NCBI RefSeq assembly: GCF_001927245.1
Contig: NZ_MJUX01000002.1
Location: 1 to 64,000 of the forward strand
DNA length: 64,000 bases
Reading direction: 5' to 3'
Source of the DNA: Acuticoccus yangtzensis
Lineage (GTDB): Bacteria; Pseudomonadota; Alphaproteobacteria; Rhizobiales; Amorphaceae
Of the stretch, positions 1 through 64,000 are shown in pieces. The translations under genes were made by a program, and so were the position numbers. Position 1 is the stretch's first letter. Every line of letters begins with the position of its first letter. A model generated the notes under the pieces. It did not search any database, was not told the origin of the DNA, and worked only from the letters and a program-made list of their open reading frames with translations.

Positions 1-105
1 TTCTCCCTTGAGAGCCGTTGTAGACGACAACGTTGATAGGTCGGATGTGGAAGCGTGGCGACATGCGTAGCTTACCGATACTAATCGCTCGATCGGCTTG
101 ATCAC
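1..105 (+). rRNA. rrl: 23S ribosomal RNA, 3' end (partial)
   Basis: The window opens inside the last part of a 23S rRNA gene. The stretch around 40-103 carries the conserved 3'-terminal sequence (GATAGG..GATGTGGAAGCG, then ACTAATCGCTCGATCGGCTTGATC-type ending) as it appears in alphaproteobacteria. The exact 3' end is estimated. A spacer of about 225 bases without a tRNA separates it from the 5S gene. Confidence 0.93.
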
Positions 106-330
106 TCTCATTACCTGTGCCCATCCGCTTGCGCGGACGGACCCAGCTAATGTTCTTTGTTGGTCGCAAGCGACACTTCAAAGGCCTTCGGGCTGCGAGT
201 GGCGCTGCACACAAAGCACCCCAACACATGTGCCTCTGGCACACCCTAAGACAGGAAAGACGTGCGCTCGTGCCTTCAGGCATCGCGTGCGAAAAAAAAA
301 TCCAGTTTCACGAACACAACAATCTTCGCC

Positions 331-447
331 GGCCTGGTGGCCTTTGCGAGGGGCCTCCACCCGATCCCATTCCGAACTCGGCCGTTAAACCCCTCAGCGC
401 CGATGGTACTCTGGCTTAAGCCACGGGAGAGTAGGTCGCCGCCAGGC
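331..447 (+). rRNA. rrf: 5S ribosomal RNA
   Basis: About 117 bases with the diagnostic 5S core (CCCGATCCCATTCCGAACTC at 360-379) and the loop E/helix IV region GATGGTACT..GGGAGAGTAGG. The ends GGCCTGGTGG (from 331) and CCGCCAGGCCT (to about 448) pair as helix I. The gene follows the 23S 3' end in the normal rRNA operon order. Ends are estimated to within a few bases. Confidence 0.93.
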
Positions 448-490
448 CTGCCAAGATTGTTGCCTCCCTTCTCTTCACACCCCACACACA

Positions 491-527
491 CGACGCCCCC
501 GATCGCCTAACCGCGACGGGGGCGTCG
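491..527 (+). terminator. hairpin terminator of the rRNA operon
   Basis: Bases 491-501 (CGACGCCCCCG) pair perfectly with 517-527 (CGGGGGCGTCG) around a 15-base loop, 44 bases after the 5S gene. The T-run after the stem is poor, so the terminator call rests on position and stem strength. Confidence 0.6.
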
Positions 528-1197
528 TCGTGTCCGCACCCCACCACACACCACACGCGATCACCCGAAGGCCGCCCCTGCGGGAAGGCAAGCAGTCAGC
601 GGTCAGCCGCAGCCGTCTACGCCGGGCGCGGGTGCAAGGGCATGAGGTCGTCGAGCCGATGAGCGTCCCCCCTCGCGGGTTGCCTTGAAATGAACCGTCC
701 GGTGAAGCCGGTCAGGCGGTTATCGTGACGTTCCAGGACAGCAGATCGGCGATCCGGTTGATGGGATGGTCGGCCATGCGGGTGAGGGCGTCGCGCGGGT
801 AGCATGCCGGGTCGAGGTCGTTGAGGCGGACGGTCTGGATCAGCGAGAGGACGCCGGCGGCGCGCTCTCCGCCGATACTGAAAACCCTGCACGCACGAAC
901 GGCATGCCCTTCACACGAGCAAGCGCCGGGGCAAGGCCGACCCTCCTGCACAGCGTCCGCGGCCGACTCTGACGTGACCCCTTTTCTCATCCAGCCAGAT
1001 GGAGAGTCTGGCGAAGATCTACCGGGGTTGATGGGTCCTGTGGAAGAGGCCGGGACGCGGGACCCGCCGCCTCGGGACCGCTTCGGCTCCGCCGCCGCCG
1101 CAACGCTTAACTTATATTGAACCCATCATATAAGCGTTATTTTGCAATGTCCGCGCATCCGCCTTAGTGTCGCCGCGGATGTATAAGGTGGTCTTTC
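528..1197. other. long gene-free stretch after the rRNA operon
   Basis: Apart from the IS66 remnant at 712-885 I see no gene with a ribosome binding site or family resemblance here. The last 100 bases turn AT-richer (CTTATATTGAACC..ATATAAGCGTTATTTTGCAATG) and probably hold the promoter of the radical SAM gene that starts at 1198. Confidence 0.6.
712..885 (-). pseudogene. IS66-family transposase, C-terminal remnant
   Basis: Translated on the minus strand, this stretch gives the IS66 transposase (TnpC) C-terminal signature: GGERAAGVLSLIQTVRLND, then LDPACYPRDALTRMADHP and INRIADLLSWN. Intact relatives read like GGERAAAIYTLIETAKLNG..DPQAWLADVLARIADHP..RLDELLPWNW. Only about 58 residues remain of a protein usually near 500 residues. 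The catalytic part and the other IS genes are missing and no terminal repeats were found, so this is a dead fragment next to the rRNA operon. The frame continues open upstream but without resemblance to IS66. Confidence 0.75.
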
Positions 1198-2892
1198 ATG
1201 CATCAATCGTCAGCGCCGGCCTCTCTCGGGTCTGGCACATTTGTACCGCGTCAACGGCGCGCCCCATTTCGGGCGCCAACCGATCGTCCTTTGCGGATCG
1301 CTCTCGTCTGCCCAAAATTCGAGCCGTCCTTCTACGGCGAAGACTACTATGTGCCGATCGTCTCGGACCGCGCCAAGGCGGTGATGGCGCCCGGCGTCCT
1401 CCCCCTCCTCGCCGCGTTGGTGCCCGCCCCGCATGAGGTCGTACTGTTCGACGAAAACACTGACCCGCTCGACTTCGACACCCTCGCCGGATTCGACGTC
1501 ATCGGCCTGACCGGCATGGTGGTGCAGCGCATCCGCCTGCGCGCGATCCTCGACGAGCTCGGCGGGTTCGAGGGGCTGCTCGCGGTCGGCGGCCCCTATG
1601 CCAGCATCGACGAGGACTTCTTTTCACGCCGCTGCGACGCCCTGTTCGTGGGCGAGGCGGACGAGGCGTGGCCTCAGTTCCTCACCGCCGTCGCCAGCGG
1701 CAGCCCGGTGACGCCGCGCGTCGAGCAGCTCGCCAAGACCGACATGACGAAGCTCCCGCAACCGCGCTACGACCTTGTCGATCATAAGAAATACCTGGTC
1801 GCCTCGGTCCAGTTCTCCCGCGGCTGCCCATTCCTCTGCGAATTCTGCGATATCATCACCATCTACGGCCGCAAGCCGCGGGCGAAAACGCCGGACATGG
1901 TCATCGCCGAGCTCGAGGCTCTCTGGAAACGCGGCACCACCAACGTCTTCCTGGTCGACGACAATCTGATCGGCAACAAGAAGCTGGCCCGCGGCCTTCT
2001 GGAGGCGTTGGCCGATTGGCAGCGGGCCAACGGCTACCCGCTGAAGCTCGCCACCGAAGCTTCGATCAACCTCGCCGACGAGCCGGAACTCCTGGAGCTG
2101 ATGTTCGAGGCGGGGATGGGCTCGGTCTTCATCGGCATCGAGTCGCCCAACGAGGCGGCGCTGGCCGAGACGAAGAAGATCCAGAACATCCGCGGCGATT
2201 CCATCGCGGCCAAGCTGAGCCGCATCCGCGATGCGGGGCTACTCATCACCGGAGGCATGATCGTCGGTTTCGACAGCGACGGGCCGGACATCTTCCGCAT
2301 TCAGGAGGAATTTCTGGACGAGGTGGCGCTGGCGCGGGCGGGCATCGCCACGCTGACCGTTCTCCCCACCACGCCGCTCTTCACGCGGCTGGAGAAGGAG
2401 GGCCGGCTGAGGCTCGACAACCCGAACTGCAACTTCGAGCCGGCGCAGATGTCGGCGGAGGAGCTGAAGGCGGGCTGCGAGGCGCTCAACCAGCGCCTGT
2501 TCGAGCCGGAAGCCTATTTCGACCGCTACTTCAACGCCGTGGCGAAATCGCCGAAGCTGCGCGAGAGGCGGGCGGAGATGGCCGAGCGCCGCGGCAAGCC
2601 GCCCGCGTTGCACCGCGCCGCCGCCTACATGTTCGCGGTGAAGACGCTGTGGCGCCTCGGCAAGGCGGCCCACAAGGCCGGAGACCTCGCCATCCTGCCG
2701 CGTTACGCGAAGATCTATGCCGGCCGGTCCCGCTATTATGGCGGCACCGACGCGAACTTCCCCGCCTTCGTCAACGCGGCGGCGCAGCATTGGCACCTTT
2801 ATTACCTCTACAAGTCCTTCCGCACAGAGAGCCACGCGGTGACCAACACCTACGCCTACGGGACCGATCAGCCGGCTCCCATCGCCGCCTGA
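1198..2892 (+). CDS. B12-binding domain radical SAM protein
   Basis: 564 residues. After a short variable N-terminus (about 1-30) comes a cobalamin-binding-like Rossmann domain (about 35-165, with DVIGLTGMV and GGPYASID..ALFVGEADEAW). A radical SAM barrel follows, with the cluster motif CPFLCEFC (Cys at about 210, 214 and 217) inside SRGCPFLCEFCDI, and then a C-terminal helical region of DUF4070 type. This layout is shared with hopanoid C-2 methylase-like and other B12-dependent radical SAM methylases; the substrate here is unknown. The ATG at 1198 has AAGGTGG at a good distance. It stands alone, with no partner genes showing the pathway. Confidence 0.85.
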   Translation: MHQSSAPASLGSGTFVPRQRRAPFRAPTDRPLRIALVCPKFEPSFYGEDYYVPIVSDRAKAVMAPGVLPLLAALVPAPHEVVLFDENTDPLDFDTLAGFDVIGLTGMVVQRIRLRAILDELGGFEGLLAVGGPYASIDEDFFSRRCDALFVGEADEAWPQFLTAVASGSPVTPRVEQLAKTDMTKLPQPRYDLVDHKKYLVASVQFSRGCPFLCEFCDIITIYGRKPRAKTPDMVIAELEALWKRGTTNVFLVDDNLIGNKKLARGLLEALADWQRANGYPLKLATEASINLADEPELLELMFEAGMGSVFIGIESPNEAALAETKKIQNIRGDSIAAKLSRIRDAGLLITGGMIVGFDSDGPDIFRIQEEFLDEVALARAGIATLTVLPTTPLFTRLEKEGRLRLDNPNCNFEPAQMSAEELKAGCEALNQRLFEPEAYFDRYFNAVAKSPKLRERRAEMAERRGKPPALHRAAAYMFAVKTLWRLGKAAHKAGDLAILPRYAKIYAGRSRYYGGTDANFPAFVNAAAQHWHLYYLYKSFRTESHAVTNTYAYGTDQPAPIAA

Positions 2893-3340
2893 CGGACTAG
2901 ACGCAACGTCAGGCGTCCACGGGCGCTGACGGGGCCGCGATGTCAGGCAACCGCCGGTGCTGCGGCAAGGCGCGCCGAGCACCGCCGCCCTCGAAAGCCC
3001 GTTGGCCGAGAGATAGCTCCTGTGCCCGCACCGCCCTCACCCGCCTGAAGATGCGCGTGGAGACCGGCCGCTGCGCCGAGGCGGACGCCATCGCCACCTT
3101 CGACGCGTACGTGGTGCTGCTTGCGAGCGCCTCCCCCCGCGTGCACGCCACGCTCCCCGGCGGCGCGGCGAGGCTGCGCACGGACCGTTTACCGCTCTCG
3201 TGTACCCAGCCCACAACGCGGCCGATCAGAGCCTGTCCGCTGCGCTGAAGGTGAGGCGGGACCGGATCGGCGACACAATCGCCCCCACACCGCACTCGGC
3301 GCGGTGTTCAACGCCCACAGACCGCGCGGGAACTCGCCTG
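2893..3340. other. intergenic region without recognised gene
   Basis: 448 bases between the radical SAM gene and the epimerase. Open frames on both strands are compositionally random (Arg/Pro/Ala rich) and match no family I know. An imperfect stem (CGTCAGGCG..CGCTGACG, about 2907-2931) shortly after the stop at 2892 might end transcription. Otherwise I see nothing. Confidence 0.5.
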
Positions 3341-4339
3341 ATGTCCATCCTCGTCACCGGAGCCGGCGGCTTCATCGGCCTCAACCTCGTCGAGCGGCTG
3401 CTGGGCGACGGCCACAGCGTCGTCGCGCTCGGCAACAGGCCGATGTCGGCCATCGCCAAGGCCGCCTTCGCGGGGCTTCCGGGCACTTTGACGGAGGTCA
3501 CCGCCGACGTGCGCCGCGCGGAGGACCTACGCGCCGCCGTCCACGATCACGGCGTGCGGCAGATCTTTCATGGCGCTGCGATCACGCTGGGGCCGACGCC
3601 CTTCATCGCCCCCGCCAGCGACGTGATGGACATCAACCTCGTCTCCACCGCCACGCTGCTCGGCATCGCGCGCGAGGCGGGGGTAGCGCGCTTCGTCTAT
3701 CCGAGCTCGGTGACGGTCCATGCCGGGTCCTCCTTCGGCGAGGCGCCGCTCACCGAGGACACGCCGCCGACGCCGGCCACGCTCTACGGCTTCACCAAGC
3801 TCGCCTGCGAACGGCTGATGCACGACGCGGCGGCGCGGCACGGCGTGCCGATCGCCATCGGCCGCATCACCGCCGCCTTCGGGCCGTGGGAGCATGACAC
3901 CGGCGCGCGCGAGCTTCTGAGCCCGCCCTTCCAGATCGCCCGCAAGGCGCTTTCCGGCGAGCCGATCACGCTCGCCACGGGCGGGTGGCGCGACTGGACC
4001 TCGGCGCGCGACGTCGCCCGTGCCTTTGCGCTGCTGCTGACCGCCGACAGCTTGCCACGCACCACCTACAATCTCAGCCTCGGCCAGATCTGGAACCCGG
4101 CGCTCTTGTGCGAGGCGCTGGCGGCGCGGCTTCCCGGCGTCACCTACACCACCAGCGGCCCCACCAACCTCTCCTACAACGACGATCTGACACGCATCCG
4201 CCAGCCGATGACGAACACGCTGATCGCCGCCGATCTCGGCTTCCACTTCCAGTCGCCGCAGGAGGCCGCCGCCGAATATGCCGATTGGTTGGACGCGCTG
4301 GGCGCCGAGCCCTTCGCCGCGCTCAACGCCGGCGGCTGA
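3341..4339 (+). CDS. NAD-dependent epimerase/dehydratase (extended SDR)
   Basis: 332 residues. The N-terminal nucleotide-binding motif GAGGFIG (about residues 7-13) follows directly on MSILVT, which fixes the start at the ATG at 3341. The catalytic pair is visible as Y-G-F-T-K (YxxxK), with an upstream Ser in PSSVT. The C-terminal part (..LATGGWRDWTSARDVARAF..) is the usual substrate domain of nucleotide-sugar epimerase-like enzymes. The length fits the extended SDR family. The gene is convergent with the SDR gene at 4349, only 9 bases away. Substrate unknown; it could act on a sugar or on a small carbonyl catabolite. Confidence 0.85.
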   Translation: MSILVTGAGGFIGLNLVERLLGDGHSVVALGNRPMSAIAKAAFAGLPGTLTEVTADVRRAEDLRAAVHDHGVRQIFHGAAITLGPTPFIAPASDVMDINLVSTATLLGIAREAGVARFVYPSSVTVHAGSSFGEAPLTEDTPPTPATLYGFTKLACERLMHDAAARHGVPIAIGRITAAFGPWEHDTGARELLSPPFQIARKALSGEPITLATGGWRDWTSARDVARAFALLLTADSLPRTTYNLSLGQIWNPALLCEALAARLPGVTYTTSGPTNLSYNDDLTRIRQPMTNTLIAADLGFHFQSPQEAAAEYADWLDALGAEPFAALNAGG

Positions 4340-4348
4340 GGGCGCCGG

Positions 4349-5089
4349 TCAGGTGGCGGTATAGCCGCCGTCGACCAGCATGTCGCTGCCGGTCATGAAG
4401 CTGGCGGCGTCGCTGGCGATGAAGAGGGCCGCCTCGGCGATCTCCTCCGCGCGGCCGACGCGGCCCAGCGCATGGAGCTTGCCGAGCCGCTCCTCCACGC
4501 CCGCCTCGCCGCCCAGAACGCTCGTCAGCCGGGTCGTCATCACCGCCCCCGGCGACAGGCTGACGGCGCGGATGTTGTCCTCCGCATGGTCCACCGCCAA
4601 GGTGCGCGTGAGCGAGATGAGCCCGGCTTTGCTGGCGGAATAAGGCGCGCGGCCCTTCGTGGTCACATGGCCGAGCTGCGAGGCGACGTTGACGATCACG
4701 CCGCCGCCGCCCGCCGCCATCACCGGGATCGCCGCTTGGCACATCAGGAAGGCGCCGGTCAGGTTGATGGCGAAGGTCTCGCGCCAGGTGGCGGCGGTGA
4801 TCTCGGTCACCTTGCCGACCAGAACCGGCCCGGCGGCGTTGTTCACCAGAATGTCGATGCGCCCGAACCTCTCGGCCACGGCGGCGACGGCGGCGGCCAC
4901 GGCGTCATCGTCGGTCACGTCGCAGGGGAGGACCATGCCGCCGTCCGGCACGTCCGGCAGGCGGTCCGCCAGGTCCATCGCCGCCACGCGCGCACCGGCG
5001 GCGGTGTAGCGCGCGACGATGGCGGCGCCAATGCCGCCGCTCGCACCGGTGACGATCGCCACACGTCCGTTGAGGGGTTGGTCCGCCAT
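4349..5089 (-). CDS. SDR family oxidoreductase
   Basis: 246 residues, a classical short-chain dehydrogenase. It has TGASGGIG for NAD(P) binding near residue 15, NNAAG, a catalytic Ser in NVASQLG, YSASK (YxxxK) and the C-terminal GSDMLVDGGYT ending typical of 3-oxoacyl-ACP reductase-like SDRs. The ATG at 5089 is preceded by AAGGA at 8-9 bases. Residues DLADR after the second strand put an Asp where NAD-preferring members carry it. It lies just upstream of, and reads the same way as, the deacetylase/GntR block, so it may belong to the same catabolic set. The substrate is not evident. Confidence 0.88.
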   Translation of the reverse strand: MADQPLNGRVAIVTGASGGIGAAIVARYTAAGARVAAMDLADRLPDVPDGGMVLPCDVTDDDAVAAAVAAVAERFGRIDILVNNAAGPVLVGKVTEITAATWRETFAINLTGAFLMCQAAIPVMAAGGGGVIVNVASQLGHVTTKGRAPYSASKAGLISLTRTLAVDHAEDNIRAVSLSPGAVMTTRLTSVLGGEAGVEERLGKLHALGRVGRAEEIAEAALFIASDAASFMTGSDMLVDGGYTAT

Positions 5090-5214
5090 GTCGTCATCCT
5101 TGTTCCGCTCGCCGCGCCGGGCCGCCCCCGAACGGTCTCGAACTTAACTCAAGTCTTATATGCTGCTTCACTGCAGCGCCGCCCGCCGCGCCCGACGCAC
5201 GAACGGGCGGTGCC

Positions 5215-5368
5215 TCTCGCCTGTTCTTCGGAGCCGTCCGTCGCTGACGCCAGCCGGCCCGGCCGCGGCCTCCGGCACAAGGGCGCAGAGCCGCAGGCGT
5301 CCCTTGTGGCGGGGGTCGCGGCCGGGCAGAGCCAGTCGGTGACGGACGGATCCGAAGGACGGGCGAGA
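5215..5368. repeat. 154-base imperfect inverted repeat in the SDR-deacetylase gap
   Basis: The left arm (5215-5285) and the reverse complement of the right arm (5298-5368) agree over about 70 bases at roughly 80 percent identity by eye, with a loop of about 12 bases. Well matched blocks are TTCGGA.CCGTCCGTC (5227-5242 with 5341-5356), GCCCGGCCGCG (5257-5267 with 5316-5326) and ACAAGGG (5277-5283 with 5299-5305). The rest of 5090-5400 holds no recognised gene. It could fold as one long RNA hairpin, or be a MITE-like element or repeat relic. No second copy was noticed in the window. Confidence 0.6.
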
Positions 5369-5400
5369 CCCCTGTTCTTTGGTGAGTTCCCGAGCCCTCT

Positions 5401-6339
5401 TCAGCGGTCCATTTCAGCGATGAAGTGCCGTGCGATCTCGTCGCGCCGGGCCACCCAGGCGGTGCCGCGCTCGCTGAGCCCGGCGAGGATGGCGGCGAGC
5501 CCGCCGATCCGCCCCGGCCGGCCGATGGTGCGCAGGTGGAGGCCGACGGACATCATACGCGGCGCCTCGCCCGCCTCGGCGGCGAGCCAATCGTAGGCGG
5601 CGAGCACGTAGCGGGCGAAGTCCTCGCCGTGGACGAAGGCGCCGCCGGGGCGGAAGCGCATGTCGTTGGTGTCGAAGGCGTAGGGGAGCACCAGATGGCG
5701 CTTTCCGGCGACGGTCTTGAAGTAGGGCAGATCGTCGTCATAGGCGTCGGAATCGTACAAGAACCCGCCGTGCTCGACCAACAGCCGGCGCGTGTTGACC
5801 GACGACGCGGACCGCGTGTGCCAGCCCACCGGCGCCACACCGCACGCGGCCTCGATCGCGGCGTAAGTCTTGGCGATCATCTCCCGCTCATGCGCCTCGT
5901 CCATGCCGGTGTGCCGCTCCCAGCGCCAGCCGTGGCAGCTCACCTCGTAGCCGCGCGAGACCGCGTCGGCGGCGACCCAGGGCGAGCGCTCCACCGCCCG
6001 GCCGCTGGACGACACGGTGGGCTTCATCCCATAGCGGTCGAACAGTGCGGCGATGCGCCACCAGGCGGCGCGGGTGCCGTAGCCGAAGTGGCTTTCGGTG
6101 CACGGGTCCGGCAGCGCGCCCACGTCGTCGATCGCCTCATGAACCAGCTCGTTGCGGTGGTCCCCGTCGCCGACGGAATATTCGCCGCCCTCCTCGAAGT
6201 TGATGACGAAGGACACGGCCACCTTCGCGCCGCCGGGCCAGGCGATGCGGGGCGGGCGGCCGCCGTAGCCGACGAGGTCGCGCCGGTCCGGCACAGGCGA
6301 GGCGGGGGCCGATCCGGCGGAGGGAACGCTGTCGGTCAT
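5401..6339 (-). CDS. polysaccharide deacetylase-fold protein, PuuE allantoinase-like
   Basis: 312 residues from the ATG at 6339 (MTDSVPS). The frame stays open to a TTG at 6423, but the family begins near here. The N-terminus RRDLVGYGGRPPRIAWPGGA and VSFVINFEEGGEYS are the hallmark of PuuE-type cofactor-independent allantoinases and related deacetylases. Further in are SCHGWRWERH and the stretch NTRRLL..GFLYDSDAYDDDLPYF. Family members cut a ring or acyl amide bond; PuuE turns allantoin into allantoate. The AllC-like amidohydrolase at 7331 supports a ureide-type substrate. One deviation is HTRSASSVNTRR, where PuuE usually has a TGR.S.NTRR form, so the substrate may differ. Same strand as the regulator at 6463. 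Confidence 0.8.
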   Translation of the reverse strand: MTDSVPSAGSAPASPVPDRRDLVGYGGRPPRIAWPGGAKVAVSFVINFEEGGEYSVGDGDHRNELVHEAIDDVGALPDPCTESHFGYGTRAAWWRIAALFDRYGMKPTVSSSGRAVERSPWVAADAVSRGYEVSCHGWRWERHTGMDEAHEREMIAKTYAAIEAACGVAPVGWHTRSASSVNTRRLLVEHGGFLYDSDAYDDDLPYFKTVAGKRHLVLPYAFDTNDMRFRPGGAFVHGEDFARYVLAAYDWLAAEAGEAPRMMSVGLHLRTIGRPGRIGGLAAILAGLSERGTAWVARRDEIARHFIAEMDR

Positions 6340-6462
6340 GCCGGCCGCGTCGCCGTCAGCGGCGCGCGAGGCGCTCGTGTCGTGTTGATCGGCGCCCGCT
6401 GCGGGGTGCGGCGGCCGGGGCAAGGTCGCATCGTGGAGGTCCCTTTTGGTGAAGTGGAAGGC

Positions 6463-7173
6463 TCAGTCCGTGCCGGTCTCGCGCGCGAGCACGGCGGCGA
6501 GGGAATGGCCGGTGTGGGCCAGGTGGATGTGCCAGATGCGCCCGGCATCGGCGGCGTTGCGGCGGCGCATGGCCTCCATCAGCTCCTCGTGCTCCTCCAT
6601 CGCCTGCTGCCAGCGGCGGCGGTCGAAGATCGCGATATAGCGCCCGCGTTTGGCTCTCAGCGTCAGATTGCGGTGGATCGCCTTCAGAACGTCGTTGCCC
6701 GCGACCTCGATCACCGTCTCGTGGATCCGGCTGTTGGCGGCGAAATAGTCGTCCAGCCGCTCGGAGTTGAAGTGGCCCCGCATCTTCGCATGCAGCGCCC
6801 CGAGCCGCGCGAGGTCGGCGGCGGAGGCGCGGGCGGTCGCAAGCTCTGCGGCGACACTCTCGAGGCTTGCCAGCACCTCGAAGAGCTCGCGCGCCTCGGT
6901 CACCGTGAAGGGCCGCACGCGCCCGCCGCGGTGCTGGCTGAGGTCGATGAGCCCGTCGAGTTCGAGCAGTTTCAGCGCCTCGCGCAACGGGGTGCGGGAG
7001 ACGCCGAGCTCGGCGCAGACGGCGCGCTCGACGATGCGGTCCCCGGGCGCGAGATCGCCGTGGACGATGCGTTCGCGCAGAGCCTCGAGGACGCGCTGTG
7101 CGGCGGGGATCCCGTCATGCGGCGCACGGTCCGCGGACGGGTCGCCGGTCTCCAGAGCCTCGTTCACCGCCAT
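6463..7173 (-). CDS. GntR-family regulator with FCD domain (cassette 1)
   Basis: 236 residues. An N-terminal winged helix-turn-helix (about 22-90) contains the family core ELGVSRTPLREALKLLELDG, and a C-terminal all-helical FCD ligand-binding domain follows (about 100-225). The start at the ATG at 7173 gives the normal family length. It sits between the deacetylase (downstream, same strand) and the amidohydrolase (upstream, same strand), so it probably controls both. A perfect palindrome TGGCATGCCA lies upstream at 7310-7319 and again at 8688-8697, which makes it the candidate operator. The effector is unknown. Confidence 0.9.
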   Translation of the reverse strand: MAVNEALETGDPSADRAPHDGIPAAQRVLEALRERIVHGDLAPGDRIVERAVCAELGVSRTPLREALKLLELDGLIDLSQHRGGRVRPFTVTEARELFEVLASLESVAAELATARASAADLARLGALHAKMRGHFNSERLDDYFAANSRIHETVIEVAGNDVLKAIHRNLTLRAKRGRYIAIFDRRRWQQAMEEHEELMEAMRRRNAADAGRIWHIHLAHTGHSLAAVLARETGTD

Positions 7174-7309
7174 GGGATGCCCGCCCCGTGTCTGACGGCC
7201 GGGGACAAGCCCGCCGGCCGGCGCCCTTCAAGCACAACTTATCATACTGGCCGATCCGGTTGCGTTGATCCAGTTGGACTGCAGGTCGCCATCGCCCACC
7301 GGCAGCAAA

Positions 7310-7319
7310 TGGCATGCCA
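7310..7319. promoter_or_regulatory. candidate GntR operator palindrome, copy A
   Basis: TGGCATGCCA, a perfect 10-base palindrome, lies 137 bases upstream of the GntR gene start and just past the stop of the amidohydrolase. The identical sequence recurs upstream of the amidohydrolase at 8688-8697. FCD-type GntR proteins usually bind short palindromes of this kind, so the assignment to the regulator at 6463 is inference. Confidence 0.45.
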
Positions 7320-7330
7320 ACCGGGATCGA

Positions 7331-8653
7331 TCAGGCGAGAAGCCGCATCAGCGTGCGGGCGAAGACGGGGACCGCAGCGGCGAAGTCTTCCATGCGCAGC
7401 CCCTCGTCGGGGTTGTGGCTGCCGTTCTGGTTGCGCAGGAACAGCATGGCACTCGCAATGCCCTGCCCGGCGAAGGTGGCGCAGTCGTGTCCGCCGCCGG
7501 AGGCCATGCGGCGGTGGGGGACACCCGCCGCCTCCGCCTCGGCGACCAGGATGTCCATGAGGCCGGGGTCCATCAAAGCCGGGCTGGCGGCGGTGGACGG
7601 GCCCATGTCGACCGTCACATCGAACCGCTTGCCGATGGTACGGACGGCGGCGCGCAGGGCGGCGTCGGTCTCGTCCAGAAGGGCGGCGTCGGTGGAGCGC
7701 ATGTCCAGCGTGAAGGTGAGGCGGCCGGCGACCTTGGTCATCGCGTGCATGGCGGGATCGGTCGAAAATTCGCCGAAGGTGGCGACGAAATCGCGCCCTG
7801 CCGCGTCGTAGCGGTCCCAGATCCGTTCGACCTCGCTCACCAGAGCGGCACCGGCGCGCACCGCATCGTGGCGGAATTCGCGCGGTACACCGCCTGCGTG
7901 GGCATAGGCGCCGGTGATCGTCCCGTAGCGGTAGCGCCGGTTGCCGCGGATGCCGGTGACGATACCGACCGCCTCGCCCGCATTGTCCAGCACCGGCCCT
8001 TGCTCGATGTGCGCCTCAAGGAAGGCGGCGATGCGGGCGGGGTCCAGCTCGCGCGCACCGGCGATCAGCGCATCCGGGTCCCAGCCGCCCTCGCGCATAT
8101 GGTCGGCGAGGGTGCGGCCGGTGTCGGACCTCGTGAGGCGCTCGTAGTCCTCCGGCGGCAGCAGACCGAAGGCCATGCGGCTGCCGCAATAAGGTGTCGG
8201 AAACCACACCAGCTCTTCGGAGCGGATCGCCATGATGACGAGGTCGCGCGCCGGACGGAAGCCGGATGCGGCCAGCGCCGAGGCCGCGGCGAGGCCGAGC
8301 ACGACGCCCGCCGCGCCGTCGAAATTGCCGCCATGGTCGACGCTGTCCATGTGCGATCCCGTCATGATGGCGGGCAGGCTGCGGTCCGCGCCCGGCCACG
8401 TCATGTAGAGGCTGCCGGCGCGGTCGTGACTGATCTCCATGCCGATGGCGGCGGCGGTGCGCGCGGCGATGGCGTGCGCCTCGTCCTCCTCGCGCGAGAA
8501 GGCGGCGCGGGTGACGCCGGGCGGGTTGGACGACATGGCGGCGAGGTCGTCGAACAGGCGCGTGCCGAGGGCGGCGGCGTCGCGGAACTGGGCGTCGGTC
8601 GGGCCGGCGGACGGTGTCACCGCCGTTCCGCCATCAGGATCGTTGTCGTTCAA
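7331..8653 (-). CDS. M20-type amidohydrolase (allantoate amidohydrolase / N-carbamoyl-amino-acid hydrolase family)
   Basis: 440 residues of the Zn-dependent AllC/HyuC family. Visible are GSHMDSVDHGGNFDGAAGV (metal-binding His and Asp), the acidic EELVWFP region, EAHIEQGPVLD, GNRRYRYGTITG..AHAGG for the dimerisation lid, and SGGGHDCATFA near the C-terminus. The start is TTG at 8653: AAGGAGG stands 6 bases upstream, an almost ideal ribosome binding site, and no ATG is close. Such enzymes release ammonia (and CO2) from ureido groups, e.g. allantoate to ureidoglycolate. With the PuuE-like gene this could form a two-step ureide pathway; the exact substrate is inferred. Confidence 0.85.
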   Translation of the reverse strand: MNDNDPDGGTAVTPSAGPTDAQFRDAAALGTRLFDDLAAMSSNPPGVTRAAFSREEDEAHAIAARTAAAIGMEISHDRAGSLYMTWPGADRSLPAIMTGSHMDSVDHGGNFDGAAGVVLGLAAASALAASGFRPARDLVIMAIRSEELVWFPTPYCGSRMAFGLLPPEDYERLTRSDTGRTLADHMREGGWDPDALIAGARELDPARIAAFLEAHIEQGPVLDNAGEAVGIVTGIRGNRRYRYGTITGAYAHAGGVPREFRHDAVRAGAALVSEVERIWDRYDAAGRDFVATFGEFSTDPAMHAMTKVAGRLTFTLDMRSTDAALLDETDAALRAAVRTIGKRFDVTVDMGPSTAASPALMDPGLMDILVAEAEAAGVPHRRMASGGGHDCATFAGQGIASAMLFLRNQNGSHNPDEGLRMEDFAAAVPVFARTLMRLLA

Positions 8654-8687
8654 GGCTCACCTCCTTCCGGCGCTTCGTCTCCCCTTG

Positions 8688-8697
8688 TGGCATGCCA
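8688..8697. promoter_or_regulatory. candidate GntR operator palindrome, copy B
   Basis: A second TGGCATGCCA, 35 bases upstream of the TTG start at 8653 and so inside the probable promoter of the amidohydrolase. It is identical to the copy at 7310-7319; together they bracket the gene. Confidence 0.45.
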
Positions 8698-8799
8698 TCG
8701 TGCGCGATGCACCGTCCGCTGCCGATCCGTAGCCGCATCCGACAGGCGGGGCCGGCACGGTGGCGCGGCACAGGGCCGAGAAGGCGGGACGGCGCCCGC

Positions 8800-9474
8800 C
8801 TAGTCGGCGCGGCCGGCGAGGATCGTCGCCTTGACCACCGCGATCTTGTCCTCGAGGTGGCGCTTCAGGATGACCGCCAGGCGCGGCCCGTCGCGCGCGG
8901 CCAGCGCCTCGGCGATGAGGTCGTGCTCGTCCATCGCCTTGGCCCAGCGCGCCGCGCTCACGTTGGAGATGTAACGGGCCCGCCGCATGCGCTGGGACAG
9001 CATACGGTGATGCTGCGTCAGGACCGGGTTGCGCGCCGCCTCCAGGATGGCGAGGTGGATCGCCTGATTGAGCTCGAAATAGCCGAGCAGATCATTCGCC
9101 TCGTAGGCCGCGCGCATGGCGCGGTTCATGGCGACGATCTGGGCGATCTCCTCATCCGTCGCGCAGGTGGCCGCAAGCTCGCCCGACAGCGCCTCGAGCG
9201 TGGCGATGACCGGGAAGCCCTGTTCCACCTCGGCCACGGTGAGGCCGCAGACACGCGCACCGCGATTGGGCACGAGCTGAATATACCCTTCGGCGGACAA
9301 CAGCTTCAGCGCCTCCCGCAAGGGCGTGCGCGAGACGCCGAACCTCTCGCACAAGGCCTTTTCGGGGATCTTTTCGTCGTTCTTCAGGTCGCCTTCGTTG
9401 ATCATGGCGCGGATATGGTCGGCCAGCTCCATGGAGAGCGGCGGCCTGGCGATGGGGGCGTCCAGTCCCGTCAT
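8800..9474 (-). CDS. GntR-family regulator with FCD domain (cassette 2)
   Basis: 224 residues. The winged helix carries RFGVSRTPLREALKLLSAEG, and the FCD domain fills the C-terminal half (ending ..HLEDKIAVVKATILAGRAD). The frame is open far upstream, but that part is an out-of-frame reading of the dehydrogenase gene. The true start is the ATG at 9474, which overlaps the TGA of that gene (ATGA), showing translational coupling. As the second gene of the dehydrogenase operon it likely regulates that operon and the divergent aminotransferase/TRAP operon through the shared intergenic region at 12408-12561. Confidence 0.9.
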   Translation of the reverse strand: MTGLDAPIARPPLSMELADHIRAMINEGDLKNDEKIPEKALCERFGVSRTPLREALKLLSAEGYIQLVPNRGARVCGLTVAEVEQGFPVIATLEALSGELAATCATDEEIAQIVAMNRAMRAAYEANDLLGYFELNQAIHLAILEAARNPVLTQHHRMLSQRMRRARYISNVSAARWAKAMDEHDLIAEALAARDGPRLAVILKRHLEDKIAVVKATILAGRAD

Positions 9475-12407
9475 CGGCGGCCTCCCCCGCCCGGCGGTGC
9501 GGCCAGCGCGCTTTCCAGCACGCGGGCGACATGCAGCGCCTCGCGCGCCGCCCCGTCGTGGATCTGGTGGCGGCAGGACGTGCCATCGGCGACGATGATG
9601 GCGTCCCCCGCCGCCCCGCGCACGGCCGGCAGCAGCGCCGCCTCGCCCATGGCGCGGGAGATGTCGGCGGTGGCGGCATCGTAGCCGAAGGCGCCCGCCA
9701 TGCCGCAGCAAGCGGATTCGATCGCCTCCACCTCGAGCTCCGGCACCAGCTTCAGCGCCTCCTGCGCGGCGCCGAAGGCCCCGAAGGCCTTCTGGTGGCA
9801 GTGGCCGTGGATCATCGCCTTGCCGGGGCGCGGCGCGAAGGGCGGCGTCACCTCACCGCGCGCAGCGGCGGCGACGTACCATTCCTCGAACAGGAAGGCG
9901 TTCTTGGCGATGGCGTCCGTTTCCGCGCCCGGCAAGAGGGCCTGGAACTCGTCGCGCAGGGTGAGGAGGCACGACGGCTCCAGCCCCACCACGGCGCGGC
10001 CGGCGGCGATGTGCGGCGCCAATGCGTGCACCATGCGCTTGGCCTCGGCGCGCGCCTCGTCCACCAGCCCGGCGGCCAGATAAGTGCGTCCGCAGCACAG
10101 CGGCCGCTCGCCCTCCACGGCGAGCGGATGCACCGGCACACCCGACGCCGCCAACACGTTGACCGCCGCGCGCAAATTCTCCGGCTCGAACCAGCGGTTG
10201 AAGGTGTCGGCCATCAGGACCACGCCGGGCGAGGCGCCGTCGCTCGGCCGGTGCGCCTCGGCATCCTTGAAGGCATCGCGCCGGAAGCGCGGCAGCGAGC
10301 GGCCCGCGGCGAACCCCGCCACCTTCTCCGACAGGGCGGCGAGGGCCGGCACCCGGTCCCTGAGCGCCAGCAGCCCGCCGACGCGCGAGGCGAACGGCGC
10401 ATAACGCGGCAGATAGGCCACCAGCCGGTCCTTCAGCGGCAGGCCGTGCTTGGCGACACGCGCCGCCTTCACCTCGATCTTCATGCGCGCCATGTCGACG
10501 CCTGTCGGGCACTCCCGCTTGCACGCCTTGCACGAGACGCACAGCGCCAGCGTCTCTGCCATCTCGTCCGACGTCAGCGCGTCCGGCCCGAGCTGGCCCG
10601 ACAGTGCGAGGCGCAGCGTGTTGGCGCGGCCGCGCGTGACGTCCTTCTCGTTCCGGGTAACGCGGTAGGAGGGGCACATGCCGCCGCCGACGGATTTGCG
10701 GCAGGCGCCGTTGTTGTTGCACATCTCCACCGCGCCCTGGAAACCGCCGAGCGCGCCCGGCCAGGCCGACCAGTCGAGCTTCGGCGTCAGGTCCACGGCG
10801 CCGTAGTGGGGCGGGTAGCGCATCAGGGTGCGGTCATCCATCCGCGGCGGGTGGACGACGCGGTTGGGGTTCAGCCGCCCGTCCGGGTCGAACTCGTCCT
10901 TCACCGCCTCGAAGGCGCGTACGATGCGCGAGCCATACATCGGCTCGTGAAACTCCGACCGGACGATGCCGTCGCCGTGCTCGCCGGAGTGGGAACCCTT
11001 GTACTCGGCCACCATCGCGAACGCCTCTTCGGCGATGGCGCGCATGGTGGCCGCGTCCTTGTCGAGCTTCAGGTTCAGCACCGGGCGCACGTGCAGACAG
11101 CCGACGGAGGCGTGCGCGTACCACGTCCCTTTCGTGCCGTTGCGCTCGAACACCTCCGTCAGCCGCTCGGTATAATCGGCGAGGTCGGCGAGCGGCACGG
11201 CGCAGTCTTCCACGAAGGAGACCGGCTTGCGGGCATCCTTCATCGACATCATGATGTTGAGGCCGGCCTGGCGGAACTCGGCGATGGCGCCCTGAAGCCC
11301 CGCGTCCAAGATCTCGACCGGCCCGCCTTCATGGGCGCCGCCCTTGCCGAAATCGAAGCCGAGGTCGGCCATCACGTCGCGCACCGCCTCCACCTTGCGG
11401 GTGGCGACGTCCCAATCCTCCTCGGCGAACTCGACCAGGAGCAGCGCCGCAGGCTCGCCCTTCACGAAGCGGTCCAACGTCTTCGCGAACATCGCGATGT
11501 CGCGGCCGAGGCCGATCATCGTCGCGTCGACGAGCTCGACCGATGTGGGGTCGGTGGCGACGAGGTGCTGGGCCGCCTCCATCGCCGCACGGAAGGTCGG
11601 AAAGTGGCAGGCGATCAACGCCTTGCGCTTGGGCGGCAGCGGCCACAGGCGGATCTCGATCGCCTTCGACAGCGCGAGCGTGCCCTCAGAGCCCACCAGC
11701 ACGTGGGCGAGGTTGATGGGCTCGGCGGCCGGAACCAGCGCGTCGATATTGTAGCCGCCGACGCGGCGTGACACCTTGGGGAATCGCGCGGCGATCTCGT
11801 CCGCCTCGCGAGCGCCGAGGGCCAGCAGCGTCTGCGTCAGCGCGTCGTTGGTGCCGGGGTCCACGGGGCCGAAATGGCGTTCGCTCCCGTCCGCCATCAA
11901 GGCGTCGATGGAAAGCACGTTGTCGCGCATGATTCCGTAGCGCAGCGAGCGGGCGCCGCACGAATTGTTGGCCGCCATGCCGCCGATGGTGGCGCGCGAG
12001 GCGGTCGACACGTCGACCGGGTACCACAGCCCCAAGGGCTTCAAATGACGGTTCAAATCGTCGAGCACGATACCCGGCTCGACGATCGCCCGCCGCCCCT
12101 CGACGTCGAGCTCGATGATGCCGTTCAGGTGGCGCGAGAAATCGACCACGATCCCGGAATTGACGGTCTGGCCGCATTGGGACGAGCCGCCCCCGCGCGC
12201 CGTCACGGACAGCCCTTCCTCGCGCGCGGCGTCCAAGACGACGTTGAGATCGTTCATGGTTTTCGGGATGACGACGGCGCTCGGGATCACCTGATAGACC
12301 GAGGCGTCCGTGGCGTAGCGGCCGCGCGTGAAGACGTCGTGGTGGGCCGAGCCCTGAAGTTCGCGCTCGAGCCTCCGGCGTAGACCGGGACGGACCAAAT
12401 CCGGCAA
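9471..12407 (-). CDS. FAD-binding and Fe-S-binding D-2-hydroxyacid dehydrogenase (YdiJ/GlcD-GlpC type fusion)
   Basis: 978 residues. The N-terminal half is a FAD_binding_4 / GlcD-like flavoprotein (YQVIPSAVVIPKT, then GGGSSQCGQTVNSGIVVD) with its FAD-oxidase C-terminal domain. The C-terminal half is a GlpC-like ferredoxin part with CNNNGACRKS..GGGMCPSY and CVSCKACKRECP, followed by two CCG motifs (CCGRTY and CCGMAGAFGYD). YdiJ-type enzymes oxidise D-2-hydroxyacids such as D-lactate or D-2-hydroxyglutarate and pass electrons to the respiratory chain at the membrane. The start is TTG at 12407 with AAGGGGGGT upstream; no ATG is near. It heads an operon with the GntR gene and diverges from the aminotransferase/TRAP operon. 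Confidence 0.88.
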   Translation of the reverse strand: MPDLVRPGLRRRLERELQGSAHHDVFTRGRYATDASVYQVIPSAVVIPKTMNDLNVVLDAAREEGLSVTARGGGSSQCGQTVNSGIVVDFSRHLNGIIELDVEGRRAIVEPGIVLDDLNRHLKPLGLWYPVDVSTASRATIGGMAANNSCGARSLRYGIMRDNVLSIDALMADGSERHFGPVDPGTNDALTQTLLALGAREADEIAARFPKVSRRVGGYNIDALVPAAEPINLAHVLVGSEGTLALSKAIEIRLWPLPPKRKALIACHFPTFRAAMEAAQHLVATDPTSVELVDATMIGLGRDIAMFAKTLDRFVKGEPAALLLVEFAEEDWDVATRKVEAVRDVMADLGFDFGKGGAHEGGPVEILDAGLQGAIAEFRQAGLNIMMSMKDARKPVSFVEDCAVPLADLADYTERLTEVFERNGTKGTWYAHASVGCLHVRPVLNLKLDKDAATMRAIAEEAFAMVAEYKGSHSGEHGDGIVRSEFHEPMYGSRIVRAFEAVKDEFDPDGRLNPNRVVHPPRMDDRTLMRYPPHYGAVDLTPKLDWSAWPGALGGFQGAVEMCNNNGACRKSVGGGMCPSYRVTRNEKDVTRGRANTLRLALSGQLGPDALTSDEMAETLALCVSCKACKRECPTGVDMARMKIEVKAARVAKHGLPLKDRLVAYLPRYAPFASRVGGLLALRDRVPALAALSEKVAGFAAGRSLPRFRRDAFKDAEAHRPSDGASPGVVLMADTFNRWFEPENLRAAVNVLAASGVPVHPLAVEGERPLCCGRTYLAAGLVDEARAEAKRMVHALAPHIAAGRAVVGLEPSCLLTLRDEFQALLPGAETDAIAKNAFLFEEWYVAAAARGEVTPPFAPRPGKAMIHGHCHQKAFGAFGAAQEALKLVPELEVEAIESACCGMAGAFGYDAATADISRAMGEAALLPAVRGAAGDAIIVADGTSCRHQIHDGAAREALHVARVLESALAAPPGGGGRR

Positions 12408-12561
12408 GTGACCCCCCTTGACGTTATTATGAATGCATTATTCAATCTTCACCAATGAAGTCCACCGGCGCAAGGGGCGACAAAAGCACCGACCGGTGGA
12501 TCGTCCGATCGGCGACGAACGCCGGCGGCGGATGGGACGGGACCAAGGCAGGAGACGCCTC
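12408..12561. promoter_or_regulatory. divergent control region with AT-rich palindrome
   Basis: Shared upstream region of the dehydrogenase operon (minus) and the aminotransferase operon (plus). Around 12422-12445 it is distinctly AT-rich (ACGTTATTATGAATGCATTA..) and holds the perfect 8-base palindrome AATGCATT with flanking arms TGAAT..ATTCA (12430-12444). This is the most likely operator for the cassette 2 GntR protein. I cannot place the -35/-10 boxes with certainty. Confidence 0.45.
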
Positions 12562-13749
12562 GTGACTTATATGCCAGGCCGGCATTTCCTTCAGATTCCG
12601 GGGCCGACGAACGTCCCCGACCGCGTTCTGCGGGCGATGGACATGCCGACCATCGACCACCGCGGACCCGAGTTCAAAAAGCTCGCCGAAAGCTGCCTCA
12701 CGCGCATCCGCGACGTGTTCGGCACCACCAATCCGGTGATCATCTATCCCGCGTCCGGCACCGGGGCGTGGGAGGCGGCGCTCGTCAACACGCTGTCGCC
12801 CGGCGACCACGTCTTGATGTACGAGACCGGCCATTTCGCGACGCTCTGGAAAAAGCTGGCCGAAAAGCTCGGCCTCGTGCCCGAATTCATCGCCGGCTCG
12901 TGGCGCTCCGGCGTCGATCCCGCGGCGATCGAGGCGCGGCTTGCCGAGGACAAGGGTCATCAGATCAAGGCGGTCTGCGTCGTTCATAACGAGACGTCGA
13001 CCGGCTGCACCACGCGGGTGGACGAGGTGCGCGCCGCCATCAACGCGGCGGGTCACCCGGCGTTGTTGATGGTCGACACCATCTCCTCGCTCGGCTCCAT
13101 CAAGTACGAGCACGACGCCTGGGGCGTGGACGTCACCGTCGGCGGCTCGCAGAAGGGGCTGATGCTGCCGCCGGGCCTCTCCTTCAACGCGGTGTCGGAT
13201 AAGGCGATCGAAGCCTCCAAGACGTCGAAGCTCCCCCGCTCCTTCTGGTCGTGGGACGAGATGATCGAGGCGAACGCCCAGAACGTCTTCCCCTTCACGC
13301 CCGCGACGAACCTCCTCTACGGCCTCGACGAGGCGCTGACGATGATGAACGAGGAGGGGCTCGACAACGTCTATGCCCGCCACCAGCGCCACGCCGCGGC
13401 GACCCGCGCGGCCGTCACCCATTGGGGCGGCAACGGCTCGGTGGAGATCCTGTGCGAGGACCCGCGCCACTATTCCGGCTCGTTGACGGCGGTCCAGCTC
13501 CCCGAGGGCTACAACGCCGACGACTACCGCAAGGTGGTGCTGGAGAACTTCAACATGTCGCTCGGCAACGGGCTGTCCAAGCTCGCAGGCCGCGTCTTCC
13601 GCATCGGCCACCTGGGCGACTTCAACGACCTCATGCTCATGGGCACCCTGTCGGGGGTGGAAATGGGCTTCGAGCTTGCCGGTATCCCCTACCGCAAGGG
13701 CGGGACGCAGGCAGCGATGGAGGTCCTCACCTCCAAAGATCAGGCTTGA
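12562..13749 (+). CDS. class V PLP aminotransferase, serine-glyoxylate aminotransferase-like
   Basis: 395 residues from GTG at 12562, which has GGAGA 6 bases upstream; an in-frame ATG three codons later (12571) is the alternative. FLQIPGPTNVPDRV and DMPTIDHRGPEF at the N-terminus and GGSQKGLMLPPGLSF with the PLP Lys (about 198) are typical of serine/aspartate-glyoxylate aminotransferases. Family members make glycine from glyoxylate with serine, alanine or aspartate as donor. It is the first gene ahead of the TRAP transporter, hydratase and CoA-transferase. Glyoxylate could come from the neighbouring ureide cassette or from hydroxyacid oxidation; that link is inference. Beta-hydroxyaspartate-pathway BhcA is a close relative, but its partner genes are not here. 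Confidence 0.87.
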   Translation: MTYMPGRHFLQIPGPTNVPDRVLRAMDMPTIDHRGPEFKKLAESCLTRIRDVFGTTNPVIIYPASGTGAWEAALVNTLSPGDHVLMYETGHFATLWKKLAEKLGLVPEFIAGSWRSGVDPAAIEARLAEDKGHQIKAVCVVHNETSTGCTTRVDEVRAAINAAGHPALLMVDTISSLGSIKYEHDAWGVDVTVGGSQKGLMLPPGLSFNAVSDKAIEASKTSKLPRSFWSWDEMIEANAQNVFPFTPATNLLYGLDEALTMMNEEGLDNVYARHQRHAAATRAAVTHWGGNGSVEILCEDPRHYSGSLTAVQLPEGYNADDYRKVVLENFNMSLGNGLSKLAGRVFRIGHLGDFNDLMLMGTLSGVEMGFELAGIPYRKGGTQAAMEVLTSKDQA

Positions 13750-13849
13750 GGCCGCGGGTCACCGCGCTCTCATCCCCTGCAAGGCGGCCGTCAAAGAGTC
13801 GCCGGCACGATCCCACGACAAAAACGACAACAGGACAGGAAACGCATCC

Positions 13850-14827
13850 ATGAAAAAGCTCCTCCTCGCAGGCGCCGCGGCCGGCCTCATGATGGCCGCC
13901 TCCGCTCCCGCCAGCGCGACCGACGTGATGAAGCTCGGCCACGTCGGTGAGCCGGGCTCGCTCTACCATGTCACCAGCGACGAGTTCGCCAAGTGCATGC
14001 TGGAGAAGGCCGACGTCGAAGTTCAGCTGTTCGGCTCCTCGCAGCTCGGCAACGATGAATCGATGCTGCAGAAGCTGAAGCTCGGCCAGCTCGACTTCTC
14101 CATCCCCTCCTCCATCATGTCCTCCGTCTCCGACACCTTCGGCGTGTTCGAGATGCCCTACATCGTGAAGAGCCGCGACCACATGCGCGCGATTCGCGAC
14201 CAGGCCGGCGACATGTTCCGCGACGCCGCGCGCGAAGAGGGCTACGAGATCATCTCCTTCTGGGAGAACGGCTTCCGCAACGTGACCAACAACGTCCGGC
14301 CGGTGACCGTGCCGGAAGACCTGAAGGGCATCAAGCTGCGCACGCCGAAGGGCCAGTGGCGCGTGAAGATGTTCCAGGCCTACGGCGCCAACCCGACGCC
14401 GATGGCCTTCTCCGAAGTCTTCACCGCGCTGAAGACCGGCGTCATCGACGGCCAGGAGAACCCGCTGATCCAGATCTTCGCGGGCAAGTTCCAGGAGGTG
14501 CAGAAGTACCTCTCCATGACCGGCCACGTCTATTCGCCGGCCTACCTCGCCACGTCCTCGCGCAACTGGAACAAGTGGGACGACGACCGCAAGGCGGCCA
14601 TCTCGGAGTGCGCGCTTCAGGCGTCGGACTTCGCCTATGAGCATGGCGCACAGGTCGATTCGGAGTTCGTTGCGAAGTTCGAGGAAGCGGGCGTCGAGGT
14701 GAACGAGGCCAACAAGCAGGCCTTCATCGACGCATCGGCCGACATCTACAAGGAATTCGGCGAAGAGGTCGAAGGCGGCGCGGATCTCATCTCGAAGATC
14801 CAGTCGCTCGACAGCGGCGCCTCCTAA
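13850..14827 (+). CDS. dctP: TRAP transporter substrate-binding protein (DctP family)
   Basis: 325 residues. It begins with a Sec signal peptide (MKKLLLAGAAAGLMMAAS.., cleavage after SAPASA, about residue 23). The mature part has the DctP fold signs: KLGHVGEPGSLYH, FGSSQLGNDESML, LRTPKGQWRVKMFQAYGANP and the FTALKTGVIDGQENP signature whose Arg/Asn region binds carboxylates. It captures an organic acid in the periplasm for the DctQM permease encoded just downstream. AGGACAGGA precedes the ATG at 13850. The substrate is probably a hydroxy- or dicarboxylic acid handled by the same operon. Confidence 0.93.
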   Translation: MKKLLLAGAAAGLMMAASAPASATDVMKLGHVGEPGSLYHVTSDEFAKCMLEKADVEVQLFGSSQLGNDESMLQKLKLGQLDFSIPSSIMSSVSDTFGVFEMPYIVKSRDHMRAIRDQAGDMFRDAAREEGYEIISFWENGFRNVTNNVRPVTVPEDLKGIKLRTPKGQWRVKMFQAYGANPTPMAFSEVFTALKTGVIDGQENPLIQIFAGKFQEVQKYLSMTGHVYSPAYLATSSRNWNKWDDDRKAAISECALQASDFAYEHGAQVDSEFVAKFEEAGVEVNEANKQAFIDASADIYKEFGEEVEGGADLISKIQSLDSGAS

Positions 14828-14920
14828 GCGCACTCGGCGAGGGTGCCGCCCGCCCCGGCGGCGCCCTCCCTCTTGGCGACCCATCCTTCCCCCCTCCCCC
14901 GTCCCCGAGGAGGCGCTGAC

Positions 14921-15484
14921 GTGCGCGTGCTGGCCCGCATCATGGGCGAAATCCTGACCTGGATCGTGATCGGTCTCATGGTCCTTCTGACGGTGTTCGT
15001 CGTCGTGGCGGTCATCTTCCGCTACTCCGGCGCATCCCTGTCCTGGTACGACGAAGTGGCCGGCGTGCTGCTCGCCTGGATCACCTATTATGGCGCGGCC
15101 CTCGCCGCCCTCCACCGCGGCCACATCGGCTTCGACGACGTGCTGTTGGCACTGCCCACCAAGGCGCGCGCCGTCGCCGTCATCACCGCCGAGGTGCTCG
15201 TCATCGGCTTCTTCGCGCTGCTGGCCTGGGCCGGGCTCGAAGTCCTCACCATCCTCCAGGGCGAAACCCTCGTCGCGCTCGACTGGATGCCGATATCCGT
15301 CACCCAATCCGTCATTCCCATCGGCGCGATCCTCTTCATCATCGCCGAAATCCTGTCCTTCCCCTTCTACTGGTGGGACGTGATGCACGGCCGCTCGACC
15401 GAACACGCCGTCATGGCGCACGGTGAGACGCCCGAGCACGACCCCGCCCACCGCGCGCCCGACGCCCCGGAGGCTGGCCGATGA
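14921..15484 (+). CDS. dctQ: TRAP transporter small permease (DctQ family)
   Basis: 187 residues from GTG at 14921, chosen because GAGGAGG lies 7 bases upstream; the frame is open further up but without a binding site. Four membrane segments (about 12-33, 47-65, 88-110, 130-150) and the DctQ motif SWYDEVAGVLLAWITYYGAA are visible. A His-rich, charged tail follows. Its stop overlaps the start of dctM (ATGA). Confidence 0.9.
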   Translation: MRVLARIMGEILTWIVIGLMVLLTVFVVVAVIFRYSGASLSWYDEVAGVLLAWITYYGAALAALHRGHIGFDDVLLALPTKARAVAVITAEVLVIGFFALLAWAGLEVLTILQGETLVALDWMPISVTQSVIPIGAILFIIAEILSFPFYWWDVMHGRSTEHAVMAHGETPEHDPAHRAPDAPEAGR

Positions 15485-16761
15485 TCGTCCTTCTGATGTT
15501 CCTGGCGCTGGTCGCGATGGTGTGCATCAACGTGCCCATCGCCATCGCGCTGTGCCTTGCGGCCATCCTCGGCATCGCCGTGACCGACGGCGTCGAAGCG
15601 CTCGTCATCGTCGGCATCGAGATGTATTCGGGCGCGCAGTCCTTCTCGCTGATCGCCATCCCGATGTTCGTGCTCGCCGGCGCGATCATGAACTCCACCG
15701 GCATCACGCGGCGCATCATCGCCTTCGTCTCGGCGCTGATCGGCTTCGTGCGCGGCGGCCTCGGCATGGTCAACATCGGCGTGTCGCTGTTCTTCGCCGA
15801 GATCTCCGGCTCGGCCGTGGCGGACGTCGCCGCGCTCGGCTCGGTGATGATCCCCGAGATGAAGCGGCGCGGCTATTCCGGCCCGCTGGCGGCGGCGATC
15901 ACCTCGTCCTCCGCCTCGCTCGCCATCATCATCCCGCCGTCGATCCCGATGATCCTCTACGGCGTCTCCGCCGGTGCTTCGATCCAGGAGCTGTTCGTCG
16001 CGGGCATCGTTCCGGGCCTCCTCGGCGCCGCGGGCCTCATGGGCGTCGCCTACGCCTTCGCCAAGCGCTACAACCTGCCGCGCGAAGAGGCGTTCCAGTT
16101 CAAGCGCCTGCGCAAGACCTTCGTCGACGCTCTGCCGGCCTTCATGCTGCCGGTGATCATCCTCGGCGGCATCTTCGGCGGCCTGGTGACGGCCACAGAG
16201 GGCGCGGGGCTCGCCGTCGTCGCCTCCATCGCGGTCGGCATCTTCTACCGCGAGATCGACTGGAAGCAGCTCAAGACCGCGATGGTGGAAGGCGGCGTTC
16301 AGACCGCCGTGGTGATGCTGCTGGTGGCGGCGTCCGTCCTGATGGGCGGCTACCTGACCTCGGCGCGGATCCCGCAGGACATCGCCCAGGGCATGCTCGA
16401 GCTGACGTCCAACAAGTACGTCATCCTCCTGATCCTCAACGTCTTCTTCCTGATCATCGGGTTCTTCCTGCACTCTGCGGCGGCGATCATCCTCGTCATC
16501 CCCATCATTGTGCCGCTGATCAACCAGGCCGGGATCGACCCCGTCCACTTCGGCCTCGTCGTGACCTTGAACCTTGCCATCGGCCAGCAAACCCCGCCGG
16601 TCGCCTCGGTTCTGATCACCTCGTGCTCGATCGCCAAGGCCAACATCTGGGAGGTCTCGAAGGTCAACATCTACTTCGTGGCCGTGCTCCTCGCTGTTCT
16701 CCTGTTGTGTACCTACGTCCCGTCGGTGCCCATGTTCCTGCCCGACCTCTTCTATCGCTAA
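15481..16761 (+). CDS. dctM: TRAP transporter large permease (DctM family)
   Basis: 426 residues, highly hydrophobic with about 12 membrane segments. It has family signatures such as FSLIAIPMFVLAGAIMNSTG, GGLGMVNIGVSLFFAEISGS and IIPPSIPMILYGVSAGASI. It is the sodium-coupled transport subunit working with the DctP and DctQ proteins encoded upstream. ATG at 15481 overlaps the dctQ stop by 4 bases. Confidence 0.94.
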   Translation: MIVLLMFLALVAMVCINVPIAIALCLAAILGIAVTDGVEALVIVGIEMYSGAQSFSLIAIPMFVLAGAIMNSTGITRRIIAFVSALIGFVRGGLGMVNIGVSLFFAEISGSAVADVAALGSVMIPEMKRRGYSGPLAAAITSSSASLAIIIPPSIPMILYGVSAGASIQELFVAGIVPGLLGAAGLMGVAYAFAKRYNLPREEAFQFKRLRKTFVDALPAFMLPVIILGGIFGGLVTATEGAGLAVVASIAVGIFYREIDWKQLKTAMVEGGVQTAVVMLLVAASVLMGGYLTSARIPQDIAQGMLELTSNKYVILLILNVFFLIIGFFLHSAAAIILVIPIIVPLINQAGIDPVHFGLVVTLNLAIGQQTPPVASVLITSCSIAKANIWEVSKVNIYFVAVLLAVLLLCTYVPSVPMFLPDLFYR

Positions 16762-16772
16762 GCGAGGACCAG

Positions 16773-17573
16773 ATGACCGACGCTCCCCTCAGCGGCACCG
16801 ACGACCTGATCTACGAGGTGAAGGACGGCATCGCCGTCCTGACCCTCAACCGGCCGCACGCCCGCAACGCCTTCACCTTCGCGATGTATGACGGCATCAA
16901 GAAGCTCTGCGCCGAGATGCCCACGGACGGGTCCGTTCGCGCCCTCATCATCACCGGCGCCGGCGAGAAAGCCTTTGCCGCCGGCACCGACATGAGCCAG
17001 TTCCACGCCTTCGACAAAGACGAGGACGCGCTCGGCTACGAGAAGCGCATCGGCAGTGTCTACGACGCGCTGGAAAAGTGCCCGGTGCCGACCATCGCGG
17101 CGATCGCCGGCGCCTGCACCGGCGGCGGTGCGGGGACCGCGGCGTGCTGCGACATCCGCATCGCGGCTGCCAACATGAAGTTCGGCTTCCCCATCGCCCG
17201 CACCCTCGGCAACACGCTGTCGATGGAGAATTTCGCGCGGGTGAAGGACCTCATCGGCGTCGCCAAGGCGAAGGAAATCATCTTCACCTCCCGCCTCGTC
17301 GAGGCCGACGAGGCGCTCGCCGCGGGGCTCGTGTCCGAGGTGCTGCCCGACCACGCCGCGCTGATGGCCCGCGCCCACGAGCTCGCCGCCCACATCGCCG
17401 GTCACGCCCCGCTCACCTTGCGGGCCTGCAAGGAGGCCTTCCGCCGCCTTCGCGTCGACGGGCCGGACGCCGAGGGCGACGACCTCGTGGTGATGACCTT
17501 CATGAGCGAGGACTTCCGCGAGGGCCTCGACGCCTTCTTCAACAAGAGAAAGCCGGAGTTCAAAGGCAAATGA
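16773..17573 (+). CDS. enoyl-CoA hydratase/isomerase family protein
   Basis: 266 residues with the crotonase fold. VLTLNRPHARNAFTFAMYD, the oxyanion-hole stretch GAGEKAFAAGTDMSQF, and GACTGGGAGTAACCDIRIA with the second oxyanion Gly are all clear. The ATG at 16773 is 11 bases after the dctM stop, with GAGGA upstream. In this operon it probably hydrates or cleaves the CoA thioester made by the CaiB/BaiF transferase that overlaps its 3' end. One acidic catalytic position seems replaced by Ala in GGGAGTAACC, so isomerase, lyase or decarboxylase activity is as likely as hydration. Confidence 0.87.
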   Translation: MTDAPLSGTDDLIYEVKDGIAVLTLNRPHARNAFTFAMYDGIKKLCAEMPTDGSVRALIITGAGEKAFAAGTDMSQFHAFDKDEDALGYEKRIGSVYDALEKCPVPTIAAIAGACTGGGAGTAACCDIRIAAANMKFGFPIARTLGNTLSMENFARVKDLIGVAKAKEIIFTSRLVEADEALAAGLVSEVLPDHAALMARAHELAAHIAGHAPLTLRACKEAFRRLRVDGPDAEGDDLVVMTFMSEDFREGLDAFFNKRKPEFKGK

Positions 17574-18760
17574 CCGAGAGAAGCGGCCCCCTTTCCGGGA
17601 TGCGCGTCATCGAGCTGGCGCACATCATGGCCGGTCCCGTGTGCGGCCTGATGCTGGCCGACATGGGCGCCGACGTCGTGAAGGTGGAGAAGCCGACCGG
17701 CGACGACACCCGCCGCACCGTCCCGCCCGAGGTGAACGGCGAGAGCGCGGCCTTCATGATCATGAACCGCAACAAGCGGGGCGTGGTGCTGGACCTCAAG
17801 TCCGACGAGGGCAAGGCGGCGCTGAAGCGCCTGCTGCTCGACGCCGACGTGGTGATCGAGAATTACCGCATGGGCACGATGGAGAAGCTCGGCCTCGGTT
17901 TCGAGGATCTGCGCAAGGACAATCCGGGCCTCATCTATTGCGCGGTGTCCGGCTTCGGCCGCACCGGGCCTTATGCGCAGCGCGGCGGTTTCGACCTCGT
18001 GGCGCAAGGGATGAGCGGGCTGATGGCGATCACCGGCGAGGGCCCCGGCCGGCCGCCGGTGAAGGTGGGGGCGCCGGTGTCGGACATCACCGCCGGCATT
18101 CTGGCCGCTCTCGGCTGCGCATCGGCCTACGCCCACAAGCTGAAGACCGGCGAGGGGCAGATGGTCGACACCTCGCTTCTGGAGGCCGCCATCACACACA
18201 CCTACTGGCAGTCGGCGATCGCTTTTGCGACTGGTGTTTCGCCGGGGCCGATGGGGTCGGCGCACCCGCTCAACGCGCCATACCAGGCGTTCCCGACCAA
18301 GGACGGGTGGATCAACATCGGCGCCGCGAACCAGAACAACTGGGAGCGTCTGGTGGCGGCCCTCGGCGCGCCCGATCTCGCCAAGGACGAGCGTTTCATC
18401 AACGGCCACAAGCGGATGGACAACCGCGAGGTGCTGATCGCCACGCTGGAGCCGCTGTTTGCGCCGAAGACCACGGACGAGTGGCTGGCCGCGATGGAGG
18501 CCGCCGGCGTTCCGGCCGGGCCGGTGTTGTCGATCATGGAGATGCACGCCGACCCTCACGTTCTGGCGCGCGACATGGTGGTGGAGCTCGACCATCCCGT
18601 CGCCGGGCCGACGAAGGCGATCGGCCTGCCGATCAAGTTCTCCGACACGCCGGGCAAGGTGGTGCGCCCGGCGCCGCGACTGGGCGAGCACACGGCCGAG
18701 GTGCTGGCCGAAGCGGGTTTCGACGCCGCCGCCATCGACAGGATCACGAGCGCCGGCTAA
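17570..18760 (+). CDS. CaiB/BaiF (class III) CoA-transferase
   Basis: 396 residues. The N-terminus LSGMRVIELAHIMAGPVCG..LADMGADVVKVE, then IENYRMGTMEKLGLGFEDL and GFGRTGPYAQRGGFDLVAQG are class III CoA-transferase hallmarks. The catalytic Asp is D172 in PVSDITAG. It moves CoA from a donor thioester to a free acid and so activates the acid imported by the TRAP system. ATG overlaps the hydratase stop (ATGA). Last gene of the operon, followed by a strong terminator. Confidence 0.92.
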   Translation: MTERSGPLSGMRVIELAHIMAGPVCGLMLADMGADVVKVEKPTGDDTRRTVPPEVNGESAAFMIMNRNKRGVVLDLKSDEGKAALKRLLLDADVVIENYRMGTMEKLGLGFEDLRKDNPGLIYCAVSGFGRTGPYAQRGGFDLVAQGMSGLMAITGEGPGRPPVKVGAPVSDITAGILAALGCASAYAHKLKTGEGQMVDTSLLEAAITHTYWQSAIAFATGVSPGPMGSAHPLNAPYQAFPTKDGWINIGAANQNNWERLVAALGAPDLAKDERFINGHKRMDNREVLIATLEPLFAPKTTDEWLAAMEAAGVPAGPVLSIMEMHADPHVLARDMVVELDHPVAGPTKAIGLPIKFSDTPGKVVRPAPRLGEHTAEVLAEAGFDAAAIDRITSAG

Positions 18761-18805
18761 CGGCGCCGTTCTCGCCGGGCGTTGGCTTGACCCCCGGCCA
18801 TCTCA

Positions 18806-18836
18806 GCCGCGCCCCCCCGGGCGCGGCTTTTCTTTT
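18806..18836 (+). terminator. rho-independent terminator after the CoA-transferase
   Basis: GCCGCGCCC (18806-18814) pairs with GGGCGCGGC (18819-18827) around a CCCC loop, followed by TTTTCTTTT. It ends the aminotransferase-TRAP-CoA operon. Confidence 0.88.
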
Positions 18837-18980
18837 GGGATGATGCACGTCGAAGACGATCGTGGTGACCGAGAAATTTGTCCAGCTTGCTTCTGCGCCG
18901 GCTCAAATGCTCTGGTGCACGGCTTGCAGCCTAAAGACACCGCATAATGAAATATTTCGCTATTTTGAGAACCACCGGCG

Positions 18981-19397
18981 ATGGCACCTGAAGACTGGGC
19001 ATATTTTATCGCGTCGGGCGAGCCACCGTTAATATCAGTTGCCCGGATCTCATACGACCTGTGCAGGCAAATAGGATCGGCGGCTTCGTTGGTGCAAATG
19101 CACCATAACTACGCGCTGAAGATGGTGCAGAAACACCGCCTTACGCCCGCGACACTCAGCCTACTCCCTCCGACGATTACGTATGGCCGAGCAATCTTGG
19201 ATCGCAGCCACAATATCGTTTTCTTCCTCCCGGACCCTGATGGAGGTGCGGGTTGGTACCAAGCAGCGGTGAAAGTCCTCCGCCGTCATGATGAGCTTTT
19301 CGTCATGACATTCCATCGCCAGAAGCCGGCGGAAGTTGCGCGGAAAACCAAAAACGCGTCACGAATCTTGCGGTATGAAATGAATAACGGGCGGTGA
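18981..19397 (+). CDS. orphan hypothetical protein in an AT-richer island
   Basis: 138 residues, not recognised. No membrane segment or signal peptide. The middle contains HNIVFFLPDPDGGAGWYQAA and then a run rich in Lys/Arg (KVLRRHDELFVMTFHRQ), which looks like a small folded domain. GC content by eye is in the mid-fifties percent, far below the neighbours near 68-70, and codon use differs accordingly, so horizontal transfer is likely. The ATG at 18981 lacks a clear ribosome binding site. The stop codon sits in the loop of a perfect 11-base-pair hairpin (19384-19411). Upstream 18940-18970 is AT-rich and may be a promoter. Confidence 0.6.
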   Translation: MAPEDWAYFIASGEPPLISVARISYDLCRQIGSAASLVQMHHNYALKMVQKHRLTPATLSLLPPTITYGRAILDRSHNIVFFLPDPDGGAGWYQAAVKVLRRHDELFVMTFHRQKPAEVARKTKNASRILRYEMNNGR

Positions 19398-19411
19398 ACG
19401 CCGCCCGTTAT
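19384..19411 (+). terminator. hairpin spanning the stop codon of the orphan gene
   Basis: ATAACGGGCGG (19384-19394) and CCGCCCGTTAT (19401-19411) form a perfect 11-bp stem with loop TGAACG that contains the gene's TGA. No T-run follows. It may be a terminator embedded in the end of the gene, or a mobile-element end. Confidence 0.5.
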
Positions 19412-19611
19412 CGCGCGGTGGGGCTCCAACTCACCCACATTGCGCACTACCCAAATACATCCAAGCAAAATGGATTTGTGGCAGGCTACGGCATGGAGAT
19501 TCACCGTGTCACGCGCTACCCGCAATGTAAGCGACGCATTGCTCGGCGGCAAGTGTTAGTCCACCCATACCGCCTATGGCGCACCAGTCACGAGCGAGCA
19601 TGGAAAGTCTA

Positions 19612-20358
19612 TTACCGCGCCGCGAACTCCAGCGACACGTCGCCCAGCCCCGCGATATGACCCTCCACGCGCGTGCCGGGCTCGATGAAGGGCATACCGT
19701 TCAGCGATCCCGTGATCAGGATCTGGCCCGGCTGGAAGCCGCCCAGGAAGTCGCCCACGTGGCGCACGAAATTCTCCAGCGAGACGTAGGCGTCGCCGCC
19801 CGGAGGGCTGGTCGCCCCCTCCGCCGCGACCGTATCGCCGAGAAGAAGACGGATCACCGGCGCGTTCGACGCCAGAACCCCCGCCTCGCCCACCACGAGG
19901 CCGCCGTTGGACTGGTTGTCGGCAAGCTTTGCCGGAGCGGGGGCGGAGGTGAACCCGTCCATGCGCCCGTCCACCACCTCGATCACCACGACAGGCGTCA
20001 CGGCCGCCTTCAAAGCGGCGGAAAAATCGGGCGCCGAAGGGTCCGGAAGCGGCCTGTCGAGGCGGAAACCGATCTCGAGCTCGATGCCGCAGGAGCCGAT
20101 CTCGTCGGTCCCGAAGACGGCGCCGGAGGGGCGGATCAGGGGCGCGAGGATCGGCGCGATCATCGGCCGCCCCTCGCCGGGCGCGGTCTTCCAGGCGCCG
20201 ACGGGGCCGCAGGCGTCGGCGACGAGGGCCTGCACGTCCATCACGTCGGCGGGCGTGGCGTCGGCGAAGGCGGCGATGGCGTCGGCCCCGGCACGGCGGC
20301 CGGTGCGGCGCGCCTCGATCAGCGCGGCGGCGAAAGTCTCAGCAAGGGGGGTGGGCAC
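19612..20358 (-). CDS. FAH-fold hydratase (2-keto-4-pentenoate hydratase family)
   Basis: 248 residues related to MhpD/2-oxopent-4-enoate hydratases. Features are LAPLIRPSGAVF, GSCGIELEIGFRL (the metal-ligand Glu pair ELE), VVVIEVVDGR, ADNQSNGGLVVG and the C-terminal GQILITGSLNGMPFIEPGTRVEGHI. GTG at 20358 is used: AAGGAG lies 5 bases before it. It follows the cassette 3 GntR gene by 45 bases on the same strand, so the two are one operon. Typical action is metal-dependent addition of water to, or decarboxylation of, an enol acid in a meta-cleavage-like route. Confidence 0.85.
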   Translation of the reverse strand: MPTPLAETFAAALIEARRTGRRAGADAIAAFADATPADVMDVQALVADACGPVGAWKTAPGEGRPMIAPILAPLIRPSGAVFGTDEIGSCGIELEIGFRLDRPLPDPSAPDFSAALKAAVTPVVVIEVVDGRMDGFTSAPAPAKLADNQSNGGLVVGEAGVLASNAPVIRLLLGDTVAAEGATSPPGGDAYVSLENFVRHVGDFLGGFQPGQILITGSLNGMPFIEPGTRVEGHIAGLGDVSLEFAAR

Positions 20359-20403
20359 ATCGTCTCCTTCTCGGACGGGATCGTCATGTGGCGGCGCGCG
20401 CGC

Positions 20404-21117
20404 TCAGAGGATATCGCGCACGCGGGCGAGTGTATTGTCCATATGCGACTCCACGGCGGCGGCAAGGGCCGGTCCGTCGCGCCGGCGCAGGGCCTGTGCC
20501 ATCGCCTCGTGGTCGGCCAGCGCCCCGGCCCACTTGTCCTCGGCATGGTTGCCGATGAACCTGATGCGCTTCAGCCGCCCCTGCACCAGCGCGTGAAGCT
20601 CGGCGAGGCTGGCATTCCCCGCCAAGCCCGCGATGCCGGTGTGGATCGACTGGTTGAGCTTGTAATAGGCGAGCCTCTCGCGCGCGGCGTAACGGAGCAT
20701 CATCTCGTCGTGGGCGGCCAGGATGGCGGCGATCTCGGCATCCGACGCGCGGGCCGGACCGACACGCGCGGCAAATCCCTCGATCGCCTTCAGGCACTCC
20801 AGCATCTCGGCGACATCGGCCACGGAGAAGCGCCGCACCACGGCGCCCTTGGACGGAACGAGCTCGATGAGCCCCTCGCTCGCCAAGGTGCGCAGCGCCT
20901 CGCGCAGCGGCGTGCGCGAGACGCCGAGTTGCGGGCCGAGTTCGCTCTCGTTGATGCGCGTTCCCGTGGCGAGGGTGCCCTCGATGATCATGTCGCGCAG
21001 CCGCGAGACGACCTCCTCGTGGAGGGTGCGGCGCTGGATGCGGGTGTCGGTCGGAGTCGGGGTCTCGGGCGGCACGCTATCCTCGGTCGGCGTGTCCCAC
21101 TTGCGGGGCGCACGCAT
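20404..21117 (-). CDS. GntR-family regulator with FCD domain (cassette 3)
   Basis: 237 residues from the ATG at 21117; the open frame extends upstream without a start signal. The winged helix has QLGVSRTPLREALRTLASEG and the FCD domain follows, ending ..ESHMDNTLARVRDIL. The start codon lies inside a near-palindrome (21116-21131), a probable self-regulatory operator. It precedes the hydratase and diverges from the PdxA homologue, so it likely controls both. Confidence 0.9.
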   Translation of the reverse strand: MRAPRKWDTPTEDSVPPETPTPTDTRIQRRTLHEEVVSRLRDMIIEGTLATGTRINESELGPQLGVSRTPLREALRTLASEGLIELVPSKGAVVRRFSVADVAEMLECLKAIEGFAARVGPARASDAEIAAILAAHDEMMLRYAARERLAYYKLNQSIHTGIAGLAGNASLAELHALVQGRLKRIRFIGNHAEDKWAGALADHEAMAQALRRRDGPALAAAVESHMDNTLARVRDIL

Positions 21118-21131
21118 ACTGCATACAGTAT
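21116..21131. promoter_or_regulatory. candidate operator over the cassette 3 GntR start codon
   Basis: ATACTG-CATA-CAGTAT: two perfect 6-base arms around a 4-base centre. The GntR start codon (21117-21115, minus strand) lies at its edge. AT content is high for the region. Binding of the regulator here would block its own expression; this is inferred from position and symmetry. Confidence 0.45.
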
Positions 21132-21371
21132 TCAAAACGAATTGACGACCTGCGGGCGTGCCACCGGCACCCCCGAGCAGGCCGAGCCAAGGGAGAGAGA
21201 CCGGCCCCCAGGGCTGCCCGGCCATCGCACCACCACGACCCGCGGGCTGCCCCACGGACCCGGCCGCTTTCCCAACTGAATCCGTGACTTGCCACACTCC
21301 ACCCTGCCCGTCTCCTGTGCTTGCCGCATCCCACCGATGCGCCCGCACCCCGACGCCCGAAAGGACGCCCG

Positions 21372-22424
21372 ATGTCTGACCGCCCCCTGATCGCGCTGGC
21401 CCTCGGCGACCCCGCCGGTATCGGCAACGAACTCGCCGTCAAAGCCCTGTCGGACGCCGAGACGTTCGACGCAGCGGACTGGATCGTCATCGGCGATCGT
21501 CGCCTCTGGGCGCGCGGCGAAGAGCAGTCCGGCCTAACCCTCGACCTGCCGGACTTCGCGCCGGGCCGCTTCGACCATGCCGCCTTCATCGACCTCGGCC
21601 ATGCCGACATGGACGCCATCACCACCGGCAGCTCGACCGAGGCGGGCGGGCGCGTCGCGGTGCGCAACTTCGCCACCGCGCTGAAACTCGCCGCCGCGGG
21701 CGGGGCGGATGCCGTCACGTTCACCCCCTTCAACAAGCACGCCATGCGCCTTGCCGACCCATCATACGTGGATGAGATCGGCTTCGTACAACGCGAAATC
21801 GAAACCGACGCGCCGGGCTCAGAGTTCAACGTGCTGGACGAGGTGTGGAATGCCCGCGTGACGTCCCACGTGCCGCTGTCCAAGGTGGCCGAGCTCATCA
21901 CGCCGGAGCGGCTGGCGCGCGCGATCCGGCTGACGCACGACACGATGGAGGGGGCCGGCATCCGCGCCCCGCGCATCGGCGTTGCGGCGCTGAACCCGCA
22001 CGCGGGCGACGGCGGCAATTTCGGCACGGAGGACGACGCCATCATCGCCCCCGCGGTGGAGGCGGCGCGGTTGAAGCAGTACCGCGTGGCCGGGCCGATC
22101 CCGTCCGACACGGTCTATGTGCGGGCGCTGAAGGGCGAGTTCGACGCGGTGCTGACGATGTACCACGACCAGGGCCAGATCGCGATGAAGCTGATCGGCT
22201 TCGACCGCGGCGTGACGTTGATCGGCGGATTCCCCTTCTGGATCGCGACGCCCGCCCACGGCACCGCCTACGACATCGCCGGCAAGGGCGAGGCCAATCC
22301 CGGCGCGGCGATCCAGGCGCTGAAGCTCGCCGCACGCCTCTCGCGCCGCTCGAACCCGGACGGGTTCGCCGACCCCGCCGCGCGCCTCGAGGCCGCACAC
22401 GGCGTTCTGGCCCCCGCGGAGTAA
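21372..22424 (+). CDS. PdxA-family NAD-dependent dehydrogenase
   Basis: 350 residues of the 4-hydroxythreonine-4-phosphate dehydrogenase family. IALALGDPAGIGNELAVKAL, a central NPHAGDGG, then MYHDQGQIAMKLIGFDRGVT and PAHGTAYDIAGKGEANPGA show the metal His ligands and active-site loop. AAGGA lies 6 bases before the ATG at 21372. The genes around it (GntR, FAH hydratase) point to catabolism rather than vitamin B6 synthesis. It resembles the catabolic PdxA paralogues (PdxA2, TphB-like) that act on hydroxyacid phosphates or cis-diols. The true substrate cannot be told from sequence. Confidence 0.83.
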   Translation: MSDRPLIALALGDPAGIGNELAVKALSDAETFDAADWIVIGDRRLWARGEEQSGLTLDLPDFAPGRFDHAAFIDLGHADMDAITTGSSTEAGGRVAVRNFATALKLAAAGGADAVTFTPFNKHAMRLADPSYVDEIGFVQREIETDAPGSEFNVLDEVWNARVTSHVPLSKVAELITPERLARAIRLTHDTMEGAGIRAPRIGVAALNPHAGDGGNFGTEDDAIIAPAVEAARLKQYRVAGPIPSDTVYVRALKGEFDAVLTMYHDQGQIAMKLIGFDRGVTLIGGFPFWIATPAHGTAYDIAGKGEANPGAAIQALKLAARLSRRSNPDGFADPAARLEAAHGVLAPAE

Positions 22425-22834
22425 ATCGAGGCGGCAGCACGGCCGACGGAACGTCCCACTCGGGCCAGTCGCCGACGTGACCCTCATGATATCAGCCCGG
22501 CCCACCGTCCAGCGTGGCCGCTCTTCAGGCGGGTATGAGGCGCGGCCGGCCACTCCGGCCGTCCGGGGATACCGCGCGGCGGGGGTACAGAGCCGCCGGG
22601 CCTACCGCGCGGCCCCGTATGCCAGATGCCTGAGGCGCCGCCGCCAATCACGATCATCTCGGCCAGCCCGATGGGGAGAAAGCGCGCCATACGCGAAGGA
22701 CGGGGCTCTGACACTCGCCGCGCGCCAGATGACGGCATGGACCAGCGCCACGCTCCAAACGCAGCGCAACGGGGTCGTGCGCATGCGATGCGTGGCCAAG
22801 CGGAGGCGCTGGACGGTTCAGGATCTGGGAAGGG
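22425..22834. other. intergenic region without recognised gene
   Basis: 410 GC-rich bases between the PdxA homologue and tRNA-Gly. The direct repeat TACCGCGCGG occurs twice (about 22570 and 22608). No protein family, terminator or element could be supported. Confidence 0.5.
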
Positions 22835-22909
22835 TGGAGCGGGCGATGGGGATCGAACCCACGACATCAAGCTTGGGAAGCTTGCGTTCTACCACTGAAC
22901 TACACCCGC
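22835..22909 (-). tRNA. tRNA-Gly (anticodon CCC)
   Basis: 75 bases on the minus strand, with CCA encoded (22835-22837). Acceptor GCGGGTG pairs with CGCCCGC (one G-U). The D-arm has GTAGTTCAGTGGTAGAAC, the anticodon stem CAAGC/GCTTG closes the loop TTCCCAA giving anticodon CCC, and the T-loop reads TTCGATC. It matches bacterial tRNA-Gly(CCC). Confidence 0.95.
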
Positions 22910-23007
22910 AGCCGCGGTGCCGATCCACCCCGACGCTGCCCGGGACGGGCCGCGCGGCCTGGAATCGGCGCTGCATCGTCTTCTCATACCGGCCTTTCAC
23001 GCGCCGA

Positions 23008-24357
23008 TCAAGCGGAGCGATGCGCCGCTCGGAACGTCGCCACAGCCCCCCGCTTCGTCGGCACCTCGGCTGAGCGACCGAGCCGCAGCATCCGGTCGCC
23101 ATAGCCGAAGCGCAGCCTGCGCGGCCCCGGCGCCGCCACCACCGCCGCCCCCGGCGAAGCCAGGCGCAACAGCGCGAAATTGAACAGGAACGCCCCCACC
23201 GTGTAGGGATAAAGCACGTCGATCTCCACGAACGAGCGCACCAGGAGCAGGACCAGGATCGCCGTCGCGAGCACGGCGTCCATGGTGATCCCCGGCCTCA
23301 GCGCCGCCTTCAGCGCGAACCACAGTCCCGCCAGGATCGTCGCCAAGAGCACCGCGAGGCCGACCACGCCGACACCCACCGCCGCCTGGATGTAGGTGTT
23401 GTGAAAATGAAACCCCGTCTTTGCGGTGATGTAGAAGGCTTCCCACAAATATTCGGCCGGCGCGTGGCCCACCCGCCAAAAGGCGTTGTAGCCCGAGCCG
23501 AACCAAGGGTCCTGCGCGATCGCGTTGAACCCCTCGGCCCACAGGAGCGTGCGCCCGGTCAAGGTGGCGTCCTTGCCGAAGGCGGCCAGCACGCCCGACT
23601 GCGCGTCCCCTTGGAGCGCCGCGACCACGAGCAGCGCGAAGGCGAGCGCGCCGAGGATGAGAATCACCAGCCGCTGCCCCGGCGCCACGCGGCCCGCCAG
23701 CATCAGACCCAGCGCGCCGGCCACCACCGGAACCGTCGTCGCCACCGAGGTGGCCGAGTGGGTGCGCAACAGCACCAGCGCCGCCAGCACGCAAACCGCC
23801 GCCGCCCCCGCCCGGTGGACCAGCGACACGCCCCGCATCACCAGCCCGGCCAACCCGAACAGCATGCCGAGCGAGCAGAAGAAGCCGAGCTGGTTCTTCG
23901 ACGCGAAGGCGCCGACGAAGCGGTAGGTGCCGTCCACCACGTCATAGTCGTAGCGGCCGATGGCGAGCGAGTAGAGAAGGACGAGGCCGATCCCGGCGAC
24001 ACTGCCATAGACGAGGCTGTGCACCGAGAGGATGCGCGCCGCCACCACCGCACAAAAGACCATGGTGCCGAGCTGGATCGCCGTGCGCAGCGATGTCCCC
24101 GCGGCATCCGACCACAAGGTCGACGCCGCGGCGAAGCCGGTGAAGGCGAACACCCCCAGCATCGGCCACACGTGGCGCAGCAGGATGCGCGGCTCCACCA
24201 CCACCGGCAGCATCCACACCGCATAAAGCGCCAGGATGGACACCTTCCCGAAGGTCACCGAATAGGCGAGCACGAGGTAGGACACGGACAACGCCGCCGC
24301 GGCGTAGAGGCCGTTGGCGGGCGGGCGCGTCACCAGCGCCTTCGGGAGAAGGCGCAT
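23008..24357 (-). CDS. O-antigen ligase/polymerase family membrane protein (Wzy/ExoQ-like)
   Basis: 449 residues with about 10-12 membrane helices spread over the first 410 residues and a basic C-terminal tail. The large periplasmic loop (about 255-320) contains FGSGYNAFW and GFHFHNTYIQAAVGVGVVGL, the Wzy_C region whose Arg/His residues act in glycan transfer. In an exopolysaccharide locus the usual role is polymerising lipid-linked repeat units (ExoQ-like); ligase function is the alternative. The ATG at 24357 lies one base after the stop of the GH16 gene, so the pair is translationally coupled. Confidence 0.85.
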   Translation of the reverse strand: MRLLPKALVTRPPANGLYAAAALSVSYLVLAYSVTFGKVSILALYAVWMLPVVVEPRILLRHVWPMLGVFAFTGFAAASTLWSDAAGTSLRTAIQLGTMVFCAVVAARILSVHSLVYGSVAGIGLVLLYSLAIGRYDYDVVDGTYRFVGAFASKNQLGFFCSLGMLFGLAGLVMRGVSLVHRAGAAAVCVLAALVLLRTHSATSVATTVPVVAGALGLMLAGRVAPGQRLVILILGALAFALLVVAALQGDAQSGVLAAFGKDATLTGRTLLWAEGFNAIAQDPWFGSGYNAFWRVGHAPAEYLWEAFYITAKTGFHFHNTYIQAAVGVGVVGLAVLLATILAGLWFALKAALRPGITMDAVLATAILVLLLVRSFVEIDVLYPYTVGAFLFNFALLRLASPGAAVVAAPGPRRLRFGYGDRMLRLGRSAEVPTKRGAVATFRAAHRSA

Positions 24358-24358
24358 A

Positions 24359-25138
24359 TTACCAGCCGTTCCAGCCGTCAGCGCAGCTCAGCGACGCCGC
24401 GAACCGGCACCGCTCGCCCACCGGCGTGAAGCCGACATGCGCCACCTTCATCACCCGTTGCTCGATGGTGTCGTCCGGCGCACCCAGCCAGCCGTCCATC
24501 CCCTTGCCGCCGTTCCACAGGCTGAAGAAGATCTTCTGGTCCTGGTCGGGCACGTCCTCGCTCACCACCTCGCGCATCAACTGCCCGTTGACGAACCAGC
24601 GGATGCGCCCCTCGGTCCATTCGAAGGCGTAGTCGATCATCCGGCTGTCGGCGGCGGCGGGCAGCGGGATCTTGCCCTGGTTCTGGCCCTCGCCGTCGCT
24701 GTAATAATTGCTGTCGAAGCGCATCATGTCGCGGCCCAGGATCTCGACGTCCACCTCGTCGTGCGGCTCGCCGTCCGCCGGGCCGATATAGGTGAAGAAG
24801 GCCGAGTTCAGCCCGCTCCCCTCCGCCGCCCGCACCCGCGCTTCGTAAAGGCCGTAGCCGAACCGCGTCTTCGTCTGTAGCTCGGCGCAGCGGTAGGGCA
24901 ATGTCGTCTTTCCGTCCGCCGAGGTCACCTCGCTCTTCTTCAGCGTCAACGTCAGCTCGCCGCCGGCCACGTCGATCTCGGAGCGCTTCCAGATGCAGTT
25001 CTGATGCGCCCCGTTGGTCCACCCGTTGGAGATGTACCAGACATCGCGGTCCAGGCTGTCGAAGTCGTCGAAGAAGCCGTCCGCCGCCGCGGGGGATGCG
25101 GCTAGGACGGCGATGAGGGTCAAGGTTGAAGGTCGCAC
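24359..25138 (-). CDS. secreted glycoside hydrolase family 16 (ExoK-like glucanase)
   Basis: 259 residues. A signal peptide spans about residues 1-19 (..AASPAAA|DG). The GH16 active site is HDEVDVEILG, with nucleophile E128, D130 and acid/base E132. QTKTRFGYGLYEARVRAAEG and the C-terminal IRWFVNGQLMREV are family features. ExoK-type enzymes cut nascent succinoglycan-like beta-glucans outside the cell and so set polymer length. GTG start at 25138, supported by GAGGAG 6 bases upstream. First gene of a two-gene minus-strand operon with the polymerase. Confidence 0.88.
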   Translation of the reverse strand: MRPSTLTLIAVLAASPAAADGFFDDFDSLDRDVWYISNGWTNGAHQNCIWKRSEIDVAGGELTLTLKKSEVTSADGKTTLPYRCAELQTKTRFGYGLYEARVRAAEGSGLNSAFFTYIGPADGEPHDEVDVEILGRDMMRFDSNYYSDGEGQNQGKIPLPAAADSRMIDYAFEWTEGRIRWFVNGQLMREVVSEDVPDQDQKIFFSLWNGGKGMDGWLGAPDDTIEQRVMKVAHVGFTPVGERCRFAASLSCADGWNGW

Positions 25139-25277
25139 GCTACTCTCCTCGTCGAGGGTCGCGCATGAAGGTGCCAGCCCCGGCCGCGCCGCGAGCCATC
25201 ATTTGATAATGCGCCTCAACGCCCGCGCGCGTTCCCTGGACGGGTTGCGGAATGGTCCGCCCTCCCTCGGGGACGCC

Positions 25278-26363
25278 ATGAACATTCTCTTTGCCGGCGG
25301 CAACGGCTACCTGCCCGAGATGACCGGCGGCGTGCAGTCGAGCACCGATCATCTGGTGCGCCAGTGCGCCGAAGCCGGGCACACCGTCAGCGTGCTCGCC
25401 GCCCTGTTCGGCCAGTCCGGCTTCGGCTGGCGCCAGCGGGTGAAGCTGAAGCTCTCCCCTTCCCCCATCGTCACCGACCGCACATTGGGCTACCCCGTCA
25501 TGCGGGCGTGGTTCCCGTGGCAGGAGGCGGCCGCCGCGGCGGTGCGCCAGGCACGGCCGGACGTCGCCGTGGTGCAGTGCCACAAGGCGGCGCTGGTGGG
25601 CGAGGCGCTGCAGGCGCTCGGCATCCCGCTCGTCGTCTACCTCAGGAACGTCGAATATCACGAACTCGGCGGCGACCTCAGGACGCTGACGAACGCGCTC
25701 TACATCGCCAATTCGGAGTTCACCGCGCGCGCCTACGCCGCCGAATACGGCATCGACAGCACGGTGATTCCGCCGACGATCGACCCCGCCACCTACCGCA
25801 CGCCGACCACCGGCGAATGCGTCACCTTCATCAACGTCTATCCCGAGAAGGGCTTTGAGAAGGCGCTCGAGATCGCCGCCGCCTGCCCCGACATCCCCTT
25901 CCAGTTCTCCGAGAGCTGGCGCCTGGACGATGCGCATCTCGCCGCAGTGGAGGCCTCCCTGGCGCCGCTCCCCAACGTCACCTTCCGCCGCCGCACCAAC
26001 GACATGCGCAGCGTCTACGGCAAGACGCGCATTCTGCTGGCGCCGTCGAAATGGGAAGAGGCGTGGGGCCGTGTCGCCAGCGAGGCGCAGGTGAGCGGCA
26101 TTCCCGTGCTTGGCTCCACCCGCGGCGGGCTGCCCGAGGCGATCGGCCCCGGCGGCCTCACCCTCCCCTACGACGCGCCGCTGGCCGACTGGGTCGCCGC
26201 GCTGCGCACGATGTGGGACGACGCGCCTCGCTACGCCGCCCTGTCGGAGGCCGCGCGCATCCATGCCGCGCGCCCCGCCCTCGACCCCGCCGTTCAGTTC
26301 GCCACCTTCATGCAGGTCGTTGACAATGCCCGCAGGCCAGTTGTCGATCGCGCAGCGGCCTGA
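25278..26363 (+). CDS. glycosyltransferase (GT4-like)
   Basis: 361 residues, GT-B fold. N-terminal MNILFAGGNGYLPEMTGGVQ is a typical GT4 start with the Gly-rich donor/acceptor loop. The C-terminal domain has LLAPSKWEEAWGRVASEA, containing the E-x7-E motif, followed by GSTRGGLPEAIGPGG. It adds a sugar to the growing lipid-linked repeat unit on the cytoplasmic face. The ATG at 25278 follows CGGGGAC. Its 3' end overlaps the next gene by 38 bases. Confidence 0.87.
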   Translation: MNILFAGGNGYLPEMTGGVQSSTDHLVRQCAEAGHTVSVLAALFGQSGFGWRQRVKLKLSPSPIVTDRTLGYPVMRAWFPWQEAAAAAVRQARPDVAVVQCHKAALVGEALQALGIPLVVYLRNVEYHELGGDLRTLTNALYIANSEFTARAYAAEYGIDSTVIPPTIDPATYRTPTTGECVTFINVYPEKGFEKALEIAAACPDIPFQFSESWRLDDAHLAAVEASLAPLPNVTFRRRTNDMRSVYGKTRILLAPSKWEEAWGRVASEAQVSGIPVLGSTRGGLPEAIGPGGLTLPYDAPLADWVAALRTMWDDAPRYAALSEAARIHAARPALDPAVQFATFMQVVDNARRPVVDRAAA

Positions 26364-27438
26364 GGCCGCCGCCCGCCGGTCCCGTGCGCCCCGCACTCCC
26401 CAGAAGGCGAGCCCTCCGGTGGTGGCGCTGAAGCCGCTGTCGGCCGAGGGCAACGCCTTCTCCGGCGCCTTCTCCGGCCACATGGACGCCGCGTTCAAGA
26501 CCGTCGGCTTCGCGTGGGACCGGCTCGGCACCCGCGCCTACGACGTCGTGGTGTTCCACTGGCCGACCGAGTTCTTCCGCCCGACACGGCGCAAGGACAC
26601 GCTCGCCCTCCTCGCCCGCATGGCCGCGGACAAGGCGCGCGGCACCCGCTTCCTGTGGGTGGCGCACAACCTCGCCCCGCACGACGGCGGGTCGATGGCC
26701 TCGCCCGCCACAACCGCCATGTTCCTGCGCCTGCTCGACGGGGTGATCTACCTCTCCCACCACTCCCGGCGCGAGGCGGAAACGCGGTATCCGGTGTTGA
26801 CCTCCAAGCCCGCCCTCGTCACCGTCCACGGCCGCTACGACGAGTGTGCCGTGCCGCCGCGCCCACACACCGCCGGCGCCGGGCGGCTCCTCACCTTCGG
26901 CCTCATCCGCGCCTACAAGAACGTCACCGGCCTGGTGAAGGCGGCGCACAAGGTGACGGCGGAGCCCTTTTCCCTCACCGTCGCCGGCACGCCGTCGGAG
27001 GATGGTCTCGCCGCGGAGATCGCCGCCGCCGCGCAGGGCGAGGCGCGCGTGACGCTCGACATCCGAGATCACCTGATGCCGGCCGACGAGCTGGAACGGA
27101 TGATCGACGCCCACGACGCGGTGGTGCTGCCCTACAAGGCCATCCTCAACAGCGGCGTGGCGCTGCATGCGCTGGCGCGCAACCGGCCGATCCTCGCGCC
27201 GCGCCTCGGCAGCCTCGCCGAGTTGCAGGACACCGTGGGGCCGGACTTCGTGCACCTGTTCGACGGGCCCATAGCGGCGCCCGTCCTCGACACCTTTCTG
27301 GGCCGGATCGCTGGGCGGAGCCTCGGCACCGCCGACCTCTCAAAGTTCGGCTGGGACCGCGTCGGCGCCGACGTGAGCGGCTTCATCGCGTCCCTTCTCA
27401 ACCTTCCCACGAGTGAACTCATCGGACACCGACCATGA
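26326..27438 (+). CDS. glycosyltransferase (GT-B type, family unassigned)
   Basis: 370 residues. After a basic N-terminus come VVALKPLSAEGNAFSGAFS, YDVVVFHWPTEFF and FLWVAHNLAPHD, as in exopolysaccharide glycosyltransferases. The second half has LLTFGLIRAYKNVTGLVKA and VLPYKAILNSGVALHALA, the donor-binding pattern of GT-B enzymes. ATG at 26326 lies inside the end of the preceding gene; a weak AGGT precedes it. Donor sugar unknown. Confidence 0.82.
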   Translation: MPAGQLSIAQRPEAAARRSRAPRTPQKASPPVVALKPLSAEGNAFSGAFSGHMDAAFKTVGFAWDRLGTRAYDVVVFHWPTEFFRPTRRKDTLALLARMAADKARGTRFLWVAHNLAPHDGGSMASPATTAMFLRLLDGVIYLSHHSRREAETRYPVLTSKPALVTVHGRYDECAVPPRPHTAGAGRLLTFGLIRAYKNVTGLVKAAHKVTAEPFSLTVAGTPSEDGLAAEIAAAAQGEARVTLDIRDHLMPADELERMIDAHDAVVLPYKAILNSGVALHALARNRPILAPRLGSLAELQDTVGPDFVHLFDGPIAAPVLDTFLGRIAGRSLGTADLSKFGWDRVGADVSGFIASLLNLPTSELIGHRP

Positions 27439-28667
27439 TGCAGGACCGGGCCATCGAACTGATTTCCCGCGGCGTCGGCGCGATGCATCGCGCGAGCGGC
27501 GAGCGCTGGGCTCTCGTGATCCCCGCCTCCACCCACGGCAGCCTGGGCGATGCGGCCATGACCATCGTCGCCCGCGACCAACTGCGCGAGGCCGGCCACA
27601 AGGTCTGCCTGCTGGCCGACGACACGTGGCCCGCCCTCTCCGGGTTCGACGCCTACGTTCCGGCCGACGATTACCTCTTCCACGGCGGCCGCCGCACCTT
27701 CCTTGAACTGATGTGGCGCACCCGCGGCATCGGCACCGTCGCCCTCGTCGGAGCCGACATCCTGGACGGGATCTACAACCCCAACTCCGTCTTGCGCCGC
27801 CTGAAGATCGTGGCGGCACTCGCCCGGCGCGGCTCTCCGGCCACCATCCTCGGGTCGAGCTTCAACGCCGCGCCGAACCCGGTGTGCGTCGCTGCCCTCG
27901 CCGCGCTGCCGCGTCAGGTCACCCTCAAGGCGCGCGATCCGGTGTCGCGCGAGCGCATGGCCTCTCGGCTCGGCCGCCCCATCGACCTCGTGGCCGACCT
28001 CGCCTTCCTCTGCCCGGTGGAGCCCGGCACGGACAGCCCCGCCCACCGCTTCATCGCCGCCGAGCGGGCGGAGGGGCGCCGCATCGTCGCGCTGACGGCC
28101 AACTTCTCGCTGGCCCACAAGGTGGAGGGGTTCGAGGCCGCCCACGTGCCGCTCGCGAAAGCGCTCATCGGGGCGGGCCACTCCATCGTCATGGTGCCGC
28201 ACGACACCCGGCGCAACGATTCCGACGAGGCCGTGCTGCGCCGCGTCGCGGAGGCGCTCGAACCCGAGGAGCGCTCCCGCATCCATGTCATCGCCCCGGA
28301 CTTTCCGGGCCGCGTGAAAGCGGTGCTGGCGGCCTCCGACATCAGCGTGACGAGCCGCATGCATGCCGCGATCCTCGCCATGGGCACCGGCGTCCCGGCC
28401 TATTGTTTCGACTACCAGGGCAAGTTCGAGGGTCTCTTCACCCTCCTCGGCCTGACCGGCGAGGATCTGCTCCACGCCCCCGAAGCGCTGGTGGCGGATC
28501 CCGAAGGCACCGCCCGGCGCGTCCTCGCCAAACTCGCCGAGCGGGACCGCCTGTCGGCGCACATCGCCGCACGCCTGCCGGAGATCCGCGCCCTGTCGCG
28601 GGCCAACTTCCGTGCCGGCACCGCGCCGACCTCCACGGCTGTCCCCCCGGCCGCCGTCGCCGCCTGA
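27435..28667 (+). CDS. polysaccharide pyruvyl transferase family protein
   Basis: 410 residues, PF04230 type. HGSLGDAAMTIVARDQL at the N-terminus stands at the usual G(N/S)xGD position. LVADLAFLCP and VTSRMHAAILAMGTGVPAY with SRxHA are the C-terminal signature. Such enzymes put a pyruvate ketal on a sugar, giving the polymer a negative charge; some family members act differently. ATG overlaps the preceding stop (ATGA). Central gene of the exopolysaccharide operon. Confidence 0.87.
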   Translation: MMQDRAIELISRGVGAMHRASGERWALVIPASTHGSLGDAAMTIVARDQLREAGHKVCLLADDTWPALSGFDAYVPADDYLFHGGRRTFLELMWRTRGIGTVALVGADILDGIYNPNSVLRRLKIVAALARRGSPATILGSSFNAAPNPVCVAALAALPRQVTLKARDPVSRERMASRLGRPIDLVADLAFLCPVEPGTDSPAHRFIAAERAEGRRIVALTANFSLAHKVEGFEAAHVPLAKALIGAGHSIVMVPHDTRRNDSDEAVLRRVAEALEPEERSRIHVIAPDFPGRVKAVLAASDISVTSRMHAAILAMGTGVPAYCFDYQGKFEGLFTLLGLTGEDLLHAPEALVADPEGTARRVLAKLAERDRLSAHIAARLPEIRALSRANFRAGTAPTSTAVPPAAVAA

Positions 28668-28715
28668 AGGCGGCCACCCTTGCCCGAAGGCCCCGGCCTT
28701 CCACACGGAGTGCGT

Positions 28716-30206
28716 ATGACGGGATCACTCGGCCGCGCCGCGCTGAAGGGCGGCGCTTTCACCGGCCTCGCCCAGATCGGCAAGATCGCCATCACCATGG
28801 GCTCGGTGATCGTCCTCGCGCGGCTCCTCTCGCCGACGGATTTCGGCCTCGTCGCCGCCATCACGCCGATCATCGCCTTCATGGGGCTGTTCCAAAATCT
28901 CGGCCTGCAACAAGCGATCGTGCAGCGGCGCGAGATCGACCGGGGCCTTCTCAACCAGGCCTTCTGGATCAGCGCCGCGGTGGGGCTGACGGCGATGATC
29001 CTCGTCTTCGCCCTCGCCCCCTTCGCCGCCGCCTTCTACGGCGACGCGCGCATCGCCCGGCTGATGCAGACCGCCAGCGCCTCGCTCCTCATCGGCAGCC
29101 TCGGCACGGTGCCGATCGCGCTCCTGTCGCGCCGTTTCCGGTTCGGCATCCTCGCCATCTACGAGTTCGCCATCACCGCGATGGGTTTCGCGGCGGCGGC
29201 GGCGAGCGCGCTGGCCGGGCTCGGCGCCTATTCGCTGGTGGTCGCCACGCTGACGGGCGCGGCGCTGGGCCTTGCGATCGTCTGGACCGCGGCGCCCTTC
29301 CGCCCGGCCGCCCCGCCGCGCACGATCGACGGCAAGCTGATGAAGTTCGGCGCCAATCTCACCGGCTTCAACCTCGTCAACTTCTTCGCCCGCAACGCCG
29401 ACAATGTGCTGATCGGCCGCTATGCCGGCCTTCCCGCGCTCGGCCTTTATGACCGCGCCTACAAGCTGATGATGTTCCCGGTTCAGAACATCAACCAGCC
29501 CCTCTCGCGCCTGATGGTGCCGCTTCTGTCGCGCATCGCGGGCGACAAGGCGCGCTTCCGCGCCGTCTACTGCCAGGTCAACTGGACGCTCGGCCTCCTC
29601 GTGATGCCGGGTATCGCCACTTTGGCGATGATGTCGCAGGAAACCGTGGACGTGCTCTTCGGCGACGGGTGGGCCGGCGTCGCGCCGATCTTCGCGTGGC
29701 TGGCGGTGGCGAGCTTCGTGCAGCCCGTGACCGGCACGAACGGCTGGACCTTCATCTGCCAGGGCCGCACCGACATCATGTTCCGCCTCGGCATCTACAC
29801 CTCGGTGATGACTGTGGCGTCGTTCGCGGTCGGCCTCGCCTGGGGCGCGGAGGGAGTGGCGGCCGCCTACGCCATCAGCGCCTATGTGCTGCGTCTGCCG
29901 ATCCTCCTCGTCGTGATGGACCGGCTCGGCCCGGTGCGCTGGTTCGACCTCGGCGGCATGGTCGCTCTCTTCGGCGCGGCGGCGGTTGCGGCGGCCATCG
30001 CCTTGCCGCCGCTGCGGGAGGCGGCGGGCGCGCCCGGCCCGATCCCCTCCATCGCGCTGGCCGGGGTGCTGAACTACGCGATCGCCCTCGCGGCGGTGAT
30101 GATCGTGCCCGCCTCGCGCCGGGTGCTCCTGGCCGTCATTTCCAAGCTCGCCGCCGCACTCGCGCGCCGCACGGGCACGGGGGAAGCCGCGGTCGCCGAT
30201 GTCTGA
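28716..30206 (+). CDS. polysaccharide flippase (Wzx/lipopolysaccharide biosynthesis, MOP superfamily)
   Basis: 496 residues, with about 12-14 hydrophobic helices. The N-terminus GAFTGLAQIGKIAITMGSVI.. with ARLLSPTDFGLVA is typical of WzxC/ExoT-like flippases, as are LGLQQAIVQR and the central FNLVNFFARNADNVLIGRYAG. It carries lipid-linked repeat units across the inner membrane for the ExoQ-like polymerase. ATG at 28716 follows CGGAG. Confidence 0.9.
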   Translation: MTGSLGRAALKGGAFTGLAQIGKIAITMGSVIVLARLLSPTDFGLVAAITPIIAFMGLFQNLGLQQAIVQRREIDRGLLNQAFWISAAVGLTAMILVFALAPFAAAFYGDARIARLMQTASASLLIGSLGTVPIALLSRRFRFGILAIYEFAITAMGFAAAAASALAGLGAYSLVVATLTGAALGLAIVWTAAPFRPAAPPRTIDGKLMKFGANLTGFNLVNFFARNADNVLIGRYAGLPALGLYDRAYKLMMFPVQNINQPLSRLMVPLLSRIAGDKARFRAVYCQVNWTLGLLVMPGIATLAMMSQETVDVLFGDGWAGVAPIFAWLAVASFVQPVTGTNGWTFICQGRTDIMFRLGIYTSVMTVASFAVGLAWGAEGVAAAYAISAYVLRLPILLVVMDRLGPVRWFDLGGMVALFGAAAVAAAIALPPLREAAGAPGPIPSIALAGVLNYAIALAAVMIVPASRRVLLAVISKLAAALARRTGTGEAAVADV

Positions 30207-30263
30207 TCACTCCGCCCCCGCCACCCCGGAGCGGCGGGCACCACCGAGACGAAAGGGGCGCCG

Positions 30264-31142
30264 ATGACCGAGCCTACATCCTTCGCGGTCATCGTGGGAG
30301 CGATGAAATGCGGCACCACGACGCTGTTCAACGAATTGGCCGCCCACCCTGAGGTGACCGGCAGCACACCCAAGGAGCCGATGTACTTCTCGCGCCCCGG
30401 CTGGGACGCGGGCCTCGCCTCCTACCAGGCCCTGTGGCCGGACTTCGACCCCGCCCGCCACCGTCTCGCCCTGGAAGGGTCGACCGAGTACGCCAAGTGC
30501 CCGGACTTTCCCAACGTCGCCGAGCGCATCGCCGCTTTCGAGGCCGAGCATGGCGTGGCGTTCCGCTTCGTCTACATCGTGCGGGACCCGGTGGCGCTGG
30601 TGCAGTCCGGCCTGACGCACGGCCAGAATGCCGGCTGGTTCGGCAAGGACCGTGAGAAGATCTTCGCGCATCTGGTGAAGGTGGCCGACTTCGAGCGCCA
30701 GACCGCGCTCTACCGCGACACCTTCGGGCCGGACCGGCTGCACATCCTGCAACTGGAGGCGCTGAAGACCGACAAGACGGCCACGCTGGCGGCGCTGGCG
30801 GATTTCCTCGGCCTGTCGCCCTTCCCGCCCGGCGAGACGGCCGCCGCCCGCCTCAACAGCGCAGCCCAACGCCGCGGCGACATGGCCGAGGCGTCCGGCG
30901 CCGACGCGTTCAACCGCCTCGGCCCGCTCAAGGCCGTCTATGGCCGCCTCGTGCCGGCGCGGGTGCGTGACGAGCTGCGCCCCCGCCTGCAGCGCGCGGC
31001 GGGCCGGCTGGTCGCCCGCCAGGAGGCCCCATGGCGGCTGACGGAGAGCGAGATCGCCACGCTGAAAGCCGCGCTCGGCGAGCCGGTCGCCCGCTTCACC
31101 GCGCGCCACGGGCTCGACCGGACCGGGTGGACGCCGCTTTAG
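30264..31142 (+). CDS. sulfotransferase family protein
   Basis: 292 residues. GAMKCGTTTLFNEL (residues about 11-24) is the 5'-phosphosulfate loop that binds PAPS. FVYIVRDPVALVQSGLTHG (about 97-115) holds the 3'-phosphate site. EGSTEYAKCP lies between them. The fold and length fit heparan-sulfate type sulfotransferases, which move sulfate from PAPS to a carbohydrate hydroxyl or amine. AAAGGGG precedes the ATG at 30264. Last gene of the polysaccharide run, so the natural target is the exopolysaccharide or its precursor. No PAPS synthesis genes lie in the window. Confidence 0.87.
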   Translation: MTEPTSFAVIVGAMKCGTTTLFNELAAHPEVTGSTPKEPMYFSRPGWDAGLASYQALWPDFDPARHRLALEGSTEYAKCPDFPNVAERIAAFEAEHGVAFRFVYIVRDPVALVQSGLTHGQNAGWFGKDREKIFAHLVKVADFERQTALYRDTFGPDRLHILQLEALKTDKTATLAALADFLGLSPFPPGETAAARLNSAAQRRGDMAEASGADAFNRLGPLKAVYGRLVPARVRDELRPRLQRAAGRLVARQEAPWRLTESEIATLKAALGEPVARFTARHGLDRTGWTPL

Positions 31143-31152
31143 GCGCGCTGCC

Positions 31153-31950
31153 TCAGCCGCGCTTCTCGACGATCGCCCTCAGATCGGCGATGTCGCGCCG
31201 CATCGCCTCGATGGAGCGGCTCAGGGACTTGCCCTCCTTGGCGATCTCCTCGCGGCTCCCGGCGGCGGTCTCCTCCACCGACTCCTGCATCGCCGACACG
31301 ACCACGCCGATGAAGAGGTTGAGGACGACGAACGACGTCATGAGGATGAAGGGGACGAAGAAGACCCAGGCGTAGGGATAGGCCTCCATCACCGGGCGCA
31401 CGATGCCCATCGACCAGGATTCCAGCGTCATCACCTGGAACAGCGTGTAGGCGGAGAGGCCGAGCGTGCCGAACCATTCGGGGAAGGCGGCGCCGAACAG
31501 CTCGGTGGCGATCACCGCGCCGACATAAAAGACGATGCCCAGCAGGAAGACGATGGAGCCCATGCCCGGCAGCGCCGAAATGAGGCCCGTCACCACGCGC
31601 CGGAGCGACGGCACCACCGAGATGAGCCGCAGCACCCTGAGGATGCGCAGCGCCCGCAGCACCTGGAACGGACCGGACGCGGGGGCGAGCGCGATGGCGA
31701 CGACGGTAAAGTCGAACAGGCTCCACGGGTCGCGGAAGAAGCGCAGGCGGTGGACGTAGAGCCGTGCGCCGATCTCGGCGACGAAGACGGCGAGGACGAT
31801 GGCGTCGATCGTGTAGAGCAGCGGGCCGACGCGGGCGAGGACGGCATCGCTGGTCTCCAGCCCCAAGGTGAGCGCATTGACGATGATGAGCGTCATGATG
31901 ACGCCCTCCGCTGTCCGTGAGGAGAGGATGGCTCTCAGCCGCTCGCGCAT
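31153..31950 (-). CDS. voltage-gated sodium channel (NaChBac/BacNav family)
   Basis: 265 residues, one six-helix domain. The S4 sensor has Arg at 99, 102, 105 and 108 (RALRILRVLRLISVVPSLRR). The pore filter is TLESWSM (175-181), the BacNav LESWxx type for sodium. S6 runs about 198-222 (NLFIGVVVSAM), followed by an acidic then coiled-coil tail (about 226-263) that assembles the tetramer. ATG at 31950 is preceded by AAGGGA at 6 bases; the open frame reaches further up without signals. Channels of this type are common in marine bacteria and influence motility and pH. Convergent with the sulfotransferase gene, 10 bases apart. Confidence 0.92.
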   Translation of the reverse strand: MRERLRAILSSRTAEGVIMTLIIVNALTLGLETSDAVLARVGPLLYTIDAIVLAVFVAEIGARLYVHRLRFFRDPWSLFDFTVVAIALAPASGPFQVLRALRILRVLRLISVVPSLRRVVTGLISALPGMGSIVFLLGIVFYVGAVIATELFGAAFPEWFGTLGLSAYTLFQVMTLESWSMGIVRPVMEAYPYAWVFFVPFILMTSFVVLNLFIGVVVSAMQESVEETAAGSREEIAKEGKSLSRSIEAMRRDIADLRAIVEKRG

Positions 31951-32179
31951 GTCGGTTCCCTTACTCGGCGCTGCCGAGATAGGTAAGCCGGCGGCCGCCT
32001 GCCACACCCTTGCGTGCATGTTTGGCGGGCCGGTCCCAACGTGCGCGCGCATCGGCCGCGGCCTTTCCTCAAACGACGGCCGCTCCTCCACCGTCCCCGC
32101 GCGCCAAGGGGGGCGTCACTGCGACGGGACGGCCCCTTCGGTTGGCGGCGTCGGCGGCGCCTGCCGATCTGTGCCCGCG

Positions 32180-35014
32180 TCAGTCGGCGGGGGCCGGCGC
32201 TGCCTCTGCGGCGGGCGCAGGGGCGGCGGACGGCGCAGCGGCGTCGGAGGGCGATGCCGTCGCGGCCGCCTCGGCGTCCTCCTTCAAGGCGGCGATTTCG
32301 GCCTCGAGATTGCCGATGCGGGCGCGCCAGGTCTCGGCCGCCGTCTCCAGCGCGGCGATCTCCTCCTCGAGCCCGGTGCGACGGGCCTCCATCGCCTCCA
32401 GCTCCACCGCGCTCGATTGCAACGCCGCCAGCGCCTCGGTTCCCGCCGCAATCTCCTCCTGCAACGAGGCCCGGCTCTCCTCCAAACCGCCGATGGTCGC
32501 CTTCAGATCGTCCCGGCGCGAGGAGAGATCGGCAAGGCTCGCCGCCTCGGCCTCGCGGTCGTTCTTCAGAGCCGACACCGTGTCGTTCAGCGCGGTGCGC
32601 GTCTCGGACAGCTCGCCCACCACCTTTTCCATCGCCTCGCGTTGGCTGGTGAGCGTGGCGACCTCGCCGGTCAGCGCATCGTGGGAGGCCTCCGCCTGCG
32701 CCAATGCGCTCTGCGCCGCGGACACCTTGCCGTTCAGATCCGACAGACGGGCCTCCAGCAGTTCGGCATCGCCCGCCGCGGCTTCACGGTCCTCAGACAG
32801 GGCGGCGAGGCTCTCGCGCAGGCCAGCAAGCTCGGTCCTGGTTTCGGCCTGGGCGGATTCCAGCGCGGAGAGCGCCGTCTCGGCCGCCTCCTGCGCGGCG
32901 CGTGCCGTGTCACGCGCGGCCGCGGCCTCGGCGGTCGCCGCCTCCGCCTCGTCCCGGCGGACGGTCAGCGCGTCGACCTCACCGGCGAGCGCGTCCAGCG
33001 CCGCCTCCGCCTCGGCGAGCTCGGCACGGGTCGACTCCAGCGCGGCGGCGGCCGTCTCCCCCTGCGACTCGGCTTCGGCGAGACGCTCGCCGGCGGCGGT
33101 GATGTCCGCCTCGATCGCCGCCAGATCCTCCGCCGCCGCCTCCCTCTCCTCGGTCAGTGCAGCCACTTCGGCGGCCGCGGTCTGAGCGTCTGCGCGGGCG
33201 GTGTCACGTGCGGCGGTCGCCGTCTGCGCATCGGCCTGGAGCGCGGAGAGGGCCGTTTCCGCCGCGTTGATTTCGGCGGCGATCGCCTCACGCGCCTCGG
33301 TCGTCTCTGCGAGGGCGCGCTCGGCGGCGGCAACATCATCATTGAGGCGCCCGAGCTCCGCCTCGGCGGCCTCCTGCTCGGCCCGTCGCGCGGCGGTTGC
33401 CGCCTCCGCGTCGGCCAGTTTGGCAGCGGCGGCTTCGTTGGCCGCGGCCAGCCTATCCCTCTCGGCCGCCAGATCGTCCAGCGCGGCACTTGCGGCGGTG
33501 ATCTCCTCGGCGATGGCGTCCCGCTTGGCCTCTGCGGCCTCGGCGTCGGCCTGCAACGCGGCGAGAGAGGCTTCGGCCTCGCTCACGGACGCGGCCAGCC
33601 GGTCCCGCTCGGCCGCGAGGTCGTCCCGCGCGGACGTTGCGGAAGCGATCTCTTCGGCGATGGCGGCGCGTTCGGTCTCCGCGGCCTCGGCGTCGGCCTG
33701 TAACGCGGCGAGAGAGGCTTCGGCCTCGCTCACGGACGCGGCGAGCCGGTCCCGCTCGGCCGCGAAGTCATCCCGCGCGGACGTCGCCGCGGCGATCTCC
33801 TCGGCGATGGCGGCGCGTTCCGTCTCCGCGGCCTCGGCATCGGCCTGTAATGCGGCGAGGGTGGTCTCGGCCTCGCTCACCTCGGCGGTGATCGCATCGC
33901 GCGCGTCGGTCGCCTCGGCGAGGCTGCGCTCGGCTGCGGCAACGTCGTCGTTGAGGCGGGCGAGGTTGGCTTCCGCGGCCTCGCGCTCGGCGGTCAGAGC
34001 CTCCATCGCGGCCTCGGCGTCGGCCAGCGTGGCGGCGGCGGTCTCGTTGTCCGCGGCAAGCCGGTCCCGCTCGGCCGCGAGGTCATCCCGCGCGGACGTC
34101 GCCGCGGCGATCTCCTCGGCGATGGCGGCGCGTTCGGTCTCCGCGGCCTCGGTGTCGGTGCGCAACGCGGCGAGGGCGGTCTCGGCCTCGCTCACCTCGG
34201 CGGTGATCGCATCGCGCTCGTCCGCCGCCTCGGCGAGGTTGCGCTCGGCGGTGGCGACGTCGTCGTTGAGGCGGGCGAACTCGGCTTCCGCGGCCTCGCG
34301 CTCGGCGGTCAGAGCCTCCATCGCGGCCTCGGCGTCGGCCAGCCTGGCGGCGGCGGTCTCGTTGTCCGCGGCCAACCTGTCCCTCTCGGCCGCCAGGTCG
34401 TCCCGTGCGGACGTCGCCGCCGCAATCTCCTCGGCGATGGCGGAACGCTCGGCCTCGGCGGCCTCCACCGCGGCGCGCGCCGTCTCCGCATCGGCAAGGG
34501 CCGCATCGCGCGCCGCCTCGGCCTCCGTCACCTCCATTTTCAGCGCGGCCAGGCTGTCGCGGGTCGCGGCCACATCGCCGGTCACCGCGGCAAGCTCGCC
34601 CGCCGCATCGGCCGCGGCCGCCTCCGCCCGCTCCAACTCGCCCGTCAGCGTGTCGATCGACGCCGTCAGCGCCTCTTCCCTCTCGCGCCGGGCGGCCAGC
34701 TCCGTCTCCGTCTCGCCGATGGTGCCGGTCAACCTGTCCTGCTCGGCGGTCAGCGCGGCCACCGCGGCGGCCAAGTCCTCACGCTCCGCACTCGCCGCGG
34801 CGATCGCCTCGCGCACCTCGCCCAGCGCGCCGGACTCGGCCTGCAGCGCTTCGAGGTCGGCGGTCAGCCCCGCCTGCTCTTCTGCCGCACTCTCCCGCGC
34901 CGCCCCCAGCGCCGCGGTCAACTCCTCGGTCTCTTTCCAATAATAAACGCCAGTCCCCAGACTGACGATCGTCACGAGAATCAGGACGACGGTGGCGGGG
35001 CTGCGAACGACCAT
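32180..35014 (-). CDS. membrane-anchored giant coiled-coil protein with internal repeats
   Basis: 944 residues, not assignable to a named family. A single membrane helix lies at residues 9-25 (VVLILVTIVSLGTGVYYW). Then about 880 residues are uninterrupted Ala/Glu/Arg-rich coiled coil, and a Pro/Ala-rich tail closes it (about 915-944, ..APSAAPAPAAEAAPAP). The middle is built from five direct repeats (33212-34450) of 105, 105, 49, 49 and 105 residues, described as a separate feature. AAGGAG stands 7 bases before the ATG at 35014. Orientation is probably N-terminus in the cytoplasm and a long rod in the periplasm. A tether, envelope spacer or scaffold is possible; no function is claimed. Confidence 0.85.
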   Translation of the reverse strand: MVVRSPATVVLILVTIVSLGTGVYYWKETEELTAALGAARESAAEEQAGLTADLEALQAESGALGEVREAIAAASAEREDLAAAVAALTAEQDRLTGTIGETETELAARREREEALTASIDTLTGELERAEAAAADAAGELAAVTGDVAATRDSLAALKMEVTEAEAARDAALADAETARAAVEAAEAERSAIAEEIAAATSARDDLAAERDRLAADNETAAARLADAEAAMEALTAEREAAEAEFARLNDDVATAERNLAEAADERDAITAEVSEAETALAALRTDTEAAETERAAIAEEIAAATSARDDLAAERDRLAADNETAAATLADAEAAMEALTAEREAAEANLARLNDDVAAAERSLAEATDARDAITAEVSEAETTLAALQADAEAAETERAAIAEEIAAATSARDDFAAERDRLAASVSEAEASLAALQADAEAAETERAAIAEEIASATSARDDLAAERDRLAASVSEAEASLAALQADAEAAEAKRDAIAEEITAASAALDDLAAERDRLAAANEAAAAKLADAEAATAARRAEQEAAEAELGRLNDDVAAAERALAETTEAREAIAAEINAAETALSALQADAQTATAARDTARADAQTAAAEVAALTEEREAAAEDLAAIEADITAAGERLAEAESQGETAAAALESTRAELAEAEAALDALAGEVDALTVRRDEAEAATAEAAAARDTARAAQEAAETALSALESAQAETRTELAGLRESLAALSEDREAAAGDAELLEARLSDLNGKVSAAQSALAQAEASHDALTGEVATLTSQREAMEKVVGELSETRTALNDTVSALKNDREAEAASLADLSSRRDDLKATIGGLEESRASLQEEIAAGTEALAALQSSAVELEAMEARRTGLEEEIAALETAAETWRARIGNLEAEIAALKEDAEAAATASPSDAAAPSAAPAPAAEAAPAPAD
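33212..34450 (-). repeat. five in-frame direct repeats inside the coiled-coil gene
   Basis: Minus-strand units: 34450-34136 (315 bases), 34135-33821 (315), 33820-33674 (147), 33673-33527 (147) and 33526-33212 (315). Each begins with (E/K)R.AIAEEI and continues DDLAAERDRLAA. The short units lack an internal 168 bases. All lengths are whole numbers of heptads (15, 15, 7, 7, 15). Units 1-4 are nearly identical in DNA and unit 5 is diverged, which suggests recent unequal recombination. Confidence 0.9.
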
Positions 35015-35241
35015 GGATGTGCTCCTTCCGGGACAGCAGGGCGAGCGTATCGGCCTTGCGACTCGTTTGTCGATGAGCCTGCCCATAAGATTCTCACATG
35101 CCGGTCACATGACAAACCGGCACCGGCAACACTGCCCGATCGGTGCCGCTTTCTTCATCAATCCGTCATCCTTCTTTAGTCGCACTGTCAAAGTGCACGG
35201 ATACCGGACGCCCCAAAGCATCACCTTTGCGGGAGCCCCCG

Positions 35242-37836
<2,595 letters not shown>

Positions 37837-37856
37837 GGCCGCCCGCAACGCGAAAC

Positions 37857-37884
37857 GAAAGGGGGCTCCGGCCCCCTTTCTCTG
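37857..37884 (+). terminator. rho-independent terminator between the two nucleotidase genes
   Basis: GAAAGGGGGC (37857-37866) pairs with GCCCCCTTTC (37871-37880) around TCCG, followed by TCTGT. It lies 20 bases after the stop at 37836, so the paralogue downstream must have its own promoter. Confidence 0.8.
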
Positions 37885-37991
37885 TACTGAGGGCGCAATT
37901 CATGCGGCCGCACATCACGTTGTCGCCGGTCATGGTGGACGGACGCCGCGCGGGGCGACAAGCTGGGCCAGACCACAATGGGAAGGCTCCT

Positions 37992-40013
37992 ATGCCGGCG
38001 ATCCGCACCTCACTTGGACTTGCACTTCTCGCCTCCACAAGCTCGTTCGTGCCCGCAATCGCACAGGAGGCAGCACCCGCGCTCACCCTCCAGCTCCTCC
38101 ACGCCTCGGACCTCGAAGGCAACGCCGACGCGGTGGAGAACGCGCCGAATTTCGCCGCGATCGTGGACCGGCTGCGCCAGGACTATGACACGACGCTGGT
38201 CCTTTCGGCCGGCGACAACTTGATCCCCAGCCCCTTCTCCAACGCCGCAGGGGCACCCGACCCACAGATCGCCCGCCAGCTTTCCGAGGCGCTGACCACC
38301 GCCATGAGGGCGATCGGCCACGATGTGGACGCTCAGGAGACGGCCACGGGGCGCTTCGACATCGCGGCGATGGATATCATCGGTTTCGACGCCTCCGCCA
38401 TCGGCAACCACGAGTTCGACTTCGGTCAGGGCCCACTTCTCGGCGTCCTCGCGGCGTCGGATACGTGGGTCGGCGCATCCTTTCCCCTGCTGTCGGCCAA
38501 TCTGGTGGTCGGCCCGCAAAGCCCCTTGCGCGCGATCTACAAGGGCGAAGGCCTGTCCGCCGCAGAGGAACAGTCCGGCGTTATCGCCCCGTTCGCGGTG
38601 CTGGAGGCGAACGGCACGCGCTTCGGCGTCATCGGCATCACGACGCCGCTGCTGGCCACCATCTCCTCGCCCGGCGGCGACCCGTCGACGGCCGAAGACG
38701 ATGTGACGACCGAGCCCACCTCGGACGACATCGACGCGCTCGCCGCCGTGGTGCAGCCGTTCATCGACGAGCTGACCGGCCAGGGCCTCGACAAGATCAT
38801 CATCACCTCGCACCTGCAGCAGGCGGCGCTGGAACAGGAGCTCGCCGGCAAGCTCTCCGGTGTCGACATCATCATCGCCGGCGGCTCCGATACGCGCCTT
38901 GCGGACGACGGCGACATCTTGCGCGAAGGGGACGATGCGCAGGGACCCTACCCGATCCTGACCGAAGACGCTGACGGCGCGCCGGTCGCGATCGTGTCAA
39001 CGGACGGGCAATATTCCTACGTGGGCCGTCTGGTGATCGGGTTCGATGACGACGGCAAGATCATGCCGACGACGATCGACCCCGCGATATCCGGCGCCTT
39101 CGCCACCGACGAGGCGGGCGTTCTGCGCGTCACCGGCGCCGCCGAGCTGGCCGCCGCCATCGACGCTTCGCCGCCCGCCGCCACGTTGCGCGACCTCGTC
39201 ACCGCCCTGTCGGATGCGGTGCTGACCGCCTCGGGACAGACCTATTTCGCGGACCTCGCGGTCGACCTCAACGGCAGCCGCGGGCCGGGCGTGCGCACCG
39301 AGGAGACCAATCTCGGCAGCCTCACCGCGGATGCCAACCTCGCCGCGGCGCGCGCATTGACCGACGACGAGGTGCTGATCTCGCTGAAGAATGGCGGCGG
39401 CATCCGCGCCTCCATCCCGCGCGACGACGGCAAAGTCTCCGAGCTGGAGATCCAACAGGCGCTCGCCTTCAACAACAGCCTGTCCCTGATCACGCTGACG
39501 CCGGAACAGCTCGTGGAGGCGTTGGAGCACGGCGTCGCGGAGAGCACCTTCTCGGACGACGGTGTCCCCAGCAACACGCCGGGGCGCTTCCCGCAGGTCG
39601 GCGGCCTCTCCTTCACCTTCGACCCGGCGAGACCGGCGGGCGGGCGCATCGTCGCCCTCAGCCTGACCGGCGCCGGGCCGGACGGCGGCGACGTCACCCT
39701 GGTGGAGGACGGCGCCCTCACCGACGCGGCGGCGGACTATGCGGACGGCATCCGCGCGGTGACGCTGAGCTTCCTCGTGACGGGTGGTGACGGCTATCCC
39801 TTCCCCGCCTTCGTGGAGGCCGACGCCGCCTTCGCCGACGTGGTCGACCTCATCGACACCGACGTGGTGGCCGACGGGGCGGCGCAGTTCACCAACGTAG
39901 GCACCGAGCAGGACGCCTTCGCCGAATATCTGGCGGCGATGGAGGGCCCAGTCGACATGGCCGACACCCCCGCCGCGGAAGATACGCGCATCCGCAACAC
40001 GCTGGCGCAGTAG
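37992..40013 (+). CDS. periplasmic/secreted 5'-nucleotidase family protein
   Basis: 673 residues. A Sec signal peptide covers about 1-24 (..FVPAIA|QEA). The metallophosphatase domain has LLHASDLEGN, SAGDNLIP, GNHEFDFG, SHLQQ and GGSDT. The 5'-nucleotidase C-terminal domain has KNGGGIRASI and LAFNNSLSLI. It is a close paralogue of the domains of the RTX-fused protein just upstream, lacking the repeats and exported by another route. In both proteins the first metal motif is D-x-E, not the usual D-x-H. The ATG at 37992 follows GGAAGG. Likely phosphate or nucleoside scavenging outside the cytoplasm. Confidence 0.87.
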   Translation: MPAIRTSLGLALLASTSSFVPAIAQEAAPALTLQLLHASDLEGNADAVENAPNFAAIVDRLRQDYDTTLVLSAGDNLIPSPFSNAAGAPDPQIARQLSEALTTAMRAIGHDVDAQETATGRFDIAAMDIIGFDASAIGNHEFDFGQGPLLGVLAASDTWVGASFPLLSANLVVGPQSPLRAIYKGEGLSAAEEQSGVIAPFAVLEANGTRFGVIGITTPLLATISSPGGDPSTAEDDVTTEPTSDDIDALAAVVQPFIDELTGQGLDKIIITSHLQQAALEQELAGKLSGVDIIIAGGSDTRLADDGDILREGDDAQGPYPILTEDADGAPVAIVSTDGQYSYVGRLVIGFDDDGKIMPTTIDPAISGAFATDEAGVLRVTGAAELAAAIDASPPAATLRDLVTALSDAVLTASGQTYFADLAVDLNGSRGPGVRTEETNLGSLTADANLAAARALTDDEVLISLKNGGGIRASIPRDDGKVSELEIQQALAFNNSLSLITLTPEQLVEALEHGVAESTFSDDGVPSNTPGRFPQVGGLSFTFDPARPAGGRIVALSLTGAGPDGGDVTLVEDGALTDAAADYADGIRAVTLSFLVTGGDGYPFPAFVEADAAFADVVDLIDTDVVADGAAQFTNVGTEQDAFAEYLAAMEGPVDMADTPAAEDTRIRNTLAQ

Positions 40014-40033
40014 CAGCCGCCGGCCGACAAAAA

Positions 40034-40059
40034 AAGCGGGCGCCGCCGGGCGCCCGCTT
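40034..40059 (-). terminator. strong terminator shared by convergent genes
   Basis: AAGCGGGCGCC (40034-40044) pairs with GGCGCCCGCTT (40049-40059), allowing for a 4-base loop. Read on the minus strand the stem ends in a run of seven T, ideal for the lysine-tRNA ligase gene. For the plus-strand nucleotidase gene it gives only a stem. Confidence 0.85.
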
Positions 40060-40086
40060 CATGTTCCGACAACCGGCGCGAGAGGG

Positions 40087-41646
40087 TCAGGCCGCGTCAC
40101 GCTCCAGCGCTTCGGCGATCATTGCGCGCGTTTCCGGCACGCCGTAGAGCGCCACGAAGGAGCCGAAGCGCGGCCCCTGCGGCTGGCCGAGCAGCACCTG
40201 ATAGAGCGCGCCGAACCAGTCGCGAAGCTGCTCGAAATGCTCCTTGCCGACCGCGTAGACCTCGTTCTGGATGTCCTCGGCCGCGGCTCCGTCCATCCCG
40301 TCCAGCCGCGCCGACAGGTCTTCCAGCGCCTTGCGCTCGATCTCCGTCGCGGGGCGAAAGGTCTTGGTCGGCGCCACGAAGTCGGCGAAGTAGCGGATCG
40401 CGTAGCCGACCAGCTTGTCGAGCTCCGGTTCACTCTCGGGCGTCGCCCCCGGCGCATAGCGCGAGATGAAGCCCCACAGCACCTCGCGGCTCTGCGCGTT
40501 CGACGCGGAGACGAGGTTGAGCAGCATCGCGAAGGAGATCGGCGTCCCGCTGGCGGTCTCCGGCGCACCCTTGATGTGCCAGACCGGGTTTTCCAGCCGC
40601 TTCGCCTCGTCCTCGCCGGCATACTTGTCGGCGAAGGTGAAGTACTCGTCCACCGCCTTCGGAATCACGTCGAAATAAAGCCGCTTGGCGGTCTTCGGCT
40701 TCTGGAACATGAAGAGCGAAAGGCTCTCCGGCGAGGCGTAGGTGAGCCACTCCTCCACCGACAGGCCGTTGCCCTTGGTCTTGGAGATCTTCTCGCCGTT
40801 CTCGTCCAGGAACAGTTCATAGTTGAATCCGGCCGGCGGAGTGCCGCCGATCGCCCGGCAGATCTTCGACGACTGCTGCACCGAATCGATGAGGTCCTTG
40901 CCGGCCATCTCGTAGTCGACGCCGAGCGCGGCCCAGCGCATCGCCCAGTCGGGCTTCCACTGCAGCTTCGCGTGGCCGCCCGTCACCGGCGTCTCGAACC
41001 TCTTGCCGGCCGCGTCCTGCCAGACGATGGTGCCCGCGTCCGGGTTGGTCTCCAACACCGGCACCTGCTCGACGACGCGCGTCTCCGGGTGGATCGGCAG
41101 GAAGGGCGAATAAGTCGCCCGCCGCTCCGGCCCGAGCGTCGGCAGCATGATCTTCATCACCGCGTCGTAGTTGCGCAGCGTCGCCAGAAGCGCATCGTCG
41201 AACTCGCCCGAGCGGTAGGTCTCGGTGGCGGACTTGAACTCGTAGTCGAATCCGAAATCGTCCAGGAACGCGCGCAAACGAGCGTTGTTGTGGTGCGCAA
41301 AGCTCTCGTGCGTGCCGAAGGGGTCCGGCACCTCGGTCAAGGGGCGGCCCATGAAGGGGGCCATCTTGTCCTGGTTCGGCAAGGTCGGCGGGATCTTGCG
41401 CATCCCGTCCATGTCGTCCGAGAAGGCGATGAGGCGGGTGGGCACGGCCCCGTCCGTCAGCGCCTCGAACGCGCGGCGCACCATGGTCGTGCGCGCCACC
41501 TCGCCGAAGGTGCCGATGTGCGGCAGGCCGGACGGGCCGTAGCCGGTCTCGAAGATCGCCGTGCGCGTCTCACCCTTCAGGCGGTCGACGACCTTCTTGG
41601 CCTCCTCGAAAGGCCAGGCCTTGGCGTTTTGGGCAATGGCGCTCAT
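40087..41646 (-). CDS. lysK: lysine--tRNA ligase, class I
   Basis: 519 residues. This is the archaeal-type class I LysRS that many alphaproteobacteria use in place of class II LysS. The HIGH-like motif is [13 protein letters not shown] (HIGT at 43-46), and the KMSKS equivalent is [10 protein letters not shown] at about 287-296. [12 protein letters not shown] and [16 protein letters not shown] are family-specific. It charges tRNA-Lys in the cytoplasm. ATG at 41646. Stands alone between terminators. Confidence 0.95.
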
Positions 41647-42160
41647 CGGGCGGTTCCTTCCTCGGTCGGGCGCGGCTCGTCGAAAGCCTCATCGCGGGTC
41701 ATGACGGCCACCTTGCATGTCGCGGCCGCTGAACGTTTGGGCAGTCCGGAGGATTTTCGCACCTCCGCCGTGCCCGGTTTGATCAGACGGTCGTCGGTCT
41801 CCCAAGAGGTGGTCAGCATGTCACTTCATCATTCGACAGATTGAGGATGCCCCGAAGGGCCGGTCGCCTCCCTCACAAGCCGCCGAGCAGCCCGATACCG
41901 GCCCGGATCGCCGCGGTCTCGGTTTCGCGGCCCGCGGCGGCTCGTGCGGCATGGCGGTGGAGGGCCGCACACACCGTGCGGTGGCCGGTACATAAAGACA
42001 GAACGCGGGTCTGGCCAGAGGAGTCGGCAGCGGGCGGAGAGCCCGCGCGAAGCAGCCGGCGGCGGGGCGCGCATCGTGGCCCTCGGTGCGCGGCTCGATG
42101 TAGCATGAGGCTCATCAAGGTGCTAAGGGGCACCGATAGTCGAGATAAGCCGGACACGCC
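41647..42160. other. intergenic region without recognised gene
   Basis: 514 bases between the divergent lysK and terB-like genes. It should carry both promoters. Short frames on either strand have random composition and no family resemblance. Nothing further is seen. Confidence 0.5.
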
Positions 42161-42583
42161 ATGGACCAGCCCATTTCCCACCACGAAGCCCTCGTGTTCG
42201 CGATGGTGACGATGTCCGCCGTCGATCGGACGATGACCGATTCCGAGCTGCGCCGCATCGGTGAGATCGTCGACACCGTGCCGGTCTTCCGCGACTTCGA
42301 TTCCGACCGCCTTGTGCATCTGGCCGAGACCTGCGGCGACATCCTGCAGGAGGACGATGGGCTCGACACCGTGCTCGACCTCATCGCCACCTGCGTGCCG
42401 AAGACGCTGTACGAAACCGCTTATGCGCTGGCGGTGGAAGTGGCGGCGGCGGATCTGCGAATCCAGCAGGAGGAGCTGCGCTTCCTCGCCATGCTGCGCG
42501 ACCGGTTGGGGCTGGAAAAGCTCATCGTCGCTGCGCTGGAGCGCGGCGCGCGCGCCCGTCACCGCACCCTCTCGGCGAACTGA
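42161..42583 (+). CDS. TerB-like (tellurite resistance TerB fold) protein
   Basis: 140 residues, all helical. ALVFAMVTMSAVDRTMTDSE (about 10-29) and ALAVEVAAADLRIQQEELRF (about 89-108) are the two TerB-type repeats, each with an acidic metal-binding edge (VDRTMTDSEL, AADLRIQQEEL). Single TerB proteins in proteobacteria are linked to stress and envelope phenotypes, and no ter operon partners are present. Weak ribosome binding site. Role unknown. Confidence 0.75.
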   Translation: MDQPISHHEALVFAMVTMSAVDRTMTDSELRRIGEIVDTVPVFRDFDSDRLVHLAETCGDILQEDDGLDTVLDLIATCVPKTLYETAYALAVEVAAADLRIQQEELRFLAMLRDRLGLEKLIVAALERGARARHRTLSAN

Positions 42584-42655
42584 CCGGGGCGGAGCGGACC
42601 GGCTGCTCAGCCGACGCGATGCCGCCTCGGTTCTTGCCGGCGCGGCTCTCCCGCC

Positions 42656-43048
42656 TCAGTTCATCAGGGGGCGCGCGTCGGGCATGTCCAGCGAGAAGGC
42701 CGGAATGTCGACCGAGAAGGTCGTACCGTCCTCGCGCTCCATCTCGTACCGTCCGACCATGAAACCGGACGGCGTGGTCAGCGGACAGCCGGACGTGTAC
42801 TCGAAGCTTTCACCGGGCGACAGGCGCGGCTCCTCGCCGACCACGCCCATACCGTCGACCTCCTGCACCTGGCCGAGCGCGTTGGTGATCGTCCAATGAC
42901 GGCGGCGCAACTGTACCGTCTCCAGCCCGCCGTTGCGGATCGTCACCGTATAGGCCCAAACATAACGGTTCGCCTGAGGCGCGGAGTGCTCCGGCAAGTA
43001 GCGGGGCTCGACCGTCACGTCGATGGATTGTGTTGTTTGCCTGTACAT
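42656..43048 (-). CDS. apaG: ApaG domain protein
   Basis: 130 residues from the ATG at 43048: [20 protein letters not shown] is the normal ApaG start. The frame is open further upstream with another ATG at 43150, giving a longer basic N-terminus that lacks family support. It continues [40 protein letters not shown], then [20 protein letters not shown], which is the immunoglobulin-like ApaG fold with its GxGxxG-like turn. Linked in other bacteria to Co2+/Mg2+ phenotypes; a biochemical role is not settled. Confidence 0.92.
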
Positions 43049-43373
43049 CCAGTGCCCATCGGCGCGCTGCGGTGCGTCGCGCCGGTTCTGCTGTCCTGTC
43101 TCGCCGTGGCCTGCGGCTCTTGCATCTTTCACGCCGCGTTGGTCCGCCATGATGCGCCCCCACCCTGTCGCCAGCCACGGCATGGCCGTATTCATCGCGG
43201 CCTCAGTCGCTCTTCAGCGCAGCATCACCAAATTGTCATCACCCTTCCCAAGGGTTTAGCAGGTTTAAACAAAACTGAAAGAAACCCTTCCGTGTAAATT
43301 GCATACCGTCAAACGTGCGTAAACTTGCCGCGGGTTGAGCAGCGCGCACGAAATTTGCCGAAATTGGAAATAA
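43049..43373. promoter_or_regulatory. AT-rich divergent promoter region
   Basis: 325 bases between divergent apaG and the CDP-alcohol phosphatidyltransferase gene. From about 43230 to 43370 it is notably AT-rich. An inverted repeat AAGGGTTT (43250-43257) / AAACCCTT (43282-43289) with a 24-base spacer lies in it. Which strand's promoter it serves cannot be told. Confidence 0.4.
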
Positions 43374-44021
43374 ATGTACGACGCGCGACTTCGTCTCATA
43401 ATCGACCCGATCTTGAACAGGGTCGCCGCTCGGGCCCGCCGCCTTCCCGTCTCCGCCGATGCGGTCACGGTGGCCGGGCTCGTCGCAGGGCTCGGTGCCG
43501 CGGCGGCGATCGTCTGCGGCGCGTTCGAATGGGCGCTCGGGCTCATCATCCTCAACCGCCTCGCCGACGGGCTCGACGGCGCCCTCGCCCGCCAGCGCGG
43601 CGCCACCCTCCTCGGCGGCTATATCGACATCGTCTTCGACTTCATCTTCTACGGCGCGATCCCGCTCGCCTTCGCGCTGGTCGACCCGCAGCAGAACGGG
43701 CTTGCCGCCGCCTGTCTCCTGTTCAGCTTCTATGCCAACGGGGCGACCTTCCTCGCCTTCTCCGCCGTCGCCGCGGAGGCCGGGCTCGCGACCGAGGCGC
43801 AAGGCAAGAAGACGATCTACTACCTCGCCGGCCTCGCCGAGGGGGCCGAAACGATCGCCGTCTTCTGCCTCATGGCGCTGTTACCGTGGGCCTTCGCGCC
43901 GCTCGCCTTCGCCTTCGCGGCACTGTGCACCGTCTCGGCCGGTGCGCGCATCGTCGCCGCATGGCAGACGCTTTCGCGCCTCCCCCCGCCCTCTCAGAGG
44001 TCCGCCAAAATCAGGCGCTGA
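43374..44021 (+). CDS. CDP-alcohol phosphatidyltransferase family protein
   Basis: 215 residues with about six membrane helices. The catalytic motif D-x2-D-G-x2-A-R-x8-G-x3-D-x3-D is complete in ADGLDGALARQRGATLLGG followed by YIDIVFD (about 64-89). It swaps CMP of a CDP-activated lipid for an alcohol at the inner membrane; the acceptor is unknown. The last 28 bases overlap the 3' end of the convergent serine hydrolase gene. Confidence 0.9.
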   Translation: MYDARLRLIIDPILNRVAARARRLPVSADAVTVAGLVAGLGAAAAIVCGAFEWALGLIILNRLADGLDGALARQRGATLLGGYIDIVFDFIFYGAIPLAFALVDPQQNGLAAACLLFSFYANGATFLAFSAVAAEAGLATEAQGKKTIYYLAGLAEGAETIAVFCLMALLPWAFAPLAFAFAALCTVSAGARIVAAWQTLSRLPPPSQRSAKIRR

Positions 44022-45190
44022 AGCACGATCATCGGGTTCAGCCACTGGTCGGGCTCATTATACTTCCCGCAATAGATCACGCCGACGAGGTTCAGCGACG
44101 GGATCACGAACAGGCGCTGCCCGCCATTGCCCATCGCCGAAAGCGTCGTGGCCGTGCCGCCGGAGCGGCCCAGCGGCTGCTCGGTGATGTACCAGCTACG
44201 GCTGTAGCCGATGCCGAAGGAGGTGGTGATCTCCGCCGTCCTCAGCGCCTCGATCCAGAAGGCCGGGACGATGCGGCGCCCTTCGAACACACCGCCGTCC
44301 AGCACCATGCGGCCGATCCTGGCGAGGCCCGGTGCGGTCAGGCGCATTCCCGAGGCGGCCGCGGCCACACCATCCCACCCGCGCGACCAGGAAAAGCTGT
44401 CGATGCCGAGCGGCGCCAGAAGCCTTTCGCGCGCATAGTCGGCGAGGTCGATTCCCGTTCCGCGTTCGATGACGTGGCCGATCATCGCCGTGGCGCCGCC
44501 ATTGTAGCGCCAGACCTCGCCCGGAAGAGCCACGAAAGGGCGGGTCAGAATGAACTGCCAGCGGTCATCGGCCATCTCCATGGCGATCTCGCTGTTGTCG
44601 GGGTGGTTGTAGGGAACGTCCTCGTTCCACTCCAAGCCGAGCGACATGTTGAGAGCGTGGGAGATGCGCATCGACTGGTGCGCTGCGGTGGAGAGATGCG
44701 CGTAGGAGGGAAAGGCGTCCATCAGCGGTGCGTCGAGCGGCGGCACCTCGCCCCGCTCCAGCGCGATCCCGTAGAGCAGCGACGTGATGCTCTTGGTGAT
44801 CGAGCGCAGGTCGTGCAGCGTGTCCGGACCGAAGGTGACGGTGCCGAGGTCGATGCCCCATTCGCTGTCTTCGCCCGTGAAGTAGCGGGCGGCCACCACC
44901 TCGCCCCCCTGCTCGACGTGGACGGCGTGAAGGCCGGGCAGCACGCCGGCCTGAACCGCAAGGTCGATGCGCGTGGCAAGCGGCGGCATGGCGTTCCCGC
45001 CGTCCCCGGCGTTCTTCAGGTCCTCGACCTTCCCCTCGTCAGCGGCGCGGGCCGGATCGGGCGGCAGGGCGCCGGCCGCGCTGCCGAGGCCGATGACAGC
45101 GGCGGCCTGCGGCGCGGCCGCCAGAACGCGGCGCCGCGTCGGCCGTGCCGTTCGTCTCCCGGAGTGCGCGCCCTTCGCGGGTCCGGTCAT
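43994..45190 (-). CDS. serine hydrolase, class C beta-lactamase/esterase family, Tat-exported
   Basis: 398 residues from the ATG at 45190. A twin-arginine signal is visible (TRRRVLAAAPQAAAVIG, about 17-33). The SxxK active site is S-I-T-K within LRSITKSITSLLYG. The Tyr motif region is YNGGATAMIGHVIE, and the C-terminal Gly-rich GRSGGTATTLSAMG takes the place of the KTG box. Relatives are D,D-peptidases, esterases and 6-aminohexanoate-type hydrolases. The start lies 8 bases after the stop of the alpha/beta hydrolase gene, so the two form an operon. Confidence 0.85.
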   Translation of the reverse strand: MTGPAKGAHSGRRTARPTRRRVLAAAPQAAAVIGLGSAAGALPPDPARAADEGKVEDLKNAGDGGNAMPPLATRIDLAVQAGVLPGLHAVHVEQGGEVVAARYFTGEDSEWGIDLGTVTFGPDTLHDLRSITKSITSLLYGIALERGEVPPLDAPLMDAFPSYAHLSTAAHQSMRISHALNMSLGLEWNEDVPYNHPDNSEIAMEMADDRWQFILTRPFVALPGEVWRYNGGATAMIGHVIERGTGIDLADYARERLLAPLGIDSFSWSRGWDGVAAAASGMRLTAPGLARIGRMVLDGGVFEGRRIVPAFWIEALRTAEITTSFGIGYSRSWYITEQPLGRSGGTATTLSAMGNGGQRLFVIPSLNLVGVIYCGKYNEPDQWLNPMIVLQRLILADL

Positions 45191-45198
45191 TCCTTCCC

Positions 45199-45912
45199 TC
45201 AGCTCTCGGCGAGCGCCAGCAGCAGCTCCGCCGTCTCGTCCGGCATGGTGATCATCATGTCGTGCCCAGTGCGCATCTCGCGATAGTCCCACCCGTAGGC
45301 CTTCGCCCGCACGCGCGAGGTGACGAGCGGCGCATATTCCGGCTCGGTGACGGCGACATAGGTGCAGTCGAACCCTTCGCCCGGCGCCCTGTCCAGGGCG
45401 AGCGGCTCGACGAAGGTCGAAAACGGATGCGGGGTCATGTGCGCTTCAACGAAGGCGGCGGCCTCGGGCTCGAGGACGCCGAGCGCTGCGGCGGGCGGCT
45501 TGGGCAGTGTCAGCCCGCCGGAGAACGCCTCGGCCGCGGCGCGCCGCCCCTCCACGATCGCCGGGTCCATCGTGTCGAACGGTGCCTCTCCGCCTTCCAG
45601 CACCATCGCGTCGAGATAGACCAGGCGGTCGATGCGCCCTGGTACCGCCTCGGCGAGGCCGGACACCACCGAGCCGGCGAAGCTGTGCCCGACCACGATG
45701 ACGTCGGTCAGCGCCTTGTCGCTCATGAGGCGGGCGACCTCGTCCACCCAGTCGTTGAGGGTGATGCCGGGGCGCAGCAGATCCGCCTTCTCGCCGAGAC
45801 CGCTCAAGATCGGCGTCTCGACCCGGTGGCCGGCCGCCTCAAGGCGGTCCCGCACGGCGGCCCAGCACCAGGCGCCGTGCCAGGCACCGTGAACGAGAAG
45901 AAAGGTGCGCAT
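45199..45912 (-). CDS. alpha/beta hydrolase (salicylate-esterase/EstC-like)
   Basis: 237 residues. FLLVHGAWHGAWCWAAV is the oxyanion His-Gly start of the small plant-type esterase group. The nucleophile elbow is VGHSFAG, and the catalytic His is in RTGHDMM near the end. Soluble, no signal peptide. Substrate unknown. ATG at 45912 with a weak binding site. Likely co-transcribed with the Tat-exported serine hydrolase downstream. Confidence 0.87.
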   Translation of the reverse strand: MRTFLLVHGAWHGAWCWAAVRDRLEAAGHRVETPILSGLGEKADLLRPGITLNDWVDEVARLMSDKALTDVIVVGHSFAGSVVSGLAEAVPGRIDRLVYLDAMVLEGGEAPFDTMDPAIVEGRRAAAEAFSGGLTLPKPPAAALGVLEPEAAAFVEAHMTPHPFSTFVEPLALDRAPGEGFDCTYVAVTEPEYAPLVTSRVRAKAYGWDYREMRTGHDMMITMPDETAELLLALAES

Positions 45913-46018
45913 GGGAGACGTCCGATCATAACTGGCGCCGAGGGCGTGGCGCGGAAGGAAACCCTATCGCCGCACCACGCCGCGGTCCAGGCGCGGCCCG
46001 GCAGGCCCTAGGCCCAGC

Positions 46019-46771
46019 CTATACCTCCAGCCACTCGCGCCGCACGTCGTCCCGCCCGGCGAAGTCCGCCGGGGTGCCGGAATAGACGATCTCGCCATGG
46101 CCCATCACATAGACCCGCGCGGCGATCTTCAGCGCGATGGAGAGCTTCTGCTCCACCAAGAGGATCGCCACACCCGCCCGCGCGATGCCGGCGATGAGCT
46201 CGCCCACCTGCTGCACGATCTTCGGCGCCAGCCCCTCGGTCGGCTCGTCGATCATGATGAGGTCCGGGTCGCCCATCAGCGTGCGGCAGATGGTGAGCAT
46301 CTGCTTCTCTCCGCCCGACAGGACACCCGCCGCCGTATCCGCGCGCGCGGCGAGGTTGGGGAACATGTCCAGCATCTCGTCCACCCGCCAGCGGCCGGGG
46401 CGGCGCGGGTCCTTGATGCCGAGGAGGAGGTTCTGGCGCACCGTCATCATCGGGAAGATGTCGCGGTTCTCCGGCACGTAACCGAGGCCGGCGCGGGCGA
46501 TCTCGTGACTGGGGCGGCCGGAGATGAGCGCGCCCTTGAACCAGACCTCGCCCACCGGCGCGACCTCGCCCATGATCGCCTTCACCGTGGTCGACCGGCC
46601 AACGCCGTTGCGGCCGAGAAGCGCCACCACCTCGCCCCGCCCCACCGTCAGATCGACGCCCTGAAGGACGTGGCTCTTGCCGTAATAGGCATGGAGGCCG
46701 CGCACGGCGAGGATGGGGTCCGCCGCCTCCCCCGCGCCCTCGGCCCGGTCCAGCACCGCAGCGTCGGTCAT
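46019..46771 (-). CDS. livF: branched-chain amino acid-type ABC transporter, ATPase LivF
   Basis: 250 residues. It has the signature LSGGEKQML, Walker B LIMIDEPTEGL and LLVEQKLSIALKIA typical of LivF. The Walker A loop reads GRNGVGRSTT: the invariant Lys is Arg59, encoded CGG. The partner LivG keeps GPNGAGKST. ATG at 46771 overlaps the livG stop (ATGA). It powers uptake together with LivG; the substrate is set by the LivK-like protein of the same operon. Confidence 0.93.
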   Translation of the reverse strand: MTDAAVLDRAEGAGEAADPILAVRGLHAYYGKSHVLQGVDLTVGRGEVVALLGRNGVGRSTTVKAIMGEVAPVGEVWFKGALISGRPSHEIARAGLGYVPENRDIFPMMTVRQNLLLGIKDPRRPGRWRVDEMLDMFPNLAARADTAAGVLSGGEKQMLTICRTLMGDPDLIMIDEPTEGLAPKIVQQVGELIAGIARAGVAILLVEQKLSIALKIAARVYVMGHGEIVYSGTPADFAGRDDVRREWLEV

Positions 46772-47556
46772 TGCGCCGCCTCCAGCCCAGCCTCGTCGCC
46801 GAGATAGGCTTCGCGCACGCGCGGATCACCGCGGATCTCCTCCGGCGTGCCTGTGGCGATGATCTCGCCATAGCACAGCACCGAAATCCGGTCGGCGAGG
46901 CCGAAAACGACGCCCATGTCGTGCTCCACGATGAGAAGGGTCTTGGCCGCCGTCGCCGCGCGAATGAGCGCCACGGCCCGCGCGGTCTCCGAATGACTCA
47001 TGCCGGCGGTCGGCTCGTCCAGCATCACCACGGAGGGGCCGCCGGCGATGGTGATGGCGATCTCCAGCGTCCTCTGGTCGGCATAGGGCAGGAGCGCGGC
47101 GGGAAGGTCGGCCTTGTCCGTCAGCCCGACCATGGCGAGGATCTCGGCCGTCCTCTCCTGCACCGCCCGCGAGGCGCGCACGCTCTTCCAGAAGGCGTAT
47201 TTCTGGCCCATCGACCACAACACGCCGCAGCGCACATTCTCCCGCACCGTCATGTTGGTGAAGACGGACGACACCTGAAAGGAGCGCGACAGGCCGCGCC
47301 GGTTCACCGCATAAGGCGGCAGGCCGGAGATGCGCTCACCATGGAGCCGCACCTCCCCCGCCGTCGGCTTGAACATGCCCGACACGAGGTTGAAGAGGGT
47401 CGACTTCCCCGCCCCGTTGGGGCCGATGATCGCGTGCCGCTCCCCCGGCGCGATGGTCAGATCCACCCCGCGGATAATCTCCGCCTGGCCGAAATTCTTG
47501 GTGAGGCCGCGGATCTCGATGGCGGGGGTCACGGCGGAATTCATGGCAGAATTCAT
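46768..47556 (-). CDS. livG: branched-chain amino acid-type ABC transporter, ATPase LivG
   Basis: 262 residues with Walker A GPNGAGKST, Q-loop SFQVSSVF, Walker B VVMLDEPTAGM and LLIVEHDMGVVFGLADRI, the LivG pattern. ATG at 47556 overlaps the livM stop (ATGA) and has GGGAG 7 bases upstream. A 12-base in-frame duplication gives the start MNSAMNSA, so a second ATG at 47544 is also possible. The signature LSGGQ appears altered to LPYADQRTLEIA, as in many LivG proteins. Confidence 0.93.
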   Translation of the reverse strand: MNSAMNSAVTPAIEIRGLTKNFGQAEIIRGVDLTIAPGERHAIIGPNGAGKSTLFNLVSGMFKPTAGEVRLHGERISGLPPYAVNRRGLSRSFQVSSVFTNMTVRENVRCGVLWSMGQKYAFWKSVRASRAVQERTAEILAMVGLTDKADLPAALLPYADQRTLEIAITIAGGPSVVMLDEPTAGMSHSETARAVALIRAATAAKTLLIVEHDMGVVFGLADRISVLCYGEIIATGTPEEIRGDPRVREAYLGDEAGLEAAQ

Positions 47557-48824
47557 GGCTCGTCTCCCGTGGCGGCGAGGCGCAGGAGGGTGAGGCCGAG
47601 CGCGATGGGCACGCCCACCAGCACCCAGGTGATCGGCTCGTCCGCCGGCAGCGGCAGGCCGAAGGGCTCGAACGTCTCGCCGTAGCCGCCGGACCAGCGC
47701 ACCGCGACCTCCACCAGCACCACCACCCCGGTGAGCGCGACGAGCGCCGCCACCGTCCGCCCCGCCCAGCGGCCGAGCCGCGGTGCGGCCCCCGGCGCCG
47801 TCACCCCCTTGGCGAGGCGTGCCACCACGCCCGCCAGCCCGTCCGGCGCGAACATGACGATGACGATGAAGAGGAGGCCGAGATAAAGGAGCCACGCCTC
47901 GGTGTAGGCGGAGAAGCTCGACTGCATCCAGGTGAGCACCACCGCGCCCAGGATCGGCCCGGCGAAATAGCGGATGCCGCCGATATAGGCCATCAGGAGC
48001 ACGAAGCCGGACGGGGCGAGGGAGAGGTTCTCGGGCGTGAAGATCTCGAAATTCACCGCCGCCATTCCGCCGCCGACACCCGCGAAGCCGCCCGCCGCGA
48101 TGAAGACGAGGTAGCGCACCTGCTGCGGATTGTAGCCGACGAAGGCCGCGCGCTCCGGATTGTCGCGCACCGCTTCGGACATGCGGCCCAGCGGCGTGCG
48201 GGTGAAGGCGTACATCAGCACGGTAGCGAGGAAGGTCCAGAAGGCGATGAACCAGTAGACATCGCCGAGCGGGCCCATGGTGAAGTCGATCTCGAGGCCG
48301 CCGATGGCGATCGGATCGAACCACTTCATGCGGTCGCCCGAGATCCCCTCCTCGCCGCCGAAGACGGAGACGAAGATGAACGCCGCCGAGGCGACGAGTT
48401 CGGCGATGCCGAGCGAGATCATCGCGAACGGGATGCCGGCGCGGCGGCAGGAGGGCCAGCCGATGACCGCGCCCGCCACCGCCCCGCCCGCAAAGCCGAC
48501 GACCGGCAGCGCGAAGACGCCCGCGACGCCCCAGACGCCCTCGGGGATCGCCGCCATCAGATGCATGGCGAGGTAGCCGCCGAGACCGAAATAGACCGCG
48601 TGGCCGAACGACAAGAGGCCCGCCCGGCCGAGCAGCATCGTGTAGGACAGGGCGAAGACGATGTTGATGCCCATCGAGTTGAACAGCGTCAGCCAGGTGC
48701 GCGAGGGGCCGAAGGCGGGGATCGCCACCAGCACCGCCGCGAACGCGAGGAAGGGCAGCACACGATCGCGGAACTGGGCGGACCGTGTCGGGCCGAGGGC
48801 GGGGGAGAGCGCGGTGTCGGTCAA
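47553..48824 (-). CDS. livM: branched-chain amino acid-type ABC transporter permease LivM
   Basis: 423 residues, about 10-11 membrane helices. SYTMLLGRAGLLSFGHAVYFGLGGY and the EAA-like loop PLGRMSEAVRDNPERAAFVG are LivM signatures. A C-terminal extension with two more hydrophobic segments (about 340-415) goes beyond the usual length. TTG start at 48824, overlapping the livH stop (TTGA); GGGAGA lies about 10 bases upstream. Confidence 0.92.
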   Translation of the reverse strand: MTDTALSPALGPTRSAQFRDRVLPFLAFAAVLVAIPAFGPSRTWLTLFNSMGINIVFALSYTMLLGRAGLLSFGHAVYFGLGGYLAMHLMAAIPEGVWGVAGVFALPVVGFAGGAVAGAVIGWPSCRRAGIPFAMISLGIAELVASAAFIFVSVFGGEEGISGDRMKWFDPIAIGGLEIDFTMGPLGDVYWFIAFWTFLATVLMYAFTRTPLGRMSEAVRDNPERAAFVGYNPQQVRYLVFIAAGGFAGVGGGMAAVNFEIFTPENLSLAPSGFVLLMAYIGGIRYFAGPILGAVVLTWMQSSFSAYTEAWLLYLGLLFIVIVMFAPDGLAGVVARLAKGVTAPGAAPRLGRWAGRTVAALVALTGVVVLVEVAVRWSGGYGETFEPFGLPLPADEPITWVLVGVPIALGLTLLRLAATGDEP

Positions 48825-49753
48825 AATTCGCGGTCTCCCATGAGGCCGCGCGGGCGGATCATCAGGATGAGGACGAGGAGAAGGAAGGGCAGCATCGGCG
48901 CCAGCGACGAGATGGAGATGCGCCCCACCTCCGTCATCGCGCCGAGCCCTGCCCAGCCGAAGAGGTCGAAGAAGGTCGCGTCCACCGCCACCGCGAAGGT
49001 CTGCAGGAGGCCGATGAGGAGCGAGGCGACGAACGCGCCCGCCAGCGAGCCCATGCCGCCGATGACCACCACCACGAAAACGATCGGCCCCATGGCGTAG
49101 GCCATCGACGGGTCGGTGACGAGGTAGTTGCCGCCGATGACCCCGGCGAGACCGGCGAGCCCGCAGCCGATGCCGAACACGGTCATGAAGATCTTCGGCA
49201 CGTTGTGGCCGAGGTGGCCGACCATGGCCGGATGGGTCAGCGCCGCCTGGATGATCAGCCCCGCCCGCGTCTTCTTCAGGAGCAGGAAGAGGGCGACGAG
49301 CATGGTGATCGACACCGCCAGCATGAAGACGCGGTAGGCCGGATAGTCGGTGCCCCAGAGGGTGAAGGCCGGACCGTCCAACAGCGGCGGGATCTTGTAG
49401 GGGATCGAGAGCTTGCCCCAGACGATCTTCACGATCTCTTCGATCAGGTAGGCGAGGCCGAAGGTGAAGAGGAGCTCGGCGACATGGCCGTTAGTGTGGA
49501 CTTTCCTCAGTCCCCACCGCTCCACCGCCGCGCCGATCAGCCCGACGAGGACGGGGGCGAGGAACAGCGCCACCCAGAAGCCCGTCGCCGCGCCGATGGT
49601 GAACGCGAAGTAGGCGCCCAGCATGTAGAAGCTGGCGTGGGCGAAGTTGAGAACGCCCATCATGGAGAAGATCAGCGTGAGGCCGGAGGACAGCATGAAG
49701 AGGAGCAGTCCATAGGTCACGCCGTTGAGGACGGAGAAGACGAAGGTTTCCAT
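48821..49753 (-). CDS. livH: branched-chain amino acid-type ABC transporter permease LivH
   Basis: 310 residues, about 8 membrane helices. NGVTYGLLLFMLSSGLTLIFS and MGVLNFAHASFYMLGAY near the N-terminus are the LivH hallmark, and VVVIGGMGSLAGAFVAS closes the core. ATG at 49753. A strong stem-loop separates it from the binding-protein gene upstream, which would let the binding protein be made in excess. Confidence 0.94.
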   Translation of the reverse strand: METFVFSVLNGVTYGLLLFMLSSGLTLIFSMMGVLNFAHASFYMLGAYFAFTIGAATGFWVALFLAPVLVGLIGAAVERWGLRKVHTNGHVAELLFTFGLAYLIEEIVKIVWGKLSIPYKIPPLLDGPAFTLWGTDYPAYRVFMLAVSITMLVALFLLLKKTRAGLIIQAALTHPAMVGHLGHNVPKIFMTVFGIGCGLAGLAGVIGGNYLVTDPSMAYAMGPIVFVVVVIGGMGSLAGAFVASLLIGLLQTFAVAVDATFFDLFGWAGLGAMTEVGRISISSLAPMLPFLLLVLILMIRPRGLMGDREF

Positions 49754-49804
49754 GGCACCTGCCGCGGCGGCCGGGGCGGGGCGCGGTCCGGCCGGGATCT
49801 AAGG

Positions 49805-49830
49805 GGCGCGCGCCGTGGCTGGCGCGCGCC
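49805..49830 (-). terminator. intercistronic stem-loop between livK-like and livH genes
   Basis: GGCGCGCGCC at 49805-49814 and 49821-49830 form a perfect 10-bp stem with a 6-base loop, 25 bases beyond the binding-protein stop. There is no T-run. It more likely stabilises the upstream mRNA or attenuates transcription than stops it fully. Confidence 0.55.
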
Positions 49831-49854
49831 GGTGTCACATCGGGCGGTGATGCC

Positions 49855-51087
49855 TCAGCGGGGCCGGCTCATCTGGCAGGTCGTCTCGGTCTCGGTGGCC
49901 GCGGCGTCGATCTTGCCGTTCTCCACCGTCTTGAAGCCGAAGGGCGTGCCCTCCACCGTGCCCGCCACATCGTCCGCCAGGATCGACAGGTAGAGGTCCT
50001 GCAGGAGCTGGTGGTTGTCGGCGCGCATCATCACCTTGCCGTAGGGGCTTTCATATTCCAGCCCCTCCAGCGCCAGGGCGACGTCCTCGGGCGCGTTGCT
50101 GCCGGCCTTCTCGGCGGCCGCCTTCAGCATGTCCATCAGGGTGAAGATGCGCTCGTAGTAGTAGTCGAGCCCCGACTGCGCCTCGAAGGTCTTGATCTCT
50201 TCCAGCTGCGCCTCGCTGGCGTCGAGATTCTCGTGGAACTCGGACACCTGCATGACGCGGCCGACGGCGGATTCGCCCATCGCCGTCACCGCAGAGAGGC
50301 CGCCGCCATAATAGGTGAGGAAGGGCGCTTCCAGACCCGCCCCTCCCGCGGCCTTGACGAGTAGCTGCATGTCCGCGCCCCAATTACCGGTGATGACGGC
50401 GTCGGCGCCGGACGAGGCGATCTTCTGGATATAAGGGGTGAAGTCCTTCACCTTACCCAGCGGATGAAGCTCGTTGCCGACGATCTCGATGTCCGGCCGC
50501 TTTTCGGCCAGCATCTTTTCCGCCGCCGCGGCCACCGCTTTGCCGAACGAATAGTCCTGGCCGATGATGTAGACGCTCTTGATGTCCGGCTGGCCCTCAA
50601 GCCAGTCGGTGATGGCGCCCATCTTCATGTCCGCGTCGGCGTCGAAGCGGAAGTGCCAGAAGGAGCAGCGGTCGTTGGTGAAGGCGGGGTCCACCGCGGC
50701 GTAGTTGAGGAACAGCACCGGCTGATCGGGATTGCGCTTGTTGTGCTTCTCCACCCCGTCGATCAGCGCCGAGGCGATGGACGAGCCGTTGCCCTGGGTG
50801 ATGTACTGGTAACCCTCGTCGATCGCGCGTTGGAGCTGGACGAGGCTTTCGCGCGGGTTGGTCTGCCCGTCGAACGCTTCGACGACGACCTTGGCGCCGT
50901 TGATGCCGCCGGCCGCGTTGATCTTCTCCGCCGCGTAGTTGAAGTGCTTCAGCCCCTGGTCGCCGACGTTGGCGAAGGCCCCGGACATCCCTTCGATGTA
51001 CGCGATGCGGAAGGTTTCTTCCTGCGCGGATGCTGAAGACACAAGCAGAGCGAACGTCGCCGCGGAGGCGAGCGCAAACTTCTTCAT
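49855..51087 (-). CDS. livK: branched-chain amino acid-type ABC transporter substrate-binding protein (LivK family)
   Basis: 410 residues from the ATG at 51087, with GGAGG 5 bases upstream. Signal peptide about 1-25 (MKKFALASAATFALLVSSASA|QEE). The mature part has the type I periplasmic fold: FRIAYIEGMSGAFANVGDQG, GINGAKVVVEAFDGQTNP, YIIGQDYSFGKAVAAAAEKM. The sequence is of the Leu/Ile/Val-binding group, but relatives bind ureas, amides or aromatic acids as well. First gene of the minus-strand operon; diverges from the thiolase gene. Confidence 0.92.
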   Translation of the reverse strand: MKKFALASAATFALLVSSASAQEETFRIAYIEGMSGAFANVGDQGLKHFNYAAEKINAAGGINGAKVVVEAFDGQTNPRESLVQLQRAIDEGYQYITQGNGSSIASALIDGVEKHNKRNPDQPVLFLNYAAVDPAFTNDRCSFWHFRFDADADMKMGAITDWLEGQPDIKSVYIIGQDYSFGKAVAAAAEKMLAEKRPDIEIVGNELHPLGKVKDFTPYIQKIASSGADAVITGNWGADMQLLVKAAGGAGLEAPFLTYYGGGLSAVTAMGESAVGRVMQVSEFHENLDASEAQLEEIKTFEAQSGLDYYYERIFTLMDMLKAAAEKAGSNAPEDVALALEGLEYESPYGKVMMRADNHQLLQDLYLSILADDVAGTVEGTPFGFKTVENGKIDAAATETETTCQMSRPR

Positions 51088-51378
51088 GGTTTCCTCCAAA
51101 TATCCCGCATTTCACGGGCGGATCTTGCGTCCGCTGACAGGAGACCTTGAATGGTTCGGGTTGTCAACCCAAACTCAAAACGCTATTCTGCACAGCAAAA
51201 CAACAACATCCGGGATGAGACCGCGCCCCCTGGCTCGCCTTCTGCGACCAAAGCCTCCCCCCGCTCCCGACCGGCAGAAGGCGTTTAACCCAAGCCTTCA
51301 TAGTGCCATAAGCAAGGCTCGCGGTCCCTCCGCCACGTGGGCCGTCCCGGCCGCCTCACGACTCCTGAAAGGACCTTC

Positions 51379-52581
51379 ATGCGCGACGCCGTCATCGTCT
51401 CCACCGCCAGAACGCCGATCGGCAAGGCCTATCGCGGCGCCTTCAACGACACGCAGGCCCAGTCGCTCGGCGGCCATGCCGTGCGCGCGGCCCTCTCCCG
51501 CGCCGGTGTCGAGCCGGGCGAGGTGGAAGACTGCATCATCGGCGCCGCACTGCAGCAGGGGTCGACCGGCTATAATGTCGGCCGCCAGGTGGCGATGGCG
51601 GCCGGTATGCCCGTCACCGTCTCCGGCATGTCGATGGACCGGCAGTGCGCGTCGGGGATGATGGCGATCGCGACGGCGGCCAAGCAGGTCATCGCGGACG
51701 GGATGGATATCGCCGTCGGCGGCGGGCTGGAGTCCATCTCGCTGGTGCAGAACGAGCACCAGAACCGCTTCCGCACCCAGGATCCGGCGATCGAGGCGCA
51801 CCTTCCCGCTCTTTACATGACCATGCTCGAAACCGCCGAGACCGTCGCCCAGCGCTACGGCATCGGCCGCGAAGCGCAGGACGAGTACGCCCTCCAGTCC
51901 CAGAAGCGCACCGCCGAGGCCCAGGCGGCGGGTAAGTTCGACGACGAGATCGTCCCCATGACCGCCACCATGAAGGTCATGAACAAGGACACCAAAGAGG
52001 TGTCCGACCGCGAGGTGACCCTCTCCAGCGACGAGGGCAACCGCCCGCAAACGACACTGGACGGCCTCGCCGGGCTGAAGGCGGTGCCGATCAACGGCCA
52101 GAAGATCAAGGACGGCATCACCATCACCGCCGGCAACGCCTCGCAGTTGTCGGACGGCGCGTCTGCCGCGGTGGTGATGGAGGCGAAGACGGCCGAGAAG
52201 CGCGGCCTCACCCCGCTGGGGCGCTATGTCGGCATGGCGGTCGCGGGCTGCGAGCCGGACGAGATGGGGATCGGCCCGGTCTTCGCCGTGCCGAAGCTCC
52301 TCGCCAAGAACGGCCTCACCATGGACGATATCGGCCTGTGGGAGCTGAACGAGGCGTTCGCCGTCCAGGTGCTTTATTGCCGCGACACGCTCGGCATCCC
52401 GAACGAGGCGCTCAACGTCAACGGCGGGGCGATCTCGATCGGCCATCCCTACGGCATGTCGGGCGCGCGCATGGTCGGCCACGCGCTGATCGAGGGGAAG
52501 CGGCGCGGGGCGAAGTACGTCGTGTGCACGATGTGCGTCGGCGGCGGGATGGGCGCTGCGGGCCTGTTCGAGGTCCTCTGA
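51379..52581 (+). CDS. acetyl-CoA acyltransferase (thiolase)
   Basis: 400 residues. [18 protein letters not shown] starts the thiolase fold. The nucleophile is C90 in [20 protein letters not shown] holds the His/Asn region, [17 protein letters not shown] the catalytic His, and [15 protein letters not shown] the second Cys. AAAGGA precedes the ATG at 51379. Beta-oxidation type cleavage of a 3-ketoacyl-CoA. Divergent from the Liv operon, so the imported compound may feed a CoA route; this is inference. Confidence 0.93.
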
Positions 52582-52762
52582 GCCGGCCGCCGCGCCTCGA
52601 ACCGACCGGACGGGTCCTCACGCACGGCGCAAGCGCCGAGGAGAGGGACCGGCGAGGAGCCCACGGCATCGCCGCCTCGGGCGCCATCATCACCCGTCCG
52701 GCCCGCCGCGATGCCGTCCCGCCGGCCGTGCCGAACGACGACATTATGAGAAAGCTGAACAC

Positions 52763-53425
52763 TTGGCCGACCTGATCCTCGTGCGCCACGCCCAGGCCTC
52801 CTTCGGCGCGGCGGACTATGACGTCCTTTCCGAACGCGGCCACCGCCAATCGCGCGCGCTGGGCGAGGCGCTGAAGCGCCACGGCGGCGCGCCGGACGCT
52901 CTCTTTCGCGGCACCATGCGCCGCCACCGCGAGACTCTGGAGGGGATCGCGAGCGGCCTCGGCGCCGGAGCCGAACCCGCCATCCTCCCCGGCCTCGACG
53001 AGTTCGACTTTCGCGGCGTGCTCGACGCGCGCTTCGGCGACAGTCCCCCGCCGGGCCTGCACGACGACCGCAAGACCCACTTCCGCGCGCTGCGCGAGAC
53101 GGTGCACCTCTGGCAGCGCGGCGAGATCGAGAACCCGCCCGAAACCTTCGCCGCCTTCCGCGAGCGGGTGCTCGGCGCCGTGGGCGCCATCACTTCGAGC
53201 GGTGCCGAGACCGCGCTCGCCGTGTCGTCGGGCGGGCCGATCGCGTTCGTCGTCGCCACCGTGCTGAATGCGCCGCCGGAGACGATGGTGGAGCTCCAAC
53301 TTCAGATGAAAAACTGTGCCGTCAGCCGCATCAAGTTCACCCCACGTCGGCGGTTCTTGCATACTTTCAACGAGACACCGCACATCGACGCCGTCACCAC
53401 GGACGACTTCCTCACCTATAGCTGA
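52763..53425 (+). CDS. histidine phosphatase family protein
   Basis: 220 residues of the phosphoglycerate mutase-like superfamily. LILVRHAQASFG carries the catalytic RHA motif (usually RHG). Arg/Glu pairs follow in SERGHRQSRALGEAL and in FRGTMRRHRETLEGI, and the second His region is AVSSGGPIAFV, where Ser-Gly stands at the usual Gly-His position. The only start before the motif is TTG at 52763, with a weak GAGAAAG upstream. Substrate unknown. Confidence 0.8.
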   Translation: MADLILVRHAQASFGAADYDVLSERGHRQSRALGEALKRHGGAPDALFRGTMRRHRETLEGIASGLGAGAEPAILPGLDEFDFRGVLDARFGDSPPPGLHDDRKTHFRALRETVHLWQRGEIENPPETFAAFRERVLGAVGAITSSGAETALAVSSGGPIAFVVATVLNAPPETMVELQLQMKNCAVSRIKFTPRRRFLHTFNETPHIDAVTTDDFLTYS

Positions 53426-53754
53426 AGGCCCGCCCGCCATGACATCCGCCGCCACCGCACCGCCCTCCGTCACGCAGGCCGCCCTCACGCATGGCGCCGG
53501 GCGCGGCGACATGCGTGCAGGTGCGTGGCCGGCGCGGAACGGACGGCGCGCGAACGCCCGCGGCGGGCACCGCCATCGGCAGTCGCCGCGTCCGGCGGCA
53601 TGGCGCCCCCGGTCCGGCTCCTGCCCATGACGGCACGGCATTTGCGATCCATGGTTCCGGCATGCGAACGTCTCCCCCAGGTCGCGCCGCAGACCGGCCC
53701 CTCATTGCCAACCTCGCCGAGCGGCGGGCGCGGCGCCATGAAACATCCGTGAGC
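53426..53754. other. intergenic region without recognised gene
   Basis: 329 bases between the histidine phosphatase and IclR genes. GC-rich with no family resemblance on either strand; it must hold the IclR promoter unless that gene is read through. Nothing further is seen. Confidence 0.45.
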
Positions 53755-54573
53755 ATGACATCCCCCGTGTCCGACGACCTCGACCAGACCGACGACAACG
53801 ACCGCAGCTTCGTCACCGCCCTCGCCCGCGGGCTCGACGTTCTGCGCTGTTTCCGCCCGAACGAGACGACGCTGACCAACCAGGACATCGCCGCCCGCAC
53901 CGGGCTGCCGAAGCCGACCGTCACGCGCCTGACCTATACGCTGCGCCGCCTCGGCTACCTCGCCCATTCGGAGCGCACCGGCACCTACCGGCTGGGCGCG
54001 GGCGTCCTCTCGCTCGGCTACGGGGTGCTGGCGGGGATGGAGATCGGCGAACGCGCCCAGACCGAGCTGCGCCGCCTGGTGGACGAGGGGTCGAACCCTC
54101 ACGTCACCGCCGCGCTCGCCGAGCGTCATCGCCTCAGCGCCGTCTACATGACCGTCGCGCGCGCCCGCCACACGGTGTCGATGACCATGAACGTCGGCGC
54201 ACGCCTGCCGCTCTTCACCTCCGCCATCGGCCGCGCCATCCTCGTCGGCATGCCGGAGTCCGAGCGTGAGCATCTCGTCCTCCTCGCCAAGCAGGAGATG
54301 CCCGACCTCGTCGACGAGATCGAGCGCGGCGTGGAGGACGCGTTGACCGCCTACGCGCGCGACGGCTTCACCACCTCTTTCGCCGCCTGGCGGCCCGAGG
54401 TGAACGGCATCGCCGTCCCGGTGATCTCGCTCAACGGCGACCGCATCTACGGCCTCAATGTCGGCGGCCCGTCCTTCCTCGTCTCGCCCGAATGTCTGGC
54501 CGAGGAATATGGCGAGCGGCTGAAGGCGACGTGCCGGCTTCTGAGCCAGCCCTCCCCGCAAAAAGCGAGCTGA
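53755..54573 (+). CDS. IclR-family transcriptional regulator (PcaR/PobR-like)
   Basis: 272 residues. The N-terminal winged helix has FVTALARGLDVLRCF, then ARTGLPKPTVTRLTYTLRRL, very like the Pca/Pob regulators of aromatic acid breakdown. The C-terminal effector domain (about 100-255) shows LPLFTSAIGRAILVGM and GIAVPVISLNG. ATG at 53755 is taken; a GTG two codons earlier is equally possible. It may control the thiolase or Liv operon, since PcaF-type thiolases are classic targets. Contains no obvious partner operator that I can name. Confidence 0.88.
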   Translation: MTSPVSDDLDQTDDNDRSFVTALARGLDVLRCFRPNETTLTNQDIAARTGLPKPTVTRLTYTLRRLGYLAHSERTGTYRLGAGVLSLGYGVLAGMEIGERAQTELRRLVDEGSNPHVTAALAERHRLSAVYMTVARARHTVSMTMNVGARLPLFTSAIGRAILVGMPESEREHLVLLAKQEMPDLVDEIERGVEDALTAYARDGFTTSFAAWRPEVNGIAVPVISLNGDRIYGLNVGGPSFLVSPECLAEEYGERLKATCRLLSQPSPQKAS

Positions 54574-54823
54574 AGCAGGCGCCTACGCGACCCGCCCCGC
54601 AATGACCCGCACGGCCCGGCCGGGCACCGGCCTTCCTGCGCGCCGCTCGCCGGTTTCGCCGCCTCCTCCCCGGTCTGGCTGACCGGGGCGCGTTCCACTC
54701 ACGAGATCACCCAGCCCCGCCACAGGTCTTCAAGGCACTCTTGCACCGTATCCCTCGGTTCAAGTGGCGAACCTTGGCGCCTGACCGGCGTCCCTCGTGT
54801 TGTGTTGCGTAGAAAGTAGAGTC

Positions 54824-57406
54824 ATGGCTGGTACAGCGACCCCGTCCTCCGCCCCCACCTCCACCAATACTTGGATGACCGGCCTCCTGTCCGGCAGCCA
54901 ATGGACATCCGTCGGGGCCACCGAGATCAGTTATTATATCGCCGGGCAGAGCGGCGACGAAGGCGTCCACCTCGCCGGCGGCTCCATCACCGCGCTCGGG
55001 TCCATCACCGGCGCCGAAATCGCCGCGATGCAGAACGCCATGGCCGCGATGGCGGCCGTCGCGGACATCACCTTCACCAGCGTCGGCAGCCAGGCCGATG
55101 CCGATCTCATCTGGGCCGAGGTGAACAACGCCGACGGCCAGGGCGCACTCGGCTGGGCCAACTTCCCCGGCGGCAACTACAGCAATACGTACAACGACTA
55201 TCAGAGCCTCATCACCGTCAACCAGGAAGGCTATGTCGGGGGATCGGTCGCCATCGGCTCCTACGACTACGTGACCTTCATCCACGAGCTCGGCCACGCC
55301 CTCGGCCTGTCCCACCCGCACGATCCCTCAGGCTCGTCCAGCGTCTTCCCCGGCGTCTCCGGCCCGTTCGGCGACTATGGCGACTACGACATGAACCAGG
55401 GCGTCTATACGATGATGTCCTACAACGACGGCTGGCAGACCGCACCGCACGGCGCCTCCGGCTCACCGAGCTACGGCTGGGCGGGCACGCCGATGGCGCT
55501 CGACATCGCCGCCCTGCAGATCATGTACGGCGCGAACACGACCGCCGCGTCCGGCAACGACACCTATTCCCTCAAAGACGTGAACGCGGCCGGTACCTAT
55601 TATCATTGCCTCTGGGACACCGGCGGGACGGACGAGATCGTCGGCGCCAACGGCAGAGCCAACCTCATCGACCTGCGCGCCGCAACGCTGGGCGACGAGG
55701 CGGGCGGCGGCGGCTTCGTCTCCTACGCCAACGGCATCCACGGCGGCACCACCATCGCCAACGGCGTGGTCATCGAAAACGCCACGGGCGGCTCGCTCGA
55801 CGATGCGATCATCGGCAACACCGCGGCCAACCGCATCTACGGCCTGGCCGGAGCGGACGCCATGTCGGGCGACGCGGGCGCCGACACCCTGCTCGGCCAC
55901 GCCGGCAACGATACGCTGGACGGCGGCGCCGACAACGATACGCTGAACGGCGGCAGCGACGACGACGTCATCACCGGCGGGGCGGGCATCGACACGCTCG
56001 TCGGCGGCACGGGCCTCGACACCATGGACGGCGGCGACGATGCCGACAGCCTGTCCGGCGGCGACGGCAACGATTCCATCACCGGCGGCGCCGGCAACGA
56101 CACGCTGAACGGTGGCGCGGGAAGCGACACCTTCGCCTTCGCGGGCGTCTTCGGCGACGATACGATCGAAGCGTCCGGCGGCGACGCGGGCGAGACCGGC
56201 AACACCATCGCCTTCGGCAGCCTCGTCAGCGAGGCGATGATCTCCGCCGCGCTGGCCGGCAACAACAACGATCTCATCATCACCGTGTCCGGCGGATCGG
56301 GCGGCACGACGCAGAGCGGCACCATCACCATCACCGGATGGGCGGCGGCGCAGGGCTCTGGCGGCGGCTTCGGCTCCTATAGCTGGACTGCGGGCGGGGC
56401 GGGGAGCCACGACCTGACGTCCGGCCTGCCGGCGCCCGCCCCCGCGCCGGACCCCGATCCCGCGCCCGGCCCCGATCCGGCGCCGGCGCCCTCGACGGAC
56501 CCGATCATGGGCGGCCGCGGCTCCGACATGCTCACCGGCACCAGCGGTGACGAGCTGATCGGTACCGGAGCCGGCAACGACCGCGCCTACGGCCTCGGCG
56601 GCAACGACACGGTGATCGGCGACCGGGGCAACGACACGCTCCTCGGCGGGGACGGCGACGATTCCATCACCGGCGACCACAACAACGACAAGCTGTTCGG
56701 CGAGGCGGGCGACGACATCCTCGACGGCGGTGCCGGCTACGACCGGGTCGAAGGCGGCGAGGGCAACGACCTCATCTTCGGCGGCAACTACAACGACACG
56801 CTGTTCGGCGATGCCGGCGACGACACCATCGACGGCGGCGCCCACAACGACCGGATGTGGGGCGGCGACGGCAGCGATTCGATGCTGGGCGGAAACGACA
56901 ACGACCAGATCTACGGCGAGGCGGACGACGACATCCTGTTCGGCGAGGCCGGGGCGGACGCTCTCTACGGCGACGCCGGCAACGACACGCTGGACGGCGG
57001 CCGGGACGCCGACTACCTGACCGGCGGCGATGGCGACGACAGCCTCATCGGCGGTGCGGGGAGCGACTATCTCGTCGGTGAGGCGGGAAACGATACGCTG
57101 GACGGTGGCGACCACGCCGACACCTACCTCTTCGTCGGCGCGTTCGGCGAGGACGTGATCACCGGCCTGGAGGACGGCGACAAGATCCACCTCGCCGGGT
57201 TCCGCGCGGTGAAGGGTGCGGCGATGAACATGCGCGACCTCATCCTGACCCAGCAGGGGGCGGATGTTCTGATCGAGCTCGACCTCGACCGCGATACGGT
57301 GGCCGACAGCGCCGACTATGACGGCGACCTTGCCGCCGACACGGTGTCGGTGCTGGTGCAGAACGTGCTGGTGGCCGACCTCGACTCCGGCCACTTCATC
57401 CTCTGA
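54824..57406 (+). CDS. serralysin-like M10 metalloprotease with two RTX blocks
   Basis: 860 residues. No Sec signal, as expected for type I secretion. The zinc site HELGHALGLSH lies at 154-164 and the Met-turn YTMMSYND at about 195-202. The M10 C-terminal region follows (ALDIAALQIMYGAN, TYSLKDVN). The first RTX block (about 350-450) is followed by a GIT-type domain, a Pro/Asp linker (PAPAPDPDPAPGPDPAPAP, about 540-560), then a second RTX block (about 575-770). The C-terminus ends in a hydrophobic-acidic stretch (..VLVADLDSGHFIL), fitting an uncleaved secretion signal. Start: ATG at 54824. No exporter genes lie in the window. Confidence 0.92.
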   Translation: MAGTATPSSAPTSTNTWMTGLLSGSQWTSVGATEISYYIAGQSGDEGVHLAGGSITALGSITGAEIAAMQNAMAAMAAVADITFTSVGSQADADLIWAEVNNADGQGALGWANFPGGNYSNTYNDYQSLITVNQEGYVGGSVAIGSYDYVTFIHELGHALGLSHPHDPSGSSSVFPGVSGPFGDYGDYDMNQGVYTMMSYNDGWQTAPHGASGSPSYGWAGTPMALDIAALQIMYGANTTAASGNDTYSLKDVNAAGTYYHCLWDTGGTDEIVGANGRANLIDLRAATLGDEAGGGGFVSYANGIHGGTTIANGVVIENATGGSLDDAIIGNTAANRIYGLAGADAMSGDAGADTLLGHAGNDTLDGGADNDTLNGGSDDDVITGGAGIDTLVGGTGLDTMDGGDDADSLSGGDGNDSITGGAGNDTLNGGAGSDTFAFAGVFGDDTIEASGGDAGETGNTIAFGSLVSEAMISAALAGNNNDLIITVSGGSGGTTQSGTITITGWAAAQGSGGGFGSYSWTAGGAGSHDLTSGLPAPAPAPDPDPAPGPDPAPAPSTDPIMGGRGSDMLTGTSGDELIGTGAGNDRAYGLGGNDTVIGDRGNDTLLGGDGDDSITGDHNNDKLFGEAGDDILDGGAGYDRVEGGEGNDLIFGGNYNDTLFGDAGDDTIDGGAHNDRMWGGDGSDSMLGGNDNDQIYGEADDDILFGEAGADALYGDAGNDTLDGGRDADYLTGGDGDDSLIGGAGSDYLVGEAGNDTLDGGDHADTYLFVGAFGEDVITGLEDGDKIHLAGFRAVKGAAMNMRDLILTQQGADVLIELDLDRDTVADSADYDGDLAADTVSVLVQNVLVADLDSGHFIL

Positions 57407-57431
57407 GCGGCCAGCGTCCGCGCCTCTTCCC

Positions 57432-57457
57432 ACGGCGGCTTCACGGCCGCCGTTTTC
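57432..57457 (+). terminator. terminator after the serralysin gene
   Basis: ACGGCGGC (57432-57439) pairs with GCCGCCGT (57446-57453) and runs into TTTT, 25 bases after the stop. Confidence 0.8.
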
Positions 57458-57529
57458 GCTCATGCGCCGCATGCGCCTCGTTCGCCCCCACCCATCGGCG
57501 GCGGGGGTCGCACGTCGGACGCGCCGGTC

Positions 57530-57853
57530 CGGGCCGCACATCGGCCAGACCCCCGGATCGGGTTCGCGCCGCTTCGGGCCGCACGGCATCCGGAGCCGCC
57601 GGTTGGGTTTCGCGACACGTCGGGCGGCACTGCAGCCGGGGCCACCGGATGGGTGTCTGCGCCGCGTCGGGCGGCACGGCAGCCGAAGCCGCCTGATTGG
57701 GTTCGCACCGCGTCGGGCGGCATGTCGGCCGGGGCCGCCTGATGGGGTTTGCGCCGTGTCGAACGGCATGGCGGCCGGGGCCACCGCATAGCTGTTTGCG
57801 CCGCGTCGGGCGGCACGGCGGCCGGAGCCGCCGGATGAGCGTCCGCGCCGCGT
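57530..57853. repeat. seven imperfect tandem copies of a 45-47-base unit
   Basis: Units start at 57530, 57575, 57621, 57668, 57714, 57760 and 57807. The consensus begins CGGGCGGCACGGC.GCCGG and ends TTCGCGCCGCGT. Identity between units is about 70-85 percent by eye. The array fills the space between the serralysin terminator and the stop codon of the convergent gph gene. No spacers, so it is not CRISPR. It reads open in several frames, but no ribosome binding site or start supports a protein. Confidence 0.85.
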
Positions 57854-58527
57854 CAGGCGTCGCGGGGTCCGATGACGGCGTCTGCCAGGTTGTCCCAGTC
57901 GGCGAAGCGGAGTGCCGCGGTGATGGCCGCGGGGTTCTTCGCGTAGCCCGGCGTATGGAAGGCGAAGGCCACACGGGCGGCGGACGCGGTGGCCGCGTCG
58001 ACCTCGCTGTCCCCCACGAAGAGCGTCTCCTCGGGCCGGCCGCCGATCGCGGCGATGGCCGACAAGAGCGGCACCGGGCTCGGCTTTATCTGGGACTGCG
58101 TGTCCCCGGCCACCACCGCGCCGAACAGTCCGGCAAGACCGAAGGCGTTCAGCACCGCATGGGTCGGCGCGGCGGGCTTGTTGGTGCAGAGCGCCAATGC
58201 CACGCCCGCCTCGGCGAGGCGTGACAAGGCCTCGAAGGCCCCCTCATAAGGCACGTTGTCACCGGGCGGGGCTGCGGCGTAGAGCGCATGGAAGGCCGGA
58301 TAGCGCGCCTCCAGCGCCGCCGGGTCTGACCGCAAGCCGCGCGCCGCCAGCATGCGCTGGCAGAACACCCGCGCCCCGTTGCCGATGAAGGCGCGAGTGT
58401 CGTCGAGAGTGAGCGGGGGTTTGCCCTCACCCGCGAGGTACGTCGCGGCGATGCGCTGAATGGCGGGTGCGGAGTCGATCAAGGTGCCGTCGAGGTCGAG
58501 CACCACCGCGCGGTAGGGGCCAGTCAT
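57853..58527 (-). CDS. gph: HAD-superfamily phosphatase, phosphoglycolate phosphatase-like
   Basis: 224 residues. VVLDLDGTLIDSAP has the nucleophile and acid Asp pair (DxDGT). LCTNKP is motif II, IKPSPVPL gives the motif III Lys, and ETLFVGDSEVDAATA is motif IV. This is the Gph/CbbZ type with a C1 helical cap. ATG at 58527 starts the family-length protein. The frame stays open for 157 more codons upstream, but these are an 18-base tandem repeat and not protein-like. With rpe upstream on the same strand it may dispose of 2-phosphoglycolate. Confidence 0.87.
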   Translation of the reverse strand: MTGPYRAVVLDLDGTLIDSAPAIQRIAATYLAGEGKPPLTLDDTRAFIGNGARVFCQRMLAARGLRSDPAALEARYPAFHALYAAAPPGDNVPYEGAFEALSRLAEAGVALALCTNKPAAPTHAVLNAFGLAGLFGAVVAGDTQSQIKPSPVPLLSAIAAIGGRPEETLFVGDSEVDAATASAARVAFAFHTPGYAKNPAAITAALRFADWDNLADAVIGPRDA

Positions 58528-58556
58528 ATCGCCCGCATCCGCTCGCCGCACCGCAC

Positions 58557-59145
58557 CGGCGCGAGACATGGATTTAGCCCGAAGCGACGCGTGGGCGCGC
58601 AGGATGGCATCAGCCCGGAGCAGGGCGTCGGCGGGAAGGATTGCGCCGGCCGCGAGCGGGGCGTCCGCGGGAAAGATGGCGCCGGCGCGAGACATGACGT
58701 CGGCTCTAAGGATTGGGTCGGCGCGAAGCGGGGCGTCAACGCGGAGGATGGCGTCGGCGTGAATCGGGGCGTCGGCGCGAAGGATGGCGTCGGGGTAAAT
58801 CGGGGCGTCGGCGCGGAGGAAGGCGTCGGCGCAGCGCGCGAGCTTTCCCCACCGAGCCCCTTCGGCGACGAACGCAGTGCCGGGGCGAAAGGCGATGTCC
58901 GCATAGTGCGCGGCGTTTGTCCGGCGCGGCTCGCTCGCGCGGAACGCGTCGCCTGCGCGCGACGCGGCGTCGGCCCGCCGCGGCTTGCGCGCGCGCAACG
59001 CGGCGCGTGCACGGAACGCGGCGCATTCACGGGACGCGGCGCGCGCGCGGAACGCCGCGCATTCACGGGACGCGGCGCCTGCGCGGAACGCGGGGTATTC
59101 ACCGAACGCGGCGCGTGCACGGGGCGCGGCGCGGGCGGGTGCGCC
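58557..59145. repeat. 18-base-unit minisatellite between gph and rpe
   Basis: Two blocks with the same 18-base period. Block 1 (58557-58844) has about 16 units, consensus CGGCGCGAAGGATGGCGT, alternating with units ending ATCGGGGCGT to give a 36-base higher-order period. Block 2 (about 58941-59145) has about 11 units of type GGCGCGTGCACGGAACGC alternating with GGCGCATTCACGGGACGC. The part between (58845-58940) is degenerate. Because 18 is divisible by 3, every frame is open in places and long spurious hexapeptide-repeat frames appear. This fills the whole rpe-gph gap (618 bases). Confidence 0.87.
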
Positions 59146-59844
59146 TCAGGCCGCATCGGAGCGCAGGGAGGCCGCGGAGCGGATGGCGCGGATGTTGGCC
59201 CCGTAGGGCGCCGGGTCGGCGACCGATCCGCCCTTGAACACCGCCGAGCCGGCGACGAGAACGTCCGCCCCCGCCGCCACGACCAGAGGCGCGGTCTGAG
59301 GCGTCACGCCGCCGTCGATCTCGATATGGATCGGCCGGTCGCCGATCATCGCGCGCAAGGCCCGCACCTTCGGCACCATCGCCTCGATGAAGGACTGGCC
59401 TCCGAAGCCGGGGTTCACCGTCATCACGCACACGAGGTCGATGCGGTCCATCACGTAGGCGATCGCTTCCGGCGGGGTCGCGGGGTTCAGCGCCACGCCC
59501 GCCTTGCAGCCGGCCGCGCGGATCGCCTGAAGCGTGCGGTCCAGATGCGGCCCAGCCTCAACGTGGGCGGTGATGACGTCGGCCCCCGCCTCGGCGAAGG
59601 CGGCGATGTAGGGGTCCACCGGCGCGATCATCAGGTGGACGTCCATCACCGTCTTCACGTGCGGGCGGATGGCCTTCACCGTCTGCGGGCCGAAGGTGAT
59701 GTTGGGGACGAAGTGGCCGTCCATCACGTCGACATGGACCCAGTCCGCGCCCTCGGCTTCGATGGCCTCGATCTCCTTGCCGAAGTTGGCGAAATCCGCA
59801 GACAGGATCGACGGGGCGATCTTCGGCGAACGGTCGAACGTCAT
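59146..59844 (-). CDS. rpe: ribulose-phosphate 3-epimerase
   Basis: 232 residues. IAPSILSADFANFG, WVHVDVMDGHFVPNITFGP (metal His and catalytic Asp), MDVHLMI, VCVMTVNPGFGGQSFI and IEIDGGV complete the family motifs. It converts ribulose 5-phosphate to xylulose 5-phosphate in the pentose phosphate pathway or Calvin cycle. ATG at 59844 with AAGGA 7 bases upstream. gph lies downstream on the same strand, separated by the minisatellite. Confidence 0.96.
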   Translation of the reverse strand: MTFDRSPKIAPSILSADFANFGKEIEAIEAEGADWVHVDVMDGHFVPNITFGPQTVKAIRPHVKTVMDVHLMIAPVDPYIAAFAEAGADVITAHVEAGPHLDRTLQAIRAAGCKAGVALNPATPPEAIAYVMDRIDLVCVMTVNPGFGGQSFIEAMVPKVRALRAMIGDRPIHIEIDGGVTPQTAPLVVAAGADVLVAGSAVFKGGSVADPAPYGANIRAIRSAASLRSDAA

Positions 59845-60520
59845 GGTGCTTCCTTCTGAGGCGCCCGCTCCGGGGTCCTTCGGGCATCGAGGCCCCGGCG
59901 CCTGATGTGGGCGGTCCGGTCGCGGCCTCGTCGATGGGTGGGGCGCGCGTGGCCGGGGGCCTTCGCATGCCGACGAACGGCAGCAGCCCCCGCCCGGCCG
60001 CGCCCGGCCCGGCACCTCGCGGTCCAGGTGGTCGCCGGCGCAGGCATCGCGCTGCCGCCTCCTGGGCATATAGACGCAAGCGTTGCCCCGCGCACCCTCG
60101 GCACATCGCCTATTTCAGCGCGTCGCCCATGCGCGGACGGCGGCTCCCCCTCTGCGCGGACGCCGGGTCGCCGCGCGGGGCGGCCGCCCGGGCCGGATCG
60201 CCGGCGCCAGCAGCGCCCACGCGGTACTCGATGGTAAGGATCCATCGCCGCCGGGTCATCGCGGCAAAGGCCCGGCCCCCGCGGGGTGCAGGGACAAGCG
60301 CCGGACAAAGTCTCGCGTTCTTCATCCGATCAGCTCCAAATCGGGGGTGACTCCAGAACTGATTTGAGTCTAATCTGGCACAGCGTTTGCATTAAACGCA
60401 CTGACATCCAACGGCGGATGTTTCCCCGGCAACGGTGCCGATCGACGACGGACTGACCGAAGCTCCTGCTTTTGCGGGCCTCGGACCCCTCTCGTGTTTC
60501 CATCGTGCGCCGGGTCATCC
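59845..60520. other. divergent intergenic region, rpe to oxidoreductase operon
   Basis: 676 bases without a recognised gene. 59900-60310 is very GC-rich and shows nothing I can name. 60330-60400 is AT-richer and carries the sigma-54 promoter at 60376-60391. Just upstream, CAAATC (about 60336) and GATTTG (about 60361) form a spaced inverted repeat that might bind an activator. Confidence 0.5.
60376..60391 (+). promoter_or_regulatory. sigma-54 (RpoN) promoter
   Basis: TGGCAC-AGCGT-TTGCA: both the -24 (TGGCAC) and -12 (TTGCA) elements match the RpoN consensus exactly with the correct 5-base spacing. Transcription would start near 60402, about 120 bases upstream of the oxidoreductase ATG at 60521. 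Such promoters need an enhancer-binding activator, which is not encoded in the window. Confidence 0.75.
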
Positions 60521-62527
60521 ATGAACATTGCGCTGCCACACCTTTGCGAACCGATCCTGACCGACGCCGGCGCCAAGCCGGTGATCGTCGTCGGCGGCGG
60601 GCCGGTCGGCGTGCGTGCGGCGCAGGAATTGTCCCGCCGCGGTCGCCGGGTGATCCTCTTCAATGCCGAGCGGTGGCGCCCTTATAACCGCGTCAAGCTC
60701 ACACCGCTGATCGCCGGTGAGGCGGAGATCGGCGCCGTCTATTTCAGCGAGCGCTTCCCCGGCCCCGGCAGCGTGGAGCGGCACGACCAGACCACCATCG
60801 TCGACATCGACCGCGCGGCCCACACGGTGACGACGGGCCGCGGCCAGGTCTTCGCCTACGACAAGCTGGTGCTGGCGCTGGGGAGCCACGCCTTCATCCC
60901 CCCCATTGCGGGCGCCGACCTCGCCGGGGTCTACGCCTTCCGCAATTTCGACGATGCGGAGAAGCTCGTCGCCCGGTCTATGGCCGCGCGCGAAGTGGTG
61001 GTGATCGGCGGCGGCCTCCTCGGTCTCGAAGCCGCGCGGGGCATGGCCCGGCGCGGGGCCCACGTCACCGTGGTGGAGCACGAAAGCCGCCTGATGCCCC
61101 GCCAGCTCGACGAGGCGGCCGGCGCGGCGCTGAAACGGCGCATCGCCGTCATGGGTGTCGAGGTGCTGACCGGCGTGCGCGTCGCCTCCATCGACGGGAC
61201 GTGGCGCGTTTCCGGCATCACCCTCGCGGGCGGCATCAAGGTGCCGGCCGACACGGTGGTGGTGTGCACCGGGGTGCGGGCCAACATCCAGCTTCCGAAG
61301 GGCGTGGGTCTCGCCTTCCACCGCGGCGTGGTGGTCGACGACGAGCTGCGCACCTCCGACCCGGACATCTACGCCGTCGGCGAATGCGCCGAGCACAACG
61401 GCACCGTCTACGGCCTCGTCGGCCCCGGGTTCGAGCAGGCCGCCGCCGCCGTCGCCAGCATCACCGGAACGCCTGTCGCCTATGGCGGCTCGGTTCCCGC
61501 GACGAAGCTCAAGGTGCTCGGCGCGGACGTCTTCTCGATGGGCGACTTCGAGTCCGCCGCGCAAATCCCCGGCGTGAAGACGATCACCTACGAGAGCGCC
61601 GAAGCCGGCGTCTACCGGCGCCTTTTCCTTGAAAATGGCCGGCTGGTCGCGGCGCTCGGCGTCGGCCCTTGGCCGGAATCAAGCCGCCTGCAACAGGCGG
61701 TGGCGGACCGTGCGCGGCTTCCCTTCTGGGCCTTCTGGTCCTTCCGCCGCACCGGCCGCCTGTGGCGCGAGCGCGAGGAAGGCGCCACCGCCATGCCCGC
61801 GGGCGCCATCGTGTGCAACTGCACCGGCGTCACCAAGGGCACGATCGACAACGCCATCACCCTGGGCGCCACCACCATCGACGAGGTGCGCGGGGCCACC
61901 AGCGCCAACACCGTATGCGGCACCTGCCAGCCTCTCGTCATGGAGCTTCTGGGCGCGGGAGGCGCACCGGCGAAGGCCGAGCCGGTGAAGTGGTGGCGCT
62001 GGGTCTCCGCCTTCTCGGCGGTCGCGGTGCTGGCCGCCCTCGCCACGCTCCTCTTTCCGCGCGTGCCGGTGCCGGACAGCTTCGAGACCGGCAAACAGCT
62101 CCGCGACCTCTGGTTCAATTCCATCACCAAGCAGTGGACCGGCTACGCGCTCCTCGGCATCACCGCCGCGGCGGCGCTCATCGGCCTGCGCAAGAGGATC
62201 GGCCTCTTCAAGCGGCTCGGCGGCTATCAGGCGTGGCGGCTCGTCCACCTGGCGCTCGGCGTTCTGGCGGCAGGCGCGCTGGTGGTCCACACCGGCTTCC
62301 GGCTCGGCAGCAACCTCAATCTGGCGCTGATGGCGTGTTTCACCCTCATGCTCGCCTTCGGCGCCGTCTCGGGCCTCATCACCGGCGGCGAACACAAGCT
62401 GCGCGAGGCCGACATCGTCGGGGCCGCGGACAAGCCCCGCGCGCTGCCGCTGTGGGTGCACATCCTGGCGCTGTGGCCGCTGCCTCTGCTCCTCGCCTTC
62501 CACATCCTCAGCGTCTATTCCTGGTAG
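60521..62527 (+). CDS. fused FAD/NAD(P) oxidoreductase - [2Fe-2S] BFD - diheme cytochrome b membrane protein
   Basis: 668 residues. Residues 20-410 are a NirB-like pyridine nucleotide-disulfide oxidoreductase domain with two Rossmann motifs (VVGGGPVG about 23-30, VIGGGLLGLE 161-170) and the FAD-binding DIYAVGECAEH (282-292). Residues 430-470 are a BFD-like [2Fe-2S] domain with C432, C434, C466 and C469 (CxC-x31-CxxC). About 495-664 hold five membrane helices. H576/H590 lie in one helix and H647/H661 in another, each pair 14 apart, the classic arrangement for two b hemes. I infer transfer from cytoplasmic NAD(P)H across the membrane. The siroheme domain of NirB is missing. The next gene encodes a multiheme cytochrome c 6 bases on. 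ATG at 60521; ribosome binding site weak. Confidence 0.85.
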   Translation: MNIALPHLCEPILTDAGAKPVIVVGGGPVGVRAAQELSRRGRRVILFNAERWRPYNRVKLTPLIAGEAEIGAVYFSERFPGPGSVERHDQTTIVDIDRAAHTVTTGRGQVFAYDKLVLALGSHAFIPPIAGADLAGVYAFRNFDDAEKLVARSMAAREVVVIGGGLLGLEAARGMARRGAHVTVVEHESRLMPRQLDEAAGAALKRRIAVMGVEVLTGVRVASIDGTWRVSGITLAGGIKVPADTVVVCTGVRANIQLPKGVGLAFHRGVVVDDELRTSDPDIYAVGECAEHNGTVYGLVGPGFEQAAAAVASITGTPVAYGGSVPATKLKVLGADVFSMGDFESAAQIPGVKTITYESAEAGVYRRLFLENGRLVAALGVGPWPESSRLQQAVADRARLPFWAFWSFRRTGRLWREREEGATAMPAGAIVCNCTGVTKGTIDNAITLGATTIDEVRGATSANTVCGTCQPLVMELLGAGGAPAKAEPVKWWRWVSAFSAVAVLAALATLLFPRVPVPDSFETGKQLRDLWFNSITKQWTGYALLGITAAAALIGLRKRIGLFKRLGGYQAWRLVHLALGVLAAGALVVHTGFRLGSNLNLALMACFTLMLAFGAVSGLITGGEHKLREADIVGAADKPRALPLWVHILALWPLPLLLAFHILSVYSW

Positions 62528-62533
62528 GGGCCG

Positions 62534-64000
62534 ATGTCGCTGAAACGGAATGCGGCTCTCTGGATCCTGTGGCTGGGCCTCACCCTCGCCGGCGGCGGCG
62601 CGCTGGCCGCGATCGTCTATGTCGGCGGTGACAGGGACCTTTTCCTCATCGGGGACACCACAGGCGCGCATCATCAGATCGAGGTGGCGTGCGACGCCTG
62701 CCACACCTCCGAGACCTTCGCCGACGCCGAGACGATCCAGAAGGACATGAACAAGGCGTGCCTCTCCTGCCACGCCGACGAGCTGGACGTCGCCAACGAC
62801 AGCCACCCGGTGAAGAAGTTCCGTGATCCGCGCAACTTCCGCCGGCGCGAGGCGCTGGACGCGCTCTATTGCACCACCTGCCACGCCGAGCATGTGCCCG
62901 AGGAGACGCGCGTCGGCGCGGTGACGCTGCCGATGGACTACTGCATGGCCTGCCACCAGGACGTGTTCGAGAACCGCCCGAGCCACCAGGGCAGCGACTT
63001 CACCACCTGCGCCAGCGCCGGCTGCCACAACTTTCACGACAACGTGGCGCTCTACGAGGACTTCCTCGTCAAGCACGCCGACATGCCGGACTTCGCGGCT
63101 CACCCTGTGATCGGCTTTTCGGCCCGCAGCCGCGCCACCCCGGTCGCCGATGCGCTCGCCTCTGACGACGCGCGCGCCCAGATGATCGCCTACCTGAAGA
63201 CGCTGGGCGAGGACGACGACGACGCCGCCGAAGAGGCCGACGAGCGGCTAGCCGCCGTGCTGACGGCGGACGACGCGCTCGCCCCGGCGCCGTACCTCAC
63301 GGCCGGCGCCGTCGCCGAATGGGCCGGGTCGAAACACGCGCTCGGCGGGGTGAACTGCGCCGGGTGCCACGCGCCGGAGGCCGCCGCGGACGACTTTGCC
63401 GCCATCGAGGCCGAGTGGATCGCAGAGCCCGGCATGGACACCTGCGTGTCGTGCCACAAACGCGAGGTCGGCTCGTTCCGCGAGGGCAAGCACGGCATGC
63501 GCTTCCACCCCGAATTGCCGGACCCGCGCGAGGCGCCGGAGAACACCCTCCTCGCCGCGTTGACCGCGATGTTCCGTGACGCGCCGTTGGGGCCGATGCC
63601 GGTGGCCGAGGCGCGCCTCCCGATGAAGCCGGACGCCATGGGCCGCGCGGCGGGCACGTGCACCGCCTGCCACGCGCCGCACGAGTCCAACCTCGCCTTT
63701 GCCGCGGTTGAGGCCTGCGCCTCCTGCCACGACGACGACCACACGCGGGCCTATTTCACGTCGCCCCATTTCAGGCTGTGGGAGGCGGAGATGGCGGGGA
63801 CGGGCGCGCCCGGAACCGGCGTGTCGTGCGGCGATTGCCACATGCCGAAGGTGGAGCTGCAGCGCGGCAACTTCTTCGTCACCCACAACCAGAACGCTTA
63901 TCTGCGGCCGAATGAAAAGATGATCCGGCCGGTTTGCCTGTCCTGCCACGGCCTCGGCTTCGCCATCGACGCCCTGGCAGACCCCGAACTCGTTGAAAAC
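62534..64000 (+). CDS. membrane-anchored multiheme cytochrome c, at least 11 hemes (partial, runs off window)
   Basis: 489 residues visible, no stop before the window ends. An uncleaved-looking membrane anchor lies at about 7-30, preceded by LKR. Ten CxxCH motifs have their first Cys at 53, 76, 113, 137, 275, 304, 376, 395, 432 and 468, and one CASAGCH (Cx4CH) is at 159-165. They fall into two clusters (53-165 and 275-472) joined by an acidic linker without hemes (about 166-265, with EDDDDAAEEADE). ATG at 62534 is 6 bases after the stop of the fused oxidoreductase, with GGGG upstream, so the two are co-translated partners. Probable periplasmic acceptor of electrons from the diheme b domain; terminal substrate unknown. 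Confidence 0.88.
   Translation, partial: MSLKRNAALWILWLGLTLAGGGALAAIVYVGGDRDLFLIGDTTGAHHQIEVACDACHTSETFADAETIQKDMNKACLSCHADELDVANDSHPVKKFRDPRNFRRREALDALYCTTCHAEHVPEETRVGAVTLPMDYCMACHQDVFENRPSHQGSDFTTCASAGCHNFHDNVALYEDFLVKHADMPDFAAHPVIGFSARSRATPVADALASDDARAQMIAYLKTLGEDDDDAAEEADERLAAVLTADDALAPAPYLTAGAVAEWAGSKHALGGVNCAGCHAPEAAADDFAAIEAEWIAEPGMDTCVSCHKREVGSFREGKHGMRFHPELPDPREAPENTLLAALTAMFRDAPLGPMPVAEARLPMKPDAMGRAAGTCTACHAPHESNLAFAAVEACASCHDDDHTRAYFTSPHFRLWEAEMAGTGAPGTGVSCGDCHMPKVELQRGNFFVTHNQNAYLRPNEKMIRPVCLSCHGLGFAIDALADPELVEN

Follow-up and report, generated by a model that had tools for sequence, protein, structure and literature searches.

The rightmost genes of the window (the whole 64,000-nt stretch of Acuticoccus yangtzensis DNA analysed here), together with two genes beyond its end, appear to form an operon that is part of a nitrate/nitrite regulon and encodes a transmembrane electron conduit driven by NAD(P)H and acting on a nitrogen oxide, a reading to which, taken as a whole, we give an even chance. 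An electron path leading from NAD(P)H into the periplasm is well supported by the predicted protein sequences; nitrogen oxides are the most likely substrate, an assignment drawn solely from regulation and gene company. The sequence itself shows the domains with their invariant ligands, the order and co-occurrence of the genes, and the promoter with the hairpins that follow it (Table 1). The first-pass annotation had described a fusion of an FAD/NAD(P) oxidoreductase, a BFD domain and a membrane domain, which is borne out by Pfam domains and by invariant BFD cysteines and membrane histidines. It had also described an adjoining anchored cytochrome with at least 11 heme motifs, and exactly 11 were found. 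Its two-gene unit proved too small: when the genes past position 64000 were read, as it had proposed, a c-heme Cache protein and then a globin were encountered, so that the unit comprises at least three genes and usually four.

Table 1. Coordinates of the operon, its leader and the encoded domains
Feature	Position	Strand	Remarks
Sigma-54 (-24/-12) site	60376..60391	+	TGGCACAGCGTTTGCA; matches 11/12 consensus positions, including GG and GC
Leader hairpin 1	60403..60422	+	7-bp stem, hexaloop AACGGC, ANTAR/NasT type
Leader hairpin 2	60427..60440	+	4-bp stem, hexaloop AACGGT
Fusion protein ORF	60521..62527	+	668 aa; FAD/NAD(P) oxidoreductase, [2Fe-2S] BFD, predicted membrane cytochrome b domain
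Pyr_redox_2 domain (FAD/NAD(P))	60578..61453	+	Pfam E 8.9e-60, residues 20-311
Rubredoxin_C domain	61496..61708	+	Pfam E 9.1e-16, residues 326-396
Fer2_BFD [2Fe-2S] domain	61808..61951	+	CXC...CXXC; Pfam E 7.3e-14, residues 430-477
Membrane domain	61988..62518	+	Predicted to form five helices, the third with H576 and H590, the fifth with H647 and H661
Anchored 11-heme cytochrome c ORF	62534..64075 (in-window part 62534..64000)	+	513 aa; starts 6 bases after fusion ORF; overruns the window by 75 bases
c-heme Cache protein (PF11845) gene	64142-64735		Contig C22, past the window; downstream of cytochrome gene
Globin gene, single-domain	64811-65284		Contig C22, past the window; downstream of Cache gene

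The N-terminal FAD/NAD(P) and BFD part of the fusion resembles NirB (TIGR02374), but the siroheme/4Fe-4S half of NirB is lacking and the membrane domain stands in its place. Against the TIGR02374 profile the fusion scored 383.7 bits, below the cut-off of 578.35, over profile positions 2-469 of 794, and the NIR_SIR domain, present in the genome's other NirB, was not among the Pfam families shown for the fusion. With a score under the curated cut-off and no siroheme/4Fe-4S domain, it was ruled out as a NirB nitrite reductase. The BFD domain (PF04324, 52.3 bits against a cut-off of 26) carries all four cluster cysteines (Cys 432, 434, 466 and 469), which are invariant in 16/16 aligned proteins. 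In the membrane domain H576, H590, H647 and H661 are invariant (17/17), and their i/i+14 spacing on predicted helices 3 and 5 places four suitably spaced histidines on two helices, as in diheme membrane cytochromes b; heme binding is predicted. Loops 2-3 and 4-5 hold most of the lysine and arginine and are thus predicted to be cytoplasmic. Pfam offered nothing stronger for this domain than weak matches to DUF4405, Ni_hydr_CYTB and Ferric_reduct, and a profile search of the PDB gave no match. The structure model of the fusion was moderate (pLDDT 64.9), the matches listed in its fold search were all flavoproteins, and a viral-library search was uninformative.

The 11 c-heme motifs of the cytochrome recur exactly in all 17 aligned homologues, its own sequence included, as ten CXXCH and one CX4CH in 16 of them and as 11 CXXCH in the other. 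A CXXCK catalytic heme is usual in NrfA and octaheme reductases; CXXCK was absent from all 17 aligned cytochromes, and 12 invariant histidines lie outside the heme motifs, for 11 hemes. All 11 hemes could therefore be bis-His ligated, and the protein could be a carrier and not an enzyme. The closest solved relatives of the cytochrome profile were NrfA, octaheme nitrite reductases and HAO, but the likeness to NrfA and HAO was confined to short heme-motif stretches in the profile comparison; with this local similarity and no CXXCK, membership in any of the three was not supported. The structure model was unusable (pLDDT 41.8). The Uet complex also has an undecaheme cytochrome, described for extracellular electron transfer (PMC5371394, PMC10734462), but its description sets it apart by a porin, other cytochromes and NHL proteins. 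Going by the descriptions in these two sources, the Uet and Slit_1321-1324 cytochrome clusters have other gene sets and were rejected as matches.

The third gene encodes an sCache_heme protein (PF11845, 68.5 bits against a cut-off of 24.1) with a CXXCH motif whose Cys and His are invariant in 14/14 sequences. It is 55-82% identical to its 13 aligned relatives, and its N-terminus, judged by eye, resembles a signal peptide. In having PF11845 with CXXCH and no signalling domain it is similar to the stand-alone sCache_heme proteins of the Tll0287 type (PMC12889525). For the Tll0287 and P. putida proteins a Cys axial ligand is described (PMC12889525), whereas past residue 33 the operon's protein has only the CXXCH cysteines and so no conserved candidate for one. 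The fourth gene encodes a single-domain bacterial globin (PF00042, 68.6 bits, proximal His present). Tyr28, Gln49 and His81, retained in 11/11 globins, are taken to be Tyr B10, Gln E7 and the proximal His, presumably the pattern of NO-dioxygenase-type globins.

The order of fusion, cytochrome and Cache protein is kept in 18/18 related loci, 14 of which have a globin of the same type and one further a truncated globin. The proposal to look for the cytochrome wherever the fusion occurs was also carried out: the cytochrome follows the fusion in all 18 loci, and among 297 genomes from the order the 11 with a strong match to the membrane domain are also the 11 with the cytochrome. Eighty loci were kept of 160 relatives, and the 75 of these whose match covered just the NirB-like part, with a little beyond at most, were dropped from all counts. 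No further full-length fusion relative was found in a class sample of 11 genomes, plasmids gave no match at E 1e-80, and no porin recurred among those neighbours that were identified, a subset of all neighbours. A Cache member at E <1e-70 was present in 13/13 carriers, as compared with 1/17 chosen non-carriers. NirB over its cut-off was only mildly enriched (10/13 carriers, 8/17 non-carriers). Neither NirK over its cut-off (1/13 carriers, plus a contig-edge fragment in G234, versus 3/17) nor NnrS (5/13 versus 9/17) showed enrichment among carriers, and a role as a denitrification partner was rejected on these grounds. NapA at E 1e-80 was found in 0/13 carriers, three of which are only 78-82% complete, and in 4/17 non-carriers, which makes a role as donor to NapAB (periplasmic nitrate reductase) unlikely.

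The predicted promoter upstream of the fusion is of the sigma-54 type, with GG at -24 and GC at -12 at the fixed spacing. When scored against the sigma-54 consensus, only two distinct sites as good as this one, itself included, were found among 227,876 positions scanned on both strands. Sites matching at least 10/12 positions occur in 13/16 loci, with both GG and GC in 11 of those 13, and are missing in the other three. The NtrC site upstream is weak (p 0.03 at the A. yangtzensis locus, 0.017 in L012), and searches upstream for FNR, NnrR/DNR and Fur sites gave no consistent signal; a perfect FNR site turned up once, in L013. Leaders of the ANTAR/NasT type have two hairpins whose hexaloops carry A at position 1 and G at position 4, and this arrangement is found in the leader here. 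Among six chosen loci, 5/7 pairs of hairpin 1 have changes on both sides, and on none of five measures did a shuffled alignment do as well. In hairpin 2 such changes occur in 3/4 pairs, a figure reached by 17/500 shuffles, and across the five measures 3 to 49 of 500 shuffles equalled the observed values. Each alignment comprised only the 6/16 loci where the hairpin was found, so the pairing percentages are favoured by choice. A strict tandem pair (AACG loops, stems of at least 4 bp) occurs in 4/16 loci (L006, L120, L011 and L013), and in L121, L122 and L129 one hairpin of the pair is weaker or has another loop. A terminator overlapping the second hairpin is clear in L122 (-39.1 kcal/mol) and weak in the A. 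yangtzensis leader.

The Rfam narK RNA (RF03032) matched 60377-60441 over its full length (1-72) with E 1.4e-5 and 37.4 bits, below the gathering score of 43.2, and matched 3/15 leaders searched, L013 among them. Across 17 genomes its two top-ranking places both fell in leaders of this operon, that of G226 (E 6.2e-6) and that of A. yangtzensis (E 3.4e-5). The RNA had no match at the latter's own nas leader, and a strict scan of that nas stretch found neither a sigma-54 site nor a tandem AA.. hairpin pair. Where the genome encodes an ANTAR protein, hairpins with an A..G hexaloop were found in 5/6 loci, and where it does not, in 0/5; such a protein is absent from 7/13 carriers, five of the seven being of one genus. 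The A. yangtzensis ANTAR protein (G000:C28:260230-260391, 77.4 bits) has a receiver domain, and its gene adjoins an NMT1-like gene near nirB, which is the NasT-NasS arrangement. Taken together, the sigma-54 site, the ANTAR/NasT-type hairpins and the narK match suggest membership in a nitrate/nitrite regulon. A tested precedent for pairing a single-domain globin with a flavoprotein is the NasT-dependent narK-bjgb-flp-nasC operon of Bradyrhizobium, where, according to its description (PMC4724949), nitrate assimilation is combined with NO detoxification and the NAD(P)H flavoprotein Flp is the electron donor to both NasC and the globin Bjgb. In comparison with that description, the flavoprotein here has a membrane cytochrome b domain and is followed by an 11-heme cytochrome, and the operon lacks nasC. 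Counting against the proposed regulation, narK-bjgb-flp is described as having risen in a nasT mutant of Bradyrhizobium under denitrifying conditions (PMC6759348).

The following is inferred as regards heme loading, the direction in which electrons flow, binding of NasT, the substrate and reduction of the globin. The operon would be controlled by a sigma-54 promoter, probably NtrC-type, and by NasT antitermination in carriers having an ANTAR protein. The FAD domain would be reduced by NAD(P)H and pass electrons to the BFD [2Fe-2S] cluster, from there to the cytoplasm-side b heme (H576/H647), the periplasm-side b heme (H590/H661) and finally the membrane-anchored 11-heme cytochrome. This chain had been proposed in the first-pass annotation and is supported by ligands, predicted topology, gene order and co-occurrence; of the uses suggested there (an N- or S-oxyanion, a metal or an extracellular acceptor), the leader points to nitrogen oxyanions. 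Aided by the periplasmic c-heme Cache protein, the cytochrome most likely reduces or feeds a nitrogen oxide, nitrite or NO, arising during nitrate or nitrite assimilation. In most operons the globin probably clears NO inside the cell, with the fusion flavoprotein as its likely electron donor. A more specific version, tentative and on balance doubtful, is a new arm of nitrogen assimilation in which a single polypeptide takes electrons from NAD(P)H across the membrane, the 11-heme cytochrome reduces periplasmic nitrite or NO during nitrate assimilation, and the cytoplasmic globin draws on the same flavoprotein, so that NO would be cleared from cytoplasm and periplasm simultaneously.

The same chain might instead be a general electron outlet to another acceptor, be it a metal, an extracellular acceptor or a different enzyme of the periplasm; nitrate control would then reflect no more than altered redox balance. 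Genes for stand-alone proteins distantly related to the membrane domain (L132, L133 and L134) adjoin genes for cytochromes with 18, 21 and 10 motifs, which indicates that the membrane module is re-used, and two of them (L132 and L134) have separate FAD or Fe-S reductases close by. In these loci, however, the genes are separate and both the cytochromes and the reductases (Pyr_redox_3 plus Fer4; NAD_binding_1 plus Fer2) are of other kinds. Eleven potential bis-His carrier hemes would also suit an outlet. What recurs in the operon's loci, on the other hand, is a Cache protein with a c-heme motif together with a globin, and no recurrent porin was seen among identified neighbours; with a leader pointing toward nitrogen oxyanions as well we regard an outlet as unlikely.

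That the 11-heme protein is itself a periplasmic ammonifying nitrite (or hydroxylamine) reductase feeding assimilation would agree with its best solved relatives, with nitrate/nitrite-type control and with the absence of NapA from the carriers; the missing CXXCK, the purely local similarity and the NirB already present in most carriers make this quite improbable. Diheme b membrane domains frequently contact quinones, and the fusion could accordingly be an NAD(P)H:quinone oxidoreductase or run in reverse, from periplasmic donors to NAD+. Its constant pairing with the 11-heme cytochrome argues against both, and flow to NAD+ is uphill from most c hemes, leaving this explanation very improbable. 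If the preferred reading, a conduit acting on a nitrogen oxide, is correct, nitrate assimilation, known as mainly cytoplasmic, would have a periplasmic electron-transfer arm, and stand-alone c-heme Cache proteins would gain a fixed partner set. The reading also names a specific condition, nitrate with little ammonium, under which an otherwise unassignable multiheme conduit can be probed. The leader at 60376-60440, like the two genes beyond the window, had not been visible to the first-pass annotation.

The operon starts within the window and runs over its end; the sequence beyond was read from the same contig. Its features are collected in the table below.

Features of the operon and its leader (window positions, or contig positions where marked)
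Feature	Position	Description	Basis or context
sigma-54 site	60376-60391	11 of 12 positions	upstream of fusion
hairpin 1	60403-60422	loop AACGGC	
hairpin 2	60427-60440	loop AACGGT	
fusion protein	60521-62527	668 residues: Pyr_redox_2, Rubredoxin_C, Fer2_BFD, then membrane domain	Pfam scan
anchored cytochrome	62534-64075	11 c-heme motifs	
c-heme Cache protein	contig 64142-64735	PF11845	
single-domain globin	contig 64811-65284		

The Pfam domains and the motif count bear out the first-pass annotation, which had claimed a flavin/BFD/membrane fusion adjoined by a cytochrome with at least 11 motifs. Reading past position 64000, as proposed there, added the Cache and globin genes and then a TldD-like gene, which from its sequence we take to be TldD. 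The fusion matches the NCBIfam NirB model at 383.7 bits over model positions 2-469, short of the 578.35 required, and lacks the nitrite-reducing half of NirB; its top solved relative in a profile search is 3klj, a NirB-family N-terminal domain. Two Pfam scans assigned no family above cut-off to the membrane domain. In the part of the literature searched, no paper was recognised as describing this gene set.

A whole-collection scan, in which 80 of 160 relatives were kept, gave a full-length match to the fusion in five of the 80, these being Hyphomicrobiales, Gammaproteobacteria, Actibacterium, Hahella and Rhodocyclaceae records. Searching genomes with the membrane domain as query yielded ten loci in the same order beside that of the own genome, and a phylum-wide sample of 398 yielded two more, for a total of 18 with the own locus included. 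The expectation that a multiheme cytochrome would always follow the fusion held throughout: fusion, cytochrome and Cache protein stand in direct succession in 18/18 loci, the fusion being truncated by the contig start in two (L126 and L131). Among 297 genomes of the order, the membrane domain was found at E 1e-29 or better in 11 and the cytochrome at E 1e-20 in the identical 11, with weak membrane-domain matches alone (E above 1e-5) in a further five. The same type of globin is present in 14 of the 18 loci, and a truncated globin takes its place in L013. Among 30 chosen genomes, a Cache member with E below 1e-70 was detected in 13/13 carriers of the operon vs 1/17 non-carriers. A near Cache relative (G002:C307:5992-6528, E 1.5e-73) lies in a genome with no fusion or cytochrome match. 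Monoheme cytochromes c (PF13442/PF00034) follow the operon at L012:12155-12535 and L013:12003-12359, both of which lack the usual globin. A DsbH-like thioredoxin protein with one CXXCH is encoded downstream of the globin at L125:11495-13786, and ORFs similar to it in size and heme count occupy the equivalent position in L127 and L128.

Five helices are predicted in the membrane domain. K+R averages 5.4 in the loop joining helices 2 and 3 and 4.3 in that joining helices 4 and 5, vs 2.4 and 0.6 in the other two; the first two loops are therefore predicted to be cytoplasmic, and so is the flavin part at the N-terminus. The two His pairs noted in the first reading, H576/H590 on helix 3 and H647/H661 on helix 5, are invariant in 17/17 membrane domains, and the predicted topology would place H576 and H647 on the cytoplasmic side and H590 and H661 on the periplasmic side. 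The structure model of the fusion has a mean pLDDT of 64.9. Distant stand-alone relatives of the membrane domain (L132:2448-6422, L133:4297-6929, L134:1176-8645) adjoin cytochromes with 18, 21 and 10 CXXCH motifs, with separate FAD/Fe-S reductases nearby in L132 and L134; these sets may represent the proposed conduit in split form.

The cytochrome may be either a carrier or an enzyme, judging from its sequence. Among solved structures, its profile matched NrfA, octaheme nitrite reductases and HAO, the likeness being confined to short stretches; CXXCK is absent from it, and 12 His beyond the motifs are invariant, for 11 hemes. As to the Cache protein, a preprint on c-heme Cache domains (PMC12889525) assigns Cys/His ligation and a redox-like character to a stand-alone member, and NO binding to one of the signalling type. 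The operon members are stand-alone and have no Cys past residue 33 save the CXXCH pair (0/14); axial ligation of another type than Cys/His is therefore expected for them.

Of the 16 loci for which upstream sequence exists, 13 have a sigma-54 site matching at 10/12 or better, and 11 of these keep GG as well as GC. A scan of the window and three own stretches (228 kb over both strands, overlap counted twice) contained one strict tandem AACG-loop pair; the sole other 11/12 sigma-54-like site lies at window position 7319, minus strand. Among six chosen loci for each hairpin, changes on both sides were seen in 5/7 pairs of hairpin 1 and 3/4 of hairpin 2, the latter figure being matched by 17/500 shuffles. 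In L122 a terminator (-39.1 kcal/mol) starts at the loop of the second hairpin, as expected for antitermination; terminators were also found in L010 (-28.9 kcal/mol) and L009 (-24.1 kcal/mol), with weaker candidates in L120 and the own leader.

Searched alone, the own leader matched the Rfam narK RNA at full length from the promoter onward (E 1.4e-5), and among 12 short stretches the leader of genome G226 scored 2.8e-5 and the own leader 2.3e-4. With L013 (E 0.0028), 3/15 operon leaders searched matched; no match came from L009, L010, L011, nine genome leaders or the own nas leader. Across 17 whole genomes, with 150 candidates scored per genome, the top two places were the operon leaders of G226 (6.2e-6) and the own genome (3.4e-5). 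No match reached the gathering score, and 15/17 genomes and 6/14 controls gave matches at up to E 1.

An ANTAR protein was found in 6/13 carriers searched (G226, G058, G200, G220, G232 and the own genome G000) and was absent from 7/13. For the 11 of these carriers with upstream sequence, two A..G hexaloop hairpins occur in 5/6 ANTAR-bearing loci (L006, L120, L121, L122 and L129, L124 being without) and in 0/5 loci without ANTAR (L123, L125, L127, L128 and L130). This association is suggestive and no proof, because one genus supplies four of the five loci without ANTAR, the pairs of L121, L122 and L129 fall short of the strict form, and chance produces hairpins of this kind too (extra ones in L010 and L013). 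Strict pairs are present in L011 and L013, both outside the ANTAR genome search. The own ANTAR protein has a receiver domain and adjoins an NMT1-like gene near nirB, the neighbourhood known from NasT-NasS. A script scan of this nas stretch gave neither a sigma-54 site nor a tandem pair of the type sought; by eye, the sequence before the next gene shows an AACGCC loop, then a G+C-rich stem and a T run. The NasS-NasT pair responds to nitrate/nitrite (PMC3795266), and in Paracoccus the target of NasT antitermination is the nas leader (PMC5424462).

The Bradyrhizobium narK-bjgb-flp-nasC operon is NasT-dependent, and its single-domain globin and flavoprotein are tied both to nitrate assimilation and to the detoxification of NO (PMC4724949). 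In a nasT mutant under denitrifying conditions, however, narK-bjgb-flp went up, even though hairpins of the NasT type are predicted there (PMC6759348). The operon described here resembles it in its probable mode of control and in having a globin together with a flavoprotein, but here, by anatomy, the flavoprotein electrons would cross the membrane to the 11-heme cytochrome.

Elsewhere in the window, an ORF at 54797-57406 resembles an RTX-type metalloprotease, with an HELGHALGLSH motif and GGxGxD-like repeats recognised by eye. Between it and a ribulose-phosphate epimerase gene lie degenerate tandem repeats with 46-bp and 18/36-bp units (57520-57859 and 58589-59132), which produce long low-complexity reading frames.
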